From Sphaerochaeta halotolerans (GTDB lineage Bacteria; Spirochaetota; Spirochaetia; Sphaerochaetales; Sphaerochaetaceae): DNA of 64,000 bases. Both the position numbers and the translations under genes were made by a program. The stretch is taken from the NCBI RefSeq assembly GCF_003429665.1, contig NZ_QUWK01000002.1, forward strand, positions 62,001-126,000, written 5' to 3'. The notes under the pieces are model-generated. The model ran no database searches. It saw only the letters and a program-made list of their open reading frames with translations, and was not told the origin of the DNA. Positions 1 to 64,000 of the stretch are shown piece by piece (positions within the stretch are counted from its first letter, which is position 1; each line of letters starts with the position of its first letter).

Positions 1-301
1 TGTGAAGATGCAGGTGTGGTACTTCCTGCCCACTTTCCTTTCCATTGTTGATGATTACGTTGGTGGCATCACAACCAAGTTTTTCCCTGAGTACCTTGTC
101 AGCTTTTTTCGCAAGAACCATCATATGGCTGAGTACAGCTTCTGGGCAACTTTCGAGGGTAGGGTAGGCTTCTGTGGTGATGATCAACAGGTGTCCTTTG
201 TTCACCGGATTGATATCTAATATGGAGAAACAAAGCTCGTCCTTGTGTAAAAATATAGAGGGAATCTCCCCTTTCAAAATCTTGGTGAAAATCGTTTCCA
301 T
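1..301 (-). CDS. HIT family protein (3' end cut by window edge)
   Basis: Read on the reverse strand from ATG at 301, an open frame of 100 codons runs off the window. It begins METIFTKILKGEIPS and includes the typical FSILDINPVNKGHLLI stretch, and its last visible residues are VPHLHLH, the start of the His-x-His-x-His triad that names the HIT family. HIT proteins are small nucleotide hydrolases or transferases in the cytoplasm, usually acting on dinucleotide polyphosphates or AMP-linked compounds; the exact substrate here is unknown. About ten C-terminal residues are missing. It is transcribed away from the EF-G gene, so the 260-base gap between them should hold divergent promoters. Confidence 0.85.
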   Translation of the reverse strand, partial: METIFTKILKGEIPSIFLHKDELCFSILDINPVNKGHLLIITTEAYPTLESCPEAVLSHMMVLAKKADKVLREKLGCDATNVIINNGKESGQEVPHLHLH

Positions 302-368
302 GGCATACCTCAGCGCTATTGTAACACACAAGTGTCGAGTCGGAAAAGGATTGTATTAGGAAAAGGGA

Positions 369-397
369 TTGCACAAAAAACCGAGATATACTATTAT
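369..397 (+). promoter_or_regulatory. Candidate promoter for the EF-G gene
   Basis: TTGCAC at 369-374 and TATTAT at 392-397 are separated by 17 bases, a plausible sigma-70 pair. It would leave a leader of about 160 bases before the EF-G start. A second -10-like TATACT at 542-547 has no good -35, so the assignment is tentative. Confidence 0.35.
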
Positions 398-563
398 CCA
401 CGAGGTACGTTGGGATAATCATGTCCCTAGAACGTTCGTTCTCTTCCCTTCAGTTGGTAACCTGATGTGTACTAGGGAGTAAGAGTTTTACATCAGGGAT
501 ATTGGAATGCTGCAGGGGAATCTGTGGACTCGTTTTTATTCTATACTATAGAGGTTATAAAGA

Positions 564-2672
564 ATGGCTGACTTGCAAAATTTGAGGAATATCGGAATCA
601 GTGCCCACATTGACTCGGGTAAGACAACACTTTCCGAACGTATCCTCTACTACTGCAATAAGATCCACGAAATACATGAAGTTCGTGGTAAGGATGGCGT
701 TGGGGCTACCATGGATAGCATGGAACTTGAACGCGAAAGAGGTATTACCATTGCCTCCGCTGCAACAAACGTTACCTGGAAAGGAAATGAAATCAACATT
801 ATCGACACACCGGGACATGTTGACTTCACCATAGAGGTTGAACGTTCCTTGCGCGTGTTGGACGGTGCTATCTTGGTGCTTTGTTCCGTCGCTGGCGTAC
901 AGAGCCAGTCCATCACCGTAGACCGGCAGATGAAGCGTTACCACGTTCCCCGTATTGCATTTGTCAACAAGTGTGACCGTACTGGTGCAAATCCGTATCG
1001 CGTCAAGAATCAATTGATTGAAAAGCTTGGTTTGAACGCTGTATTGATGCAGATTCCCATTGGTCTTGAGGATAAGCTTGAGGGTGTTGTTGATTTGGTC
1101 AGCATGAAAGCTCTCTACTTCGATGATGGCCCTAATGGGGATGCCGTTCGCGAGGCTGAGATTCCTTCCCACTTGAAAGAGGAAGCTGATGCTCGCCGTG
1201 AGGAGTTGCTCGATGGTGTTTCTATGTGCTCGGATGAGCTTATGGAAGCAATGCTCGAAGACAATGTAACCGAGGAAATCATCCGCAGTGCAATAAGAAA
1301 GGCTACCATCAATTTGGAGCTCTGCCCGGTATTCATGGGGAGTGCCTACAAGAACAAGGGCATCCAGCCCCTGCTCGATGGTGTGGTGAGCTACCTGCCC
1401 AATCCTACTGATGTCACCAATAAGGCCCTCGACCTTGATAACAATGAGGAAGAGGTAATACTGAAGGCTGATGAAGATCTTCCTCCTGTAGTCCTGGCAT
1501 TCAAGCTTGAGGATGGACAGTATGGTCAGTTGACCTATATCCGTGTCTATCAGGGGAAGGTGAAGAAGGGTGATGAGCTCTACAATACCCGTAGCCGTAA
1601 GAAGTTCCGTGTTGGACGATTGATTCGTATGCATGCAGCTACCATGGAAGATTTGACGGAAGCAGGCTGTGGTGAAATTGCAGCACTCTTCGGTATTGAA
1701 TGTGCCAGTGGTGACACCTTCTGTGATCCAAAGCTGAACTATTCTCTCTCCAGTATGTATGTTCCAAATCCGGTAATCTCCCTGGCAATCAAGCCGGTGG
1801 ACAAGAAGGCTGCGGACAACATGGGCAAGGCACTCAACCGCTTTACCAAGGAGGACCCGACATTCCGCAGTTATGTGGATCCTGAGTCCAACCAGACAAT
1901 CATCCAGGGTATGGGTGAGTTGCACCTTGAGGTCTATGTCGAACGCATGAAGCGTGAGTACAAGGCAGAGGTGGAGATTGGTCAGCCAGAGGTAGCCTAT
2001 CGTGAAGCTATCACGCAGAGAGCAGATTTCAACTATACCCACAAGAAGCAGACTGGTGGTTCCGGTCAGTATGCACGTGTTGCTGGATATATCGAACCGT
2101 TTCCAGATGCTGAAGAGGGTGAGGATGCAAAAGAGTACGAGTTTGTCGACGAGATCAAGGGTGGTTCCATTCCTACCGAATACATTCCATCCTGTGACAA
2201 GGGATTCCAGATGGCAATCAAGAAAGGTTCCCAGCTCGGTTTCCCTGTGCTCGGTGTGAAGGCTGTAATCAACGATGGGGCATGGCACCCTGTTGACTCA
2301 TCCGACCAGGCATTCCAGACTGCAGCCCTTAATGCATTCCGTGAGGCGTTTGAGAAGGCCAAGCCGGTCATCCTCGAGCCAATCATGAAGGTTGAGGTAG
2401 TTGCTCCCAATGAGTTCCAAGGTTCGGTGTTCGCTTCGATCAACCAGAGACGTGGTCTGATCATCAGCTCAACCGAGGACAACGCAATGAGTACTGTTAT
2501 TGCCGAAGTTCCTCTCTCTGAAATGTTCGGCTATTCCACGGTTCTTCGCTCCCTCACCCAAGGTAAAGGCGAATTCACCATGGAAATCGGTAAGTACGGC
2601 AAGGTGCCGGTAAGCGTTTCCGAACAGTTAAAGAAGGAGTATCAGGAGAAGCGGAAGAAAGAACAGAAATAG
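564..2672 (+). CDS. fusA: Elongation factor G, spirochete/mitochondrial G1 type
   Basis: The 702-residue protein is a full-length translocation GTPase that moves tRNA and mRNA through the ribosome after peptide transfer. It shows the P-loop AHIDSGKTT near residue 16, the switch region ERERGIT, DTPGHVD and NKCD, followed by the usual domains II to V. The N-terminal block [20 protein letters not shown] and the [20 protein letters not shown] stretch resemble mitochondrial EF-G1, the hallmark of the spdEFG1 group shared by spirochetes and planctomycetes. In Borrelia the two EF-Gs divide labour, G1 for translocation and G2 for recycling, so this copy is probably the translocase. It stands alone rather than next to rpsL, rpsG or tuf. 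The gene symbol is therefore by function, not by operon position. Confidence 0.95.
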
Positions 2673-2692
2673 TATTTCTTCCTGTATTCCCA

Positions 2693-2732
2693 AGCCCCCC
2701 ATGAGGATAAACCCTTCTGGGGGGTCTCTTCT
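2693..2732 (+). terminator. Rho-independent terminator after EF-G
   Basis: CCCCCCA (2695-2701) pairs with TGGGGGG (2718-2724) across a 16-base loop and is followed by TCTCTTCTT. It begins 22 bases after the EF-G stop codon. Confidence 0.7.
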
Positions 2733-2817
2733 TGCCCTTCTCTGTAAAAAAGTACCATTTTGCGATTTTCCATAGTATACTGGGAATGAACCAAATTATT
2801 ACTTGGAGGTGAGTGTT

Positions 2818-3525
2818 ATGGTAATACAAGAGTTAAACGAACTGAGTCCTCTTCGCGCATTTGAACAGTCCTTGGATGGTGGACTTGGTCGAGGGAACCT
2901 CGGTGTCCTTGTTTCCCGTCATGGTGTGGGCAAGACAGCCTGCTTGGTCCATCTTGCTACAGATAAACTGCTTAGAGGGGAACATGTTATCCATGTTTCA
3001 TTCTCAGGGAATGTGGAACACGTCATCAATTGGTACAAGGAAGTCTTCAGGGAAGTCTCTGAAGGCCGTACTCTCGATGATGCAGCGTCCGTGTACAACA
3101 ATATACTCAGCAACCGTGTGGTCATGAATTTCAGCCAGGAAAATGTCACCATTGAAAAGGTCCTCTCAAGTTTGGAAACCTTGATCAAGCATGGAAGTTT
3201 TAAGGCTGACGCCATTCTCTTTGACGGATACAAACTTACTGTTGCAACCGAAGATGATGTTCGCAAGATCAAACAGTTCGCACAGAACATGAATCTTGAG
3301 GTATGGTTCAGTGTATCTCCTGTCCGTTCTGATGTCGTGTACGATAAATATGGTGTTCCAAACACCATGCACAAATATATTGATTTAATTGATGTCCTCA
3401 TTGGCCTTATCTACAATGAGGAGCGTGATAAAGTGGTAATGACGGCCGTCAAGGCCCACGAGGGGGTATTTGAGAAGCCTATGGGTGTAAGTCTCGATCC
3501 AAAGACCATGCTCATTTCCAAGTAG
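2818..3525 (+). CDS. P-loop ATPase of unknown role (RecA/KaiC-like fold)
   Basis: This 235-residue protein is not one I can name. The ATG at 2818 is chosen because GGAGG (2805-2809) sits at the right distance, while the in-frame TTG at 2803 lies inside that ribosome binding site. A Walker A motif SRHGVGKTA is near residue 34, followed by a typical RecA-superfamily strand VIHVSFSG and a Walker-B-like hydrophobic strand ending in ADAILFDG near residue 135. The overall plan resembles a single RecA/KaiC domain without DNA-repair signatures. There is no signal peptide or membrane segment, so it should be cytoplasmic. It has its own terminator and seems monocistronic. Function cannot be assigned. 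Confidence 0.75.
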   Translation: MVIQELNELSPLRAFEQSLDGGLGRGNLGVLVSRHGVGKTACLVHLATDKLLRGEHVIHVSFSGNVEHVINWYKEVFREVSEGRTLDDAASVYNNILSNRVVMNFSQENVTIEKVLSSLETLIKHGSFKADAILFDGYKLTVATEDDVRKIKQFAQNMNLEVWFSVSPVRSDVVYDKYGVPNTMHKYIDLIDVLIGLIYNEERDKVVMTAVKAHEGVFEKPMGVSLDPKTMLISK

Positions 3526-3536
3526 TGTTCAGAAGA

Positions 3537-3562
3537 AGGCCGCGTTTGCGGCCTCCTTTGTT
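3537..3562 (+). terminator. Rho-independent terminator after the P-loop ATPase gene
   Basis: GGCCGC (3538-3543) and GCGGCC (3548-3553) form a perfect stem with a four-base loop, followed by TCCTTTGTT. Confidence 0.75.
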
Positions 3563-3584
3563 ACTGTCTGCGTGAACGAAGTTA

Positions 3585-3625
3585 TGTTCAAAGGGAGTGC
3601 CCTGGGGTATTGATACCTTTCATTC
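3585..3625. repeat. Fragment of a dispersed hairpin repeat
   Basis: The 27 bases at 3599-3625 (TGCCCTG, then GGTATTGATACC, then TTTCATT) match 32882-32908 with one mismatch, and similarity continues further left through GTTCA and GGG. Both copies lie in intergenic DNA. GGTAT-TG-ATACC is itself a hairpin. Here only the right end of the longer element near 32.8 kb is present. Confidence 0.65.
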
Positions 3626-3664
3626 CTGTTTCCACAGAAAAGTGAGTAATATTCTTGAATTGTC

Positions 3665-3694
3665 TTGACATCTGGAGAAGCAGTTCCTTATACT
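3665..3694 (+). promoter_or_regulatory. Promoter of the molybdenum operon
   Basis: A consensus -35 TTGACA (3665-3670) and a strong -10 TATACT (3689-3694) are separated by 18 bases, which places the transcription start near 3701. This rules out an upstream in-frame TTG at 3665 as translation start of the next gene. Confidence 0.8.
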
Positions 3695-3697
3695 CAC

Positions 3698-3721
3698 CAT
3701 TATGTATCTAAAAACATAACG
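3698..3721. promoter_or_regulatory. Candidate ModE-type operator
   Basis: CATTATGT (3698-3705) and ACATAACG (3714-3721) form an inverted repeat matching at 7 of 8 positions with an 8-base spacer. It lies on the predicted transcription start, where a bound repressor would block initiation. The arms resemble the TATAT-type palindromes bound by E. coli ModE, and the first gene of the operon is a ModE-like protein, so molybdate-dependent autorepression is likely. Confidence 0.6.
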
Positions 3722-3730
3722 GTAGGGTGT

Positions 3731-4093
3731 ATGCATTTTTCTTTCTTTTTACAGATCAAGCTGGGCAATCCAAAACCATTCTTCGGTACAGGCGTGAATG
3801 AATTATTATTCCGGATTCACGAGACAAAATCTCTTTCTGCTGCAGCAAGAGAGATGCATATGTCGTATACCAAGGCATGGAAAATTCTCCATACTGCTGA
3901 GTTGAACCTCGGCTATTCCCTTACTGAAAAAATTGTCGGAGGGCCTGATGGTGGTGGTTCTTCCTTGACAGAAGAAGGGTTGCGATTCATGCAACGGTAT
4001 ACTGATTTCTATCGTGAATCGATAGAACTGGTCGATGTTCTCTTCCATAATTACTTTCCAGAGGCAACAAATGAAACTCATCAAAACAGTTGA
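3731..4093 (+). CDS. modE: ModE-like molybdate-responsive regulator (DNA-binding domain only)
   Basis: The 120-residue protein is a winged helix-turn-helix of the LysR/ModE N-terminal type, with the recognition region SLSAAAREMHMSYTKAWKIL at about residues 33-52 and the typical GGxxGGGSSLTEEG wing near residue 80. It lacks the two Mop/TOBE molybdate-binding domains of E. coli ModE (about 260 residues), so it matches the short ModE class in which metal sensing must occur elsewhere or by another route. Start ATG 3731 is chosen because the upstream alternative overlaps the -35 box. It overlaps the next gene by 23 bases and leads the Mo-cofactor and transport operon, with a palindrome on the promoter. 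Confidence 0.8.
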   Translation: MHFSFFLQIKLGNPKPFFGTGVNELLFRIHETKSLSAAAREMHMSYTKAWKILHTAELNLGYSLTEKIVGGPDGGGSSLTEEGLRFMQRYTDFYRESIELVDVLFHNYFPEATNETHQNS

Positions 4094-5099
4094 CGCAGTC
4101 GGTCACATGATTTGTCATGATATGACGCAAATCATCGTTGGGGTAACAAAAGACGCAAGATTCAGGAAGGGGCATATCGTTCAAGAAGAAGATATCCCGA
4201 TTCTCCTTTCTATGGGAAAAGAACATCTGTATGTTTGGGAGATGCAGGAGGGGATGCTCCATGAAGATGAAGGGGCCGTCATCCTTTGCCAGGCTTGCGA
4301 GAATGAACACATGGAACACGGTGATATCAAGGAAGGGAAAATTGAACTGAGAGCAACCACAGATGGGATACTTGAAATTGATACCGAGCGACTGAAAAAG
4401 ATCAACAGCCTGGGAGAGGTCATGATTGCAACCATTGCAAACCATTCAGTGGTACATGCTGGAGATACGATTGCCGGAATGCGTGTCATTCCGCTGTCCA
4501 TTGCAGCAGAGCATATGGACGAGGTTGCTTCTATTGCAAGTTCATTACATCCAATTCTTACAATCAAACCCTTTGTTATAACAGATTGTACAATACTTGT
4601 GACGGGAAGCGAGGTCAAGAAAGGACTCATTTCTGATACGTTTTCCCCCGTTGTTGAAAGGAAACTCAAGGAATATGGGATTGCTGTTACGAATATAGTC
4701 CAGACAGGGGACGACCAAGCCTTTATCACCGAATCCATCAAGGATGCTGTTGCCAGTGGCGCATCAATGGTTATTTGTACAGGTGGCATGAGTGTAGATC
4801 CTGATGACCGTACCCCAGGAGCAATCAAAGCCACTGGTGCAAGAATCGTGAGCTATGGGGCTCCTGTACTCCCTGGTGCCATGTTTCTGGTTTCATACCT
4901 AGGAGATGTTCCCGTCTTGGGCCTCCCTGGATGTGTCATGTATTCGGCAAGAACAGCCTTCGACCTCTTCTTGCCCCGTATCATAGCCCATATTCCATTG
5001 ACAGCACATGATATCGCCGGTGTCGGAGAGGGTGGTCTCTGCATGAAGTGTTCTCCCTGTCACTTCCCAAATTGTAGTTTTGGGAAAGGAGGCCACTAA
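4071..5099 (+). CDS. MoeA-like molybdopterin-binding protein with Cys-rich tail
   Basis: The 342-residue protein carries a MoaB/MoeA-type molybdopterin-binding fold in its C-terminal half, including a TGSEV stretch near residue 180 and the signature CTGGMSVDPDD near residue 235, used in the family to bind molybdopterin and adenylated molybdopterin. It is shorter than classical MoeA (about 400 residues) and its N-terminal half is divergent. Its last residues are unusual: CMKCSPCHFPNCSFGKG has four cysteines and could bind metal. ATG 4071 lies inside the end of modE, and the stop overlaps the moaC start (TAATG), so translation is coupled. Probable role is molybdate insertion into molybdopterin; exact function is inferred. 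Confidence 0.75.
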   Translation: MKLIKTVDAVGHMICHDMTQIIVGVTKDARFRKGHIVQEEDIPILLSMGKEHLYVWEMQEGMLHEDEGAVILCQACENEHMEHGDIKEGKIELRATTDGILEIDTERLKKINSLGEVMIATIANHSVVHAGDTIAGMRVIPLSIAAEHMDEVASIASSLHPILTIKPFVITDCTILVTGSEVKKGLISDTFSPVVERKLKEYGIAVTNIVQTGDDQAFITESIKDAVASGASMVICTGGMSVDPDDRTPGAIKATGARIVSYGAPVLPGAMFLVSYLGDVPVLGLPGCVMYSARTAFDLFLPRIIAHIPLTAHDIAGVGEGGLCMKCSPCHFPNCSFGKGGH

Positions 5100-5572
5100 T
5101 GGCAACATTGACTCATCTTGATACTCACGGGAATGCCATCATGGTTGATGTGGCTGAAAAGGCGGTTACCAAACGCATTGCAATCGCAAGTGGACGGATT
5201 GTGATGAACAATGAAGCATTTTTGGCAATCCAGGGGGGAACCGTTCCCAAAGGGGATGTCCTTGCATGTTCCCGGATAGCAGGAATCCTTGCGGTAAAGT
5301 TGACGCCTACCCTGATTCCGCTTTGCCATACTTTGCTGATAACTTCCGCCAAGCTAGATTTCGAGTTTTTCCCTGAGGTTCCCGCAGTACAGGCACGCTG
5401 CATCGTTGAGACAACTGCCAAGACCGGTGTGGAGATGGAAGCATTGACCGGGGTCTCGGTAGCACTCCTCACAATCTATGACTGCTGTAAAGCGATAGAT
5501 CGAGGCATGGTGATTGAAGATGTTCATCTTGAACTCAAGGATGGAGGCACGCATGGTCGCTATGAAGCATAG
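5099..5572 (+). CDS. moaC: Cyclic pyranopterin monophosphate synthase MoaC
   Basis: The 157-residue protein has standard MoaC length and motifs: LIPLCHTLL near residue 73, and KTGVEMEALTGVSVALLTIYD near residues 109-129 including the catalytic acidic/lysine region. MoaC turns the MoaA product, 3',8-cyclo-7,8-dihydro-GTP, into cyclic pyranopterin monophosphate, the first stable molybdopterin precursor, in the cytoplasm. The start codon overlaps the previous stop and its end overlaps the moaA start region, placing it firmly within the operon. Confidence 0.95.
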   Translation: MATLTHLDTHGNAIMVDVAEKAVTKRIAIASGRIVMNNEAFLAIQGGTVPKGDVLACSRIAGILAVKLTPTLIPLCHTLLITSAKLDFEFFPEVPAVQARCIVETTAKTGVEMEALTGVSVALLTIYDCCKAIDRGMVIEDVHLELKDGGTHGRYEA

Positions 5573-6512
5573 CATGGTAGATCGAACAGGGAGAATTATT
5601 GACTACCTAAGGGTATCAGTAACCGATGCCTGCAATTACCGATGTACGTATTGTGGGCCAGGGAAAACCCATGGGTCGCGTTCCCTCGAGCAAATGCTCC
5701 ATCTCTGCAGTATTCTGCAGCCTCTTGGTGTTGATACCGTTCGTATTACCGGTGGGGAACCGCTTATGTTCCCTTCGATTGCAGCATTTGTGACCGGTCT
5801 CTCCGAGATGGGGATTCAAAAACTTACAATGACCACCAATGCTTCTCATCTTGCATCTCACGCAGGGGCGTTGAAGAAAGCAGGGTTGCATGGGATAAAT
5901 GCCAGTCTGGATGCAACAGATTCCTCCTTGTTTTCGACACTTTCAGGAGGTTTTTCTCCCGGTCCGACATTGGATGGCATACAAAAAGCATTGGACATCG
6001 GACTTGCTGTGAAGCTCAATTGTGTCCTATTGAGGGAGCACTACCACCAGCAAGTGGAGCAAGTGATGGAATTTGCTGCATTTCATGCCATTCCTGTGAG
6101 ATTCATTGAACTCATGCCGATTGGAGCCCAAACTTCTTTGCAGGGAGTGCCTACCGCTGAATTGCTAGCCTTTCTGACAGAGGAATACGGAATAGCACAA
6201 ACAAGTTATCTTTCCCACGGGAAAGGTCCTGCTGAGTACATGAATTTTGCAGGGGTGGAGGTAGGGGTCATTGGAGCTCTTTCCCGTTGTTTCTGTTCTG
6301 GATGCAACCGCCTTCGACTGACCAGCAATGGAGTCTTGCGGAGTTGTCTGTACCATAGCGACAATCTTGATGTGTATGCATTGCTGGAACAAGGAAAGAC
6401 TGAAGAGGAAATACAGCAGATGATACGACAGTTTGTCTACGAGAAACCATTACGACATGATTTTACGCGCCAAAGGATACAGGACTATACCTTGGCATCT
6501 TTGGGAGGATGA
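5553..6512 (+). CDS. moaA: GTP 3',8-cyclase MoaA (radical SAM)
   Basis: The 319-residue radical SAM enzyme has the CNYRCTYC (CxxxCxxC) cluster motif at about residues 27-34, a GGEP S-adenosylmethionine motif, a second cluster region CSGCNRLRLTSNG near residue 250 with the third cysteine at RSCLYH, and ends in GlyGly, the C-terminal tail required in the family for radical transfer. It starts molybdopterin synthesis from GTP together with MoaC. ATG 5553 is chosen because GGAGG (5543-5547) precedes it by five bases; the start lies inside the end of moaC. The residues after the first cluster (GPGKTHG) differ from the usual MPxG. Confidence 0.95.
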   Translation: MVAMKHSMVDRTGRIIDYLRVSVTDACNYRCTYCGPGKTHGSRSLEQMLHLCSILQPLGVDTVRITGGEPLMFPSIAAFVTGLSEMGIQKLTMTTNASHLASHAGALKKAGLHGINASLDATDSSLFSTLSGGFSPGPTLDGIQKALDIGLAVKLNCVLLREHYHQQVEQVMEFAAFHAIPVRFIELMPIGAQTSLQGVPTAELLAFLTEEYGIAQTSYLSHGKGPAEYMNFAGVEVGVIGALSRCFCSGCNRLRLTSNGVLRSCLYHSDNLDVYALLEQGKTEEEIQQMIRQFVYEKPLRHDFTRQRIQDYTLASLGG

Positions 6513-6516
6513 AGAA

Positions 6517-7476
6517 ATGCAGGAAGGGACCATCATTGCTGTGTGCGCAAGTAAGGGCAAGGGAACAGCCAAAGAACCGATGCAGAAATCTGTGATTAAG
6601 GCGGATTGGGGTATTGAAAATGATGCACATGCAGGGAATTGGCATCGTCAAATCAGTTTGTTGTCCTATGAAAAGGTGGAAGCATTTCGCTCGAAAGGTG
6701 CTCCTGTGAAAGACGGGGATTTTGGGGAGAACCTGCTCGTACAGGGTATTGATTTCAGAAATCTTCCCATTGGCGCCATTTGCAAAGTCGGGGATGTTGT
6801 ATTGGAGATTACCCAAATTGGCAAGGAGTGTCATTCTGGGTGTGATATCTTCCAAAAAATGGGAACTTGTATCATGCCAAAAGAAGGGGTCTTCGCCCGT
6901 GTTTTGCATGGAGGTACAGTTCAGCCTGCTATGACGATGCAAGTATTTACCAAATACAGGGTTTTTATTCTATGTGCCAGTGACCAGGGGTATGCAAAGA
7001 AACGTGTTGATGAAAGTACGGGGGCTTTGGTACGGCTTATGGAAGCACACGATTATGAAGTAGTGGGCAGTAGCTTGCTTCCTGATGACAGGGCGATGCT
7101 TTCTGCTAAAATGGCGGAAGTCTGCGATACCTACCAGGCTGATCTGTTGCTCACAACCGGGGGTACTGGCTTGGCTTCACGCGATGTGACGCCTGAAGCG
7201 ACTTTGGATATCAGTGAACGATTGGTTCCTGGCCTCTCCGAATTAATGCGTATGCGTTGTCTCACCATAACTGATAGGGCATCCTTGAGTCGTGGGATAT
7301 GTGCAACAAGACGACGTACGTTGATTGTAAATCTGCCGGGGAGCCCCCGTGCAGCTGTAGAAAATCTAGAGGCAGTCCTTTCTCCCTTGGAACATGGGAT
7401 GAGCATGTTGACAGGAAGAATGAAGGAGTGTGCTTCCGTGTTTGGAGCAGAAAATACCTTGGAGAATATCACATGA
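6517..7476 (+). CDS. Fused MOSC domain - MogA molybdopterin adenylyltransferase
   Basis: The 319-residue protein joins two Mo-cofactor domains. Residues 1 to about 145 are a MOSC domain with GDFGENLLV and KECHSGCDIF, the latter holding the conserved cysteine. Residues from about 150 are a MogA/MoaB-type domain with LLTTGGTGLASRDVTPEAT and LPGSPRAAVENLEAV. MogA adenylates molybdopterin before metal insertion; MOSC domains bind sulfur or cofactor in sulfuration and maturation. The fusion suggests consecutive handling of the cofactor. ATG 6517 follows a GGGAGG site; the stop overlaps the modA ATG (ATGA). Confidence 0.88.
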   Translation: MQEGTIIAVCASKGKGTAKEPMQKSVIKADWGIENDAHAGNWHRQISLLSYEKVEAFRSKGAPVKDGDFGENLLVQGIDFRNLPIGAICKVGDVVLEITQIGKECHSGCDIFQKMGTCIMPKEGVFARVLHGGTVQPAMTMQVFTKYRVFILCASDQGYAKKRVDESTGALVRLMEAHDYEVVGSSLLPDDRAMLSAKMAEVCDTYQADLLLTTGGTGLASRDVTPEATLDISERLVPGLSELMRMRCLTITDRASLSRGICATRRRTLIVNLPGSPRAAVENLEAVLSPLEHGMSMLTGRMKECASVFGAENTLENIT

Positions 7477-8255
7477 AACGAACAATCTTGTTGTTTTTGT
7501 TTGGAGTGCTGTGTACAGCAACAGCCCTTTTTGCACAAGGAACAAAGGAATCGGATCGTGAACTCTTGGTAAGTGCAGCGGCCAGTACAACCGATTGTAT
7601 GCTTGAATTGGTGGACATCTATAGTGCTGCACATCCGGACATTGCAATATATTGTAATTTTGCATCTTCCGGCTCCCTACAACAACAGATAGAGCAGGGA
7701 GCCCCCGCTGATATGTTCTTTTCCGCAAGTCCAAACCAGATGAGGATTCTTCAAGAAAAAGGATTGATGGAAACATCAACGGTAAAAGATTTACTGGAGA
7801 ACCGTATCGTGCTTATTACACCGAAGGATGGAGTAATGCTCTCAAGCTTCGATAATCTCCTTGATCCATCTCTATTCAAGATCGGCGTGGGAGAGCCAAA
7901 ATCAGTACCGGCCGGGCAGTATGCAGCCCAGGTTTTCGAGTATTTTGGTATGACGGAAAAGCTTTCTTCCAAACTGGTTTTTGCAAAGGATGTCCGAGAA
8001 GTCCTCTCATGGGTCGAAACGGGAAATGTACAAGCTGGGGTTGTGTATGAGACCGATGCAAAGATGAGTGATGGTGTTGTGGTGAGAGCCATCGCCCCTT
8101 CAGAAAGCCACACTCCTGTCGTCTATCCGATAGGGGTGGTGAAAGCGAGCAAGAAGAAAGAAGCGGCCGAGGAATTCGAGACATTTCTTTTCTCCAAAGA
8201 GGCTGCCTCTGTTTTCGCCAAGTATGGATTTACGGTGATTGATAAGGATGTTTGA
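7473..8255 (+). CDS. modA: Molybdate ABC transporter, periplasmic binding protein ModA
   Basis: The 260-residue protein has a signal peptide (MKRTILLFLFG to ATALFA) with a probable cut before QGTKES, then the ModA pattern: VSAAASTTDCMLEL, FASSGSLQQQIEQGAPADMFFSA and VPAGQYA. Family members bind molybdate or tungstate through these Ser and backbone contacts. Its start overlaps the stop of the MOSC-MogA gene and its end overlaps modB, so it is co-translated with the transporter and the cofactor genes. Whether molybdate or tungstate is preferred cannot be read here. Confidence 0.92.
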   Translation: MKRTILLFLFGVLCTATALFAQGTKESDRELLVSAAASTTDCMLELVDIYSAAHPDIAIYCNFASSGSLQQQIEQGAPADMFFSASPNQMRILQEKGLMETSTVKDLLENRIVLITPKDGVMLSSFDNLLDPSLFKIGVGEPKSVPAGQYAAQVFEYFGMTEKLSSKLVFAKDVREVLSWVETGNVQAGVVYETDAKMSDGVVVRAIAPSESHTPVVYPIGVVKASKKKEAAEEFETFLFSKEAASVFAKYGFTVIDKDV

Positions 8256-8907
8256 TCTGTCCCCACTTTCCATTTCACTTCGTGCAGCCTGTATCGCAAC
8301 CTTCATTGTGTTTGTCCTGGGGACCTTGGCTGCCCGGCTTGTCCTTGGTCTGAAAGGAAAGCTTGCTTCTTTCGTGGATACCGTGTGTACCCTTCCTCTT
8401 GTGCTTCCTCCTACAGTCCTCGGATTTTTCCTGTTGGTCTTGTTTGGGAAGCATGGGCCTTTGGGGGCTCTCCTGTCTCAATTCGGTCAGAGCATCATTT
8501 TTACGTGGTATGCAACGGTTCTTGCCGCAGTGGTGGTTTCGTTTCCCCTCATGTATCGAAGTGCTCGAGGTGCTTTGGAACAAGTAAATTCAGAGCATGT
8601 CTGGGCGGCCCGGACACTGGGGATGCATGAAGGGAGCGTGTTCCTGCATATTATGCTCCCTGAGGCATGGCCAGGCATCATGGCAGGAATTACCCTGAGT
8701 TTTACTCGAAGCCTGGGGGAGTTTGGTGCTACGTTGATGATTGCCGGTAATATCCCCGGTAAGACACAGACAATTCCGATGGCCATTTATTTTGCAACCT
8801 CATCAGGAGATATGCGAACTGCATGGATCTGGGTTGGCCTCATGATGCTGCTCTCTTTCCTCTCCTTGGGGTTTTCTTCCTATCTTGCTGCAAGGAGAGA
8901 GCAATGA
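8248..8907 (+). CDS. modB: Molybdate ABC transporter permease ModB
   Basis: The 219-residue protein has five or six hydrophobic segments and the permease loop EAWPGIMAGITLSFTRSLGEF near residue 140, where the ATPase docks; SLGEFGAT is typical of ModB and sulfate permeases. TLPLVLPPTVLGFFLL near residue 50 is another ModB signature. ATG 8248 lies inside the end of modA after a TAAGGA site. It ends in an ATGA overlap with modC. Confidence 0.92.
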   Translation: MFDLSPLSISLRAACIATFIVFVLGTLAARLVLGLKGKLASFVDTVCTLPLVLPPTVLGFFLLVLFGKHGPLGALLSQFGQSIIFTWYATVLAAVVVSFPLMYRSARGALEQVNSEHVWAARTLGMHEGSVFLHIMLPEAWPGIMAGITLSFTRSLGEFGATLMIAGNIPGKTQTIPMAIYFATSSGDMRTAWIWVGLMMLLSFLSLGFSSYLAARREQ

Positions 8908-9614
8908 GTCTTTCAATCGACGCACAGCTTTCCATTGCAAAAAAAACTCATAGCGAGCCGTTTACCCTTGATGTTTCCTTTACCGTTGGGAATGGTGAGA
9001 TCCTGGGATTGCTTGGACCATCGGGTTGTGGAAAAAGCATGACACTCAAATGTATTGCAGGGATTATCAATCCAGACAAGGGGAAGGTCCAGCTCGGTGG
9101 GGTTGCCTTGTTTGATGGGGAGAAAGGTATTTCTCTCCCGACAAGACAACGTCGTGTGGGCTACTTGTTTCAATCATATGCCTTGTTTCCGCATATGACA
9201 GTCGCTGCAAACATATGTTGTGGTATGACAAGAATGCCCAGGGAGAGCAAAGAACAGTATAGGCACCGTTGCCGAGAGGAGTTACATGCCTATCTTGAAC
9301 TCCTGCACATGGAACAATTTGCCCAGAGTTATCCCAGACATTTGTCAGGGGGGCAACAACAACGGGTGGCATTGGCGAGGTTGCTTGCATCAAGACCCGA
9401 TGCAATATTGCTTGATGAACCTTTTTCAGCTCTGGATGACGAGTTGAAAGATTCTATTGACCAAGAGTTGAAAGCAACCTTGCTGAAAACACAATGCCCT
9501 GTTGTGTTTGTCTCCCATAATGCCCAGGAGATTCAGCGGTATTGTTCCCGCACATTGCACTTGGTGCATGGGCATCTGCGGCAGGAGGGGAAGTCTGGGT
9601 GTCAGCAGCGCTAA
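8904..9614 (+). CDS. modC: Molybdate ABC transporter ATPase ModC, short form
   Basis: The 236-residue ATPase has Walker A GPSGCGKS near residue 37, signature LSGGQQQR near residue 150, Walker B AILLDEPFSALDD and the switch histidine in VSHNAQEI. Classical ModC is about 350 residues because it adds a C-terminal Mop/TOBE domain for molybdate feedback; that domain is absent. Gene order modABC and overlapping starts make the assignment firm. The next gene lies convergent 28 bases downstream, with no strong terminator visible between them. Confidence 0.9.
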   Translation: MSLSIDAQLSIAKKTHSEPFTLDVSFTVGNGEILGLLGPSGCGKSMTLKCIAGIINPDKGKVQLGGVALFDGEKGISLPTRQRRVGYLFQSYALFPHMTVAANICCGMTRMPRESKEQYRHRCREELHAYLELLHMEQFAQSYPRHLSGGQQQRVALARLLASRPDAILLDEPFSALDDELKDSIDQELKATLLKTQCPVVFVSHNAQEIQRYCSRTLHLVHGHLRQEGKSGCQQR

Positions 9615-9641
9615 AAGGCTCAAAGGCCGAGTGATTGGCAC

Positions 9642-10349
9642 TTAGACAGGGACAACACTTCGGTTATGTCCTCGCAGTCCTACGTGGACACCCTGGTTGA
9701 TAAGCTGAGTTCTCTCCGGATGAGCAAGAATCCATTTGTTGTTTTTCAGCAACAACTTCGATTCGGGGTCTTTGCTTCGAGAAACTTTCTCAGCCAAACG
9801 CTCGGACAGTGGCTCATTTGTACCCTTGGGAAGCACAATGATGGACTTGAATCCTTCCTTCGATACCCCACAGGGGGCAAGATGCAGGACATTAGCCTCA
9901 ACGATGACAGCTGAACCTTTTGGGAAAAAGAACAGTTCAGCGGAAAGCGTGTCAACGGTGTTGAACTCCTTCAATGCAGAGAACGGGGTTAAGAACTGCA
10001 GGCAATCGGTAACTGCGATGAATAGTTCTGGGCTCTTGTGGTACTCCATCCCATTGATGCTTTGATTCTTTCCATTACAGTACCCAATTTGGATGTCTTG
10101 GCCACCATAATAGAGTTTGAGTTCCTCTACCAGTGCCTTCTCTTCCAGCTCTGGAAGGAATGTCTCATAGATACTGTCATTTTCAGGAATATTGGTCACG
10201 CGATCGGCAAGAGCAACCAAGTATGCTGTATCAAGGTCATGGAGAATCCTTCCATACTGTCTAAAACGGGAAGACTCAATAGAGTGAATGTTCTCGTTTG
10301 GATTACTCTGCACAAGATCCAACGGAACGTGAAATTGGGATATTTTCAT
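9642..10349 (-). CDS. DUF4867-type protein, last gene of the sulfoquinovose operon
   Basis: The 235-residue soluble protein looks like the DUF4867 family (opening with a sugar-enzyme-like KISQFHVP, then FRQYGRILHDLDTAYLV). It contains a cupin-like patch GSAVIVEANVLHLAPCGV near residue 150. ATG 10349 follows GAGGTGA; an upstream in-frame start at 10364 would overlap that site. No function is proven for the family. I recall an unassigned DUF4867 member in Firmicutes sulfoquinovose clusters, which fits its place here, four bases behind the exporter gene. A role as mutarotase, epimerase or accessory isomerase for sulfo-sugars is only a guess. Confidence 0.65.
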   Translation of the reverse strand: MKISQFHVPLDLVQSNPNENIHSIESSRFRQYGRILHDLDTAYLVALADRVTNIPENDSIYETFLPELEEKALVEELKLYYGGQDIQIGYCNGKNQSINGMEYHKSPELFIAVTDCLQFLTPFSALKEFNTVDTLSAELFFFPKGSAVIVEANVLHLAPCGVSKEGFKSIIVLPKGTNEPLSERLAEKVSRSKDPESKLLLKNNKWILAHPERTQLINQGVHVGLRGHNRSVVPV

Positions 10350-10353
10350 TGTA

Positions 10354-11097
10354 TCACCTCGCAAATAATAGCATCACTATACCAGTAGCCAGCAACATGG
10401 AAAAGACGATCAAGGAAAAATGACGAGCTTCAACCTTGTCATGAATATATTCACCTGCAATAATCCCCGCTATCAAAAAAGGGACAAGAGACAAGGTGGT
10501 TTTAGCAACCGGTGGGGTTAGGGAACCCTCAATGAGATACCCTGCTATGATGATGGTGTTCAGTGTGGTCCAAAGAAGGCAGAGTGTTGCCCTGAACCTG
10601 CCCTTGTCTGGCAGTGTTCTCGTTGCATACAGCACCACAAGCGGACCACCTGAGGAGAAAACCCCGTGGATGATGCCTCCAAGAAAGAGCAGCAAATAAT
10701 AGGGAAGTGCTTTGTGCCCTGTAGGTGGAGAGCTTTTTTCTGTCCTTCTTGCCTGACGATAGAGTTGTGTGAGTGAGACTACAATGATAAAGACAGCAAG
10801 TAGCAGGTTCAGCGTACCACTTTGTTGTGAGCGAAACAGGTACATGCCTATAGGGAGCCCAAGCAGCATCAAAGTGGTGATAATGGTATATTGCTTCCAG
10901 TCAATTTTGGAGAAATTTCGTATCACAATATACACTGCCAACAACCAAGCCAATATGGTAATGACTTTTACTGCTGTCTTTACTCCCAGCAACGCACTGA
11001 CAAAGGGCATGGCAAGGACTGAGCATCCAAAGCCAGTAACCGCTTCAAGGGAATGGGTCACAAAGACTACCAGTCCACTGAGGACCAAGGTGGTCAC
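10354..11097 (-). CDS. TauE/SafE-family sulfonate exporter
   Basis: The 247-residue protein is almost wholly membrane, with about eight hydrophobic segments. THSLEAVTGFGCSVLAMPF at the start and GGIIHGVFSSGGPLVVLY near residue 140 are the paired repeats of the TauE/SafE (DUF81) family, whose members export sulfite, sulfoacetate or other C2-C3 sulfonates. The start overlaps the dehydrogenase stop by four bases. In the proposed sulfo-TK route its cargo would be isethionate, the end product that the cell cannot use. Confidence 0.85.
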   Translation of the reverse strand: MTTLVLSGLVVFVTHSLEAVTGFGCSVLAMPFVSALLGVKTAVKVITILAWLLAVYIVIRNFSKIDWKQYTIITTLMLLGLPIGMYLFRSQQSGTLNLLLAVFIIVVSLTQLYRQARRTEKSSPPTGHKALPYYLLLFLGGIIHGVFSSGGPLVVLYATRTLPDKGRFRATLCLLWTTLNTIIIAGYLIEGSLTPPVAKTTLSLVPFLIAGIIAGEYIHDKVEARHFSLIVFSMLLATGIVMLLFAR

Positions 11098-12263
11098 AGT
11101 TTTGCCTCCAAGAGAGAATAGAGGTCCTCCATTGGTAGAGGGGGTGTCTGGTTGTGCAGTTTTGCATCTGTTTCAACTCGGGAGAATTCCTTCCGGATTG
11201 TGTTACGGTCAAGATTCAGTGAGAGATCCTTGAATGTTCTTGGAATTTCCAGATGGGAGAGCAAGGATGCTATGTCACTCTTGAGGGCGAAGACCAGGTC
11301 ATCTGTTTTCTCTTGTTCCGGATGCATCAGCTTGCCGAGTTTTGCAAGTTCCTCACGGTTCTGAGTATCCCTTACAGCCCAATCGAAGACTTCGAGCATG
11401 GTAAATGCACAGGAGAGCCCGTGCGGTATATGCCAAGACTCAGAGAGAATGAAGGAAATGGCATGTCCTGCAGCTGTTCCCGTCAGATTGAAGGCGATTC
11501 CTGCTTCGTTGGACGCCTTGAGCATTTCCTCCTGCAGGGAGCTTCTCTCTTGGTTGTTTACCGTAGCATCATAGAGCTTTGGGATTGTCTGGAGAACCGT
11601 ATGTGCGGCGTCCCTTGCGCATTCCCTGGTATTATCAGTGCTGTTCTTGTTCCATATGGATTCCAGGGCATGGTCCAGTGCATCCAATCCTGTTGCTGCG
11701 CAGAGCTTTGGAGGAACTGAGTCGAGCAGGGAAGCTATCAGGACTGCCGTATGTGCACTCATAAGTGGGGACCCCAAGGTGTGCTTTCTCCCCGTACTAT
11801 CACTGTAGACCCCAACTTTTGTGACCTCTGAACCAGTGCCAGCAGTAGTAGGAATCAGAACCAATGGCAGGGAACGGGTGGTGATGGGTTTGCCCTGCAA
11901 ATATGACTCCAGTGAGCCTCTATTGGTCATCAACATTGCCAATGCTTTTGCAGAGTCAAGTACACTACCGCCTCCAATACCGAGAATTATATCGGTATTC
12001 GAGAACCGGTCGTCATGAAACATTGACTCAATATCTATGGCCCTCGGGTTTGGTTGCACCTGGCTGAATACCTCAACTGGGGTGAGGGCTGCCAGTTCAT
12101 CAATCAAAACCTGTTTCCCTTGTATGGGTGCGTCGTCAGTGACAACACTGACATGCAACAATCCTGGCTTCATTGCAGTATATCGCAGTATCCTTTCAAG
12201 AGCTGACCCCTGCATACTGGTAAAGCTCAAGATGTGAACCGGACTGAGCAGACTGCTGATCAT
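11094..12263 (-). CDS. sqwF: Iron-containing alcohol dehydrogenase, probable sulfoacetaldehyde reductase
   Basis: The 389-residue protein is a group III (iron) alcohol dehydrogenase: NAD site GGGSVLDSAKA near residue 98, TTAGTGSE near residue 140, and metal ligands within GLDALDHALE, GTAAGHAIS and SWHIPHG. Related enzymes such as SarD of Bilophila reduce sulfoacetaldehyde to isethionate. Its position between the RpiB-like isomerase and a sulfonate exporter in a transketolase-based sulfo-sugar operon supports that role, which would re-oxidise NADH. Four-base overlaps with both neighbours indicate tight coupling. The symbol follows the Clostridium sulfo-TK naming as I recall it and is inferred from context. 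Confidence 0.78.
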   Translation of the reverse strand: MISSLLSPVHILSFTSMQGSALERILRYTAMKPGLLHVSVVTDDAPIQGKQVLIDELAALTPVEVFSQVQPNPRAIDIESMFHDDRFSNTDIILGIGGGSVLDSAKALAMLMTNRGSLESYLQGKPITTRSLPLVLIPTTAGTGSEVTKVGVYSDSTGRKHTLGSPLMSAHTAVLIASLLDSVPPKLCAATGLDALDHALESIWNKNSTDNTRECARDAAHTVLQTIPKLYDATVNNQERSSLQEEMLKASNEAGIAFNLTGTAAGHAISFILSESWHIPHGLSCAFTMLEVFDWAVRDTQNREELAKLGKLMHPEQEKTDDLVFALKSDIASLLSHLEIPRTFKDLSLNLDRNTIRKEFSRVETDAKLHNQTPPLPMEDLYSLLEAKL

Positions 12264-12730
12264 AAAAAGTTCTCCTCTTCAATGGCCTGGACCTGTTTGA
12301 ATGCATTACTGAGGAAATCCTTCTTGAATTCCATTTTCTGGGTGAATGCCATTGCCAGCCAGGCATCCACAATTTGAATGCCAAGGAAGGGAGCGGTAAT
12401 CCATCCTCCCATGGTAATGACATTTGCATTGTTTACGATTTTCGCCCGTTCGGCACTGAAGATGCTATCCACCACACAGGCATAGATGCCTTTGTACTTG
12501 TTGGCAACAATGGCCATACCCTGTCCAGTCCCACATATCAAGATGCCTTTCTCTGCTTTCCCCTCCTGGATGGCTCCAGCAACCTTGGGAGCCTGTATGA
12601 AGTAGGGTTGGGGGTTTTCAGCAGATTCAATGCCGAAGTCAAGGACTTCATATCCCTGCTCTTGGAGGTGTTTGGCGATCTCTGCTTTGAGTGGGAATCC
12701 CGAAAGGTCTGATGCAATTGCTATGTTCAT
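12260..12730 (-). CDS. sqwI: RpiB/LacAB-family isomerase, probable 4-deoxy-4-sulfoerythrose isomerase
   Basis: The 156-residue protein has the RpiB/LacAB fold signature, with the catalytic cysteine in ILICGTGQGMAIVANK near residue 66. The phosphate-recognition features of ribose-5-phosphate isomerase B are changed: the usual DHxG near residue 9 is DLSG, the usual GSR after the second strand is GGW, and the C-terminal arginines are absent (KKDFLSNAFKQ). That suggests a substrate without the normal phosphate. In the sulfo-TK pathway the homologue SqwI converts 4-deoxy-4-sulfo-D-erythrose to the ketose. The surrounding operon of transketolase halves and sulfonate exporter fits. Confidence 0.8.
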   Translation of the reverse strand: MNIAIASDLSGFPLKAEIAKHLQEQGYEVLDFGIESAENPQPYFIQAPKVAGAIQEGKAEKGILICGTGQGMAIVANKYKGIYACVVDSIFSAERAKIVNNANVITMGGWITAPFLGIQIVDAWLAMAFTQKMEFKKDFLSNAFKQVQAIEEENFL

Positions 12731-13665
12731 GATTTGCTCCTTATAGAAAGTACTTTCCTTACAATCTCTTCTGCAGTGAGCTTATAGTACGTTTGCAGCC
12801 ACGCTTGTGTTCCTACCTGACCAAACTCGTCATGGATGCCTACCATCTCCATGGGGGTGGGGTAGTGCGTGCTGAGCAAGTTGGCCACTGCAGCTCCAAG
12901 CCCCCCTGCTATCTGGTGGTTCTCGGCAGTTACGACTGCCCCGGTTTTCTTTGCATATGAGAGAACCAGGTCTTCATCCAGAGGCTTGACTGTATGCATG
13001 TCGATGACAGCTGCCGAGATGCCTTGTTCTTCCAGTAATGCTGCCGCCTTGATGGCCTCAGGAACAAGAATGGCTCCCAGAGCAATGATGGTTACATCAG
13101 TACCGTCCTTGAGGACCTTTCCTTTCCCCAGGGTGAATACTTCATCTTCTGCATACAATGGCTGTATTGCCTTTCGATGGAGCCGCATGTAGGTACAACC
13201 GTATAGTTTGGCGCATTCTTGAACCAAAGCCTTCAAACTCACAGGATCGGAGGGTTCCAGAATAGTAAGATTCGGAATCATGCGCATCAGGCCAATGTCC
13301 TCGAAGGGCATGTGTGTCCCTCCATTGAAGGCTGCGCTGATGCCAGGGTCTGTTCCCACCAGTTTTACATTCAGTTTTGCGTAGTTTGCCGAAATGAAGA
13401 ACTGGTCGAAGACTCTCCGACTTGCAAAACAACCAAAGGTTGCAGCAAACGGGATTTTCCCCGCTGCACTGAGTCCGGCTGCCAAACCGACCATGTTTGC
13501 TTCTGCAACGCCGACATCAACTGCACGTTCAGGGAATTGTTGTTTGAACGGTATTGTGCCCGATGCTTTCATAAGATCGGCTTCCAAGACCATGATTCTT
13601 TCATCGCTGTGTGCCAGACCAAGGAGGGTATCACAATAGACGCCTCGCATCTCTTTCGTTTCCAT
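12727..13665 (-). CDS. sqwH: Transketolase C-terminal subunit, probable 6-deoxy-6-sulfofructose transketolase
   Basis: The 312-residue protein holds the pyrimidine-binding and C-terminal domains of a split transketolase: VDVGVAEANMVGLAAGL near residue 48 with the catalytic Glu, TDPGISAAFNGGTHMPFEDIG near residue 107, and the C-terminal AVVTAENHQIAGGLG. With its partner it should bind TPP at the subunit interface and pass two-carbon ketol units. In the sulfo-TK route the same enzyme acts twice, on 6-deoxy-6-sulfofructose and on 4-deoxy-4-sulfoerythrulose, with glyceraldehyde 3-phosphate as acceptor. An ordinary pentose-pathway role is the alternative, but the operon argues against it. Confidence 0.82.
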   Translation of the reverse strand: METKEMRGVYCDTLLGLAHSDERIMVLEADLMKASGTIPFKQQFPERAVDVGVAEANMVGLAAGLSAAGKIPFAATFGCFASRRVFDQFFISANYAKLNVKLVGTDPGISAAFNGGTHMPFEDIGLMRMIPNLTILEPSDPVSLKALVQECAKLYGCTYMRLHRKAIQPLYAEDEVFTLGKGKVLKDGTDVTIIALGAILVPEAIKAAALLEEQGISAAVIDMHTVKPLDEDLVLSYAKKTGAVVTAENHQIAGGLGAAVANLLSTHYPTPMEMVGIHDEFGQVGTQAWLQTYYKLTAEEIVRKVLSIRSKS

Positions 13666-13677
13666 GTTGTCTCTCTC

Positions 13678-14499
13678 CTATTCGAGTGCCGCGATGGCTT
13701 CGTTTGCAGTGTTCAGGTCGAAGGCCATATTATGGTTCGCTACATTGCCTTCACAGAATGCAGCCCCCTTCCCTTTTATGGTGTCAAGGATGATCATCGC
13801 TGGTTTCCCTCTCTGCAATTTTGCTGTTTCGATTGCATTGTCCATGGCCGAAAGGTCATGTCCATCAATGCGTTGGGTGAACCAACCGAAGCTGTTCCAT
13901 TTTCCCTCGATATCCCCAAGGTTTAGGATTTCATCGGTGGTTCCATCTATCTGCATTTTATTGTAATCGGTGAAGGCGATGAGATGGTCCAGCTGATAAT
14001 GTGAAGCAAACATGGCGGCTTCCCAGTTCTGCCCTTCCTGGCTCTCCCCATCCCCGATGATTGCATAGACGTATGTATCTTTCTTATCCATCTGTATCGC
14101 ATAGGCAAGACCACAGGCAGCAGAGAGTCCTTGTCCAAGTGATCCTGTAGTCATATCGATGCCCTTTGTTTTGGTTCGGTCGCAATGACTGGGGAGATTG
14201 GTACCACCTTGGTTGAGTGTTTTTAATTCCTCCATCGGGAAAAATCCCTTCAGTGCAAGTGTAGCGTAGAGAGCCGGGCCTGCATGTCCTTTGGAAAGTA
14301 CCAACAGGTCTCTTTCTTCCCATACTGGATTGGTGGGATCGATTCGCATTACCTTCCCGTAGAGAAGGGCGAGAAGATCGACAATCGATAGGGCTCCTCC
14401 AATATGTCCGACACCAAGATTGCCGATGGTGAACAGCGTATTTTTGCGAATTTCCTTGGCAAAGGATGCCAGTTGTTTGGATTGTTCTGAGGCGAGCAT
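13678..14499 (-). CDS. sqwG: Transketolase N-terminal subunit, probable 6-deoxy-6-sulfofructose transketolase
   Basis: The 273-residue protein is the TPP-diphosphate-binding half of a split transketolase. The TPP motif begins GDGESQEGQNWEAA near residue 149 and ends at DYNKMQIDG; LGVGHIGGALS and SKGHAGPALYATLALKG supply conserved histidines. It is the first gene of a six-gene reverse operon running to 9642, preceded by a GAGAGG site and by a promoter carrying a palindrome shared with the sqwD operon. Paired with the following gene it forms a complete enzyme of about 585 residues. Confidence 0.84.
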   Translation of the reverse strand: MLASEQSKQLASFAKEIRKNTLFTIGNLGVGHIGGALSIVDLLALLYGKVMRIDPTNPVWEERDLLVLSKGHAGPALYATLALKGFFPMEELKTLNQGGTNLPSHCDRTKTKGIDMTTGSLGQGLSAACGLAYAIQMDKKDTYVYAIIGDGESQEGQNWEAAMFASHYQLDHLIAFTDYNKMQIDGTTDEILNLGDIEGKWNSFGWFTQRIDGHDLSAMDNAIETAKLQRGKPAMIILDTIKGKGAAFCEGNVANHNMAFDLNTANEAIAALE

Positions 14500-14516
14500 A
14501 AGGATACCTCTCTAAT

Positions 14517-14537
14517 AGTTTCTTAGTGAAAGTAACT
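14517..14537. promoter_or_regulatory. Operator 1 of the sulfoquinovose island
   Basis: AGTTTCTT-AGTGA-AAGTAACT is an inverted repeat (7 of 8 positions) that covers the -10 box and start of the sqwG promoter. The same site with the same spacing occurs at 15830-15850. Together they give AGTTACTT-N5-AAGTAACT as a consensus, most simply bound by the ROK regulator encoded between them. Confidence 0.75.
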
Positions 14538-14563
14538 ATAATCCATACGAACAACCTTGTAAA
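14535..14563 (-). promoter_or_regulatory. Promoter of the reverse sqwG operon
   Basis: On the reverse strand TTTACA (14563-14558) and TATAGT (14540-14535) are 17 bases apart, about 40 bases before the sqwG start codon. The operator overlaps the -10 box. Confidence 0.6.
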
Positions 14564-14622
14564 GCTACTTCCTGTGGATTTTTTTCCTAGATGGGATTAG
14601 ACTGAGCGAAAAGGAAGGATAT

Positions 14623-15786
14623 ATGCAAGGCAATCCGCTCAGAACGGCTGATTTACGGGTACATAACCAGAACATTGTACTCTCCATGATTCATGCTACC
14701 GGTAGGCATGGGATCAGTCAGTCTGAGGTTGTACAGAAAACTGGGTTGAAAGCTCCTACGATTTTCCGAATTTTTTCCTCATTGGAGGAAGATGGCTTGA
14801 TTGAATCAATCGAGGGAGGGAGTGAGGACTCCACCATCCGAAAGGGACGCCGTCCAGTTTTTTATGTAGTGTCCGAGAATGCCCGATTCACCATAGGACT
14901 TGAGTTCTGGACCGCTTTTCTCTCTCTTGGTGTGTTCAATTTCCAGGGAGAAAGAATCCACTCAGCAATGCATCCCCTCCCGGAGCATGTACAAGCACAG
15001 GAAGTGACAGATCTCATTGTCACTGAGATTGAACGTGTACTATTTGATTTACACATTGAGAAGGAACGTGTAATAGGAGTGGGAGTTGCTGCTCCAGGAC
15101 AGGTCGATCTCGAACGGAAACGGGTACGCTACTATCCAAGAATAGAGGGGATGAAGGACATTGCCTTGGTTGCAGAGTTGGAGTCCCGTTTGGACATTCC
15201 TGTCATGATCCACAACAACTGTAGTGCCCTTGCATTGAGTGAATACCGTCACGGGGGGTATGACCACCAAGGGAGTATGTTCACATTCCTGCTTAGAACC
15301 GGGGTCAATGGTGCATTTGTGCATGATGATGAAATCTATGTGAATAGCGGAAACCAGACAATCGAGACAGGTCATATTCCAATCAATGCTGATGGACCAA
15401 GGTGCAGCTGTGGTTCACGAGGTTGTTTGCAGGCCTATCTGCAGGACCTCGATCCAAACTCATTGGATTTACGACTCGCGCTTTTTGAGGGGCTCGATGC
15501 AAAATTGCAGGCAGGAGATCCGGTTGCTAGGCGTACGATTGAGCGAGCTGCAGGATATCTTGTGGTTGCCATCAGAGTGCTGATGAGGCTTTTTGCACCC
15601 AAGTCATTCCTGTTCGTGGGGTGCTGCGATGTAGTTGCAGAGGCAATTCGAGACCAAGTTATTCGATTGCTTGATGAACCTGATGCGTTCAGTGTTGAAC
15701 CCCCACGTATTTTTGCGACAGCCTACGACCCTCTTCTTGCACAGAAGGGTGCTTCTGATTTGGTGTTGCAGGAGTTCTTCCGGTAA
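14623..15786 (+). CDS. ROK-family transcriptional regulator of the sulfoquinovose island
   Basis: The 387-residue protein has an N-terminal winged helix (HGISQSEVVQKTGLKAPTIF, about residues 29-48) and a C-terminal ROK sugar-kinase-like domain. The zinc motif CSCGSRGCLQAYL near residue 264 and the GHIPI that precedes it are typical of ROK repressors such as XylR and NagC. It lacks a clear phosphate-binding start of true kinases, so sensing rather than catalysis is expected. It is transcribed between the two SQ operons, divergent from sqwG and 110 bases ahead of sqwD. Two identical-architecture palindromes on those promoters are its likely targets; the inducer would be SQ or a sulfo-sugar intermediate. 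Confidence 0.85.
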   Translation: MQGNPLRTADLRVHNQNIVLSMIHATGRHGISQSEVVQKTGLKAPTIFRIFSSLEEDGLIESIEGGSEDSTIRKGRRPVFYVVSENARFTIGLEFWTAFLSLGVFNFQGERIHSAMHPLPEHVQAQEVTDLIVTEIERVLFDLHIEKERVIGVGVAAPGQVDLERKRVRYYPRIEGMKDIALVAELESRLDIPVMIHNNCSALALSEYRHGGYDHQGSMFTFLLRTGVNGAFVHDDEIYVNSGNQTIETGHIPINADGPRCSCGSRGCLQAYLQDLDPNSLDLRLALFEGLDAKLQAGDPVARRTIERAAGYLVVAIRVLMRLFAPKSFLFVGCCDVVAEAIRDQVIRLLDEPDAFSVEPPRIFATAYDPLLAQKGASDLVLQEFFR

Positions 15787-15803
15787 AAAATTTCAGATTT
15801 TTA

Positions 15804-15832
15804 TTGACGAGTCCTTGTTTGTGGTATTTACT
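15804..15832 (+). promoter_or_regulatory. Promoter of the sqwD-ABC-yihQ operon
   Basis: TTGACG (15804-15809) and TTTACT (15827-15832) are separated by 17 bases, in the gap between the ROK gene and sqwD. Confidence 0.55.
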
Positions 15833-15850
15833 TACTTATGGAAAGTAACT
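15830..15850. promoter_or_regulatory. Operator 2 of the sulfoquinovose island
   Basis: ACTTACTT-ATGGA-AAGTAACT is an inverted repeat (7 of 8) with the same length and right arm as the site at 14517-14537. It overlaps the -10 box and the predicted start of the sqwD transcript, so a bound repressor would block it. Confidence 0.75.
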
Positions 15851-15895
15851 AAATTGAGCACCTTTGGTTTGCTCATTCGGAATGAGGAGTAGTGT

Positions 15896-17212
15896 GTGAA
15901 ATATCCTGTAACCCTTGGTGTGGTGTGTCTTGCAAGAACGACCTATGACTATACAGCTGCAGAGGAGATCTATGCAAAGATTCGTAGTGAGCTACGGCAC
16001 CTAGAAGGGGTAACCTGGTATTGCTTGGAGCCCCTCGTCATCTCCCAGGAAGATGGGCTTGCTGCTGCGAAAGAACTAGCAACCAAGCAAATTGATGGCT
16101 TGGTCTGCATTTCAGGGACGTTTCATCTCGGTCATCTGGTACTGCAACTCAAGCGAGAACTTCCTGTACCGATTCTGCTTTGGGGACTCCCAGAACTCCC
16201 CTACAATGGTGGGAAAATTCGTCTTAACTCGGTATGTGGTGTAAACCTGAACGCCAGTAATCTCTACAAGAGTGGGTATGATGACTACACTGTCATTGTA
16301 CAGCATACAATCGATGAGGACTGGGTTGATGCAATTCGGGTTATCAAAGCAATGAAGATGGCAAAGATAGGAATCCTAGGGTATAGAGCCGATGGATTCT
16401 TCAATGTCGGAGTGCAGGACAACCTCCTATATGGCCAGACTGGTGCATTGGTCGACCACTATGAACTGAAGGATGTGCATGAGTATCCGGTTACCGAAGC
16501 ACAAGTCTCCTCTCGGATGCAGCAGATACGAGAGACTTTTGATGTATCAACACTTTCAGCATATCAGCTGGACCGAGTAGTCCAACTGGCTGCTAAGCTT
16601 GACGCCTTTTACCACGAGATGAACCTTTCGGCATTGGCAATTCGATGCTGGCCGGAATTCGCCCGCGATTTTGGGGTCTCCCCTTGTGCAGCGATGAGTT
16701 TGTTGCAATCTGAGGGAATGATCCTTGCCTGTGAGGGAGACATCGACGGCGCTCTCTCCATGATCGCCCACCATGCGCTAGGGGCAGAGACACCTTTCCT
16801 CTTTGACTTCTCCCAGGTAGATTTCCAGCAGGACTTTGCTCTGTTCTGGCACTGTGGTGTTGCTCCCTGCAACCTATGGGATGGTACCTGCAACCGCAGC
16901 CTTGACACCTACTTTGCGGGAGGAAAGGGAGTCACTGCAGATTTTGTTCTCAAGAGTGGGGAGCTCTCGGTTCTTCGCATTGATTCAGCGAGAGGAGGCT
17001 ACCGCATGTTCCTTCAAAAGGCTACCGCAGTTCCCATGGAAAAGTTGTTGAAGGGAACCTATATGAAGGCACGCTTTGAACGACCGGTAAAAGAGGTGCT
17101 TGATTTGGTCTTGGACAATGGCCTCGCTCATCATTCCTCGGTGGTCTATGGGACCTATATCAGACCATTGGAGTTGGTGGCCAAGTTGAAGGGATGGAAA
17201 GTCATCCAATAA
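15896..17212 (+). CDS. sqwD: L-fucose/arabinose isomerase-like protein, probable sulfoquinovose isomerase
   Basis: The 438-residue protein belongs to the L-fucose/L-arabinose isomerase superfamily: an N-terminal Rossmann-like half (VTLGVVCLARTTYDYTAAEE) and a C-terminal domain with LAIRCWPEFARDFGVSPCAAM, a form of the conserved RCWPE metal-site segment, and EGDIDGALSMIAHH. Such proteins interconvert aldoses and ketoses with a divalent metal. Known SQ isomerases of the SqvD/SqwD type are, as I recall, of this fold and turn SQ into 6-deoxy-6-sulfofructose; the operon with a sulfoquinovosidase supports this. Start is GTG 15896 behind GAGGAG. Substrate is inferred, not shown. Confidence 0.75.
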   Translation: MKYPVTLGVVCLARTTYDYTAAEEIYAKIRSELRHLEGVTWYCLEPLVISQEDGLAAAKELATKQIDGLVCISGTFHLGHLVLQLKRELPVPILLWGLPELPYNGGKIRLNSVCGVNLNASNLYKSGYDDYTVIVQHTIDEDWVDAIRVIKAMKMAKIGILGYRADGFFNVGVQDNLLYGQTGALVDHYELKDVHEYPVTEAQVSSRMQQIRETFDVSTLSAYQLDRVVQLAAKLDAFYHEMNLSALAIRCWPEFARDFGVSPCAAMSLLQSEGMILACEGDIDGALSMIAHHALGAETPFLFDFSQVDFQQDFALFWHCGVAPCNLWDGTCNRSLDTYFAGGKGVTADFVLKSGELSVLRIDSARGGYRMFLQKATAVPMEKLLKGTYMKARFERPVKEVLDLVLDNGLAHHSSVVYGTYIRPLELVAKLKGWKVIQ

Positions 17213-17265
17213 GGTGCGATTTAGTTTGCATTCTGTGCAAAACTACGATACAAAAGGAGATTGCT

Positions 17266-18531
17266 ATGATGAAAAATTCACGACTCATTGCAGTGTTGCT
17301 ACTGCTCTGTTTACTCTCCCCCTTGGCAGCCCAGGGGCAAGCGGAAAGTGGACAGCAAAAAGAAATCGAACTGAGATGGGCAAGCATCTGGGTTGGAAAT
17401 GACAGCAAGGCCCCAGCCGTGGAAGCGTTGGTGAAAGAGTTCAACACCAAGAATGCCGGTAAGATCAAGGTCGTCATTGAGCCACAGCCGGACTACAATG
17501 CCTATGAACAGAAAGTTCGTACCAGTTTGGCTGCAGGGCAAGCCCCGGCAGACATTTTCACCATCAAGTTCAACCCGACTACTGCGACGTTCTACCAATC
17601 GGATCTTCTCATGGACTTCCAGGGAAAGCTTGATGATGCTTGGAAGAGCACCTTTGATGCTGGTTCCCTGGAGCAATCAACCGTTGACGGGATGCTCAAG
17701 AGCTTGCCGATGGAGACCGCCATTCTGCCGATCTGGTACAATATGGATGCATTGAAGAGTGTAGGTGTAAACACGATTCCTGCAACAGTACAACAGATGT
17801 ATGATACGTTTGATAAACTCAAGGCAGCAGGAATTGCCCCAACGAGCCAAATGACTGGTGATACCAATGCCTGGACCAGCATGATTTGGTTCAGTCATTT
17901 TGCAGTGTCCCTTGGTGGACCGAATGTTTGGGACAAGCCTTTTACCGATCCAGCATTTGTAGAGGCTGCCAAGTTGATCAAGAAAATGATCCAAGAGTAT
18001 TCTACTGCTGACGCTGTTGGACTCGGAGCTGGTGGAAGTGGTGGGCATTTTCTTGCCGGTCGTACCGCTGTCTTCTCCAATGGCCCTTGGTACGCAGGAA
18101 GAGCTGACCTTGCGGCTACGCCGTTCTTTGATTCGATCAAGATTGGTGGATTACCAGCGGTTGGCGAATATGAGGGCATCATGATAAGCCGTTTGCAGGC
18201 AAACATCTGTGCCGCTTCCAGCAAAGATGCAGCCAAGGAACAGGCAATCGTCAGCTTCCTGAAGTTCCTGACCAGTCCTTCCTCCATTGCTAAGATTGCT
18301 GAGACCAGTGGTGCAATGTTCGCGATCAAGACTGATTATCGACCAGTGAACAACCTGCAGAAGCAGTTCTACGATGTCAATGCAGCTGCTTCAACCACTG
18401 CATTTGACCTGGAAGCTGCCCTCGGATCCGAGGTCACTCTCGAGTTTGCCCAGCAGCTTGGGGCTCTGGCCCTTGACCGGATCAGTGCAGAGGAATTCTG
18501 TGCCTTGGTTGATCGCAAGATCGAACACTAA
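17266..18531 (+). CDS. ABC sugar-binding protein, probable sulfoquinovose or SQ-glycerol
   Basis: The 421-residue extracellular solute-binding protein (family 1) begins with a signal peptide (MMKNSRLIAVLLLLCLLSP, cut near AAQGQAES). The mature protein shows the family pattern: LRWASIWVGNDSKAPAVEALVKEF, then GQAPADIFTIK and an AVFSNGPWYAG hinge region. ATG 17266 follows AAGGAG by six bases. It stands between the isomerase gene and two permease genes and is followed by a strong stem-loop. Given the sulfoquinovosidase in the same operon, the cargo is probably SQ-glycerol or SQ; the sequence alone does not prove it. Confidence 0.85.
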   Translation: MMKNSRLIAVLLLLCLLSPLAAQGQAESGQQKEIELRWASIWVGNDSKAPAVEALVKEFNTKNAGKIKVVIEPQPDYNAYEQKVRTSLAAGQAPADIFTIKFNPTTATFYQSDLLMDFQGKLDDAWKSTFDAGSLEQSTVDGMLKSLPMETAILPIWYNMDALKSVGVNTIPATVQQMYDTFDKLKAAGIAPTSQMTGDTNAWTSMIWFSHFAVSLGGPNVWDKPFTDPAFVEAAKLIKKMIQEYSTADAVGLGAGGSGGHFLAGRTAVFSNGPWYAGRADLAATPFFDSIKIGGLPAVGEYEGIMISRLQANICAASSKDAAKEQAIVSFLKFLTSPSSIAKIAETSGAMFAIKTDYRPVNNLQKQFYDVNAAASTTAFDLEAALGSEVTLEFAQQLGALALDRISAEEFCALVDRKIEH

Positions 18532-18552
18532 GAGTAATAGCTGTTTATTCCT

Positions 18553-18580
18553 CATGCTGCCACCTTCGGGTGGCAGTATG
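18553..18580 (+). other. Intercistronic stem-loop after the SQ binding-protein gene
   Basis: CATGCTGCCACC and GGTGGCAGTATG form a 12-bp stem with one G-U pair closed by the very stable TTCG tetraloop, 21 bases after the binding-protein stop. It is placed where such structures raise the level of binding protein over permeases by protecting the upstream mRNA or by partial termination (TATCTTTTTCC follows). Confidence 0.75.
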
Positions 18581-18605
18581 GTATCTTTTTCCTGAGGAGT
18601 CCACG

Positions 18606-19499
18606 ATGCAAGCAGTTGGTATACGAAATAGATGGATATGGAGCGCAAGAATTTTGTTCTTGCTTCCAGTAGCATTACTATTCTTTTTCTTCTTCATCTA
18701 TCCCTTCTTCTTCACTGTATTCACCAGCTTCACCAGTTGGCGAGGTATCGGTGCGATGAAGTTTAATGGAATCAAGAACTATACCAAGTTGATTACAGAC
18801 CCTACCTTTCAGAAAGCGCTGAGAAACAATATTGTCTGGGCTTTGTCCCAAGGGTTGATCCAGGTTCCCCTGGCATGTCTGGTTGCCATGATATTGGTTC
18901 GAAAGCCATTCGGCTGGAGAGGATTGAGAACCATCTATTATCTGCCTAATGTCATCTCTACGGTTGCCTTGGCCATGGTCTGGGTTGCCATTTACAACGT
19001 CGATGGACCATTGAATGCAATTCTTTCCGGTCTTTTCGGAATGGAGAAGCATAATTGGCTGGGAAACCCTGATACCGCCCTGTTTGCCGTGATTTTCCAG
19101 ACAGTCATTTATATCGGATACTTCATGATTGTATTGTTGGCCTCTGCAATGAATATCCCCCGTTCACTCTATGAAGCCGCTGAGATTGATGGAGCCAGCA
19201 CCTTGGTTCAGGAGATTAACATCACCCTTCCCATGCTCCGTGGTACCCTAATCACCACCATGACCCTTGCCATGGCGTATGGCATGCGCCATTTTGAAGC
19301 GACATTCCTAATGACTGGTGGCGGCCCAGCATATGCAACCACCACCATGGGCATCGATCTGTATCTGAAAATGGATGCCTTGCGTTATAGTGAGGCAAGC
19401 ACCAGCGGGGTGTTCCTGATTATCATGGGAACCTTGGTCATTACCTTGTTGCGGAAACTCTTTGGTTCCTCAGACCCCATGAGTGAAATGGCACAATAG
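18606..19499 (+). CDS. ABC sugar permease 1 (MalF-like), sulfoquinovose operon
   Basis: The 297-residue membrane protein has six predicted helices, with a Phe-rich first helix (VALLFFFFFIYPFFFTVF). The ATPase-docking loop is YEAAEIDGASTLVQEINITLP near residue 210, the EAA motif of binding-protein-dependent permeases. ATG 18606 follows GAGGAG. It pairs with the next gene to form the channel of the importer. No ATPase gene is found in this operon. Confidence 0.9.
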   Translation: MQAVGIRNRWIWSARILFLLPVALLFFFFFIYPFFFTVFTSFTSWRGIGAMKFNGIKNYTKLITDPTFQKALRNNIVWALSQGLIQVPLACLVAMILVRKPFGWRGLRTIYYLPNVISTVALAMVWVAIYNVDGPLNAILSGLFGMEKHNWLGNPDTALFAVIFQTVIYIGYFMIVLLASAMNIPRSLYEAAEIDGASTLVQEINITLPMLRGTLITTMTLAMAYGMRHFEATFLMTGGGPAYATTTMGIDLYLKMDALRYSEASTSGVFLIIMGTLVITLLRKLFGSSDPMSEMAQ

Positions 19500-19511
19500 G
19501 AGCACATCCAA

Positions 19512-20348
19512 ATGAAACATTCCCCAACATCAATCATCGGCAACACTCTCAAATGGATTCTCCTGATTAGCTTGTTGGCATTGGCATTGCTTCCCCTGCT
19601 CTGGTTGCTGGTAAGTTCGCTGAGAACCAACCTTGAACTGCAAACCGACCCCTTTGGGTGGCCGCAGAAGTTTCAATGGGTCAATTATGCCAATGCATTG
19701 GCCATGGCAAGCCTTCCCCGCCTGTTGCTCAATTCAGTTTTCGTGGCAGTAGTGACAGTGGTGCTCAACAGTTTGGTGACCTCCATGGGGTCCTTTATTC
19801 TTGCAAGAGAGCATTTCAAGGGAAGGGATGTCATTTACACCATCCTTACCGCGGGGGTTTTGGTTCCTGTGATATCCTTCATGGTTCCCTATTTCTCCAT
19901 GATTACCCGAAGCGGTCTTTACAACACCTTGCTTGCCTTGATACTTGTATATACTGCTGTGAATATTCCTGTTTCCATATTCTTGGTAACTGCTTTCATG
20001 AAATCCATTCCGAAGGAGTTGGAAGAAGCTGCCATCATGGACGGCTGTGGATTCTTCAAGCGCTTTTCGATGATCATCCTTCCGCTCTCCCGATCTGGGA
20101 TTGTGACAGCAGCAACGTTCTGCTTTATTTACTCTTGGAATGAGTTTGTCATGGCTATGCTGCTGACTAGTTCGGTTGAATCGAGGACCATACAGCTGGG
20201 AATCAAATTCTTCTCCAGTCAATTTATCACCGATTATAGCAGTATGTATGCTGCGGTCATCATCACCATCATACCCAGCATCCTTGGATATGTATTCCTT
20301 CATGATAAGATCATCGGTGGCTTGACCACCGGTGGAGTGAAGGGGTAG
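19512..20348 (+). CDS. ABC sugar permease 2 (MalG-like), sulfoquinovose operon
   Basis: The 278-residue protein has six predicted helices and the EAA loop LEEAAIMDGCGFFKRFSMIILP near residues 172-193, as in MalG-type permeases. It follows permease 1 by 12 bases behind AGGAG and ends two bases before the sulfoquinovosidase start, so all are read from one message. Energy must come from an ATPase encoded elsewhere, probably a shared MsmK/UgpC-like subunit. Confidence 0.9.
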   Translation: MKHSPTSIIGNTLKWILLISLLALALLPLLWLLVSSLRTNLELQTDPFGWPQKFQWVNYANALAMASLPRLLLNSVFVAVVTVVLNSLVTSMGSFILAREHFKGRDVIYTILTAGVLVPVISFMVPYFSMITRSGLYNTLLALILVYTAVNIPVSIFLVTAFMKSIPKELEEAAIMDGCGFFKRFSMIILPLSRSGIVTAATFCFIYSWNEFVMAMLLTSSVESRTIQLGIKFFSSQFITDYSSMYAAVIITIIPSILGYVFLHDKIIGGLTTGGVKG

Positions 20349-20350
20349 GT

Positions 20351-22378
20351 ATGTTTAGTCATACGTATCAGGATGGGAAGCTCTCTGTTTTTTTCAATCA
20401 GATGAAAATCCTTGAACATACATCTGAGCATCCTGTTCTGATGCTCCAAAGAAACCAAGCAACGATTGACATGTACCGTGGCAACTACTTCATTGAAGAG
20501 AACGTAGAGGAAACGCTGGGTCTTCGGTTGTGCACCATCAACGAAGCTTATGTTGAAGGCAGGGGAGTGTGTATCCTCCACTTTTCCAGTGAGATGTATC
20601 ACATTACCTGTGAGCTCAGCGAACAGGATGGTCGCCTGATAATCCGTTTTTCCCCGCTTCCCCAACCGTATAATCGACTGGTACTGCATATATGGGCAGA
20701 GGAGAAGGAACACATCTGGGGTTGTGGGGAGCAGTTCTCTTATTTTGATCTCCGTGGGCGAAACTATCCATTATGGACCCAAGAGCAGGGGGTTGGGAGA
20801 AACAAGCATACATTGATCACCCAGCTTGCTGATAAAAATGATCGGGCAGGAGGAGATTACCATACCACGTTCTATCCCCAAGCAACCTTTGTTTCAAGCA
20901 GGGGCTATTTTCTCCACGCAAACACAGACGGGTATGCTGACTTTGATTTTTCCCATGAACACTATCACCGTTTGTTTTTCTGGGAGGTCCCTTCTTCCTT
21001 GGTACTTTCGGTGAAGCCATCCCTGCTGGAGGTTGTCCAAGATATTTCTTCCTTGTTGGGTCGGCAACCTCTGCTCCCAAATTGGGTCTATGACGGAATC
21101 ATCTTGGGTGTTCAAGGTGGAACGAAGGTCCTTTTGGATAAGCTTGCATTGATGGAAGCAGTCGGTACCCCCGTGATTGGTATCTGGATTCAGGATTGGC
21201 AGGGAGAGAAATACACGAGTTTCGGCAAGCGACTTCGGTGGAACTGGCAGTGGGACAAGCAGCTTTATCCTGAACTTGATCATGTGATTGAAATGCTGAA
21301 GCAACGCGGAATAGGTATTTTGGGATACATCAATCCCTACGTGCTCAAGGACTACTCGCTATTTGAGGAAGCTGCAGGAAAAGGATACCTTGGAAAAGAC
21401 AGCCAAGGAAAACCTTACCTGGTTGATTTCGGTGAGTTTGATGCAGGCGTGGTGGACTTTACAAATCCTGAAGCGGTTCGGTGGTATAAGAAGGTCATAC
21501 AGCGTGAGTTGATCGATCTGGGATTGCGCGGTTGGATGGCTGACTTTGGGGAGTATCTTCCCCATGATATTACCCTCTATAATGGACGGTCGGCACTTCT
21601 GGAACATAACCCTTGGCCTGGCTACTGGGCACAGGTTAATAAGCAGGCAATTGTCGAATCCGGGAAAGGTGACGAACTTCTCTTCTTCATGCGCTCTGGT
21701 TCTGCACAAAGCTTGGCATCCTGTCCTATGATGTGGGCCGGTGACCAGAATGTTGACTGGAGTGAGGATGATGGACTTCCCTCTGCCCTGTGTGCAGCGC
21801 TTTCCCTCGCCATGAGTGGGGCGGGATTGCACCATAGTGACATTGGTGGCTATACGACGCTCTATGGGATGAAACGGAGCAAGGAATTACTGCTCAGATG
21901 GTGTGAGTTTGCTGTCTTTACCCCCATGATGCGCACGCATGAGGGTAATCGTCCCCAGGAGAACTGGCAGTTTGACTCTGATGAGGAAACCCGTCGTTTC
22001 TTTGCTGCAATGACCAATCTTCACGTACAGTTGAAACCCTACCTCCAGGAGGCAGTAAGGGAGAATGCTGAACAAGGCATCCCCGTGATGCGACCCTTGT
22101 TCCTGTACTACCCAAAGGATCCTTTTTTCACCATCAAGGATTCCTATCTTCTCGGCCGGGACTTGTTGGTAGCACCGGTAATGGAAGAGGGAGTGACTAG
22201 TAGGAATCTTACACTTCCTCCCGAGCGATGGGTACATCTCTTTACCAATGAGAGTTTCCAAGGAGGAAGTTGTCGTGTAAATGCCCCCCTGGGAATGCCT
22301 CCTGTCTTCTTCCGTGAAGACAGTGCCTTTGCTTCTCTATTCCGTTCGATCAATACAGGAACGGAACCGCTTCCTTGA
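20351..22378 (+). CDS. yihQ: Sulfoquinovosidase (GH31, YihQ type)
   Basis: The 675-residue enzyme is glycoside hydrolase family 31 and agrees with E. coli YihQ along most of its length as I recall that sequence. It releases sulfoquinovose from SQ-glycerol or sulfolipid. The nucleophile is Asp398 in GWMADFGEYLP (YihQ Asp405) and the acid/base is Asp465 in WAGDQNVDWS (Asp472). The residues that read the sulfonate are all present with the same offset of 7: Gln281 in WIQDW, Arg294 and Trp297 in FGKRLRWNW (YihQ Gln288, Arg301, Trp304). HHSDIGGYTTL and FTPMMRTHEGNRP are also typical. No signal peptide, so it acts in the cytoplasm on imported SQ-glycosides. Its end overlaps the convergent nuclease gene by 29 bases. 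Confidence 0.95.
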   Translation: MFSHTYQDGKLSVFFNQMKILEHTSEHPVLMLQRNQATIDMYRGNYFIEENVEETLGLRLCTINEAYVEGRGVCILHFSSEMYHITCELSEQDGRLIIRFSPLPQPYNRLVLHIWAEEKEHIWGCGEQFSYFDLRGRNYPLWTQEQGVGRNKHTLITQLADKNDRAGGDYHTTFYPQATFVSSRGYFLHANTDGYADFDFSHEHYHRLFFWEVPSSLVLSVKPSLLEVVQDISSLLGRQPLLPNWVYDGIILGVQGGTKVLLDKLALMEAVGTPVIGIWIQDWQGEKYTSFGKRLRWNWQWDKQLYPELDHVIEMLKQRGIGILGYINPYVLKDYSLFEEAAGKGYLGKDSQGKPYLVDFGEFDAGVVDFTNPEAVRWYKKVIQRELIDLGLRGWMADFGEYLPHDITLYNGRSALLEHNPWPGYWAQVNKQAIVESGKGDELLFFMRSGSAQSLASCPMMWAGDQNVDWSEDDGLPSALCAALSLAMSGAGLHHSDIGGYTTLYGMKRSKELLLRWCEFAVFTPMMRTHEGNRPQENWQFDSDEETRRFFAAMTNLHVQLKPYLQEAVRENAEQGIPVMRPLFLYYPKDPFFTIKDSYLLGRDLLVAPVMEEGVTSRNLTLPPERWVHLFTNESFQGGSCRVNAPLGMPPVFFREDSAFASLFRSINTGTEPLP

Positions 22379-23384
22379 GCGTGGATTTTGGAACGAAGAT
22401 CTCTATCAGATTGAGCGTTTGGCTCTTTACCAGATATAGAACAGAATTTAGGGTACTTGTAGCAATTGCGTACCACCCGGTTGCCTTCTGTGGTTGATTC
22501 ACTGCATTGGTGGGGTCTGCATTGAAGGCTTCTCGATCTGCTTTGCTGACTTGAAAGGTATTGAAATCCCATGAGTTGGTATCGTATTCCCGTTCAAGCT
22601 CTGCTTCCTGAGGGTCTGGCAAACGGTGGAAGAAATCTATACCGGTAATTGTTTCAATCTCATCGACACTGGTGGCAAAATCCTCAAGGTCCTTTTTCGA
22701 TCCCTCATTGGGGAGCAGGAACCCTATGGACTTGAGCTCTGGTTCCCGGTAGTCCAGGATAACCTTGTAGTACTGGTTTGGTATCGAGACTTCATTATCG
22801 CCGATGGTGTCATACGGGCCATCGGTCAAGACCGGTCCAGTAACGACATAAATGCTCCCTTCTGTATCGGCGAAGTTTCGTACCGTTGCCTCCAGTTTGC
22901 TCCAGATGCCCCTGTTGAACTGTCCTTCTTGTGGACTTATATTGCTTAAGTAGAACGAGCCACTCATTGCTTCCTCCGACCAAGAGAGGTCGGCCGCAGG
23001 AATTAGGTGCCCTCTATCGTATCCACTTCGCCGGTAATCATCCAAAGTTGCAGATTCACTGGGAATTGAAGGATCACTCCTGAAATCATCTCCACGTTCA
23101 TATAATCCGTATAGCTCGCTACGGGTAAGCTCGTAGGCTACCCAACGCGCTTGTTCATGCTTCTCATCATAGAGGAGGGTGTATCCTGGGTGGGTAACTA
23201 CGATATCAGTTGCTGCATATTTGGGCAGTTCCAGGTCAGGTATTCCTGGAGTTGGGGTCTGTACATATTCTTGTTCACTAGGTGCCAGTATCAGGGTCAA
23301 TACCCACAATACCACCAGTACCAAGAGGAGAATTAAGATTCTTTTTCCTCGTTTCTTTGCCTTGTTTGTACGCCTTCCCATCAT
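22350..23384 (-). CDS. DNA/RNA non-specific endonuclease with N-terminal membrane anchor
   Basis: The 344-residue protein starts with a basic stretch and one hydrophobic segment (ILILLLVLVVLWVLTLILA, about residues 16-34), so it is exported and probably anchored. The NUC1 domain is marked by SGYDRGHLIPAADLSW near residue 120, with catalytic His in DRGH, and FYLSNISPQEGQFNRGIW with the metal-binding Asn. Such enzymes cut single- and double-stranded nucleic acid, for nutrition or competition. ATG 23384 follows GGAGG by two to five bases (a second ATG at 23381 is equally possible). The C-terminal 80 residues have no recognised domain. Confidence 0.85.
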   Translation of the reverse strand: MMGRRTNKAKKRGKRILILLLVLVVLWVLTLILAPSEQEYVQTPTPGIPDLELPKYAATDIVVTHPGYTLLYDEKHEQARWVAYELTRSELYGLYERGDDFRSDPSIPSESATLDDYRRSGYDRGHLIPAADLSWSEEAMSGSFYLSNISPQEGQFNRGIWSKLEATVRNFADTEGSIYVVTGPVLTDGPYDTIGDNEVSIPNQYYKVILDYREPELKSIGFLLPNEGSKKDLEDFATSVDEIETITGIDFFHRLPDPQEAELEREYDTNSWDFNTFQVSKADREAFNADPTNAVNQPQKATGWYAIATSTLNSVLYLVKSQTLNLIEIFVPKSTLKEAVPFLY

Positions 23385-23410
23385 AGCCTCCACCCAAACT
23401 GCATATCACA

Positions 23411-23442
23411 ACAAGGAGAAGGGGTTAGTTCTTTCTCCTTGT
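23411..23442. terminator. Inverted repeat between the nuclease and nitroreductase genes
   Basis: ACAAGGAGAA (23411-23420) and TTCTCCTTGT (23433-23442) form a perfect 10-bp stem with a 12-base loop. It lies downstream of the nitroreductase gene and upstream of the nuclease gene, both on the reverse strand. No clear T-run follows, so it may be a weak terminator or a processing site. Confidence 0.45.
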
Positions 23443-23475
23443 CTCTAGCGTTGTAACCATTATAATGCTTGCAGG

Positions 23476-23982
23476 TTACGAACGAATGTAGGTAATGGTT
23501 CCTTGTTTTGGTATTCTTGGTGAAGGATAAGCGCCTTTGGGATATCCTACGGCCAGGGTCCCTGTGACCTTGTATCCTTCCGGAACGCCGAAGGATGAGA
23601 GCTGTACACCGAGCTTAGGATCATGGTTGATCCTGTTGCACCAGACTGAACCCAGACCCAATGCATGGGCTGCCTGCATCATGTTGGTCATTGCACATGC
23701 GGTGTCCTCTTTCTCATATGCATTCCCTATTTCAATGGAAACAAGGATCAGGGTAGGTGCATGGTAGAAGAACGAATCAGCTGTCCCATCCACCTTCTCT
23801 TCGAGCTTTCTCAAAGTCTCTGGATCTTGGATTGCCGTAAAGTGCCAAGGTTCTTGATTCATTCCATTGGGGGCAAGGGTGGCTGCCTGGAGAATGAGGT
23901 CCAAGTCTTCGTCTCTAATCTGTTCCTCCGTGAAACTTCTCACACTTCTGCGTGTGAGAATATGGGTAATGATTGTGTTCAT
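23476..23982 (-). CDS. Nitroreductase family protein
   Basis: The 168-residue protein has the FMN-binding nitroreductase pattern: ILTRRSVRSFTEEQI at the start, AATLAPNGMNQEPWHF near residue 38, and the C-terminal GYPKGAYPSPRIPK. Members are cytoplasmic FMN enzymes that reduce nitro compounds, quinones or flavins with NAD(P)H; the natural substrate is unknown. ATG 23982 is chosen because GGAGGT precedes it; a longer frame upstream has no such site. It is divergent from lrgA. Confidence 0.85.
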   Translation of the reverse strand: MNTIITHILTRRSVRSFTEEQIRDEDLDLILQAATLAPNGMNQEPWHFTAIQDPETLRKLEEKVDGTADSFFYHAPTLILVSIEIGNAYEKEDTACAMTNMMQAAHALGLGSVWCNRINHDPKLGVQLSSFGVPEGYKVTGTLAVGYPKGAYPSPRIPKQGTITYIRS

Positions 23983-24041
23983 AGAATACCTCCAATTAGC
24001 CATGATACCTCTTCCCAGAATACCTTCCAATAGGGTATGGT

Positions 24042-24422
24042 ATGGCATCCATGAAATACCTGATACAGCTTGCACTAATTTTTGGACTCTGTTTGGTGGG
24101 AGATGTCATCTCCTTGGTGCTTCCCTTTACACTTCCCTCGAGTGTGATCAGCATGCTCCTGATTCTCGTTTTGCTCTTCAGCGGATTGCTCAAGGAGCAT
24201 TCGATTGCAGAGAGTGCAGACTTCATGCTCAAGAACATGACCTTCTTTTTCATTCCCCCGGTCGTGGGAATTCTTCGGTATTCCTCATTGGTCCAGAGTA
24301 TCTGGTGGCAGTTGCTTGTGGTGAACCTAATCTCATTGTTTGCTTGTTTTGCAGCGAGCAGCTGGACGGTGGTTCTGGTGCAGTTTGTGCAGAAAAAGAT
24401 TGGAGAAAAGCAACATGCTTGA
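24042..24422 (+). CDS. lrgA: LrgA/CidA family membrane protein
   Basis: The 126-residue protein has four hydrophobic helices and the family pattern LIFGLCLVGDVISLVLPF and PSSVISMLLILVLLFSGLLKEHSI. LrgA/CidA proteins are holin-like and, with LrgB, are linked to murein hydrolase control and in some bacteria to pyruvate transport. ATG 24042 has an AGGG six bases upstream; ATG 24051 is an alternative. Its end overlaps lrgB by eight bases. Confidence 0.88.
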   Translation: MASMKYLIQLALIFGLCLVGDVISLVLPFTLPSSVISMLLILVLLFSGLLKEHSIAESADFMLKNMTFFFIPPVVGILRYSSLVQSIWWQLLVVNLISLFACFAASSWTVVLVQFVQKKIGEKQHA

Positions 24423-25095
24423 GATTGTCAACTCTCCACTCTTTGGGATATCCCTCTCGGTCTTTGCCTTCCAAGCTGGACTCTTCATCAATAAGAAGCT
24501 GAAAAATCCCTTGGCGAACCCCTTGGTGATTGCCATGTTGCTCATCATTGCTGTCTTGCTTCTTTTCGACATCCCCCTGGATGCCTATGAAGAAGGGTCC
24601 TCAGTCATCTATATGTTCATTACCCCGGTTACCGCTGTTCTCGCCCTGTCTATTTATCGGCAGAGGGATGTGCTGAGGCAGGCATTTTTCCCCGTGGTAC
24701 TGGGGACCTTGGCAGGAGCTTTGGCCGCCCTTTCCTCCGTCGTGGTGACGTGCAACCTCCTTGGATTGGATAGGACGATTCTGGCCAGTTTGCTCTCCAA
24801 ATCGGTGACCACCCCCATCGCCATCGCCTTGACCGAACAGTTTGGAGGGCTTCCAGCCCTGACCATCGCATCCACCCTCATCAGTGGAGTTGCAGGAAAT
24901 TTGCTTGCCCCGGTGCTGGCAAAGCTTTTTGGAATCAAGGACGCAGTCGCACATGGGGTCGGCATCGGTGCCTGCTCCCACGCACTGGGTACCAGTAAGG
25001 CCTTGGAAATAGGCGGAGTGCAAGGGGCAATGAGCAGTATTTCTCTCTCCTTCTCAGCCCTTTGGACGGTGTTGCTTGCTCCGCTGTTTTTCTGA
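24415..25095 (+). CDS. lrgB: LrgB family membrane protein
   Basis: The 226-residue protein has about seven hydrophobic segments and LrgB signatures: KSVTTPIAIALTEQFGGLPA near residue 130, and GIGACSHALGTSKALE near residue 185. It acts with LrgA in the membrane. Its start lies inside the end of lrgA, and its last 42 bases overlap the convergent YitT-family gene. Confidence 0.9.
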   Translation: MLEIVNSPLFGISLSVFAFQAGLFINKKLKNPLANPLVIAMLLIIAVLLLFDIPLDAYEEGSSVIYMFITPVTAVLALSIYRQRDVLRQAFFPVVLGTLAGALAALSSVVVTCNLLGLDRTILASLLSKSVTTPIAIALTEQFGGLPALTIASTLISGVAGNLLAPVLAKLFGIKDAVAHGVGIGACSHALGTSKALEIGGVQGAMSSISLSFSALWTVLLAPLFF

Positions 25096-25995
25096 TTTAA
25101 TGATACGTGCCATAGGAACAAAACCCTCCCCAAGCGCTTGATAGGTCTCATGTACAAACATGAATGCTTTGGGATCTTCTTCATGTACGATCTGGGTCAG
25201 GTGGTTGATCTGTTGGTTGTGAACCACGGCCAACAGGAGTTTTCGCTCTTTCTGCGTAAAGACACCAACACCATCGATCAGCGTACCTCCATGCTTCAGT
25301 TCCGCAATGATACGCTTTCCGATGGCCTCATGTTGTTCACTGACAATGTAGGCAGTTTTCGCATACTTAGTGCCAAGGTTCATCACCATGAAATTCACCA
25401 TTTGTCCAGAGATGTAAAGTGTAATAATGGCAAAGAGCGCACGCTCCAACCCAAAGGCCAGTGCACCCGCAATGATGATAAGCCCATCACAAAGAAAGAG
25501 TGATGTGCCCAGGGCAAGCGGTGTAAATCGACTGATGATCTGGGCGAGGATGTCAGTACCTCCGGTATTCGCCCCTGAGCGCATTACGATTCCAATGCCT
25601 CCCCCAAGCAGGACTCCTCCAAAGATAGCTGAAAGGAGCGTATCCATTCTGTCTACATAGGGGAGCACGCCGTCATACCTGGTGAGTTGTCCCAAGAGGC
25701 TGACCCAAAGACTGAGCAGTATTGTGCCTACCAGACTCTTGACTCCATAGAGACGGCCGAATATTCTCAGCCCGATGAAGAACAGAGGAAGGCTGATTAT
25801 AAGCATGACAAGTCCGGTGTCAAATCCTGTTACATGGTAGAGAATGGTAGCAACGCCATTGACCCCTCCACTTACAATCTTTGCAGGAGTGATGAACAGG
25901 GCGATTGCGGAGCCAGCTACCGCTGTTCCCAAGACAAGATAGAGCGCCTCGATGACGAGGCGCTTAGTATGTGGGTGCTGCATGTTAGCATCCAT
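25054..25995 (-). CDS. YitT family membrane protein
   Basis: The 313-residue protein has five to six hydrophobic segments (YitT/DUF161 domain), with FITPAKIVSGGVNGVATILYH near residue 35 and MRSGANTGGTDILAQIISRF near residue 138, then a soluble C-terminal DUF2179 domain (from about residue 220, including FTQKERKLLLAVVH and EEDPKAFMFVHE). The family is common in spirochetes and Firmicutes; its transport or signalling role is unknown. It starts two bases after uxuB on the same strand, so it may be read with the uxu operon. Confidence 0.85.
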   Translation of the reverse strand: MDANMQHPHTKRLVIEALYLVLGTAVAGSAIALFITPAKIVSGGVNGVATILYHVTGFDTGLVMLIISLPLFFIGLRIFGRLYGVKSLVGTILLSLWVSLLGQLTRYDGVLPYVDRMDTLLSAIFGGVLLGGGIGIVMRSGANTGGTDILAQIISRFTPLALGTSLFLCDGLIIIAGALAFGLERALFAIITLYISGQMVNFMVMNLGTKYAKTAYIVSEQHEAIGKRIIAELKHGGTLIDGVGVFTQKERKLLLAVVHNQQINHLTQIVHEEDPKAFMFVHETYQALGEGFVPMARIIKSEKQRSKQHRPKG

Positions 25996-25996
25996 C

Positions 25997-27601
25997 CTAT
26001 TTGACGTACTTGAGTAAGGTTTTTCGAACTGCTCCCTTTCCTGCTATCAACTCAGCAAAGTAGGAGAGCACCAAGTCAGCCATACCAATCCCCAGCAGGT
26101 TGACACCCCAAATGGATTCATCCTTGAGCAGTCCTTTCAATTCAGGGAACGGACCCTTCATGCCTATAGTGATATCCTTGAGATATGCTTGTGCCTCCTC
26201 GAGGCGTGGGTCGGGGCTTGGGGTGAATAGGTTGAGTTCATCATCCAGGCCCATTAGATACCGGAGCCATCCAGCAAATACCAAGGGAATGAGTTTCAAG
26301 TCCGATACTTTCAGCTGATCACTGGCAAGGTACGACTTGATGGTCTCCCCGAACCTGATAGCAAGTTTCTGACTGGTATCAGTTGCAATTCTCTGGGGAG
26401 TGTCTGGCATGAATGGGTTGGGAAACCTGACGGTGAGGACTTCATCAATAAAGGCCTTCGGGTCAAGTATTTTGGGGTCGGTTACCACAGGCATTCCTTC
26501 TTCATATCCGATAATCTCCACCATCCGCTTCAACTGTGGGTCCTGCATCTCTTCACTGATAAGTGAATGGGAAAGCAGGCAGCCATAGATGGCAAGCGTT
26601 GTATGCAGTGGATTCAAACAGGTGGTGACCTTCATCCTCTCAACCTTGTTTACGGTATCCCTATCAGTAAAATACACTCCAGCTTTTTCAAGCTGTGGCC
26701 TGCCTGCAGGGAAATCATCCTCAATGACCAGGTACTGAGATTCTTCCGCATTCACAAATGCAGCGGTATAGGTGTTTTTATCGGTAATGACCATTGATGT
26801 GTCCTCAAACCCATCGGCCTTGAGCATTGCTGCGACCTTGGCATCAGGACGCGGGGTGATCTTGTCGATCATGGACCAGGGGAACGAGACATCCTTCCGG
26901 AGGTAGGAGACAAATCCCTTCTTCACAAGTCCATTTTCTTCCCATGCCTCTGCGATGGTCATGACAGCATTCTGGAGTTTCTCCCCGTTGTGCGAGCAGT
27001 TGTCCATGCTGACCAAGGCAAGCTTTCCACCACCAGACAAATAGCGTTCATACATCAGTGCCGTGAGCCTCGGAAGGAACATGATATTCTGTGCAGGTCC
27101 AGCCTGCAGGTCCTTTTCGATGGCAGGGTGGAACGATCCATCACCGCGCTTGAGTGCATACCCTTTCTCTGTGATGGTAAAGCTTGCCATCTGCAGGGAA
27201 GGGGAGCGGAACGTCTTCTTGAAAAACTCCCACTCACTAGAGAACTGCTGGTCACATTTGTAGGCAGCAGCCACTGAGGCTATGACTTCCTTGCCTATGG
27301 TTCCGTCGCTCTTGAGGGTTACCATCAAGGTCAGGTTGTCGTGTTTTTCGTAGACTTCGTCGATGATCTGGTAGTCAAAGCCTTCTCCAACGATAATACC
27401 TGTTTCACCAAGGCCTTCACTAAGAAGCCTTTGCTGGAGTGCAGCTGGGAAAATACGAAAGATGTTTCCTGCACCAAAGTGTACCCAGGTAGGGTGTTCT
27501 TTGGTCTTTTGTATCATTGAAGTGCGGTCGAAGGACGGTAATACGTACCCCTTCTCTTCCCATTCGCTTCGATTCTGCAGTCCTGTATTGGTGAGTTTCA
27601 T
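25997..27601 (-). CDS. uxuB: D-fructuronate reductase (mannitol dehydrogenase family)
   Basis: The 534-residue protein belongs to the long-chain mannitol dehydrogenase family: the NAD-binding start WVHFGAGNIFRIF near residue 39 and the catalytic region VDxxxxR replaced here by the form SMIDKITPRPD near residue 240, plus KVTTCLNPLHTTLAIYG near residue 325. UxuB reduces D-fructuronate to D-mannonate with NADH. The neighbour uxuA removes water from D-mannonate, which fixes the substrate better than the sequence alone, since tagaturonate and mannitol enzymes are close relatives. Its start overlaps the regulator stop by four bases. Confidence 0.88.
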   Translation of the reverse strand: MKLTNTGLQNRSEWEEKGYVLPSFDRTSMIQKTKEHPTWVHFGAGNIFRIFPAALQQRLLSEGLGETGIIVGEGFDYQIIDEVYEKHDNLTLMVTLKSDGTIGKEVIASVAAAYKCDQQFSSEWEFFKKTFRSPSLQMASFTITEKGYALKRGDGSFHPAIEKDLQAGPAQNIMFLPRLTALMYERYLSGGGKLALVSMDNCSHNGEKLQNAVMTIAEAWEENGLVKKGFVSYLRKDVSFPWSMIDKITPRPDAKVAAMLKADGFEDTSMVITDKNTYTAAFVNAEESQYLVIEDDFPAGRPQLEKAGVYFTDRDTVNKVERMKVTTCLNPLHTTLAIYGCLLSHSLISEEMQDPQLKRMVEIIGYEEGMPVVTDPKILDPKAFIDEVLTVRFPNPFMPDTPQRIATDTSQKLAIRFGETIKSYLASDQLKVSDLKLIPLVFAGWLRYLMGLDDELNLFTPSPDPRLEEAQAYLKDITIGMKGPFPELKGLLKDESIWGVNLLGIGMADLVLSYFAELIAGKGAVRKTLLKYVK

Positions 27602-28323
27602 GATGACCTCCAGGTTTGTTTATGTTGAAACTGAAGTGGGGAATAGGTCATTTCCTGTTTGAAATAATCAGGGTAGCGACCAACCATCAATTCAGTTTCC
27701 TGTAGTAGTTTTGAAAGGTGCTTGTCCTCAAGATTTAGGATGGCGTCAAGCTGTTTGTGTTTGAGTGCATTCAGCATCAAACGATGTTGCTCAATGATAT
27801 CTGTAAGCACATTTTTCTGATAAAAGGAGAGAAGACGGATTCGGTGATGGTTTCCGCCTTGGGCGAGAATGATGTCCCAGATGCGTTGCATTCCGATAGC
27901 TTGGAAGATTATTGCGTGGAAGGTGTTGTCAGCTTCAAGGAACTTGATAAAATCATCGGTTATTGCATTCGCTACCTGTTCCTCAATTGCAGCTTCCATT
28001 GCCTTGAAATGATCCTCACGTGCCTGATAGATGAATTTCTTGACTGCATGATCTTCCAGGCTTTTACGTAAAAATCGTTCCTCCTCAACCTGCTTTAGAT
28101 TGATGAGGGATACTCGTGTCCCTTTTTGCGGAAAAATATCTACCAAGTTGTCAGCACTCAGCCTCATCAAGGCATCTCTGACAGGAGAGCGACTCACCTG
28201 CAACTGCAGTGAGAGCTGTTGCAGGTTCAACTCCTCTCCCGGCTTGAAGCGTAGGGAGAGGATCTCATTGCGGAGGGTTTGATAGATTTCTTCAGATGCT
28301 GTAACACGGACTATTTGTGTCAT
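27598..28323 (-). CDS. GntR-family (FCD) regulator of the uxu operon
   Basis: The 241-residue protein has an N-terminal winged helix (LNLQQLSLQLQVSRSPVRDALMRL shortened here to its core SRSPVRDALMRL, about residues 46-57) and an all-helical FCD effector domain with metal-site residues in EADNTFHAIIFQA and EQHRLMLNAL. It lies between uxuA and uxuB, with two bases and a four-base overlap, as expected for a UxuR-like regulator that senses fructuronate or mannonate. A fitting palindrome stands ahead of uxuA. Confidence 0.85.
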   Translation of the reverse strand: MTQIVRVTASEEIYQTLRNEILSLRFKPGEELNLQQLSLQLQVSRSPVRDALMRLSADNLVDIFPQKGTRVSLINLKQVEEERFLRKSLEDHAVKKFIYQAREDHFKAMEAAIEEQVANAITDDFIKFLEADNTFHAIIFQAIGMQRIWDIILAQGGNHHRIRLLSFYQKNVLTDIIEQHRLMLNALKHKQLDAILNLEDKHLSKLLQETELMVGRYPDYFKQEMTYSPLQFQHKQTWRSS

Positions 28324-28324
28324 A

Positions 28325-29401
28325 TTAGTTCCTTTGATCACTTTTCTGAATAGCTTCGTAGAGCCCAAGGATGTAGGATGCACCGAGTGCGCGGTCATAC
28401 AAACCATAGCCGGGCATTGCCACCTCTTGCCAGATCATTCTTCCATGGTCTGGTCGAGCTGGCCCTTCAAAGCCGATATCATAGAGTGCCTTAACGATTT
28501 CGTACAGGTCAAAGGATCCATCGCTTGAGAGGTGCGCTGCTTCTTCAAACACTCCCTCTCCAAAGTGGTGTAGGTTTCGAATATGGGCAAAATGAATTCT
28601 TCCAGGTAGTGAGCGAATGATGCCGGGAAGGTCATTCTTTGGATTGGTTCCGAGCGATCCTGCGCAGAAGGTAAGTCCATTGAAAGGTGCATCAACAGCC
28701 TTCATGACCTTCAGAATTTTTTCCTTGCTGGTGATAATGCGTGGCAGTCCAAACACAGGCCAAGCTGGATCGTCCGGGTGGATTGCCATCTTGATTCCGT
28801 AGGTCTCGCAGGTTGGCTGGATGGCTTTGAGGAAGTAGACGAGGTTGTCAAAGAGTTTCTCTTCAGAGACATCTTTGTATGCATCAAGAAGTTCCTTGAT
28901 CTTGGCAAGGCGTTCTGGTTCCCAACCAGGCATCTCAAAACCCTGGGCGTTGCTGTTGGTCTGGTCAAAGAATGTCTGTGGATCAATCCCATCCACTACC
29001 TTCTGGTCGTAGGCTAGTACGGTGGAGCCATCACTTCTCATCTTGGCAAGGTCGGTCCTGGTCCAGTCAAAGACCGGCATGAAGTTGTAGCAGACAGTGG
29101 TAATGCCCTCTTTGCCGAGGTTCTCAAGGGTCTTGATGTAGTTTGCGATGTATTGCTCGCGGTCTGGACCACCAATCTTTATGGCGTCATGGATGTTGAC
29201 GCTCTCTATGCCGAGTACTTTCAAGTCAGAGGCTTCAACCTCTTGCTTGAGTTCCCGGATTCTCTCAATTGGCCATACTTCCCCAGCGGGAATATCATAT
29301 AGGGTGGTGATGACCCCTTCTACGCCTGCAATCTGGCGGATTTGTTGTAAGGTAACGGTATCGTGCTTTGAGCCGAACCAGCGAAGTGACATATGCATCA
29401 T
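28325..29401 (-). CDS. uxuA: Mannonate dehydratase
   Basis: The 358-residue protein is a UxuA-type TIM-barrel enzyme: MSLRWFGSKHDTVTLQQIRQ at the start, GIESVNIHDAIKIG near residue 68, MAIHPDDPAWPVFGLPRI near residue 207 and HFAHIRNLHHFGEG near residue 265, holding metal-binding His, Cys and Asp residues. It converts D-mannonate to 2-keto-3-deoxygluconate with Mn or Fe. ATG 29401 follows GGAGG by eight bases; the upstream TTG frame start lies on that site. It is the first gene of uxuA-gntR-uxuB(-yitT). Confidence 0.93.
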   Translation of the reverse strand: MMHMSLRWFGSKHDTVTLQQIRQIAGVEGVITTLYDIPAGEVWPIERIRELKQEVEASDLKVLGIESVNIHDAIKIGGPDREQYIANYIKTLENLGKEGITTVCYNFMPVFDWTRTDLAKMRSDGSTVLAYDQKVVDGIDPQTFFDQTNSNAQGFEMPGWEPERLAKIKELLDAYKDVSEEKLFDNLVYFLKAIQPTCETYGIKMAIHPDDPAWPVFGLPRIITSKEKILKVMKAVDAPFNGLTFCAGSLGTNPKNDLPGIIRSLPGRIHFAHIRNLHHFGEGVFEEAAHLSSDGSFDLYEIVKALYDIGFEGPARPDHGRMIWQEVAMPGYGLYDRALGASYILGLYEAIQKSDQRN

Positions 29402-29420
29402 GAGTAGTGCCTCCAAATGT

Positions 29421-29454
29421 GTTATACTAATAGTCTAACATACTAATATATTAG
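29421..29454. promoter_or_regulatory. Candidate operator of the uxu operon
   Basis: GTTATACT-AAT-AGTCTAAC (29421-29439) is an inverted repeat of the size bound by GntR/FCD regulators, and a perfect 12-base palindrome CTAATATATTAG follows at 29443-29454. ATACTAATA also recurs 16 bases apart. All lie in the AT-rich gap 20-50 bases ahead of uxuA. Confidence 0.5.
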
Positions 29455-29489
29455 AAGCAATACCCTCTAGTTCCTTCCCTGCTTTTCCT

Positions 29490-30245
29490 CTACTGGAATT
29501 GCCTCCTGTCGCCCATCACCAGCATCGAAGCGGTTCGATCCAAGAACAAGGTACATTCTTTTTTTGTCCTGAGTGCAGCACAAGGGGAGTAGACCCCTAT
29601 CTGGTCATAGAGGCACATGGCCACCGCACGTGCTTTTCTTTGGTCGGGAACAGAGCAGATGAGGTGTTTGGCCTTCAAGATCTGTCTTACTGACATGGTG
29701 ATGGCTTTCAAGGGAACCTCATCAATATGAGAGAACCATCCCTCGCTTACCTGTTGCCTTCTACACCGGTCTTCCAGCTCTACCACAATGTATGGGTCGT
29801 CCGTCTCAAAATTTGCTGGAGGATCATTGAACCCGATGTGGCCATTCTCACCAATTCCTAGGAATGATACATCCACTTTCTTTCTTTTGATGAGAGCATT
29901 CAAGCGCTTGACCTCTTCTTCTAGGTTTTCTGCATCGCCGTTGATCTGATAAAATGCTCCAAGGTTAGTCACCTTTTGGACAAAGCGATTATGTAAATAA
30001 TAGCGGAAACTGGAGGTGTGTGTGTCCGGGAGGTCCACATACTCAGCCAAGCCGAATGCTTCCACCTTGCTCCAGTCAATATCTGCTTTTGCAAGATGTT
30101 CGTAGAGGGAGAATTGACTCAACCCAGTAGCGACGGCAATAACAGCATGGCCTTTTTTCTCAATTGCGTCTTTGATAATACTGATACCAAGCTTTGCTGC
30201 TTGGTAGCCCATGTCATGTTTGTCTTCGCAAATGGTCACACGCAT
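29490..30245 (-). CDS. NagB-like sugar-phosphate isomerase/deaminase with altered active site
   Basis: The 251-residue protein has the glucosamine-6-phosphate deaminase fold: phosphate loop VATGLSQFSLYEHL near residue 38 and FLGIGENGHIGFNDPP near residue 128. The key residues differ from E. coli NagB. Asp72 (in DEYVGL) is Ala67 (in LAEYVDL), Asp141 is Asn134, Glu148 is Asp141, while His143 is kept as His136. The Asn variant also occurs, as I recall, in annotated relatives, but loss of the DEY aspartate is unusual. It may act on another sugar phosphate or have lost deaminase activity. It lies ahead of the uxu operon on the same strand with an 88-base gap containing a promoter. Confidence 0.75.
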   Translation of the reverse strand: MRVTICEDKHDMGYQAAKLGISIIKDAIEKKGHAVIAVATGLSQFSLYEHLAKADIDWSKVEAFGLAEYVDLPDTHTSSFRYYLHNRFVQKVTNLGAFYQINGDAENLEEEVKRLNALIKRKKVDVSFLGIGENGHIGFNDPPANFETDDPYIVVELEDRCRRQQVSEGWFSHIDEVPLKAITMSVRQILKAKHLICSVPDQRKARAVAMCLYDQIGVYSPCAALRTKKECTLFLDRTASMLVMGDRRQFQ

Positions 30246-30303
30246 CTATCGTAGTACTCCTTCGGTTTTAGTCTAGCAAAAGTGTGATAAAGGGTATAGG
30301 GGC

Positions 30304-31269
30304 TTAGAGAAAGGCTTCTTCCGAGCTCGGATGGGTTGAATTCCAGCTCTTTGTATCCACGATAAGCTGTTTGGTGACTTCCTTTGCTCCATAGGGAGCG
30401 AAGAGTTTCTCCATCCCCAGGAATCCCGAGGCCAGGGTGACGACAACTTTTTGGTAGTGGAAACGAGCCATTTGACGGCTGAAAGAGTCAAACAGAAGCC
30501 TGAAGAGCCCAAGCCCACGGTATTCAGTTTTTACACCAAACAGTGGTACCTCTACGAGATAATCGGCAAGCATGGTATATGAGAGGAATGCTGCCAGACT
30601 TCCGTCCTGTGCCCTTGCCAGGTAGAAATGATCCAGTTCATCGAGTTCAAGATGGCGCATCAGAACTACGCTGGCTATGCGGTCTTCTTCGCTCCCCGAT
30701 TCAAGTTCCGTTACCAATGACTGGACCATTTCCATGATCTCTTCGGTCACAGGACCTTCGAGGGTTTCAAAGGTGAAGTCTTCCAAGAGGATGTCTTCTG
30801 TGAGTTCTGTCTCTTCATCACTCAGCGCAAGTAATTGGGTAATGTTTTCTTGTTCCCGATACCAGGAAACAACAACACGTTTGAGTTGCTCATCGCGGAA
30901 ACTGAACCATTTTCGCTCCAATATTGGGGTCTCTGATAGGGTATCCTTGAACTTTCTAAAGACACCTCTCCCACTCTGCAGTGCCGCAAGTAGGCGTGAC
31001 CGGTATAGGGGATTCCTCACTCTATTTGCAAACATCTCCATGAGATGGAAACCATCCGATGGTTCCCAGTCAGGAATGGGGATGAAGCGACGATCACGCT
31101 CTTCCTCATCAGTTTCATCGAGATATTCTAACTCATCCTCCCGGACAAGGACCTCATCCTTGAGGTCAAGAAAATAAAAATTGGCTTGGTCTTCCATCGC
31201 AAAGATGATGGAATCGAGGAGATCTCTGCTCAAAACGGGTAAACGATATGGTACTTGTTCATTTTCCAT
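30304..31269 (-). CDS. UPF0158 - GNAT acetyltransferase fusion
   Basis: The 321-residue protein has two parts. Residues 1 to about 130 match the uncharacterised UPF0158 family: FYFLDLKDEVLV, RFIPIPDWEPSDGFHLMEMF and GRGVFRKFKDTL with a following WFSFRDEQLKR. Residues from about 200 form a GNAT acyltransferase domain, with HFYLARAQDGSLAAFLSY, the acetyl-CoA loop region KTEYRGLGLFRLLF and a C-terminal YGAKEVTKQL. The middle is acidic. No substrate is known for either part. It seems to be a single-gene unit, transcribed away from enolase. Confidence 0.75.
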   Translation of the reverse strand: MENEQVPYRLPVLSRDLLDSIIFAMEDQANFYFLDLKDEVLVREDELEYLDETDEEERDRRFIPIPDWEPSDGFHLMEMFANRVRNPLYRSRLLAALQSGRGVFRKFKDTLSETPILERKWFSFRDEQLKRVVVSWYREQENITQLLALSDEETELTEDILLEDFTFETLEGPVTEEIMEMVQSLVTELESGSEEDRIASVVLMRHLELDELDHFYLARAQDGSLAAFLSYTMLADYLVEVPLFGVKTEYRGLGLFRLLFDSFSRQMARFHYQKVVVTLASGFLGMEKLFAPYGAKEVTKQLIVDTKSWNSTHPSSEEAFL

Positions 31270-31315
31270 AGGCCTATGATACCCCGCTCGGAGGGGGTCG
31301 ACAAGTGCGTTTGCC

Positions 31316-31344
31316 TTGACATTAGCGGTAAAAGATACGAATAT
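31316..31344 (+). promoter_or_regulatory. Candidate promoter of enolase
   Basis: A consensus -35 TTGACA lies at 31316-31321; the AT-rich -10 region (TACGAATATT, 31336-31345) is a poorer match. AGGAGA precedes the ATG. Confidence 0.4.
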
Positions 31345-31347
31345 TAG

Positions 31348-32679
<1,332 letters not shown>

Positions 32680-32704
32680 GACGCCTATTAGTTTCTACTA
32701 TTTC

Positions 32705-32735
32705 GGGCCATCGCAATGCGGTGGCTCGTTTTGAG
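32705..32735 (+). terminator. Terminator after enolase
   Basis: GCCATCGC (32707-32714) and GCGGTGGC (32718-32725) pair with one G-U, loop AAT, followed by TCGTTTTGAGTTT. Confidence 0.7.
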
Positions 32736-32753
32736 TTTGCAGAAAGAAGTCAT

Positions 32754-32908
32754 TCCCCAACGGAGCGAGAGGAAAGGAACCATCATGGTGGTTCCTCTCG
32801 GGAGCGAGTGCAGGGAAAGCAAGGTGAGATACCCCGTCCCTTGGGGCGGAAAAGGAGGCAACGCCTCCTGAGTTCAGGGCTTGCCCTGAGGTATTGATAC
32901 CTTTCATT
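32754..32908. repeat. REP-like run of five consecutive hairpins
   Basis: After the enolase terminator, five stem-loops follow one another: GGAACCA...TGGTTCC (32776-32795), CCGTCCC-TT-GGGGCGG (about 32834-32849), GGAGGC-AAC-GCCTCC (32854-32868), CAGGGC-TT-GCCCTG (32875-32888) and AGGTAT-TG-ATACCT (32889-32902). GGAGCGAG is repeated at 32762 and 32801 around the first hairpin. The last 27 bases recur at 3599-3625 with one mismatch. It has no open reading frame and lies between two convergent genes. Confidence 0.7.
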
Positions 32909-33783
32909 TAGCATTTTGGAGATTGGTGTTGGGCTATGATCTCTTTCCTTGCCACGAGGAACACCATGCATAGTCCCAAAAGAAGTTGCAAGAGATCCAT
33001 GGGGGTCCCAATTGGCTTGGTGGTGGTGAAAATCGGTAGGCTGGGAAGAGAAGAGCCTTGGTAGTTACAGATAATGGCAACAAAGAGATTGTTGGCTGCA
33101 TGGATTGCAAGAGCCGGTTCGAAGCCTCCTACGGTTATACTGAGCGCAGTAACCAAGGCCCCGAAAAGTACGTAAAACACCAAGACGAGAGCAGGTTTCT
33201 CCGCACTTCCAAGTTCCCTGTTTGAGAGATGGGGAGCCGTGAACAGGATTGCTGAAAGCACACAGGCAATGGTGTTTCGTAGTGTTCCTCTTCTCAGTCT
33301 TCCCCCTTGAACCACTCGAATGGGAAATACCCTGAATACCACTTCCTCACTGCTGGTCTGGATGGGAGTGAGGATTAGGACAAGGGGAAGCAGCATGAGA
33401 TACTCAGTCAAGGATGCGTCACTGGTGGAATATGCTTCTGGTTCAAATATGAGTCCAAGTAGTAAAAAAATAATCGCCACCAGAAGATATGCCCCCATGC
33501 TCTTGAAGAAGAGGGGAAGACGGAAGGTGTTGTGGTCGGTAATCAGTGAGCGGGGACTGCTGGTGAGCAAGAGTTTCCAAGAGACAACAATACCCAAAGC
33601 CATGGCAAGGAAGGGAGCATTTGCCTGTAGGTAGGGAATATTGAAACGAGCAAACAAAGTTACGGCATAGGGACCCAGTATCAACCAAAAGAGCAGGCTG
33701 AGGACCATTGCAAGAGCCATGCTGAAGGCGGTGCTGCCTGCCTCTGTATCCTTCTGCATCAAGTTTCTTCTCAGTTTTTCCAT
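32908..33783 (-). CDS. CPBP-family intramembrane metalloprotease
   Basis: The 291-residue protein has about seven hydrophobic segments and the CPBP (CAAX protease/bacteriocin-processing) motifs: SSEEVVFRVFPI near residue 150 (EExxxR), FTAPHLSN near residue 190 and LAIHAANNLFVAII near residue 235. Members are membrane proteases or have lost activity; bacterial substrates are mostly unknown. Its stop overlaps the end of the hairpin repeat and its start is divergent from addB, 43 bases away. Confidence 0.85.
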   Translation of the reverse strand: MEKLRRNLMQKDTEAGSTAFSMALAMVLSLLFWLILGPYAVTLFARFNIPYLQANAPFLAMALGIVVSWKLLLTSSPRSLITDHNTFRLPLFFKSMGAYLLVAIIFLLLGLIFEPEAYSTSDASLTEYLMLLPLVLILTPIQTSSEEVVFRVFPIRVVQGGRLRRGTLRNTIACVLSAILFTAPHLSNRELGSAEKPALVLVFYVLFGALVTALSITVGGFEPALAIHAANNLFVAIICNYQGSSLPSLPIFTTTKPIGTPMDLLQLLLGLCMVFLVARKEIIAQHQSPKC

Positions 33784-33810
33784 GACGTACGCTCATCGTA
33801 CACACAAACA

Positions 33811-33819
33811 TGATATACT
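33811..33819 (+). promoter_or_regulatory. Extended -10 promoter of addB, implying a leaderless message
   Basis: TGATATACT (33811-33819) is a TGnTATACT extended -10 box. It ends only seven bases before the addB ATG at 33827, so transcription would start on or next to the start codon. No ribosome binding site and no -35 box are visible. Confidence 0.5.
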
Positions 33820-33826
33820 GCAACGT

Positions 33827-36442
33827 ATGAGTCTACCACAAACGAAACGTTCCTATGTGCATCAGGCTTTTAACCAGGGATTGATTTGTGTATTCCCCAC
33901 CGAGGTTGCAGCTCGATCATACCTGGTAGATTATGCGCTCCATGGGAAACATCACGCTATCTTGGCAGAGAGGGCAATCTCCTATGATACCTTTCGTGGC
34001 TATTTCCTGCCTCATCGGGAAACCATGGCCCCTGCCAACAGCCTTACCCGTCAGCTCTTCATCCATCAGTTGCTTGAGGCTGGAAGTTTGCTACGTTTCT
34101 TTCTCAATCCAGCCTATCCAGAAATGAACAACCGGATGAAAGGATACTTGGCTAAACTGTTGCCATCCCTCCAGGAAGCATGCGAGGCAGAAGTGCTTAG
34201 CAATCTCGATGCTCCCATGCGACAGGACCTCCTGGTGCTCTACCAACACTATCTACAGTTCCTTGATGAACATCAGCTGTTCGAGCCAAGATACGAAAAA
34301 CCAAGCATTCCTGATGACTGGGACAGGAGTCCATCTTATTGCGTCCTTTTCTCTGATACCAACCCAGAGGCTGCAAGCCTGTACGACCAACTGGGTAGGC
34401 CTTCCTTCATGGAACTGAGACCAACTCCTGGGGAGGACCCCTCGGTTTCCTTGGAGGTATTTCCCAACCATCTTGTGGAGATCAAGCAAACCCTTAAGCG
34501 GGTGAGAGAGCTGTTGGACTCGGGGGTGGAAACCCACCAGATTGTCATCGGGAGTACCGCCGAGGAAACCTTGATGGATGTACTGCGTGAGGAAGCCCTG
34601 CTCTATGGAATCCCCTTGACGATCAGGGAAGGAAAGTCTGTACTCGCGTACAGTAGCGGACGGTTTCTCAATCTGATCCAAGAGGTCCATGATGAGCAGT
34701 TCAGCCTGGAAAGCTTGAAATCACTCTTGCTTGACCCTGGTATTCCCTGGGCTGAGGGAGAAAAGCACCGTCGGTTCATCAAGCGCGCCGTCAAGCAATC
34801 AGTCATGCATGGCTCCCTTTATGGTGAGGACCAATACAGCTCACTGCTGGGAGATAATGAGTTACAGAGATGGTATGAAGGCTTGAAACAGAGCATCATT
34901 GCAATTGTTCAGGCTGAGGATATTGAGGACTTGCGACGGAAACTCAATCACTTCCAGGACACCTACTTCATTCCAACGCAGTGGGTAGGCACCCCTGGGG
35001 AAGACGTGTATGCGTTCTGTCTTGATGCCATGGGACAGGTCAAGGAAGCAATGGAGAAGACAGGAATCACTGCATACCCAAAAATCTTCTCTTTTTTGCT
35101 CTCCTTCCTGGAAAACAAGCGATATGTATTTCAGCAGAAGAGTGAGGGCATTGCTGTCTACCGATGGCCGCAGGTCTCCGTGTTGAATGCGGACTATCTC
35201 TTCATCCTTGGCCTTGACCAGGAAGGCGCCCGTTGTGTTGAACGTCCCCTGGAGTTCCTCCCCCAACAGATTGAGAAAGCCTTGCGGAGGGAGGTAGACA
35301 CGAGTGAAGCACAGTTTCGGGCTGCAACCCTAGGGGAAGGAAAGCGGTACCTCTCCTGCCACATGCGTCGCTATGAGGGGGAGCTGATGGTTCCTTCCTA
35401 TTTCCTACAGCATGAACGTTTGACCATGTATGAAGGTGAGCAGGATGCCATTACAGATCCTATGGCTGCAGAACTGTTTCTCTACGAGCATGCAGCCCTT
35501 CCCCCCGTGAAAGCAACGGCAAGTCAGAGGGATTGGTTCCTTGCAGCCAAGAAAACCGTACTCTCTGAACGTGCTGATGACTATACACGCCATCCCATCA
35601 AGGTGGATCTCATAGCAAGGCTCAAGGATGAGCAGGGACGATTCCATTTTTCGCCAACCGGTATCGACCAATTCGATCACTGTCCCTATGCATGGCTTGC
35701 GCGGTATCTCTATGGATTGACCACTGAGGAGTATGAAGTACAACCGGTGGACCACCAGAGAATTGGCATGTTCCTCCATACCGTGTACCAACGGTTCTTC
35801 TCTGAGATTCGTGACTATGATCCCCAAGCAATGGAAATGTATAAAGAACGATTGTATGCATTGTTCGACGAGTGTTTAGTTTCCTATTTTGGAGAACATG
35901 GTCCCTCTCCATCGATGAGAAGCTGGATCATAGCGAGCTATAAGGAGAAGATTATCTCCATTCTCGCTGGAGAAGCAGCATTGTTTGCCCATGGAAGGTC
36001 CGTTGCATTTGAGGCCACATATGAAGTAGAGCAATTTCCCCTGCTTCTCAATGGCAGAATTGACCGTGTGGTCAGCCTCAACCCACCAGAGAATACCCAG
36101 GTTGCTGTCATTGACTATAAAAAAGGGAATCCGGATGTAAAACGGGTCACAGAGCATCTGGAGTCTTACCAGCTTCCCCTCTACCGATTCCTGTTGACCC
36201 ATAGTAATGCTGTGTCTGTAGTCAATGCTTCCTATTACAGTATCAAGGACGAAAAATACTACACACTCTGGGATTATGAGGATGATCCCTTTGCAATACT
36301 CTGTGATGAGCAATTGCAACAGCGTCTGGATAGTCTACTTGAGGCTGTCCAAGGAGGGCATCTTATGGCTACCCCATCAAAGAAGCATTGTGGTACCTGT
36401 CCGTATCGATCCTTGTGCCGAAGGAGGTACGCAACCCCATGA
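33827..36442 (+). CDS. addB: AddB-like nuclease subunit (PD-(D/E)XK, iron-sulfur)
   Basis: The 871-residue protein is the AddB/RexB-like subunit of an exonuclease V complex that processes double-strand breaks for recombination. The C-terminal nuclease is shown by LLNGRIDRVV near residue 745 and VAVIDYKKGNP near residue 765 (the D and ExK-type core). Four cysteines typical of the AddB iron-sulfur staple are visible: one in FDHCPYAWLARYLYGL near residue 620 and three in CGTCPYRSLC close to the end. The N-terminal helicase-like part has no clear Walker A, as usual in AddB. ATG 33827 is preferred over 33719, which would run through the divergent gene. The stop overlaps the addA start (ATGA). Confidence 0.85.
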   Translation: MSLPQTKRSYVHQAFNQGLICVFPTEVAARSYLVDYALHGKHHAILAERAISYDTFRGYFLPHRETMAPANSLTRQLFIHQLLEAGSLLRFFLNPAYPEMNNRMKGYLAKLLPSLQEACEAEVLSNLDAPMRQDLLVLYQHYLQFLDEHQLFEPRYEKPSIPDDWDRSPSYCVLFSDTNPEAASLYDQLGRPSFMELRPTPGEDPSVSLEVFPNHLVEIKQTLKRVRELLDSGVETHQIVIGSTAEETLMDVLREEALLYGIPLTIREGKSVLAYSSGRFLNLIQEVHDEQFSLESLKSLLLDPGIPWAEGEKHRRFIKRAVKQSVMHGSLYGEDQYSSLLGDNELQRWYEGLKQSIIAIVQAEDIEDLRRKLNHFQDTYFIPTQWVGTPGEDVYAFCLDAMGQVKEAMEKTGITAYPKIFSFLLSFLENKRYVFQQKSEGIAVYRWPQVSVLNADYLFILGLDQEGARCVERPLEFLPQQIEKALRREVDTSEAQFRAATLGEGKRYLSCHMRRYEGELMVPSYFLQHERLTMYEGEQDAITDPMAAELFLYEHAALPPVKATASQRDWFLAAKKTVLSERADDYTRHPIKVDLIARLKDEQGRFHFSPTGIDQFDHCPYAWLARYLYGLTTEEYEVQPVDHQRIGMFLHTVYQRFFSEIRDYDPQAMEMYKERLYALFDECLVSYFGEHGPSPSMRSWIIASYKEKIISILAGEAALFAHGRSVAFEATYEVEQFPLLLNGRIDRVVSLNPPENTQVAVIDYKKGNPDVKRVTEHLESYQLPLYRFLLTHSNAVSVVNASYYSIKDEKYYTLWDYEDDPFAILCDEQLQQRLDSLLEAVQGGHLMATPSKKHCGTCPYRSLCRRRYATP

Positions 36443-39400
36443 TTCGATTTGAAGACTTTCTGAAGCATACAAAAGCACAGCTGGATGATAACCAGAGAAA
36501 GGCTGTGAATGTCCTAAACAACTGTGTTGTCTCTGCTGGAGCCGGTTCAGGGAAGACCACTGTTCTCAGTTATCGGTTCCTTCATCTGGTTCTTGAAAGA
36601 AAAGCACGTTGCGATGAAATTCTTACCCTCACATTCACTCGAAAGGCAGCGAGGGAGATGCATCAGCGTATTCACCGGCACCTGCTTTCCTGTCGTGAGG
36701 ACGAAGAGATAGCTCAGCAGCTAGAGACCTTCAGCGAAGTAGCTATCTCCACATTGGACAGCTTTTGTGCGACGGTTGTCAGGAGCGATTCCGTGGCCTA
36801 TGGAGTACCACAGGATTTTGTAATCGATGATGATAAAAACCTAAGAACCATCGGTCGTGTAGCTACTGAACTCCTGGATCAGTATCCACAGAGTCCGGGT
36901 GCGAAGTTGCTCAGTGAGCTGTATACCCCTGACTCCCTCATTGATACGGTACTAGTCCCGCTGGCCAGTTCTTACTATTGCCTTCCCAAAACTGTAGAGG
37001 AAGATGGGGCAGAGAGGATTCTTGCAGCGGTAGAGGATGAGTATGAACGCCTTCTTGCACAGTACCGCGAGATGTTGACTCTCTATGCTTCCTTCACTGA
37101 CAAAGGAAATACGGTGCAAGGGTATAAGAACGATGCACAGATGATGCTTTCCAAGATGGATGCCCTCGAAGGTAAAGCAGCATTGCATTCTCTGTTGTGT
37201 TCTAGTTTTGCCCATCGTAGGGCTCCGGGAAACGGAAAAACAGAGGATATCCAAACCATCAAGGAAACGGTAGCGGTATACAGAGAACTTAGGAGCAAAC
37301 TCTGTATGGCGCTGAGTATTATGCTTGCTCAGGACCAACTGTATGCAGTGATGGATTTCATGCGGGATTTTGTAGACAGATACCAGAAAGAGAAACGCTC
37401 AAGTGGAATACTCACCTTTGCTGATGTTTCCAATCTCGCTGTCACGATGCTTACTGAAAACAAAGCATTGCGGGCTTTTTACAAGAAGAAGTTCCGTTAC
37501 ATCATGATTGATGAGTTCCAGGACAATAATGCACAGCAGAAAGCGATGCTTTACCTGCTTGCTGAACGAACGGATAGGGAAGGGGAAGGTATCCCGCTTC
37601 CAGAGGATTTGCAGAAGGACAAGCTATTCTTTGTGGGGGATGAGAAGCAATCTATCTACCGCTTCAGGGGAAGTGATGTACGAGTTTTCAAGCAACTGAG
37701 TGGAGAATTGGCTTCCATTGGAGGAGAGACCATAACCTTGGGAAGGAACTACCGCAGTGAACCGGACTTGATTGGTCTGTTCAATACGATGTTTGTGAAC
37801 ATCATGCAAAACGAAGGCGAGAGCTTTGAAGCAGACTTCTCCACACTGGATTACCGTAATGCCTCCCCAGGTGTACAAAGCAGTTGTACCGTGTTGATCA
37901 AGCCATATCGGGAGGGCGGTGAAGACGAAGAGGAAGAGGATGCCTCCTCCGTTGAGGCAGAGGCATATGCCATTGCCAAACTGGTCAGGCAGATGCTCGA
38001 AAGCGATGCGTACCTGATACCTTCAAAAGAGGGGCCAAGAAGGCCTGTGGCAAGTGATATTGCGCTTCTCCTTCGTAGCACCAGCAACCAGTTGAGTTTT
38101 GAAAAAGCCTTCAGAAGATTCAATATACCCTATACAGTGCAGGCAGCACGTTCCTTGATGCTGGAAGCTCCAGCGAACGACCTGTATGCCATGCTGCAGC
38201 TGACGCTCTATCCAGATGATCGCCAAGCCTATGCCACGGTGCTTCGCTCTCCGTTCTGTAATCTCAGTGATTGGGCAATTACCCATGTGGTTCAGGAACC
38301 ACTCTTTTCCATACTCCCCTCACTCTCTGAGGACGATGCAGAGCGGTTGGCTGCTTGTGGGGCATTTTACCAACGGTTGCACCAGGCAGTAGGCAGTGAA
38401 TCACTGAGTACCCTTGCCCTGATGTTGTGGTATGAGAGCGGATATTACCTCTCTTTGGTCTCCAATCCCCAATACCAGGTATATGTCGAGCATTTTGCCT
38501 TTTTCCACCGCTTGGCACAAATCCAGGAAGAACAGGGCAAGAGTGTCAGTCAATTTGTCGATTTCCTCCGCCGGAATTTGGTACAAAACGAGAAGATTGA
38601 TCAACTTGAGGTGATAAAGGAGCAAGAGTCGGGGCTTCAGATTATGTCGATCCATAAGTCCAAAGGGCTGGAATTCCCCATCGTAATCGTGGGGAATACC
38701 GGATCGAAGGGCAGAGGAGGAGGGGACTATCTCAGCACCTTCCTCGATATTCCTCTTCCACACTACCTTTCTACCTCCTATCATATTTCAGCTACCAAGC
38801 AAGCTCAGATTCGTCATGCAGGGACGCTCTTTGCAGGCAGTGAAGAACAAGACATGGAGATTGCTGAGTTGAAACGGCTTCTCTATGTTGCCATGACCAG
38901 GGCGGAGACGCATCTCATACTCAGCGGAGCATTCACAAAGAACAACAGGGGTCTGGATCCTTCCAAGAAAGCTGACACGTTGCTTCAAATGCTGGTTGAG
39001 AGTCTGCCTCTGGATAGAGACAATCCTGTGTATGATGAAGGTATCCTGAAGGTACGGCCGATAGAAAACATTCCAGAGCACTATCTCTACAGTGGGGAGA
39101 GAGAGGACAGTTCCCAGGTGATCGCAAGGCTGCAGATTGCTGAACGCTGGTATGAACAAGCCACGCCCGCTTATGAAGGACACCCTATCCGGGTCGCCAC
39201 CACCAAGCTTCATCCGCTTGTTCATGGGGGAGAAGGTGAGGATCTACCACGGTATCCCAGTGATATGATTCTTGATGGGTATGCCGAAGAGCAGGTAACC
39301 GGTTTTGGAACCTTCGTACATGGACTCTGTGAACAGATGGTGCTTGGGAAAGAGGTAGAAAAACTCTCTTCTCTTATGCCTGATTCTCTGACAAGAGTCT

Positions 39401-39774
39401 TGAAAGCGCAAGAGCTAGCTGCACTGCAAGAGGATGCATTAGCGCTCTGTAGAGGGTTTCTGGAGAGCGAATGGTATGAGAAAGAGGTCAAGCCGTACCC
39501 TGTGGAGTGTGAAGTAGGCTTCTTCAGTGCCGTTGAGCAGGAAGGGAAGACCCTCGTAGCAGAAGGGGCAATCGATTTGCTGGTTAAGCAGAATGACACC
39601 TACCTCGTGATAGATTTCAAGACTGATAGACGAAGGGATGAACTCCTCCACCGTTTTCAGGTAGAGACCTATATGCAAGCAATTGAAAGAATTCACCAAT
39701 GTCCGGTACGGGGGTGCGTCATCTATTTGCGTGACCCCTCTCTGGTGTTGGTATGGGAAGGAGAAAGCGTATGA
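36439..39774 (+). CDS. addA: AddA-like helicase/nuclease (UvrD family)
   Basis: The 1111-residue protein is a superfamily 1 helicase with C-terminal nuclease. Walker A VVSAGAGSGKTTVL is near residue 30, TLTFTRKAAREM motif Ia near residue 70, the DExx box IMIDEFQDNN near residue 355, GDEKQSIYRFRGSD motif III near residue 400, and MSIHKSKGLEFPIVIVGN and LLYVAMTRAETHLIL near residues 738 and 815. The nuclease core is AEGAIDLLVKQ followed by LVIDFKTDRR near residue 1070. With AddB it forms the RecBCD-equivalent break-processing enzyme. It overlaps both neighbours, so addB, addA and the next gene are one transcript. Confidence 0.92.
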   Translation: MIRFEDFLKHTKAQLDDNQRKAVNVLNNCVVSAGAGSGKTTVLSYRFLHLVLERKARCDEILTLTFTRKAAREMHQRIHRHLLSCREDEEIAQQLETFSEVAISTLDSFCATVVRSDSVAYGVPQDFVIDDDKNLRTIGRVATELLDQYPQSPGAKLLSELYTPDSLIDTVLVPLASSYYCLPKTVEEDGAERILAAVEDEYERLLAQYREMLTLYASFTDKGNTVQGYKNDAQMMLSKMDALEGKAALHSLLCSSFAHRRAPGNGKTEDIQTIKETVAVYRELRSKLCMALSIMLAQDQLYAVMDFMRDFVDRYQKEKRSSGILTFADVSNLAVTMLTENKALRAFYKKKFRYIMIDEFQDNNAQQKAMLYLLAERTDREGEGIPLPEDLQKDKLFFVGDEKQSIYRFRGSDVRVFKQLSGELASIGGETITLGRNYRSEPDLIGLFNTMFVNIMQNEGESFEADFSTLDYRNASPGVQSSCTVLIKPYREGGEDEEEEDASSVEAEAYAIAKLVRQMLESDAYLIPSKEGPRRPVASDIALLLRSTSNQLSFEKAFRRFNIPYTVQAARSLMLEAPANDLYAMLQLTLYPDDRQAYATVLRSPFCNLSDWAITHVVQEPLFSILPSLSEDDAERLAACGAFYQRLHQAVGSESLSTLALMLWYESGYYLSLVSNPQYQVYVEHFAFFHRLAQIQEEQGKSVSQFVDFLRRNLVQNEKIDQLEVIKEQESGLQIMSIHKSKGLEFPIVIVGNTGSKGRGGGDYLSTFLDIPLPHYLSTSYHISATKQAQIRHAGTLFAGSEEQDMEIAELKRLLYVAMTRAETHLILSGAFTKNNRGLDPSKKADTLLQMLVESLPLDRDNPVYDEGILKVRPIENIPEHYLYSGEREDSSQVIARLQIAERWYEQATPAYEGHPIRVATTKLHPLVHGGEGEDLPRYPSDMILDGYAEEQVTGFGTFVHGLCEQMVLGKEVEKLSSLMPDSLTRVLKAQELAALQEDALALCRGFLESEWYEKEVKPYPVECEVGFFSAVEQEGKTLVAEGAIDLLVKQNDTYLVIDFKTDRRRDELLHRFQVETYMQAIERIHQCPVRGCVIYLRDPSLVLVWEGESV

Positions 39775-40772
39775 TGCGGATTCCGTTTGAGACAATGTGT
39801 ACACAGTTTGAACGGGTGCTTGAGAGCCGGAATATGGAGAAGGAGGAAGCAGCACTCTGTGCTCGCCTGATCGCAGAGACATCCCTTGAGGGGGTGTACA
39901 CCCATGGGGCAAATCGCTTTGCCACACTGGTCAAAGGTATTGATGAGAAAAGGGTTGATGTCCATGCTCATGCCCAGAGAACTGGCTCGTTCGGGGTTCT
40001 TGAGCGCTGGGACGGGAAAAGTGGTGTGGGGAACCTGAATGCATACTCGTGTATGAATCGCGCCATTGAACTGGCAAAAGAACATACCATTGGTTGCGTT
40101 GCCTTGAAGCATACCAATCACTGGATGAGACCCGGAACCTATGGATTGATGGCAGCAGAGGAAGGGTGCATCGCGATGCTTTGGACCAATACGACGCCAC
40201 TGATGAGCCCCTGGGGTGGAGCCGATACCAAGGTAGGAAATAATCCTCTGGTACTGGCCATTCCCAGTAAAAAGGGCCCAATCCTTGTGGATATGGCCAT
40301 GTCCCTCTTCAGTTATGGCAAGCTGGAGACCTATGTGAGGGAGAAGAAGGAACTTCCAGTCCCCGGTGGGTGGGATGAGAGAGGAGAGCTCACTACCAAT
40401 GCAGAATCAATCCTGCGGAGCAAGCGCTCCCTTCCCATTGGATTCTGGAAGGGGACCAGCTTGGCCATAGCCCTCGATCTGATTGCAGCAACCCTGTCGG
40501 GAGGAAGAACCACCCGTTCCATCGGCTCTCTCCCAGAGGAAGGAGAAGTCTCGCAAGTCTTCTTGGTCTTTGATATTTCCAAGTTCCCCGACCGAGAACA
40601 ACTCCTGGATGAGATTCAAGCCACACTTGAAGACCTGAAGGAATCAACTCCGCTGGATGCAGAGAAGCCGGTCCGTTATCCAGGACAATTCAGGGAGCAA
40701 ACAAGAAGAGAGAACCTTGAAAAGGGAATCCCTGTTGATGAGGCCATCTGGAACACCATTCTTGCACTCTGA
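39771..40772 (+). CDS. dlgD: 2,3-diketo-L-gulonate reductase-like dehydrogenase (YiaK/DlgD, Ldh2 family)
   Basis: The 333-residue protein belongs to the malate/L-lactate dehydrogenase (type 2) family and follows E. coli YiaK closely as recalled: TSLEGVYTHGANRF near residue 35, ALKHTNHWMRPGTYG near residue 105, the catalytic His, NNPLVLAIPSKKGPILVDMAMS and PIGFWKGTSLAIALDLIA near residue 215. YiaK reduces 2,3-diketo-L-gulonate with NADH in ascorbate or related sugar-acid use. There are no other such genes beside it; it shares a four-base overlap with addA, which looks accidental. Substrate is inferred from family. Confidence 0.8.
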   Translation: MMRIPFETMCTQFERVLESRNMEKEEAALCARLIAETSLEGVYTHGANRFATLVKGIDEKRVDVHAHAQRTGSFGVLERWDGKSGVGNLNAYSCMNRAIELAKEHTIGCVALKHTNHWMRPGTYGLMAAEEGCIAMLWTNTTPLMSPWGGADTKVGNNPLVLAIPSKKGPILVDMAMSLFSYGKLETYVREKKELPVPGGWDERGELTTNAESILRSKRSLPIGFWKGTSLAIALDLIAATLSGGRTTRSIGSLPEEGEVSQVFLVFDISKFPDREQLLDEIQATLEDLKESTPLDAEKPVRYPGQFREQTRRENLEKGIPVDEAIWNTILAL

Positions 40773-42011
40773 TCAGATATACCCGAACAGGGGACCAAAG
40801 AGCAGAACAACAATGAGAAACCAGAGGGCGTAGACGACCATGAATATGCTCTGTATTCGAATGAAGGATCTTCTTCTCAGAAGTGTCACCACCAATGAGC
40901 CAAGGTTGGCGAGTAACAATAGGTTCTCTGCGAGGACAGCCAACCGGTTGGGGCTTAGCCCGTACTGAAGAAACCTCCCCCCTATGGCAACAAGGGCGAA
41001 CAGGTCTATGCCTATGGCAGCCAATGCTCCTGTGATGAGCACCCCTCGGTAGAATGCAGAGGTTTGTTCGCTCTCCAGAAGCCCAGTTGCATAGAGGATC
41101 ATCATAAGAACCAATGCAAGCAACACGTCAATTATCAACAGAAGATTCCGGTCTTCCGTAATGGGGAGTCTCCCTACAACCAAGGCAGTCAGGAACGTAA
41201 TCATAACGACCGTGATAACCGGGAGAAAGATGGTAGCCAGGAGACGTGTGAGCACTGCCATCTGGTTTCCTTTGTATTGCAGGAGGTATCGGGCAGACAA
41301 TGGAAGCAGGGCAAGGATACCGGTAACCACAAACGGGGCAAGACGGTCTTCAACATGTACCCCCACTGCCTCAAAGAGGACGAACGTAAGCATCGTTACC
41401 ACAAAGACTGCGCAGGCAAGCAGGAATGAGAGCAGAAGCACCTCTCCGGTAAGCCGTATGTGTCTACTCATTCGTTCCTGTAGCGTACCTTTCTGTGTGG
41501 GAATGGCAAGACTGACCACCAAAAGCAGTGGAAGATGGATGAGAGCAAGAATTTTAGTCTGTGTTTCTTCGATACCTGTCATGCTGAACTGCAGATTCAT
41601 CAATAGTGCAAGGATACCAAGAAAGGAGAGATATCCTAGCAAAGCCTTGCGGTCTTTTGCCAAATACAACGTAAGAAACAGGATAACCAGAATAGGAAGA
41701 TTCAATCCATAGAAAAACATTGTCGGGTCGTCGAATGGATACCCAAGAAACGTAGGTATTTGGGAGATGATGAGTTGGCTGACCAGCAACATGATGAATA
41801 GTTTGGGAACTGCCTGTCTATGAGGTTCTTCGACCAAGGAGAATCGAGCCCCCATGCGATACAGAGAGAGCAGGGTAGCTTCATCCCTAGGTAATGTCTC
41901 TTCTAGCTCCCGTTGCAATTGCGCTTGTTTTTTGAGCTTCTCAGTACTACTGGGAGATTGTTCTTCCTTCGACAGTACTTGTTCTTTCCACAATGAGAGT
42001 ATCGATTTCAT
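40773..42011 (-). CDS. Polytopic membrane protein, DUF4153-like
   Basis: The 412-residue protein has a charged cytoplasmic N-terminus of about 65 residues (rich in Lys, Glu and Gln) followed by ten or eleven hydrophobic segments. The segment GRFLQYGLSPNRLAVLAENL near residue 345 resembles the YGLTPNR motif of DUF4153/DUF4173 proteins. No transport or enzyme signature is visible and no function is known. Its stop touches the convergent dehydrogenase stop. Family placement is tentative. Confidence 0.6.
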   Translation of the reverse strand: MKSILSLWKEQVLSKEEQSPSSTEKLKKQAQLQRELEETLPRDEATLLSLYRMGARFSLVEEPHRQAVPKLFIMLLVSQLIISQIPTFLGYPFDDPTMFFYGLNLPILVILFLTLYLAKDRKALLGYLSFLGILALLMNLQFSMTGIEETQTKILALIHLPLLLVVSLAIPTQKGTLQERMSRHIRLTGEVLLLSFLLACAVFVVTMLTFVLFEAVGVHVEDRLAPFVVTGILALLPLSARYLLQYKGNQMAVLTRLLATIFLPVITVVMITFLTALVVGRLPITEDRNLLLIIDVLLALVLMMILYATGLLESEQTSAFYRGVLITGALAAIGIDLFALVAIGGRFLQYGLSPNRLAVLAENLLLLANLGSLVVTLLRRRSFIRIQSIFMVVYALWFLIVVLLFGPLFGYI

Positions 42012-42061
42012 ACAGACCTCCGGAACAGTATACCATCCGTGGGTGGAAAAGGATACAAGAA

Positions 42062-42096
42062 GTCAAAAACGGGTTGGCTCCAAGGCCAACCCGTAG
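42062..42096 (-). terminator. Terminator after fucI
   Basis: ACGGGTTGGC (42069-42078) and GCCAACCCGT (42085-42094) form a perfect 10-bp stem with a six-base loop. Read on the reverse strand it is followed by TTTTTGAC, and lies 20 bases after the fucI stop. Confidence 0.85.
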
Positions 42097-42115
42097 TCGA
42101 TACAAGTACTGTTGT

Positions 42116-43942
42116 TTAATACTTTCCGTACAGTGGACCAAAGGTGGAACATGCGCGATAGTCAGCTCCTTCCTTGTCCATGCCAAGCATTGACCAGGCA
42201 CTGGGACGGAAAATCTTATCTTCTTCAACATTGTGCATGCATACAGGGATGCGGAGCATTGCACAGAGGGTGATGATATCAGCACCAAAGTGCCCATAGC
42301 TCAAAGCCCCGTGGTTTGCTCCCCAGTTTGCCATGACCGAGTACACGTCCTTGAATGGACCTTCCTTGCCATTGGTTCTGGGTACGAACCAGGTGGTAGG
42401 CCAGGTCTGGTCGGTACGTTTGTTGATGATGTCAAAGACATTCTCTGGTACTTCGCAGGTCCATCCTTCAGCAAGCTGCAGTACAGGGCCTACACCCTTC
42501 ACCATGTTAATTCTGACCATGGTCAGAGGCATTCCCCCTTCACTGAGAAAGGTTGAACTATAACCACCACCGCGGAAGTAACCACCGTTGGCGACGCTGA
42601 AGCGGGTATGCTCGAGAGTGTTCTGTACATCTTCTTTGGTAATCTCCCAATAGTGCTTCATCTCGCTCTCGCCTTTCTCGTTCTTCATCTGGCCCGCTGC
42701 GTCAAGCGTGGTTGCTCCACTGTTGATCAAGTGGATGAAACCTTCCTTGGCCAAGCCTTCTGGCTTCCATCCGGTTACCCGCTCGATTGATGCAGGGCTC
42801 CAGTAGGTGCGTACATCACTGAAGATTGCTGCACGGTTGGTGAGCAACTTGCAGAACAGCATGCTGATGCCATTCAGGTGGTCGTTCTCGGTTGCCATGA
42901 TGTAGGGTTCACGGATACCGTTCCAGTCGAAACTGGTGTTCAGCATGGTCTCCATGAAGTCACCATTCGGCCAGTGATCGGTCCACTGCCTCTGTCCTTG
43001 GAATCCTGCACAGATTGCATTGTGGCCAAGGGCCTCTTCCTTGAAGCCCCGTTTCTCAAGGTTCTTGTTCCCTACCATGAGGTCGCGAGCAATCATGGTC
43101 ATCTTGGTGCAGTACTCCCAATCCTTTGCGAGTTGCTCTTCACTTCTTTGATACTCAGGCGGGTTTGCAACATCCTCAGCCTGGATGCAGTTCTCCTTCA
43201 CCCACGCAATTGCTTTCTTGTACTCTTCAGGATCATAGATTTCTTCTGCGATACGGCGTTCTATTTCGCACATATCAACTACTTCACTCCGCATTCCCAG
43301 GTAGGATTGCAAGAAATCCTGGTCAACGATTGATCCCGCAATTCCCATGGCCATACCACCAATGGAGAGGTAGCTCTTTCCCCTCATGGTTGCAACAGCA
43401 AGTCCTGCGCGTGCAAAGCGGAGAATCTTTTCAGCTACATCCTCAGGGATGGAAGTGTCATCGTTGTCTTGTACGTCACGACCATAGATACCAAAGGCGG
43501 GAAGTCCTTTCTGGGTGTGGGCTGCAAGGACTGCAGCAAGGTACACAGCACCCGGACGCTCTGTCCCGTTAAAACCCCAGACGCCCTTGACGGTCATAGG
43601 ATCCATGTCAAATGTCTCGGTTCCATAACACCAGCAGGGAGTGACTGTCAGTGTAACTGCAACGCCTTCCTTGGTAAATTTTTCTGCACAGTCGGCACTC
43701 TCTCTGACACGTCCTATGGTGCCATCAGCAATAACACACTCAACCGGCTCCCCGGTTCCATGGAACACGTTCTCACTGATTAGCTTAGCAGCAGCCTTTG
43801 CCATGTTCATGGTCTGCTCTTCCAAGGACTCGCGAACGCCTCGCTGTCTGCCATCAATTACCGGTCTGATTCCAATCTTGGGAAGGGAAGAAGCATAGCG
43901 CTTCTCAGGCCCTACTGATTGCATTCCATTTGTATTTGCCAT
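42116..43942 (-). CDS. fucI: L-fucose isomerase
   Basis: The 608-residue protein matches FucI in length and motifs: [20 protein letters not shown] near residue 21, [20 protein letters not shown] near residue 122, [13 protein letters not shown] near residue 150, and [18 protein letters not shown] near residue 405. It converts L-fucose to L-fuculose with Mn in the cytoplasm. It is divergent from fucU, with a LacI-type palindrome in the shared 103-base gap. Fuculokinase and fuculose-phosphate aldolase genes are not seen beside it; the rhamnose aldolase and kinase nearby might be shared. Confidence 0.95.
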
Positions 43943-43971
43943 AGTATCCCCCTTGGTATATAATTACAAAA

Positions 43972-43985
43972 TGTAATCGTTTACA
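43972..43985. promoter_or_regulatory. LacI-family-type operator between fucI and fucU
   Basis: TGTAATCGTTTACA is a palindrome with central CG and perfect TGTAA/TTACA arms, the classic form bound by LacI-family regulators. It is about 30 bases from the fucI start and 60 from fucU. No LacI-family gene is present in the window. Confidence 0.65.
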
Positions 43986-44045
43986 TCATGCATAGTATTG
44001 CATAGAGAAGGTACAAATGCAATCCAAAATTTATAGGAGTCAACT

Positions 44046-44471
44046 ATGTTGAAAACAATTCCCTCTATCCTCAGTCCTGATCTGTTGAAGATTCTCATGG
44101 AAATGGGCCATGGTGATGAGCTCGTAATCGGGGACGGAAATTTTCCTGCTGCATCCATGAATGACCGGGTAGTCCGCTTGGATGGCCATGGGGCCGATGA
44201 GGTATTGAAAGCAATCTTGCAGCTCTTTCCTCTTGATACCTATGCTGAGAATGCATTCCTGATGGATACAGCAGCAGGTGATACTGTGGAGACACCCATT
44301 TGGGATGTATATGAGAAAATCTGCAAGGAAGGCGATCCTGCATTCAAAGGGTTCAACCGTCTTGAGCGCTTTGCTTTCTATGAGCGGAGTAAGAAGGCCT
44401 ATGCAATCGTTGCTACCGGTGAGACAGCGCTGTATGCAAACATCATTCTGAAGAAAGGTGTAGTGGTCTAA
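44046..44471 (+). CDS. fucU: L-fucose mutarotase (RbsD/FucU family)
   Basis: The 141-residue protein is an RbsD/FucU-type anomer converter: ILSPDLLKILMEMGHGDELVIGDGNFPA at the start (here read as MGHGDELVIGDGNFP with the catalytic His and Asp) and the C-terminal ALYANIILKKGVV. It speeds alpha/beta exchange of L-fucose before isomerisation. ATG follows AGGAG by eight bases. Divergent fucI supports fucose over ribose. Its last four bases overlap the convergent AraC-type gene. Confidence 0.92.
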   Translation: MLKTIPSILSPDLLKILMEMGHGDELVIGDGNFPAASMNDRVVRLDGHGADEVLKAILQLFPLDTYAENAFLMDTAAGDTVETPIWDVYEKICKEGDPAFKGFNRLERFAFYERSKKAYAIVATGETALYANIILKKGVVV

Positions 44472-45337
44472 TCCTCTTTCGGTGTAGTCCACAGCTGTTT
44501 GTACTGCCGTGGACTCATCTGCATATGACTCCTGAACTGACGTGCGAAATAATTTGCATCTGAGAATCCGGTTTTCTCACTGATTCTCTCGATGCTCAGG
44601 TCGGTGGTCAAGAGCAGGTTTGAGGCATATGCAATACGTCTATGGATGTGGAAATCGACCGGCGACCAGCCGGTTGATAGCTTGAACTGTCGGTTGAGCG
44701 TGCTTGCACTCATGTTCGAAATTTCAACCAATTCGTTCAAGGGAATGCTGCGGTCTAGATTTTGCTCCATATAACTGATTACCTTTTCCAGACGTTGGTC
44801 ATTCTGGAACGCGGAGCCTCTGCGAGCACTGTGGAATCTGCTGACCAGTATGAGGAATTGCAACAATTTTGAGTAGGTCATTGAAGTAGAACCTCTGTTG
44901 TAGTCCTGCTGCTCCGACTCTTCCTTGATTGCACTTACCAAGGCGACAATCTCAGCATGTTGGTGTGAGTTGAGTCGTACCAAAGGTACTTCCCCTTCTG
45001 TTTGCATGAATGTCTCATGAAACCCTGCAACATCCTTGATCTCGGGGTAGAGGATTGAAAAAGCCTTCTTCCCGATAAGGAGGTTATAGAGGACCAGGTT
45101 CTCAATATCCGCATATCCATGGATTGTTCCTGGACGAATACAGAACACCATGCCTTCCTGTAGTTGCCGTTTGTTTTGTTCCGACAGATGGGTTCCCTTT
45201 CCTGATACGACCACAACAATTTCATAGAAATCATGATTATGCAACGAGAAAGGAATCTCAGGGTCACGGAGTAATACTTTTACAGGAAGGTTGTTTCCCT
45301 TGAAGAACATGGTTTCATGCAGTGTGAAACTTGACAT
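44468..45337 (-). CDS. AraC-family regulator, probable rhamnose activator
   Basis: The 289-residue protein has an N-terminal cupin sensor (FSLHNHDFYEIVVVVSGKGTH near residue 30, and IRPGTIHGY near residue 68) and two C-terminal helix-turn-helices (NELVEISNMSASTLNRQF and ERISEKTGFSDANYFARQF, about residues 205-265). This is the build of RhaS/RhaR. It is divergent from rhaA. A 65-base block shared by the rhaA and rhamnose-importer promoters begins at its start codon and is its likely target. No ribosome binding site precedes ATG 45337; ATG 45310 is an alternative start. Confidence 0.85.
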   Translation of the reverse strand: MSSFTLHETMFFKGNNLPVKVLLRDPEIPFSLHNHDFYEIVVVVSGKGTHLSEQNKRQLQEGMVFCIRPGTIHGYADIENLVLYNLLIGKKAFSILYPEIKDVAGFHETFMQTEGEVPLVRLNSHQHAEIVALVSAIKEESEQQDYNRGSTSMTYSKLLQFLILVSRFHSARRGSAFQNDQRLEKVISYMEQNLDRSIPLNELVEISNMSASTLNRQFKLSTGWSPVDFHIHRRIAYASNLLLTTDLSIERISEKTGFSDANYFARQFRSHMQMSPRQYKQLWTTPKED

Positions 45338-45401
45338 GATAAAATCGTGCTATAATTTGACTATTCTGTCAAGGTAAAAATTGTAAATGGTGGCAAACTA
45401 A
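45337..45401 (+). promoter_or_regulatory. Shared rhamnose control block, copy 1 (rhaA promoter)
   Basis: These 65 bases align without a gap to 48789-48853. Identical parts include TGATAAAATCGTGCTA at the left, GACTATTC in the middle and AAATGGTG near the right, then ACTAA at the end. TTGACT at 45357-45362 may be the -35 box. The block lies between the AraC gene and rhaA. Confidence 0.7.
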
Positions 45402-45435
45402 TAAGTAATAAATATGTAGCATGAGGAGGTCTGTC

Positions 45436-46686
45436 GTGTCTTACTATGAAGAAGCCAAGAAGATATATGAACAATATGGTGTCGATACCGACTCTGTCCT
45501 GGACCAGCTATCTGGTATTTCCCTCTCTGTCCATTGTTGGCAGGGAGATGATGTTGGCGGTTTCGAGCGCCCTGATGCCGAGCTAGCAGGTGGTGGAATC
45601 CAGGCCACAGGAAACTACCCCGGCAAGGCAAAGAACGTCGATCAGTTGCGCCAGGATTTGGAGGAGGTATTCTCCCTGGTTGGAGGCAGCCATAGGCTGA
45701 ACCTGCATGCAAGCTATGGGGAGTTCGGTTCCACCTTTGTTGACCGTGACCAGATTGAAGAGAAGTATTATCAGGGTTGGGTTGACTGGGGAAAGAAGAT
45801 GGGCATCCCATTGGATTTCAACGGAACCTTTTTCAGTCATCCTATGGCTGATGACGGCTATACCTTGGCGAGCAAGGATGAGCGGATCCGCAGGTTCTGG
45901 ATTGAGCACGCAAAGCGGTGCAGAAAGATTGCTGCCTGGATAGGGGAGCAACAAGGGAGCCCCTGTATTCTTGATACTTGGATTCCTGATGGTGCAAAAA
46001 ACCTAACTGTTGACAAGTTCGGGTATCGTGCCATTCTCAAGGAAAGTCTTGATGAGATCTTTGAGACTGAATATCCAAAAGAGTTCATGCGTGATGCGCT
46101 GGAGACCAAGCTTTTCGGTATCGGAAGCGAAGCCTTCGTGGTTGGGTCCCATGAGTTCTATATGAACTATGCTGCACGAAACAACAAGATGCTCTGTATC
46201 GATATGGGACACTTCCATACCGAGGAAGATATCTCTGATAAACTCTCGGCAATCCTTCTCTTCGACGATGAGATTCTCTTGCATGTCAGTCGCCCCATGC
46301 ATTGGGACAGTGACCATGTGGTTCTGTTCAATGACAAGATTAAGATGGTTGCAGAGGAATTGGTGAGAAGCGGAAAACTAGAGACTTCCCATATTGGTTT
46401 GGACTTCTTTGATGCATCCATCAACCGTATCGGTGCTTGGGTTACCGGTATCAGGGCAATGCGCAAGGCCTTGCTTTTTGCACTGCTTGAGCCGATTGAT
46501 CAACTCATTGAATATGAAGAGTCAGGAAATGGGTACGCAACCATGGCACTGCTCGAGCAGCAGAGTGTATTGCCCTTCGGTGCTATCTGGGATGAGTACT
46601 GCAGAAGAACCAACACCCCTCTGGAAGGTGAACTGATTGATTTGATTGGTTTATATGAAAGGGAAGTACTGGAGGAACGTTCATGA
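45436..46686 (+). CDS. rhaA: L-rhamnose isomerase
   Basis: The 416-residue protein is RhaA by length and motifs: ISLSVHCWQGDDVGGFE near residue 27, LNLHASYGEF near residue 93, LDFNGTFFSHP, LDTWIPDGAKN near residue 182 and CIDMGHFHTEEDISDKLSA near residue 252, holding the metal ligands. It converts L-rhamnose to L-rhamnulose with Mn or Zn. Start is GTG 45436, preceded by GAGGAGG at seven bases; the in-frame ATG at 45421 is part of that site's surroundings. The stop overlaps the aldolase ATG. Confidence 0.95.
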   Translation: MSYYEEAKKIYEQYGVDTDSVLDQLSGISLSVHCWQGDDVGGFERPDAELAGGGIQATGNYPGKAKNVDQLRQDLEEVFSLVGGSHRLNLHASYGEFGSTFVDRDQIEEKYYQGWVDWGKKMGIPLDFNGTFFSHPMADDGYTLASKDERIRRFWIEHAKRCRKIAAWIGEQQGSPCILDTWIPDGAKNLTVDKFGYRAILKESLDEIFETEYPKEFMRDALETKLFGIGSEAFVVGSHEFYMNYAARNNKMLCIDMGHFHTEEDISDKLSAILLFDDEILLHVSRPMHWDSDHVVLFNDKIKMVAEELVRSGKLETSHIGLDFFDASINRIGAWVTGIRAMRKALLFALLEPIDQLIEYEESGNGYATMALLEQQSVLPFGAIWDEYCRRTNTPLEGELIDLIGLYEREVLEERS

Positions 46687-47762
46687 GTCTTACATCACTG
46701 ATCACCCACTCCAAACGGTATGGGTCCGACCCCTCCTTCGTTCTGTTGGGAGGTGGAAATACCTCCTATAAAGAGGGAAATATCCTCTATGTGAAGGCTA
46801 GTGGCTATGCGTTGGGAACCATAGATGAGTCGGGATTTGTCCGGATGGATCTAGGGAAGCTGGAGCATATCTGGGGAAAGCAGTACAGCAGCGATGATGA
46901 GGCGAGAGAGGATGAAGTCCTCAAGGACATGATGGACTGTCGTCTTGAGGGTGAAACAGCCCGTCCCTCTGTTGAGGCATTGCTTCATGCATTGCTTCCG
47001 TTCCCCTATGTCATCCACCTTCACCCTGCTCTGGTGAATGGACTTACCTGTGCACAAAAAGGAAAAGAGGCAGTTGCAAGGCTTTTCCCCGAGGCACTCT
47101 GGATTGAATTGGTTAAGCCTGGATTCATTCTTGCAAATACCGTTCGCACCCGGATGGCCGAACAGAAGAGGAAGACGGGGAGGGTGAGCTCCCTGATTTT
47201 TCTCCAAAATCATGGCATTTTTGTTGGAGGACAGAGCTTGGAGGAGATTGAAACCCTCTATGATTCATTGATGCAGAAGATTGCATCCCAATTAATCAGG
47301 AAACCTGATTTTACTCCCTTGAAAGCTGATGCCTCGAAAGTTGAAGTAATCAAGAGAGATCTTGGGCCCCTCACCTCTGAGCCAATTCTATTTTCCTGGA
47401 ACAAGGAGTTTGCCCACTATCTGCAGGATGAGAACCATTTTCATGCTGTTGGCTCTTCCTTTACTCCTGACTATATCGTATACGCTGGGTTTAAACCGTT
47501 ATGGGTTGGTGAAGGCCAAGACGTGATTTCGGCTTTCGAGCAGTTTACGTCAGAGCACGGGGTAAGTCCAAAGATTGTCTGCGTGCAGAACCTGGGGGTA
47601 TTTTCCTTGGGAGAAAAGCCGATGCCACTCTTTTTGGATACCGTCTCTATCGCTGTATATACCGAGAGTTTCGGAGGTCCACGTTTCATGGATGATGCCA
47701 TGATTGACTTCATCAGGAACTGGGAAGTGGAGAAATATCGTTCTTCAGTAGCGGCAAAGTAG
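46683..47762 (+). CDS. Class II aldolase, RhaE aldolase-domain type (rhamnulose-1-phosphate aldolase)
   Basis: The 359-residue protein has a class II aldolase/adducin domain with zinc ligands His112 and His114 in VIHLHPALVNG and His177 in FLQNHGIFVGG, and Glu99 as probable catalytic acid. The remaining 130 residues (from FTPDYIVYAGFKPLWVGEG to FIRNWEVEKYR) match the second part of the aldolase half of bifunctional RhaE enzymes. RhaE continues with an SDR lactaldehyde dehydrogenase; here the protein stops at that boundary. It should cleave L-rhamnulose 1-phosphate to DHAP and L-lactaldehyde. It is co-translated with rhaA. Confidence 0.85.
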   Translation: MSLTSLITHSKRYGSDPSFVLLGGGNTSYKEGNILYVKASGYALGTIDESGFVRMDLGKLEHIWGKQYSSDDEAREDEVLKDMMDCRLEGETARPSVEALLHALLPFPYVIHLHPALVNGLTCAQKGKEAVARLFPEALWIELVKPGFILANTVRTRMAEQKRKTGRVSSLIFLQNHGIFVGGQSLEEIETLYDSLMQKIASQLIRKPDFTPLKADASKVEVIKRDLGPLTSEPILFSWNKEFAHYLQDENHFHAVGSSFTPDYIVYAGFKPLWVGEGQDVISAFEQFTSEHGVSPKIVCVQNLGVFSLGEKPMPLFLDTVSIAVYTESFGGPRFMDDAMIDFIRNWEVEKYRSSVAAK

Positions 47763-47767
47763 GAAAG

Positions 47768-48721
47768 ATGGCATCACTGCAGGATATAAACAAGCGTTTT
47801 AATGCGGTGATGCCGTTCATTACCCCGATAGGAGTGGTGCTGGGCCTGTTGCTTGGGCACCGTTTGGACCCCTATCGCTTTCTTGGTACCTACTTATTTG
47901 CATTCATTACCTTTGTGGGGGCCTTGGGAGTAAGCTATCGCCAGTTTGCCCAAATTGTGCATAGAATGACCTCAGTATTGTTGGTCCTTTTTTGCGCGCA
48001 TATTGTGCTACCGGTTTTGGTCGCACTGCTAGGCCGTGTGGTATTTCCCACACAACCAGATATTGTCACCGGTTTTATATTGCTTTCTTCAATCCCTATA
48101 GCGGTAACTGCATTCATATGGTCGACAATATACGATGGCGATGCTGCTCTTGCTCTCTCCCTCATCATTCTTGATACCTTGCTTTCTCCCCTTTTGACTC
48201 CACTTACCATACGAGTTCTTGCAGACACCTCGGTGGTTATCGACCAAGGGGGAATCATGTCCAGCTTGCTGGTGATGATAGTCCTCCCTTCACTTGTTGG
48301 GATGTTGGTTACCCAAACCATGCCCAAGGTTGCTAAGGGAGCAGTGCTCTATCTCAGTCCGATTACCAAGCCCTTGCTTATTGCAGTGGTGGTGATCAAT
48401 GTGGGAGTCCTCGCAGGTTCTCTCTCTTTTTCTTGGGTCTATGTACCGTTGCTTCTGATGAATTTCTTCGTAATCGTCCTGGGATTCCTGCTTGTTTACG
48501 TACTCGCCAGATACGTCTTGAACGTCGACCGACCCAGCCTGGTCAGCATGACCTTCACTGGTGGGATGCGGAACATCAGTGCAGCCTTGGTGCTTGCGAC
48601 CACATATTTCTCACCACTTGCAGCATTACCCGTCATACTGGGAATTCTCTTTCAGCAAACCTTTGTAGGCTTGCTTGGAGGGGTGCTGTTTGCAAGGCGG
48701 GGGAAGCATCTTTCTTCATAG
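47768..48721 (+). CDS. Bile acid:sodium symporter (BASS) family transporter
   Basis: The 317-residue protein has nine or ten hydrophobic segments and the BASS pattern, including GFILLSSIPIAVTAFIWSTI near residue 98 and SMTFTGGMRNISAALVLAT near residue 258. Family members carry organic anions such as bile acids, pyruvate or pantoate with sodium. Its place between the aldolase and the rhamnose ABC importer, five bases after the aldolase, suggests transport of a rhamnose-pathway product such as lactate or pyruvate, but this is only context. Confidence 0.82.
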   Translation: MASLQDINKRFNAVMPFITPIGVVLGLLLGHRLDPYRFLGTYLFAFITFVGALGVSYRQFAQIVHRMTSVLLVLFCAHIVLPVLVALLGRVVFPTQPDIVTGFILLSSIPIAVTAFIWSTIYDGDAALALSLIILDTLLSPLLTPLTIRVLADTSVVIDQGGIMSSLLVMIVLPSLVGMLVTQTMPKVAKGAVLYLSPITKPLLIAVVVINVGVLAGSLSFSWVYVPLLLMNFFVIVLGFLLVYVLARYVLNVDRPSLVSMTFTGGMRNISAALVLATTYFSPLAALPVILGILFQQTFVGLLGGVLFARRGKHLSS

Positions 48722-48788
48722 ATATGGTTCCTTAGGTAGCTTCTTTTACCTTTCGATATTTAGGAAATATAGCTTCATATCTGTTTCG

Positions 48789-48853
48789 TGATAAAATCGT
48801 GCTAAAAAATGACTATTCAGTTATTGCAGATTTCTGAAATGGTGTCACACTAA
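48789..48853 (+). promoter_or_regulatory. Shared rhamnose control block, copy 2 (importer promoter)
   Basis: Gap-free match over 65 bases to 45337-45401, ahead of the rhamnose binding-protein gene. The conserved left part TGATAAAATCGTGCTA and the right part AAATGGTG with CA and ACTAA are at the same spacing in both copies. Confidence 0.7.
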
Positions 48854-48890
48854 GAGTGATGGTAGTTGTGACAGTAGTTTTGCTGTTGGC

Positions 48891-48933
48891 CCTGGTGTTC
48901 TACCAGGTACAGATAGAATCCGGGTTTTCCCGG
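48891..48933 (+). other. Two hairpins in the leader of the rhamnose importer message
   Basis: CCTGGT-GTTCT-ACCAGG (48891-48907) and CCGGG-TTTT-CCCGG (48920-48933) are perfect stems between the control block and the binding-protein start. They could stabilise the message or take part in control; neither is followed by a convincing T-run. Confidence 0.45.
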
Positions 48934-48960
48934 AAAAGATTTCTTAAAGGAGTGTTTGTT

Positions 48961-49974
48961 ATGAAGAAAACGTTGTTGTTTGTCCTCATTATGACTATGG
49001 TTCTTGGCGGAATATTCGCCCAAGGTACCAAGGAAGCAGCCCCCGCGGGTGAAAAAGAGATTGTCATTCTCGGAAAGAGCATGGGCAATGGATTCTTTGA
49101 TGCAGTATTCAGAGGCAGTGAAGAAGCTGCTGCTGAAATCGGTGGGATCAAGACGACCTATATGGCACCTCCCCAGGCAACTGCAGAGGGACAGATTGAG
49201 ATCATCGAGACCTTGATTGCACAGAGAGTTGATGGTATTGCCATCAGCGCAAACGATGCGGATGCATTGATTCCAGTAGCCAAGAAAGCCATGGCAGCCG
49301 GTATCAAGGTTATCAGTTATGACTCCGGCATCAACGTCGGTGGACGTATTGTTGACCTGTTGCCCAGTAACCCTGAACTGATCGGACGTCAGCAGGTGCA
49401 GCTTGCTGCTGAACTGACTGGCTACAAGGGTGATGTCGCAGTGCTTTCTGCTTCCGCGCAGGCTACCAACCAGAACCTCTGGATTGAGTGGATGAAGGAA
49501 GAAATCAAGAAAGCTGAGTATGCAAACATGAAGCTTGTTGAGGTTGTCTATGGTGATGATGCCCCTGATAAGAGCTATCGTGAAGCTGTCTCCTTGATGC
49601 AGAAGTATCCAAACCTGAAGGCTATCATCTGCCCGACCACTGTTGGTCTGCTTGCAACCGCACAGGCTGTCAAGGACGCTGGCAAGAGCGGCGTTGTCGA
49701 GGTAACCGGGCTTGGACTTCCTTCAGAGATGAAGGGCTACATCCTTGACGGCACCTGCCGCCAGATGGCTCTATGGAATCCGATCGACCTTGGATACAGC
49801 TCCACCTACATCCTCAATGGCCTTATTGAAGGTACCGTCGATGGTTCAACTGGTGAAGAGATTCCTGCCGGTCGCATGGGGGCCATCAAGATTGAAGAGA
49901 ACGGTATTGCCTATATGAGTACACCCTATGTATTCAACAAGGACAACATCGAAGAGTTCGCAGAAATCTATTAA
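48961..49974 (+). CDS. rhaS: Rhamnose ABC transporter, substrate-binding protein
   Basis: The 337-residue protein has a signal peptide (MKKTLLFVLIMTMVLGG, cut near FAQGTKEA) and a periplasmic binding protein type 1 (RbsB-like) fold: GNGFFDAVFRGSEEAA, ISANDADALIPVAKKAMAAG near residue 95 and ISYDSGINVGGRIVDLLPSNP, the last matching rhamnose-binding RhaS proteins. It feeds the ATPase and two permeases downstream. ATG 48961 follows AAAGGAG. An upstream frame extension to 48856 crosses the leader hairpins and is rejected. The symbol refers to the transporter RhaS, not the E. coli activator. Confidence 0.88.
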   Translation: MKKTLLFVLIMTMVLGGIFAQGTKEAAPAGEKEIVILGKSMGNGFFDAVFRGSEEAAAEIGGIKTTYMAPPQATAEGQIEIIETLIAQRVDGIAISANDADALIPVAKKAMAAGIKVISYDSGINVGGRIVDLLPSNPELIGRQQVQLAAELTGYKGDVAVLSASAQATNQNLWIEWMKEEIKKAEYANMKLVEVVYGDDAPDKSYREAVSLMQKYPNLKAIICPTTVGLLATAQAVKDAGKSGVVEVTGLGLPSEMKGYILDGTCRQMALWNPIDLGYSSTYILNGLIEGTVDGSTGEEIPAGRMGAIKIEENGIAYMSTPYVFNKDNIEEFAEIY

Positions 49975-49988
49975 TCGATTCAACCCCG

Positions 49989-50016
49989 GCTCCTGCTTCC
50001 CCTCGGAGGCAGGAGC
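49989..50016 (+). other. Intercistronic stem-loop after the rhamnose binding-protein gene
   Basis: GCTCCTGCTTCC and GGAGGCAGGAGC pair over 12 bp (one G-U) with a CCTC loop, 14 bases after the stop. It sits as the equivalent element does in the sulfoquinovose operon at 18553-18580. Confidence 0.7.
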
Positions 50017-50034
50017 TTTGCATAAGGAGGAACA

Positions 50035-51552
50035 ATGCAACAGGCATTGTTGGAAGTTCAACACGTAACAAAGGTGTTTCCCGGTATCAGGGCCTTGGAT
50101 GATGTGCATCTCTCCCTTCGACGAGGTGAAGTACATGCCCTTATCGGTGAAAATGGAGCAGGGAAGTCCACGCTGGTGAAGATTCTTACAGGAGTCTATT
50201 TCCCTACCAGTGGGTCGATGACCTTGGATGGTAAAAAGATTTCCTTTAAAAATGCAATCGACGCCCAACAGGCAGGGATTGTTGCTATCCACCAGGAAGC
50301 CTCCATGTTTCCCGAGCTCAGTGTCACAGAGAATATCTATATGGGACACCACCTTAGGAATCCAAAAACAAAGAAACTCGATTGGAAGACCATGTATGAG
50401 AGAACCCAGGGGTTGCTCCTACGTATGCAACTTGATATCAATCCTGACTCCTTGGTCAAAAATCTGAGTGTTGCACAGAGACATATGGTAGAAATTGTAA
50501 AAGCACTCAGCCTTGATGCAGATCTGGTCATCATGGATGAGCCAACCAGTGCGTTGACCGGCCGCGAGGTCGATGATCTGTTCAGAATTGTCCGTTCTTT
50601 GAAGGAAGAGGGCAAAGCAATTCTCTTCATCTCCCATAAATTTGAAGAGATATTTGAGATTTGTGATTATTACACGGTTTTTCGTGATGGCCAATATATA
50701 GGGGAAGGAAAGGTAGCTGAGAGCGATGAAGATACCATCATCAATATGATGATTGGACGCTCGATTGACCAGATGTATCCCCACCATGAACCGAAGATTG
50801 GCAAGAAGATACTTGAGGTCAAGCATCTCAGCCAGCTTGGTGCTTTCAAGGACATCTCCTTCGACTTGCATGAAGGAGAGATTTTGGGTCTGTTCGGTCT
50901 TGTTGGAGCTGGTCGCAGCGAGGTGGTCAGAACCATCTTTGGAATTGACAAGGCGAGTGAAGGGACCATGCATTTGCTGGGGAAACCTTTCATGCCGAAA
51001 GGTGCCATTGACAGCATGCGAAAAGGAATTGCCTTGGTACCCGAAGACCGTCAGAGGCAGGGTTTGGTGTTGAAAATGAGCCTTACCCATAATATCAGCC
51101 TACCGGTGTTGACCAATCTTTGCTGGAAAGGTCTGGTGACCAATAAAAAGACAGAAGCCAAGTACGTGCAGGAACATGGTGATCAGATGGAGATTAAATC
51201 TGCAGGATACCATGTTGATGCTGAGACGCTCAGCGGTGGAAACCAACAGAAAGTCGTACTTGCCAAGTGGATCGGGACGAATCCCAAGATTCTCATCCTT
51301 GATGAACCTACCAAAGGGATTGATGTTGCGACGAAGGCAGCAGTCCACGAATTTGTCTGCGAGATGGCAGACAAGGGTGTCGCAGTCATATTGATAAGTA
51401 GTGAGCTTCCTGAGATCTTGGGAATGTCAGACCGGATTGTCGTGATGCATGAAGGATACCAAACAGCCATTCTTGATGCAAAAGAAGCGACAGCAGAGTC
51501 AGTAATGCGTTATGCAATCACAACCGTACAGATGGAGGCCTCCAATGCCTGA
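50035..51552 (+). CDS. rhaT: Rhamnose ABC transporter, duplicated ATPase
   Basis: The 505-residue protein carries two ATPase domains, as in RbsA-type importers. Domain 1 has GENGAGKSTLVK near residue 38, a signature around LSVAQRHMVEIVK near residue 143 and VIMDEPTSAL. Domain 2 has the degenerate GLVGAGRSEVVR near residue 290, LSGGNQQKVVLAKW near residue 400 and LILDEPTKGID. ATG follows AAGGAGG. It energises the two permeases that follow. Substrate is taken from the locus. Confidence 0.9.
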   Translation: MQQALLEVQHVTKVFPGIRALDDVHLSLRRGEVHALIGENGAGKSTLVKILTGVYFPTSGSMTLDGKKISFKNAIDAQQAGIVAIHQEASMFPELSVTENIYMGHHLRNPKTKKLDWKTMYERTQGLLLRMQLDINPDSLVKNLSVAQRHMVEIVKALSLDADLVIMDEPTSALTGREVDDLFRIVRSLKEEGKAILFISHKFEEIFEICDYYTVFRDGQYIGEGKVAESDEDTIINMMIGRSIDQMYPHHEPKIGKKILEVKHLSQLGAFKDISFDLHEGEILGLFGLVGAGRSEVVRTIFGIDKASEGTMHLLGKPFMPKGAIDSMRKGIALVPEDRQRQGLVLKMSLTHNISLPVLTNLCWKGLVTNKKTEAKYVQEHGDQMEIKSAGYHVDAETLSGGNQQKVVLAKWIGTNPKILILDEPTKGIDVATKAAVHEFVCEMADKGVAVILISSELPEILGMSDRIVVMHEGYQTAILDAKEATAESVMRYAITTVQMEASNA

Positions 51553-52546
51553 CCTATCCTTCTCCTCCTTTGTAAAGAAAGCACTGGCCCGTAGGGAGGC
51601 GGCTCTTACCCTGTTGTTGGTGGTGCTCCTTGTACCGATTTCCATCCGCTCCCCTCAGTTTCTTTCTGCGAAGAATATCTCCACAATCCTCAACGACATG
51701 GCAATCCTTTCCATTGTCGCCATTGGTGAGTTCTACGTTATTCTTGCAAACGGAATTGACCTTTCCGTTGGTTCCATCATTGCCTTTACCGGTATGGCTA
51801 CCGGTATGATCAATGAGGCAAATCCAACAGTGAGCCCTTTGCTCTTGTTGCTTGCTGGGATGGGCATCGGCATGGTGATGGGACTGTTCAATGGCGTGTT
51901 GGTCGCCTACGGGAAAATCCCCCCCATCATTACAACGCTGGGTACGGTGAATATCTATCGTGGTCTTACCTTCCTTCTGAGCGGCGGTACATGGGTAACA
52001 GCACATGAAATGAGTAAAACCTACATTGACTTCCCTCGGAACACCTTTCTTGGTGTTTCAAACCTGCTCTGGATTGCAATCCTTGTTATCGCTGTCTTCT
52101 ATTATTTCAGCAGGTATACCCGTACCGGTCGTGAGGTATATGCAATCGGAGGAAATCCGACGGCAGCAAAGTTCGTAGGAGTGAATGAGAACAGGGTCAG
52201 GGTAGTGGTATTCCTTATCAGTGGTACCCTCTGTGGTCTAGCTGGTGCTCTTTGGACCGCTCGGTATGCTTCAGCGGTTAATGAGATGGCAACTGGTTTT
52301 GAGATGCAGGCAGTTGCCGCTTGTGTGCTAGGGGGTGTCAACTTTGCAGGTGGCTCTGGTGGTATTATCGGGGTAGTCATAGGTACGCTCTTCCTTGGTG
52401 TCGTCACCAACGCACTACCGGTTATCTACCTGTCGGTTTTCTGGCAGACGTTCGTCCAAGGCTTGATTATTCTCATCGCATTGACGCTCAACACCATCAG
52501 CGACCAGCGAAAGACGAAGAAGCTGCTTGCACAGAGGAGAGGCTAG
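51545..52546 (+). CDS. rhaP: Rhamnose ABC transporter permease 1
   Basis: The 333-residue protein has eight to ten hydrophobic helices of the RbsC permease family: ANGIDLSVGSIIAFTGMATG near residue 78, PPIITTLGTVNIYRGLTFLL near residue 128, and VYAIGGNPTAAKFVGVN near residue 197. It starts inside the end of the ATPase gene behind GGAGG. It forms the channel with the next protein. Confidence 0.9.
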   Translation: MPDLSFSSFVKKALARREAALTLLLVVLLVPISIRSPQFLSAKNISTILNDMAILSIVAIGEFYVILANGIDLSVGSIIAFTGMATGMINEANPTVSPLLLLLAGMGIGMVMGLFNGVLVAYGKIPPIITTLGTVNIYRGLTFLLSGGTWVTAHEMSKTYIDFPRNTFLGVSNLLWIAILVIAVFYYFSRYTRTGREVYAIGGNPTAAKFVGVNENRVRVVVFLISGTLCGLAGALWTARYASAVNEMATGFEMQAVAACVLGGVNFAGGSGGIIGVVIGTLFLGVVTNALPVIYLSVFWQTFVQGLIILIALTLNTISDQRKTKKLLAQRRG

Positions 52547-52548
52547 GT

Positions 52549-53586
52549 ATGGCTGAAAAGAGAGATTTGATGACAAAATCCCGGCTTATCGACGAAATGT
52601 CGGTTAAGAATCGATTGATTGAATATTTCACACAGTGGGAAGTCCTGCTCTCCATCATTATCGTATTGGTGTTTATTTTCTTCACAACCAGAACCCCCTA
52701 CTTTCTGGATTGGTTCAATTTGATGAATGCAACCTTTCAATTCAGTGAGAAGGCAATCATGGCACTTCCGATGATCTTCATCATCATGTGTGGTGACATC
52801 GATATTTCGATTGCATCCATCATTGCTCTTTGTGCGTATGTGGTAGGCAATGCTGCTCAAGGTGGGGCTTCCATTCCTTCCCTGATATTCCTCGCCCTGC
52901 TTGTTGGTACCCTTGCAGGTCTGTTCAATGGAGTGATGATTACCGCGCTTGAGATGCCGGCAATCGCTGTCACCCTTGCAACACAGTCATTATTCAGGGG
53001 AATCGCAATTGGTTTGTTGGGAGATCAGGCACGCACGGATTTTCCAGAGAATTTTGGTTTCTTCGGCCAGCAATTCATACCAGGCACCATCATTCCCTTT
53101 GAGTTCGTCCTCTACTTGGTGCTGGTATTACTCTTTGCTTTCATCTTGCATAAGACGACCTATGGAAGAAGGCTGTATGCAATCGGAAACAGTGCTGAAG
53201 CAGCACGTTTCTCCGGTATCAAGGTAAAGACCATGAGGGTTATCAACTTTACCGTAACCGGATTCTTCTGTGGTCTTACCTCAATCTTGCTTGCAAGTCG
53301 TATTCTCTCTGTCCGCTCAAACATTGCTACCGGATGGGATTTGGAGATCATCACATTGGTAGTCCTTGGTGGTGTTGCCATCACGGGAGGCAAGGGGAGT
53401 GTCTATGGTGTTTTCATCGGTTCCATGCTGGTTGGGTACCTTAAATTTGGCATGGGGTTGTTGAAGTTCAGCGGAACCCTGATGACTATCGTCATAGGAT
53501 TACTCTTGATCATTGCTGTCCTGCTCCCACGTCTGCTTGACATGTACAAGGCGAACCGAAAGCTCCGGCTTCAGCAGCTGGGATGA
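52549..53586 (+). CDS. rhaQ: Rhamnose ABC transporter permease 2
   Basis: The 345-residue protein is a second RbsC-type permease, with CGDIDISIASIIALCAYVVG near residue 84, MPAIAVTLATQSLFRGIAIG near residue 135 and LYAIGNSAEAARFSGIKVK near residue 210. Two distinct permeases in tandem are typical of rhamnose and autoinducer-2 importers. It begins two bases after rhaP. No separate SD is strong, so translation is probably coupled. Confidence 0.9.
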   Translation: MAEKRDLMTKSRLIDEMSVKNRLIEYFTQWEVLLSIIIVLVFIFFTTRTPYFLDWFNLMNATFQFSEKAIMALPMIFIIMCGDIDISIASIIALCAYVVGNAAQGGASIPSLIFLALLVGTLAGLFNGVMITALEMPAIAVTLATQSLFRGIAIGLLGDQARTDFPENFGFFGQQFIPGTIIPFEFVLYLVLVLLFAFILHKTTYGRRLYAIGNSAEAARFSGIKVKTMRVINFTVTGFFCGLTSILLASRILSVRSNIATGWDLEIITLVVLGGVAITGGKGSVYGVFIGSMLVGYLKFGMGLLKFSGTLMTIVIGLLLIIAVLLPRLLDMYKANRKLRLQQLG

Positions 53587-53605
53587 ACTTAGGAGGAATC
53601 TAACG

Positions 53606-53920
53606 ATGAGAAGACAAGCATTCGTCATGCAGTTGAAGAAAGGGTATGAAGAAGAGTACAAGAAGCGTCATGACTCTATCTGGCCGGAATTGAAGGCGCT
53701 GCTCAAGGAGAACGGGGTTTCGGACTACTCCATTTTCCTTGATCGGGACAGTGGCCGCCTCTTTGCTTTCCAGAAATCGGAGGGCGAATCTGGGAGCCAG
53801 GATCTTGGCTCCAGCCCCATTATACAAAAGTGGTGGGCTTATATGGCCGATATTATGGACACAAATGAAGACAACTCCCCTGTCTCGCTTCCCCTGGAAG
53901 AAGTCTTTCATATGGATTAA
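53606..53920 (+). CDS. rhaM: L-rhamnose mutarotase
   Basis: The 104-residue protein is RhaM by size and motifs: MRRQAFVMQLKKGYEEEYKKRH with the catalytic-region His, IWPELKALLKENGVSDYSIF near residue 26, and IIQKWWAYMADIMDTN near residue 73 with the paired Trp. It interconverts alpha and beta L-rhamnose ahead of the isomerase. ATG follows AGGAGG. It closes the transport part of the locus; a new promoter follows for the DeoR gene. Confidence 0.93.
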   Translation: MRRQAFVMQLKKGYEEEYKKRHDSIWPELKALLKENGVSDYSIFLDRDSGRLFAFQKSEGESGSQDLGSSPIIQKWWAYMADIMDTNEDNSPVSLPLEEVFHMD

Positions 53921-53925
53921 CGATT

Positions 53926-53977
53926 CTCTTTCGGAAACACTTGAAATGTTCCTATTACTATAATAGAATCGAAAGAG
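53926..53977. promoter_or_regulatory. Promoter and inverted repeat ahead of the DeoR regulator
   Basis: A perfect -10 TATAAT lies at 53959-53964. It is flanked by CTCTTTCG (53926-53933) and CGAAAGAG (53970-53977), an 8-bp inverted repeat 36 bases apart, as expected for a looping or dimer-of-dimers site of a DeoR-type autoregulator. Confidence 0.5.
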
Positions 53978-54011
53978 TAATGAAAGTGATAAGAAAGTAG
54001 GAGTGTATCAT

Positions 54012-54767
54012 ATGATAGGGCTTTCCCCTCGGGAAAAAAGCATCCTCGAGCTTCTGAAACGTGGTGAAGAGTATCCTGTATCTCGGCTCAGTGAAGAGCT
54101 TGGAGTTTCTGCGGTTACCATCCGGGGGGATTTGCGAGACCTTGACTCCAAAGGACTGGTGATACGGAGCCATGGCCGGGTAATAGTTGCATCTGCTCCA
54201 CAGGCGGCATTCCGTGATGATACCAATACTCCCAAAAAAGATCTGATTGCGAAACTCGCTGCCACCTTGGTAAAGGATAATGACTTTATTATGATTACCA
54301 ATGGATCCACCTGTTCTTTGATCCCTCGCCATATCTTCGGGAAACGTAATGTACGGGTGGTAACCAATTCAACACTCATTCTGCCCTATGCACGGGCAAA
54401 TACCCAGTTGCAGGTTACCTTGGTGGGCGGAGAGTACCGAAGCGAAGCTGAAGCCCTTGTTGGACCTGCGGCCATTTCCCAAATTGAAAACTACCATGTA
54501 TCCACCACCTTTTTTGGTACGGATGGATTCACCATAGAACATGGTCTAACCACCAGTTTGATTGAAAATGCACAGGTGGTACAACGCATGTGCGCACAAG
54601 CTACCCGGCGGGTGTTGTGTGTCGATTCCTCAAAAGTGGGGAATCGCGGTTTTGTACGGATCATGCCGGTAACAGAGATAGATACCATTGTCACAGACAG
54701 TGGTTTTCCTGCAGACCTGATCGTCCAGCTCGAGGAACAGGGCGTCGAGGTCCTTATTGCTAAGTAG
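54012..54767 (+). CDS. DeoR-family regulator
   Basis: The 251-residue protein has the DeoR N-terminal helix-turn-helix (YPVSRLSEELGVSAVTIRGD, residues 19-38, then LDSKGLVIRSHG) and a C-terminal sugar-phosphate sensor with ITNGSTCSLIPRHI, FFGTDGFTIEHGLTT near residue 165 and VLCVDSSKVGNRGF near residue 202. ATG 54012 follows AGGAG by eight bases. It leads a seven-gene or longer run (E2, E3, E1, PHP, SDR, zinc dehydrogenase, rhaB) and is likely its repressor, released by a phosphorylated pathway intermediate such as rhamnulose 1-phosphate. Confidence 0.85.
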   Translation: MIGLSPREKSILELLKRGEEYPVSRLSEELGVSAVTIRGDLRDLDSKGLVIRSHGRVIVASAPQAAFRDDTNTPKKDLIAKLAATLVKDNDFIMITNGSTCSLIPRHIFGKRNVRVVTNSTLILPYARANTQLQVTLVGGEYRSEAEALVGPAAISQIENYHVSTTFFGTDGFTIEHGLTTSLIENAQVVQRMCAQATRRVLCVDSSKVGNRGFVRIMPVTEIDTIVTDSGFPADLIVQLEEQGVEVLIAK

Positions 54768-54779
54768 AGGAGAGAACAC

Positions 54780-56114
54780 ATGGCACAACAAGTTGTGATG
54801 CCCAAACAGGGTAATTCAGTGGAATCCTGCATTATTGTAGAATGGAACGTCCAAGTAGGCGACAAAGTCGCTGTAGGGGATGTCCTATGCTCAGCAGAAA
54901 CAGATAAATCAACCATTGATGTAGAATCGACCGCTGAAGGTGTGGTACTGGCCATACTTTATGAGGAAGGGGATGATGTCCCTGTAATGGTCCCCATCGT
55001 CATAGTTGGAGAAGAAGGCGAGAAGTTCGAACTTCCCAAGAAAGAACCCAGTACAGAAAATCCAAAGGAAGAAAAGCAAGAAGCAACAGCTCCCGAAAAC
55101 AAACAAGCAGAGAAAGCGGCCGCTGTTGTTACTGCAGGGGAGGCTCAGGGCTCCAGCCCTAGGGCACGGAACCTGGCATCTTCCCTGGGTGTCCCTCTTT
55201 CCTCTGTACAACCAACTGGTCCCAAGGGACGCATCATTGAACGTGATGTAGCATCTGCTAGTGGCCAGCCCCTTAGTCCGGTGGCAAGGCAGCAGGCTCT
55301 TGAGCAGGGAGTCCAAACACCACAACGTGGCAGTGGCATTGGTGGAAGAGTCCTCTCTTCTGATCTGCAGGAGAAACCAGCGATTGCTACTCCGTCTCGC
55401 CTTGGTGAGGTTTCTGAAGAGATTCAGGAGATTCCTGTGAAGGGAATTCGCAAGGTGACCGCCAGACGGATGATGGAGTCCATCCATTCCACTTGCCAGC
55501 TTACCCTCCATGCCCAGGCTGATGCACGCGCCCTCAAACGTCTGAGAGCTGGATTCAAGAATGCAAAGAGTGAACTTGGTTTGAATAAGGTTACAATCAA
55601 TGATCTGATCCTCTTCGCCGTCAGCAGAACCTTGCTGGAATTCCCTGCATTCAATGCACACTTTCTTGGTGACAAGATCCTACGGTTTGGCCACGTACAT
55701 CTTGGTGTCGCTACTGACACACCGAAGGGGCTTCTGGTTCCTGTGGTGCGCAACAGTGATGTGCTTAGTCTCCGTCAACTCTCTGAAGAGACCAAAAGCT
55801 TGGTTGATAAGTGTAAAGAAGGAACCATACAACCTGATGAGCTCAGTGGTTCAACATTCACGGTAAGCAATGTAGGAGCCTTCGGGATTGAAGCGTTCAC
55901 ACCGGTGCTTAATGTTCCTGAGGTTGCAATCCTTGGTGTTGGAGGTATAAATCTCAAGCCGGTAGAGGATGAGGATGGGGATATCATCTTTGTTGAGAAG
56001 ATTGGACTTTCGCTGACAATGGATCATCAGGCTGTCGATGGTGCAGACGCTGCACGCTTCCTAAAGGCTTTGATGGACAATATTGCTTCCATCGATCTCT
56101 TGTTGGCACTGTAG
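54780..56114 (+). CDS. 2-oxoacid dehydrogenase-type complex, E2 acyltransferase
   Basis: The 444-residue protein is a lipoamide acyltransferase with one lipoyl domain (Lys43 in SAETDKSTIDVES), an acidic Glu/Lys/Pro-rich linker, a peripheral-subunit-binding domain (SPRARNLASSLGVPLSSV, about residues 123-140, ending GRIIERDV) and a second region resembling a partial binding domain, then the catalytic core with TFTVSNVGAFGIEAFTP and DHQAVDGADAARFL near residue 417. His and Asp of the HxxxDG site are kept although Arg in DHRxxDG is Gln. It transfers an acyl group to CoA; the acyl group (acetyl or other) is not known. It opens a complete E2-E3-E1 set inside a rhamnose locus. Confidence 0.88.
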   Translation: MAQQVVMPKQGNSVESCIIVEWNVQVGDKVAVGDVLCSAETDKSTIDVESTAEGVVLAILYEEGDDVPVMVPIVIVGEEGEKFELPKKEPSTENPKEEKQEATAPENKQAEKAAAVVTAGEAQGSSPRARNLASSLGVPLSSVQPTGPKGRIIERDVASASGQPLSPVARQQALEQGVQTPQRGSGIGGRVLSSDLQEKPAIATPSRLGEVSEEIQEIPVKGIRKVTARRMMESIHSTCQLTLHAQADARALKRLRAGFKNAKSELGLNKVTINDLILFAVSRTLLEFPAFNAHFLGDKILRFGHVHLGVATDTPKGLLVPVVRNSDVLSLRQLSEETKSLVDKCKEGTIQPDELSGSTFTVSNVGAFGIEAFTPVLNVPEVAILGVGGINLKPVEDEDGDIIFVEKIGLSLTMDHQAVDGADAARFLKALMDNIASIDLLLAL

Positions 56115-56122
56115 GAGGATAC

Positions 56123-57475
56123 ATGAGTACCTATGATCTAATTGTCGTCGGTAGCGGTCCTGGTGGATACGTTGCTGCAGAAAGGGCAGGAGCACTTGGT
56201 AAAAAGGTCTTGCTGATAGAAAGAGGCTACCTTGGAGGAGTCTGCACCAACTGGGGATGTATTCCCACCAAGAGCCTTCTTAACAGTGCCAAACTCTATC
56301 ATCATTCCCTTGATGGTGCCAAGCATGGCGTCCAGGCTGCATCGGTAACGTTCAACCTTCCCGATGCAATGACTTGGAAGAATGATACGGTCAAGACGCT
56401 GAGAAGCGGAATCGAGTTTCTGATGAAAGCAAACAAGGTGGAGACTGTTTTTGGTGAAGCCGAATTCGTCGACCCCCACCATGTGAAGGTGGGTGATACC
56501 GTCTATGAAGGATCCTACCTTGTGGTGGCCACAGGGTCTTCTGCTTTCGTTCCACCTCTCCCTGGCGCAAAACTGGAACATGTGCTTACCAGTAACGAGA
56601 TTCTGGACCTAGAGGAGGTTCCCGAGTCGCTGGTTATCATCGGTGGTGGAGTGATCGGGGTTGAATTTGCCTCCTTCTTCTCCATGATCGGGACCAAGGT
56701 CACTGTCATCGAGATGATGGATGAGATTCTTCCCATGATGGATGCAGAGTTCGCCAAGCTTATGAGACGTGAACTCAAGGAAGTGGACTTCCATCTTGGC
56801 TGCAAAGTAGAGGAAATTACCAAGGAAGCAGTATTCTATACTGATGCCAAGGGAAACAAACAGTCCACTGAAGCCTCCTTGGTCCTGATGAGCGTTGGGC
56901 GTAGGCCAAACACTCAAGGGATGGAAAAACTTGGCTTGGATATTGACCGAAGAGGGCTTGTGGTAAACGACCGCCTCCAGACCAATGTTGCCAACATCTG
57001 GGCAATAGGAGATGTAAACGGTCGATCCCTTCTTGCACATAGCGCTTCCCGCATGGCAGAGGTTGCGATTTGCAACATCTTCGGATCAAAAGAGATGCGT
57101 ATGCGTTACAACGCAATACCTTGGGCTGTCTATGGGAACCCAGAGGCAGCTGGTTGCGGTATCACAGAGAAGGAAGCCAAGGAACAAGGAATCCCAGTGA
57201 AGAGCGAAACCGTGCAGATGCGCTCAAACGGTCGGTTCCTCGCAGAGCAAGGAAAGCGTGCATCTGGTTTGGTGAAAGTGATCTGTCACCAGGAAAGTGG
57301 TGCCATTCTTGGAGTCCACCTGCTGGGACCCTACAGCAGTGAAATCATCTGGGGCGCTTCTGCTCTTATCGAAGCAGAAATGAGAGTCCAGGATGTCAAA
57401 GAGATAGTATTTCCACACCCGAGTGTATCCGAGCTGATCAAGGATGCTTGCTTTGCACTCGACCATAGTCTGTAA
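56123..57475 (+). CDS. lpdA: Dihydrolipoyl dehydrogenase (E3)
   Basis: The 450-residue flavoprotein starts with the FAD motif VVGSGPGGYVAAERAG and carries the redox disulfide Cys41/Cys46 in GGVCTNWGCIPTKSLL. The NAD-binding site is VIIGGGVIGVEFASFF near residue 173, the second FAD contact is NIWAIGDVNG near residue 290, and the C-terminal FPHPSVSEL holds the partner His and Glu. It re-oxidises the lipoyl arm of E2 and makes NADH. It lies eight bases after the E2 gene. Confidence 0.93.
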   Translation: MSTYDLIVVGSGPGGYVAAERAGALGKKVLLIERGYLGGVCTNWGCIPTKSLLNSAKLYHHSLDGAKHGVQAASVTFNLPDAMTWKNDTVKTLRSGIEFLMKANKVETVFGEAEFVDPHHVKVGDTVYEGSYLVVATGSSAFVPPLPGAKLEHVLTSNEILDLEEVPESLVIIGGGVIGVEFASFFSMIGTKVTVIEMMDEILPMMDAEFAKLMRRELKEVDFHLGCKVEEITKEAVFYTDAKGNKQSTEASLVLMSVGRRPNTQGMEKLGLDIDRRGLVVNDRLQTNVANIWAIGDVNGRSLLAHSASRMAEVAICNIFGSKEMRMRYNAIPWAVYGNPEAAGCGITEKEAKEQGIPVKSETVQMRSNGRFLAEQGKRASGLVKVICHQESGAILGVHLLGPYSSEIIWGASALIEAEMRVQDVKEIVFPHPSVSELIKDACFALDHSL

Positions 57476-57486
57476 GGAGTAACGAC

Positions 57487-59940
57487 ATGTCCAAAACGAT
57501 ACCATTTGATCCAGCAAAATTGAGGGAACCATGTACTATTGAAACCCCCTCTATTCCTGTTAACCAATACAAGAGTGACTTCAAGAAAGAGCTCAAACAA
57601 TACGGAAAGGAACGCCTCATCCGTGCCTACTACGATATGCTCTTGATCAGAAAATTTGAGACCATGTTGGATACCATCAAGAAAGAGGGTGTGTATCAGG
57701 GAATCTCCTACAATTACCGTGGGCCAGCCCACCTCTCTGCAGGTCAGGAAAGTGCCGCAGTCGGGCAAGCAATGGTACTCGACCCGGAAGACCAGATCTT
57801 TGGTTCGCACCGTAGCCATGGTGAGATTCTCGCCAAGAGCATGAGTGCCATCTACAAGATGGAGGACAAGGAGTTGCTTGCCATCATGGAGTCTTTCATG
57901 GATGGGGAGACCTACAAGGTTGTTGAGAAACACTTTCCCGGAACGAGTGTTCGCGATCTTGCAGAGAACTTCGTGCTCTACGGTGCCTTGGCAGAGATCT
58001 TTGCCAAAAAGACCGGATTCTCCGCTGGCATTGGGGGCTCAATGCACACCTTCTTCAAGCCTTTTGGAAGCATGCCAAACAACGCGATTGTTGGCGGTTC
58101 CTGCACGATTGCTGTTGGTGCTTCCCTCTATAAGAAGATCAACCACAAGAAAGGAATCGTCATTGCCAATATTGGTGATGGTGCCCTTGCACGTGGTCCA
58201 GTCTATGAAGGGTTGGTACTCTCCTCAATGGACCAGTACAAGACCCTTTGGGATGAAAACCCAGGGTATCCCCCCTTCATGCTGAATTGTTTTGACAACC
58301 TTTACGCTATGGGTGGGCAACCTATTGGGGAGACAATGGGGTACAAAGTGGCAGCAAGGGTCGCCTCGGCGATCAATGAGTACTCCATGCATACCGAACG
58401 TGTTGATGGATTCAATCCTCTAGCCGTAGCCGATGCAACGGCACGCAAGAAAGAGATTCTTCTCAAGGGAGAAGGCCCAGCCTTCATGGATACCCTTACC
58501 TATCGCTACAGTGGTCACAGCCCCAGTGATGCGATGACGTACCGTACTAAGGAAGAGATGGAAGCGTTCCGCAAGCAGGATCCCATTGAGGCTTATGGAG
58601 ATTACCTCCTTGAGAACAAGGTAGTAAGCAAGAAAGAACTCGACCAGTTTGATGCAATTCTTGAAGAGAAGATAAAAAAGACTCTCGAAATTACTGCTGA
58701 TCCAGTACTCAGCCCCATGGTTGATGAGCATTTCATTGAGTCAGTCATGTTCTCCAATGGCAGCGTTGAGAAGTTTGATGACAGAGAACCGGTACTCCTC
58801 GAGAAACTGGAAGATAATGCAAGAGTGAAACAAATTGCCCGTAGAAGTCGCTATGCCTATGACGAAAACGGCAAGGAACTGCCTGCTGCAAAGCAGTACC
58901 AGTACCGTGATGCTGTCTTCGAAGCTATGGCCCACCGGTTCTCCATCGACCCGACAATGGTTGCCTATGGCGAGGATCATCGTGATTGGGGCGGGGCATT
59001 TGCCTGTTACCGAGGTCTCACCGAACTGCTTCCCCCTTCCCGTTTCTTCAACACCCCGATTGCTGAGTCAGCAATTGTGGGAAGTGGAGTAGGCTATGCA
59101 ATGGCTGGTGGCCGTGCTGTTGTTGAATTGATGTACTGCGACTTCCTTGGTTGTGCAGGGGATGAGGTATTTAATCAAATGCCCAAATGGCAGGCGATGA
59201 GTGCCGGTGTCTTGAAGATGCCGCTTGTGCTCCGTGTATCGGTTGGAAACAAGTATGGTGCACAGCACTCTCAGGAATGGACCAGCATGGTCGCTTCCGT
59301 CCCTGGTTTGAAGGCAATGTATCCTGCGACTCCGTATGACGTTAAGGGAATGCTCAACTACGCACTTCGTGGTACCGACCCGGTGGTTTTCTTTGAGAGT
59401 CAGAAACTCTACGGAATTGGCGAGATGTTTGTCAAGGAAGGAGTTCCTGAGGGATACTATGAAATTCCAGAAGGAGAGCCGGTAATCAGGAGAGAAGGTA
59501 AGGATGTTACCCTCATTGCACTTGGACCCGCGCTCTATACTGCAACCAAGGCAGCCGAACAACTTGCTGAGAAAGGCCTTGAAGCAGAGGTGATCGACCT
59601 GAGATGGATTAATCCGCTCAAGTATGAGTTGCTCATTGAATCGGTAAAGAAAACTGGTAGAGCTGTCTTTGTAACCGATAGTGCTGAACGAGGTAGTTAT
59701 ATGCATACCGTAAGCTCCAATCTGAGCAGGCTTGCTTTCGATTATCTCGATGCTCCGACAATCGTGGTAGGGTCGAGGAACTGGATCACACCACCTGCGG
59801 AGATGGAGGAGTACTACTTCGCACAGGCGTACTCAGTGCTGGATGCAATCCACGAACAGATTTTGCCGATCCCCGACTATGTTCCCAAGAGCAACTACAC
59901 CGATGGTGAGTTCTTCAGAACCAGTCGACTTGGCGTCTGA
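57487..59940 (+). CDS. Fused alpha-beta E1 of a 2-oxoacid/acetoin-type dehydrogenase complex
   Basis: The 817-residue TPP enzyme joins both E1 chains. The alpha part (about 40-400) has the TPP motif starting GDGALARGPVYEG at residue 230 and ending NCFDNLYAMG near 267, GGSMHTFF, and the loop RYSGHSPSDAMTYRTKEE. The beta part (from about 475) has VAYGEDH, NTPIAESAIVGSGVGYAMAG and ADSAERGSY-like EC region. Between HGEILAKS and KKTGFSAGIGGSMH it holds an insertion of about 45 residues relative to usual E1 alpha. It could decarboxylate a 2-oxo acid or cleave an alpha-hydroxyketone as acetoin dehydrogenase does. Substrate is unknown; location points to a rhamnose product. Confidence 0.85.
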   Translation: MSKTIPFDPAKLREPCTIETPSIPVNQYKSDFKKELKQYGKERLIRAYYDMLLIRKFETMLDTIKKEGVYQGISYNYRGPAHLSAGQESAAVGQAMVLDPEDQIFGSHRSHGEILAKSMSAIYKMEDKELLAIMESFMDGETYKVVEKHFPGTSVRDLAENFVLYGALAEIFAKKTGFSAGIGGSMHTFFKPFGSMPNNAIVGGSCTIAVGASLYKKINHKKGIVIANIGDGALARGPVYEGLVLSSMDQYKTLWDENPGYPPFMLNCFDNLYAMGGQPIGETMGYKVAARVASAINEYSMHTERVDGFNPLAVADATARKKEILLKGEGPAFMDTLTYRYSGHSPSDAMTYRTKEEMEAFRKQDPIEAYGDYLLENKVVSKKELDQFDAILEEKIKKTLEITADPVLSPMVDEHFIESVMFSNGSVEKFDDREPVLLEKLEDNARVKQIARRSRYAYDENGKELPAAKQYQYRDAVFEAMAHRFSIDPTMVAYGEDHRDWGGAFACYRGLTELLPPSRFFNTPIAESAIVGSGVGYAMAGGRAVVELMYCDFLGCAGDEVFNQMPKWQAMSAGVLKMPLVLRVSVGNKYGAQHSQEWTSMVASVPGLKAMYPATPYDVKGMLNYALRGTDPVVFFESQKLYGIGEMFVKEGVPEGYYEIPEGEPVIRREGKDVTLIALGPALYTATKAAEQLAEKGLEAEVIDLRWINPLKYELLIESVKKTGRAVFVTDSAERGSYMHTVSSNLSRLAFDYLDAPTIVVGSRNWITPPAEMEEYYFAQAYSVLDAIHEQILPIPDYVPKSNYTDGEFFRTSRLGV

Positions 59941-59952
59941 TAAGGAAAGCCA

Positions 59953-61269
59953 ATGGATTTGAAACAGCTTGAACAGAGCATCAATGCTAGAGATCTTGCT
60001 ACTCGACGTACCTCGAGTAGTGAGATTGGCTTGCTGATTAGGCAAGGAAATCTTACCAGAATACCCCTTGAAGAGGTGAACAATCATGTGCATACCACCT
60101 ATTCCTTTAGTCCCTACGAACCTTCTGCGGCAGCCTATGCTGCTTGGAAGGCAGGACTGGGAATTGTAGGAAGTATCGACCATGACAGTATTGGTGCGGC
60201 TGAGGAGATGCTGGAAGCAGCACAGCATATAGGAATTGCGAGTACCGTGGGGTTTGAGCTGAGAACGAGTTTTCTCGATACCCCGCTGGGGGACAGAAAG
60301 CTCAACAATCCAGACAGCATCGGCATTGCCTATATGTGTGTCCATGGAGTTCCCAAGCAACACATCCCTACGGTAGTGGAGTTCTTGAAGCCGGTGCAGG
60401 CAATTCGCAACCAACGCAACGAAGCACAAGTGGAAGCCTTGCAGGCCTTGGTGGGGAAGTATGGATTCGACTTGGATTTTACAAGGGATGTCTTGCCACT
60501 GAGTAGAGCTGACAAGGGAGGTTCTGTTACCGAGAGGCACATTCTCTATGCCATGGCAAATCAGAGTATCTCCATGTTTGGAAAAGGAGAAAAGCTGGTT
60601 CGCTTCTTGGAAAAGGACCTGGGGATCATACTTGCCGGTAAAGTACAACAGTGGTTACTGGAGGAAGATAATCCCCACTATGCATATGATCTCTTGGGAG
60701 TCTATAAGAGTACATTCCTTCCTCGGTTCTTCATCCAACCCTCCAAGGAGGAGTGCTTGGATGTTCATGATGTGGTCGCCTTCGCAAACAGCATTGGTGC
60801 CATTGCTGCCTATGCTTATCTCGGGGATGTGGCAGAGAGTGTGACGGGGGACAAGAAAGCAGAGAAGTTTGAGGATGAATTCCTCGAAGAATTACTGGAT
60901 CTCCTGGTTGCCATAGGGTTCCCCGCGGTTACCTATATGCCTCCACGCAATACCAAGGAGCAGATGCTTCGCTTGCAAAAGCTTGCAAGGGAACGAAACT
61001 TGATGGAAATCAGCGGGGTGGATATCAACAGCAGCAGGCAAAGTATGAACTGTCCTGAGTTGTTGGAACCTACTGCAAGGCATCTTGTTGATGCTGCTTG
61101 GGCATTGGTAGCCCATGAGAAGCTTGCTTCCCGTAATGAGACGCTTGGTTTGTTCCATCCTGATAATCCTTTATCAGGGCTGTCTCTTGAGAAAAAGTTG
61201 AAACACTATGCAGCATTGGGAAGAGAGATGGATACACATGACCCATATTCTCTCATCGAACAGTTCTAA
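59953..61269 (+). CDS. PHP-domain metal-dependent hydrolase
   Basis: The 438-residue protein carries a PHP domain beginning at about residue 41: NNHVHTTYSFSPY with His45 and His47, IDHDSIGAAEEM with Asp76, His77 and Asp78, and GFELRT near residue 97. The fold usually holds three metals and hydrolyses phosphate esters. It is longer than simple PHP phosphoesterases; the C-terminal part has no recognised domain but keeps GVDINSSRQSMNCPE near residue 358, probably metal ligands. It follows the E1 gene by 12 bases and precedes the SDR by nine. Its substrate, perhaps a sugar phosphate of this pathway, is unknown. Confidence 0.75.
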   Translation: MDLKQLEQSINARDLATRRTSSSEIGLLIRQGNLTRIPLEEVNNHVHTTYSFSPYEPSAAAYAAWKAGLGIVGSIDHDSIGAAEEMLEAAQHIGIASTVGFELRTSFLDTPLGDRKLNNPDSIGIAYMCVHGVPKQHIPTVVEFLKPVQAIRNQRNEAQVEALQALVGKYGFDLDFTRDVLPLSRADKGGSVTERHILYAMANQSISMFGKGEKLVRFLEKDLGIILAGKVQQWLLEEDNPHYAYDLLGVYKSTFLPRFFIQPSKEECLDVHDVVAFANSIGAIAAYAYLGDVAESVTGDKKAEKFEDEFLEELLDLLVAIGFPAVTYMPPRNTKEQMLRLQKLARERNLMEISGVDINSSRQSMNCPELLEPTARHLVDAAWALVAHEKLASRNETLGLFHPDNPLSGLSLEKKLKHYAALGREMDTHDPYSLIEQF

Positions 61270-61278
61270 GGAGGAATG

Positions 61279-62439
61279 ATGACTACATATACTGAACAGA
61301 TCAATTTTGAGATTCCCCCAGTGCTTCGTGGATTGACTTTCGATGGCCAGAAGGGCTTGTTTATCCATCGTGTTACTGGAAAAAAAGGGGACTTGCTGCT
61401 TCCATCTCCAAAAGAGTTTGCAAGCATAGAGGAAGCTTCTGAAGTATGGAAAAAACTGCTTGATGCCTATACAGCACAGAGAAGGGTATTCCCTCCAGTG
61501 ATAGAAATTGCAGGAATGGGCCTGCAGTATGGACTTGGGACCAACTATGATGAGGCCAGTAGGGCAGAAGGGGTAAGCCTGCTTCCCACGCTTCCTCCCT
61601 CTGCTAGCCGTGCTGACGTGGTACGTGACAAGGTAGCCTTGGTTACCGGTGGCGCCCAGGGTTTCGGGGAGGGTATGGTCCGCTCCCTGGTGGAGAATGG
61701 GGCCTTTGTCTATATAGCTGACATGAATGCAGAGGGTGCAAAGAAACTCAGTGATGAGCTGAACTACGAAGCCTGTATAACTGTCTCCAAACCTCTTATG
61801 GTCAATGTGAGTGATGAGGAGAGTGTTGAGGCTATGATGAACCAGGTCGCTGAAGAGACTGGGGGATTGGATCTGTTTGTCTCCAATGCCGGTGTGCTTC
61901 GTGCCGGTTCTGTGAAGGTGATGGAGTTGAAGGATTTTCAGTTTGTAACCAACGTCGATTATACGGGGTTCTTTATCTGCACAAAGTTCGCCTCCAGGGT
62001 GATGGCCCTGCAAAATATACCCAGCTCTTCATATTTTACTGACATTATTGCCATCTCCAGCAAGTCCGGATTGGAAGGTTCGAACAAGAATGGGGCCTAT
62101 GCAGGTGCCAAATTTGGAACCATTGGACTTACACAGAGTTTTGCTTTGGAGTTGGTTGAGGATAACATAAAGGTCAATGCAATCTGTCCGGGCAACTTCC
62201 TTGACGGCCCGCTTTGGTCAGACCCGAAAAAAGGATTGTTTGTGCAGTACTTGGAAGCTGGAAAGGTTCCAGGAGCTAAGAGTATTGATGATGTAAGAAA
62301 GTTCTATGAATCGAAGGTGCCGATGAATCGTGGATGTCGCACAGAAGACGTCATGAAGGCACTTCTCTACATAGTCGAACAGACCTACGAGACAGGTCAG
62401 GCGGTTCCTGTAACCGGTGGCCAGGTCATGCTTAATTAG
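61279..62439 (+). CDS. SDR-family oxidoreductase with 115-residue N-terminal extension
   Basis: The 386-residue protein has a short-chain dehydrogenase domain from about residue 115: KVALVTGGAQGFGEGMV (NAD site), LDLFVSNAGVLRAGS, a catalytic ISSKSG serine region and the YAGAK of YxxxK near residue 274. VNAICPGNFLDGPLWSDP and QAVPVTGGQVMLN match proteins often called sorbitol-6-phosphate dehydrogenase or the SDR half of RhaE. The N-terminal extension has no recognised domain. Start ATG 61279 is preferred to 61276 because AAGGAGG ends one base before the latter. In this locus it probably oxidises or reduces a hydroxyl of a rhamnose intermediate, for example L-lactaldehyde. Confidence 0.8.
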   Translation: MTTYTEQINFEIPPVLRGLTFDGQKGLFIHRVTGKKGDLLLPSPKEFASIEEASEVWKKLLDAYTAQRRVFPPVIEIAGMGLQYGLGTNYDEASRAEGVSLLPTLPPSASRADVVRDKVALVTGGAQGFGEGMVRSLVENGAFVYIADMNAEGAKKLSDELNYEACITVSKPLMVNVSDEESVEAMMNQVAEETGGLDLFVSNAGVLRAGSVKVMELKDFQFVTNVDYTGFFICTKFASRVMALQNIPSSSYFTDIIAISSKSGLEGSNKNGAYAGAKFGTIGLTQSFALELVEDNIKVNAICPGNFLDGPLWSDPKKGLFVQYLEAGKVPGAKSIDDVRKFYESKVPMNRGCRTEDVMKALLYIVEQTYETGQAVPVTGGQVMLN

Positions 62440-62449
62440 GAGAATGGAA

Positions 62450-63724
62450 ATGAAAACACGTGCTATCCGTCTGTATGGAGTGAATGATCTTCGCCTCGAA
62501 GCGTTTGAACTTCCCCAGATTGCAGAGGATGAAATCCTCGCAAAAGTGATAACCAATAGTATTTGCATGAGCGACCATAAGGCCGCTGAACAGGGTGCAA
62601 GCCATAAGAGAATTCCCAGTGATGTCGACAAGAACCCGATCATACTTGGCCATGAGTTCTGTGGAGAGATTGTGGAAGTTGGAAAGAAATGGCAGGGCAA
62701 GTTCAAGGTAGGTTCACGCTTTTCGATTCAGCCAGCATTGAATTATAAGGGCACGCTTGATGCTCCTGGGTACTCGTTCCAATATATTGGGGGAGATTCC
62801 ACGTATGTGGTAATTCCTCACCAGGTGATGGAGTTGGACTGCTTGCTCCCATACGATGGGGATGCCTTCTTCCTGGGAAGTCTTGCAGAACCTGTTTCCT
62901 GTGTGGTGGGAACCTTCCATGCAATGTACCACACCACCAACGGTTCGTATGAGCACCAGATGGGAATCGTCGAGGGTGGCAATATGGCCATTCTTGCCGG
63001 CGTAGGCCCCATGGGACTCTCTGCAATCGACTATGCAATCCATAATCCAGACCGTAAGCCTGGTCGTCTGGTCGTTACCGACATAGATGATGCTCGCCTC
63101 AATCGTGCGCAGGACTTGTACAGCATTGAGGATGCTAAGCAGAACGGGGTGGAATTGATCTACCTCAATACGAAAAACAGTAGCGACCCAGTGGCATCCC
63201 TGCTGGATTGCACTGAGGGGAAGGGCTATGATGATGTGCTGGTCATGGCACCGGTACGTATGCTGGTTGAGCAGGCTGATGCGATTCTTGCAAAGAATGG
63301 TTGTCTGAACTTCTTTGCCGGTCCCAATAAGACCGATTTCACTGCAAGTTTGAACTTCTACAACGTGCACTATGCATCGACCCATATTGTGGGTACCAGT
63401 GGTGGTAATACCGACGATATGAGGGAGTCATTGCATCTGATGGAAAAGGGGTTGATCAACCCTGCCGCAATGGTAACCCATATCGGAGGGCTTTCAGCAG
63501 TTCCTGAGGCTGTAATAAACCTACCCAACATTCCTGGTGGAAAGAAGATGATGTATACCCACTTGGACTTCCCCCTCACTGCACTTAGTGATCTTGCTGA
63601 GCTCGGAAAGACCAATGAGATGGCTGCAGAACTTGCGAAGCTGGTGGACAAGCACAAAGGGCTGTGGTCAGCTGAAGCGGAATCCTACCTCTTGGAAAAC
63701 TGCAAGAAGCGAATCGAGGAGTAA
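62450..63724 (+). CDS. SorE-like zinc-binding dehydrogenase
   Basis: The 424-residue protein is a medium-chain dehydrogenase related to L-sorbose-1-phosphate reductase: ILGHEFCGEIVEVGKKWQ near residue 72 with zinc-region His-Glu, RFSIQPALNYKGTLDAPGYS near residue 97, LAGVGPMGLSAIDYA near residue 190 (coenzyme site) and VTHIGGLSAVPEAV near residue 345. ATG 62450 lies eight bases after AGGAG. It is 10 bases behind the SDR, and such SDR-SorE pairs often travel together in polyol operons. In this locus it may act on a keto sugar phosphate or on lactaldehyde; the reaction is not known. Confidence 0.82.
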   Translation: MKTRAIRLYGVNDLRLEAFELPQIAEDEILAKVITNSICMSDHKAAEQGASHKRIPSDVDKNPIILGHEFCGEIVEVGKKWQGKFKVGSRFSIQPALNYKGTLDAPGYSFQYIGGDSTYVVIPHQVMELDCLLPYDGDAFFLGSLAEPVSCVVGTFHAMYHTTNGSYEHQMGIVEGGNMAILAGVGPMGLSAIDYAIHNPDRKPGRLVVTDIDDARLNRAQDLYSIEDAKQNGVELIYLNTKNSSDPVASLLDCTEGKGYDDVLVMAPVRMLVEQADAILAKNGCLNFFAGPNKTDFTASLNFYNVHYASTHIVGTSGGNTDDMRESLHLMEKGLINPAAMVTHIGGLSAVPEAVINLPNIPGGKKMMYTHLDFPLTALSDLAELGKTNEMAAELAKLVDKHKGLWSAEAESYLLENCKKRIEE

Positions 63725-63726
63725 TC

Positions 63727-64000
63727 ATGAAAAAGCATATTGCCATCGACTTAGGTGCTTCGAATGGCCGGGTCCTCGTCGGGGATCTTGGAGAATTTGA
63801 AGTTGTACATCGGTTTGTCACCCAAAACGACCAGATACTTGGTGAGTTCTATTGGAACATCCAAAGCCTGTTCGCGGAGATCAAGGTGGGACTGAAGAAA
63901 GCTTTTACCAAGTATGGAAGTGAAATCACATCCATCGGCATTGACACCTGGGGCGTTGACTATGTGCTCACTGATGCAAAAGGGAGCTTGGTCTCCCTTT
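63727..64000 (+). CDS. rhaB: Rhamnulokinase (3' end cut by window edge)
   Basis: The first 91 residues are visible and open to the window end. They begin KKHIAIDLGASNGRVLVGD, the ATP-binding phosphate-1 motif of FGGY kinases in the form typical of RhaB (DLGASSGR), and include SIGIDTWGVDYVLTD, also a RhaB hallmark. RhaB phosphorylates L-rhamnulose at C1. It starts two bases after the SorE-like gene and supplies the substrate for the aldolase near 46.7 kb. Confidence 0.9.
   Translation, partial: MKKHIAIDLGASNGRVLVGDLGEFEVVHRFVTQNDQILGEFYWNIQSLFAEIKVGLKKAFTKYGSEITSIGIDTWGVDYVLTDAKGSLVSL

Follow-up and report, generated by a model that had tools for sequence, protein, structure and literature searches.

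A ROK-family protein as predicted local repressor of the sulfoquinovose island of Sphaerochaeta halotolerans, acting through two 25-bp operators

A sulfoquinovose (SQ) island in the 64-kb window (the whole 64,000-nucleotide stretch of DNA analysed) is very likely under the control of a local repressor, a ROK-family protein encoded between its two operons, which would act on the sulfo-transketolase (sulfo-TK) genes through two 25-bp operators and come off them on binding SQ or a close derivative. In the proposed mechanism, a ROK dimer would bind both operators, each of 10-bp arms around a 5-bp spacer; these straddle the -10/start region of the two outward operons, so that bound protein would block RNA polymerase. 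SQ or a derivative such as 6-deoxy-6-sulfofructose would then enter the former sugar-kinase pocket and release the protein, upon which the genes for uptake, hydrolysis, isomerisation, cleavage and export would come on together. Binding of the sites by ROK, repression and the identity of the inducer are what we infer from sequence.

The island and its two operators

The island (9642-22378) consists of two outward operons on either side of the ROK gene (14623-15786, forward strand), whose product combines, by profile, alignment and model, a winged helix with a degenerate sugar-kinase fold; the enzymes around it are named by homology. On the reverse strand lie the N-terminal half of a transketolase (TKn; SqwG-like, PF00456, 13678-14499), its C-terminal half (SqwH-like, PF02779/PF02780, 12727-13665), an RpiB/LacAB-type isomerase (SqwI-like, PF02502, 12260-12730), an iron-type alcohol dehydrogenase (SqwF-like, sulfoacetaldehyde reductase, PF00465, 11094-12263), a TauE/SafE exporter (SqwE-like, PF01925, 10354-11097) and a DUF4867 protein (PF16161, 9642-10364), of a kind which is common in sulfoglycolysis clusters and to which, in the accessible text of a 2025 paper (PMC11968277), no function could be assigned. 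On the forward strand follow a sulfoquinovose isomerase-like protein of the SqvD/SftI type (SQiso, 15896-17212; 196 bits with NF048012, below that NCBIfam model's own cut-off of 700), the solute-binding protein of an ABC transporter (SBP, PF01547, 17194-18531), a permease found by profile search (18570-19499), a second permease (19512-20348), so named because it adjoins the first, a position which homologues keep, and a GH31 sulfoquinovosidase-like glycosidase of the YihQ type (PF01055, 20351-22378; 916 bits with PRK10426, above the cut-off of 553). The SQ isomerase-like protein, split transketolase, RpiB-like isomerase, iron-type dehydrogenase and exporter make up the sulfo-TK set, and by homology the island thus encodes this known pathway. 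The home genome encodes another split transketolase at a separate locus (L217:6387-8146, G000:C5), whose halves share 63% and 57% identity with those of the SQ pair and which has no SQ neighbours within the 16 kb examined.

The sequence-only reading had proposed that the ROK gene is flanked by two palindromes of equal arms and spacer; both are present exactly where it placed them, AGTTTCTTAGTGAAAGTAACT at 14517-14537 and ACTTACTTATGGAAAGTAACT at 15830-15850, with the ROK gene between them and one mismatch apiece to the proposed consensus, AGTTACTT-N5-AAGTAACT. The sites are real and the arms were drawn too short: symmetry is kept over 14515-14539 (O1, heading the transketolase operon) and 15828-15852 (O2, heading the isomerase/ABC/GH31 operon), and a 25-bp form, TTA(C/G)TTACTT-N5-AAGTAA(C/G)TAA, describes the predicted operator better. 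O2 has a second, overlapping register 4 bp upstream, at 15824, which scores 13.6 bits against 35.5 for the main one; for registers at this offset, the isomerase operators examined in the genus give 10 to 19 bits and the transketolase-side operators -8.5 to 11.7 bits. Judging by its title, a 1994 paper by Dahl reports xyl operators that overlap in tandem, four bp apart.

Each palindrome had also been said to overlap a -10 box. This is clear for the transketolase operon promoter, TTTACA-N17-TATAGT (14535-14563, reverse strand, with its -10 at 14535-14540 under O1), which is found by promoter scan and conserved in the alignment; for the isomerase operon it depends on a probable promoter read by eye, TTGACG-N17-TTTACT (15804-15832, forward strand, boxes at 15804-15809 and 15827-15832), which is missing from the consensus scanner's list because the scanner demands A at the second -10 position. 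The TTGACG box together with ATTTACTTACTTAT is invariant in 14/14 aligned genus loci. Upstream of ROK, a block conserved through most of the genus, TTGTAAAG..ACTTC.TGTGGATTTTTT...TAGACT (~14560-14605), may hold the ROK promoter, with no convincing -35/-10 pair assignable within it; in the alignment of genus loci no operator overlaps this putative promoter, so that the usual autoregulation is not visible and would, if any, be indirect.

Within the window, the shorter consensus has two matches at up to three mismatches and no others, compared to a mean of 0.21 in dinucleotide shuffles, of which 1 in 100 reached two; this figure alone is weak because the consensus was drawn from the same two sites, and the claim is carried by the comparative evidence. 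In its 25-bp form, again at up to three mismatches, the motif occurs in the 2.93 Mb home genome at the two SQ sites alone (reversed control, 1), rather than at unrelated promoters, where its frequent occurrence would have counted against a dedicated regulon. We thus reject a global regulator, as no third match exists. The looser 21-mer, at up to two mismatches, finds three more places; the reversed control has 10 and 8 matches, which puts these at chance level.

Co-occurrence of sites and ROK gene across genomes

At E<=1e-40, 28 of the 139 genomes in the order carry a ROK homologue, among them 16 of the 26 in the genus. A site precedes TKn in all 15 ROK-bearing genus genomes that have this head on the contig; in G104 the contig stops before TKn, and a 19.9-bit site stands at the equivalent place. 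At the SQiso head the count is 15/16 (in G106 on a second contig), the exception being G093, where no orthologous isomerase adjoins ROK and where TKn, a TctC/TctA transporter with a distant isomerase, and the ABC operon each have a site ahead of them. In this SQ cluster (L093:11443-16839), an aldose-epimerase, TctC, TctA and a 25%-identical isomerase replace the usual SQ isomerase. The ten ROK-less congeners have no SQ-linked site. The genomes are related, so these counts are not independent; in the alignments of genus loci, 16 on the transketolase side and 14 on the isomerase side, arms and spacing are kept while the flanks drift.

The exact core TTACTT-N5-AAGTAA has 34 forward and 10 reversed matches in the 26 genus genomes; 29 of the 34 are SQ-linked, and five are not (two in G092, one each in G093, G099 and G103). 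The two G092 matches, whose neighbours by eye are a TRAP-like transporter gene and a phosphorylase-like gene, score 18.5 and under 7 bits with the matrix described below and were set aside; so were the other three, which belong to another kind of symmetric element, adjacent to a tyrosine-recombinase-like gene (Pfam-supported in L091 only). This element, near CTACTTACTT-N5-AAGTAAGTAG (L090:1655-1679, L091:2044-2068, L092:186-210), occurs in three genomes of the genus, of which two lack the SQ ROK, has an SmpB-like gene alongside in two loci, and is perhaps a recombination site or the operator of the recombinase. Separately, in G099 (L209:7337-8350) a truncated transketolase half runs directly into permease 2, on a contig without the transketolase N half, ROK, isomerase and SBP, by deletion or misassembly.

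Beyond the genus, a symmetric 25-bp matrix built from 14 distinct genus sites only was applied to 60 held-out upstream regions from other genera and L087, with 200 shuffles each. The floor value of p=1/201 is reached by 24 of the 60, a set in which some divergent regions are represented by two rows each and the three L094 rows duplicate L050. With the L094 rows left out, floor p is reached at the operon heads by TKn in 7/9, SBP in 4/5, SQiso in 4/8 and ROK in 7/15 regions; internal genes with upstream gaps never reach it (permeases 0/12, one of them an L094 repeat; GH31 0/8; RpiB 0/1). The sites also move with rearranged operons, as in Ca. Thalassospirochaeta (L159), where they stand at three heads, and at the new heads in G093 and G112. 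The matrix fails at both TKn heads of L060 and in L051, L052, L058 and L061, and is weak in L053. The g21/g3 clade carries another palindrome, TTTTC-N5-GAAA(A/G), a pattern picked after the sites were seen, in 5/5 ROK-bearing clusters (L051, L052, L053, L055, L058). In G112, a second contig (L087:3610-3760, G112:C323) holds a copy of the isomerase promoter, operator and apparent start codon, which lies next to a GH4-family gene and is followed, ~0.3 kb downstream, by a second GH31 (41%) and an MFS_2 transporter; it looks like a promoter capture and a possible expansion of the regulon.

The proposal of a ROK regulon for the SQ island thus holds up as a prediction, with sites that track the ROK gene across genomes and recur at SQ operon heads in other genera. 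Conceivably the palindromes serve another regulator, global or specific and unlinked, while ROK acts elsewhere, and the operator-free promoter of the ROK gene would fit this, as would the fact that binding of the sites by ROK is itself a prediction; we consider it improbable, since the only two sites of the home genome both flank ROK, their geometry is that of a xyl-type ROK operator, and sites are absent both from transketolase pairs outside SQ clusters (L207, L208, L210; 69-79% identical) and from the two g21 SQ clusters without a detected ROK, L212 and L213, where the matrix finds nothing of at least 10 bits and the clade's own palindrome is found in 0/2. Genomes G126 and G135 are 80% and 86% complete, so that ROK might lie elsewhere in them. 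In the clusters without ROK, a GGDEF-domain gene (by Pfam in L212 only) stands just upstream of the isomerase (L212:4209-5309, L213:11649-12749).

ROK regulators are not all repressors, and ROK might bind these sites as an activator or dual regulator; this is less probable still, as both operators lie over the -10/start region, in a position to block polymerase, and the nearest solved relatives are called repressors. That the sites reflect conserved promoter architecture or chance AT-rich symmetry, bound by no protein, is very improbable: the palindrome is indeed AT-rich and overlaps the -10, and the isomerase -10 is weak, but arms and spacing outlast the flanks, operon heads rather than internal genes reach floor p, and exact forward matches outnumber reversed ones. 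We retain ROK as a probable local repressor.

The ROK protein

The protein has the build of a ROK regulator, with an N-terminal winged helix (MarR_2/HTH_IclR matches at residues 21-62, below cut-off) and a C-terminal ROK domain (PF00480 at residues 123-351, E 3.3e-26), which the structural model (mean pLDDT 90.6, pTM 0.87) and its fold bear out; the top fold match is the operator-bound ROK repressor Lmo0178 (5f7q, TM 0.86). The ExGH motif and the zinc-type CxCGxxGC motif are present, E248, G250, H251, C261 and C268 being invariant in 27/27 aligned homologues and C263 conserved in at least 90%. It is not an equivalog of NagC (114.7 bits vs 650) or Mlc (85.5 vs 530) by the NCBIfam models.

Positions 199 and 225 we take to belong to the kinase site, from the profile alignment and general ROK-kinase chemistry. 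The position of the catalytic Asp is N199 in 27/27 aligned homologues; of 83 generic ROK ORFs from the loci of the matches listed, 69 have Asp here and 4 have Asn. R225, likewise invariant in 27/27, takes the place of the first Gly in the GTG loop; none of the same 83 ORFs has Arg there, and kinases have the loop Gly. At a third position the protein has Trp96, in place of the Asp or Gly of most generic ROKs. By alignment, N199 and Trp96 mark the protein as a regulator and not a kinase, that is, a putative degenerate ROK sugar kinase turned regulator. The distant Spirochaetota members L099, L100 and L159 keep W96/N199/R225; L099 and L159 are in sulfo-TK clusters with operators, and L100 shows no SQ gene, on a contig that starts 272 bases before the ROK match. 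Among the matches listed in the contig search, those of at least 34% identity are confined to Spirochaetota (L097-L100, L159) and the others reach at most 31%, which lends no support to ROK as a phylum-spanning SQ regulator.

These substitutions allow the tentative suggestion, which we hold at somewhat less than even chance, that the Spirochaetota clade is a sulfosugar sensor with two rebuilt positions facing C6, Asp to Asn199 and Gly to Arg225, such that Arg225 would grip the sulfonate at C6 of SQ in the place in which kinases grip phosphate. The clade-invariant R225 also favours SQ as the putative inducer, although Arg225 may simply mark the loss of ATP binding rather than a sulfonate ligand.

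Relation to known systems

The sulfo-TK pathway and ROK repressors with operators of this kind are both already known. The enzyme set is, by homology, the same as that of Clostridium sp. MSTE9 and the Sphaerochaetaceae, the pathway having been reported in Spirochaetes (PMC12890257) and in rumen Sphaerochaetaceae (PMC13219744); the accessible parts of these two papers contain neither 'regulator' nor 'repressor', and those of the Faecalicatena paper speak only of a 'repressor candidate' whose family is not named. The open-licence literature, outside which most subscription papers lie, yielded no description of a regulator of the sulfo-TK pathway and no pairing of it with a ROK repressor. The genes for SQ, a plant sulfosugar, would very probably be on only when needed; the analysis names a protein, defines a 25-bp operator and suggests point mutants for experiments, and could supply an SQ-responsive switch for biosensors.

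As a local regulator beside SQ genes, the ROK protein is predicted to resemble CsqR (YihW) of Escherichia coli, described in the accessible texts (PMC5816610, PMC10991401) as local to its SQ gene cluster; CsqR is, however, an unrelated protein of the DeoR family and serves the sulfo-EMP pathway. Lmo0178 of Listeria monocytogenes, a ROK repressor linked to alpha-glucan in the available text (PMC9104551), is the top sequence match (E 3.6e-35) as well as the fold match to the operator-bound form, but is 21-23% identical, belongs to another pathway and has Gly in the loop where the Spirochaetota clade has Arg225. The operator itself is closest in plan to that of XylR in Bacillus subtilis, given in the accessible text (PMC12034463) as ten palindromic bp on either side of five central bp, TTAGTTTGTTTGGGCAACAAACTAA: both have 10-bp arms and a 5-bp spacer and share the outer TTAGTT/AACTAA, whereas the inner arms are ACTT/AAGT here and TGTT/AACA in xyl. 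The sites here likewise lie over the -10/start region, and the island holds SQ genes with no linkage to xylose genes, so that the same operator design would control SQ genes here and controls xylose genes there.
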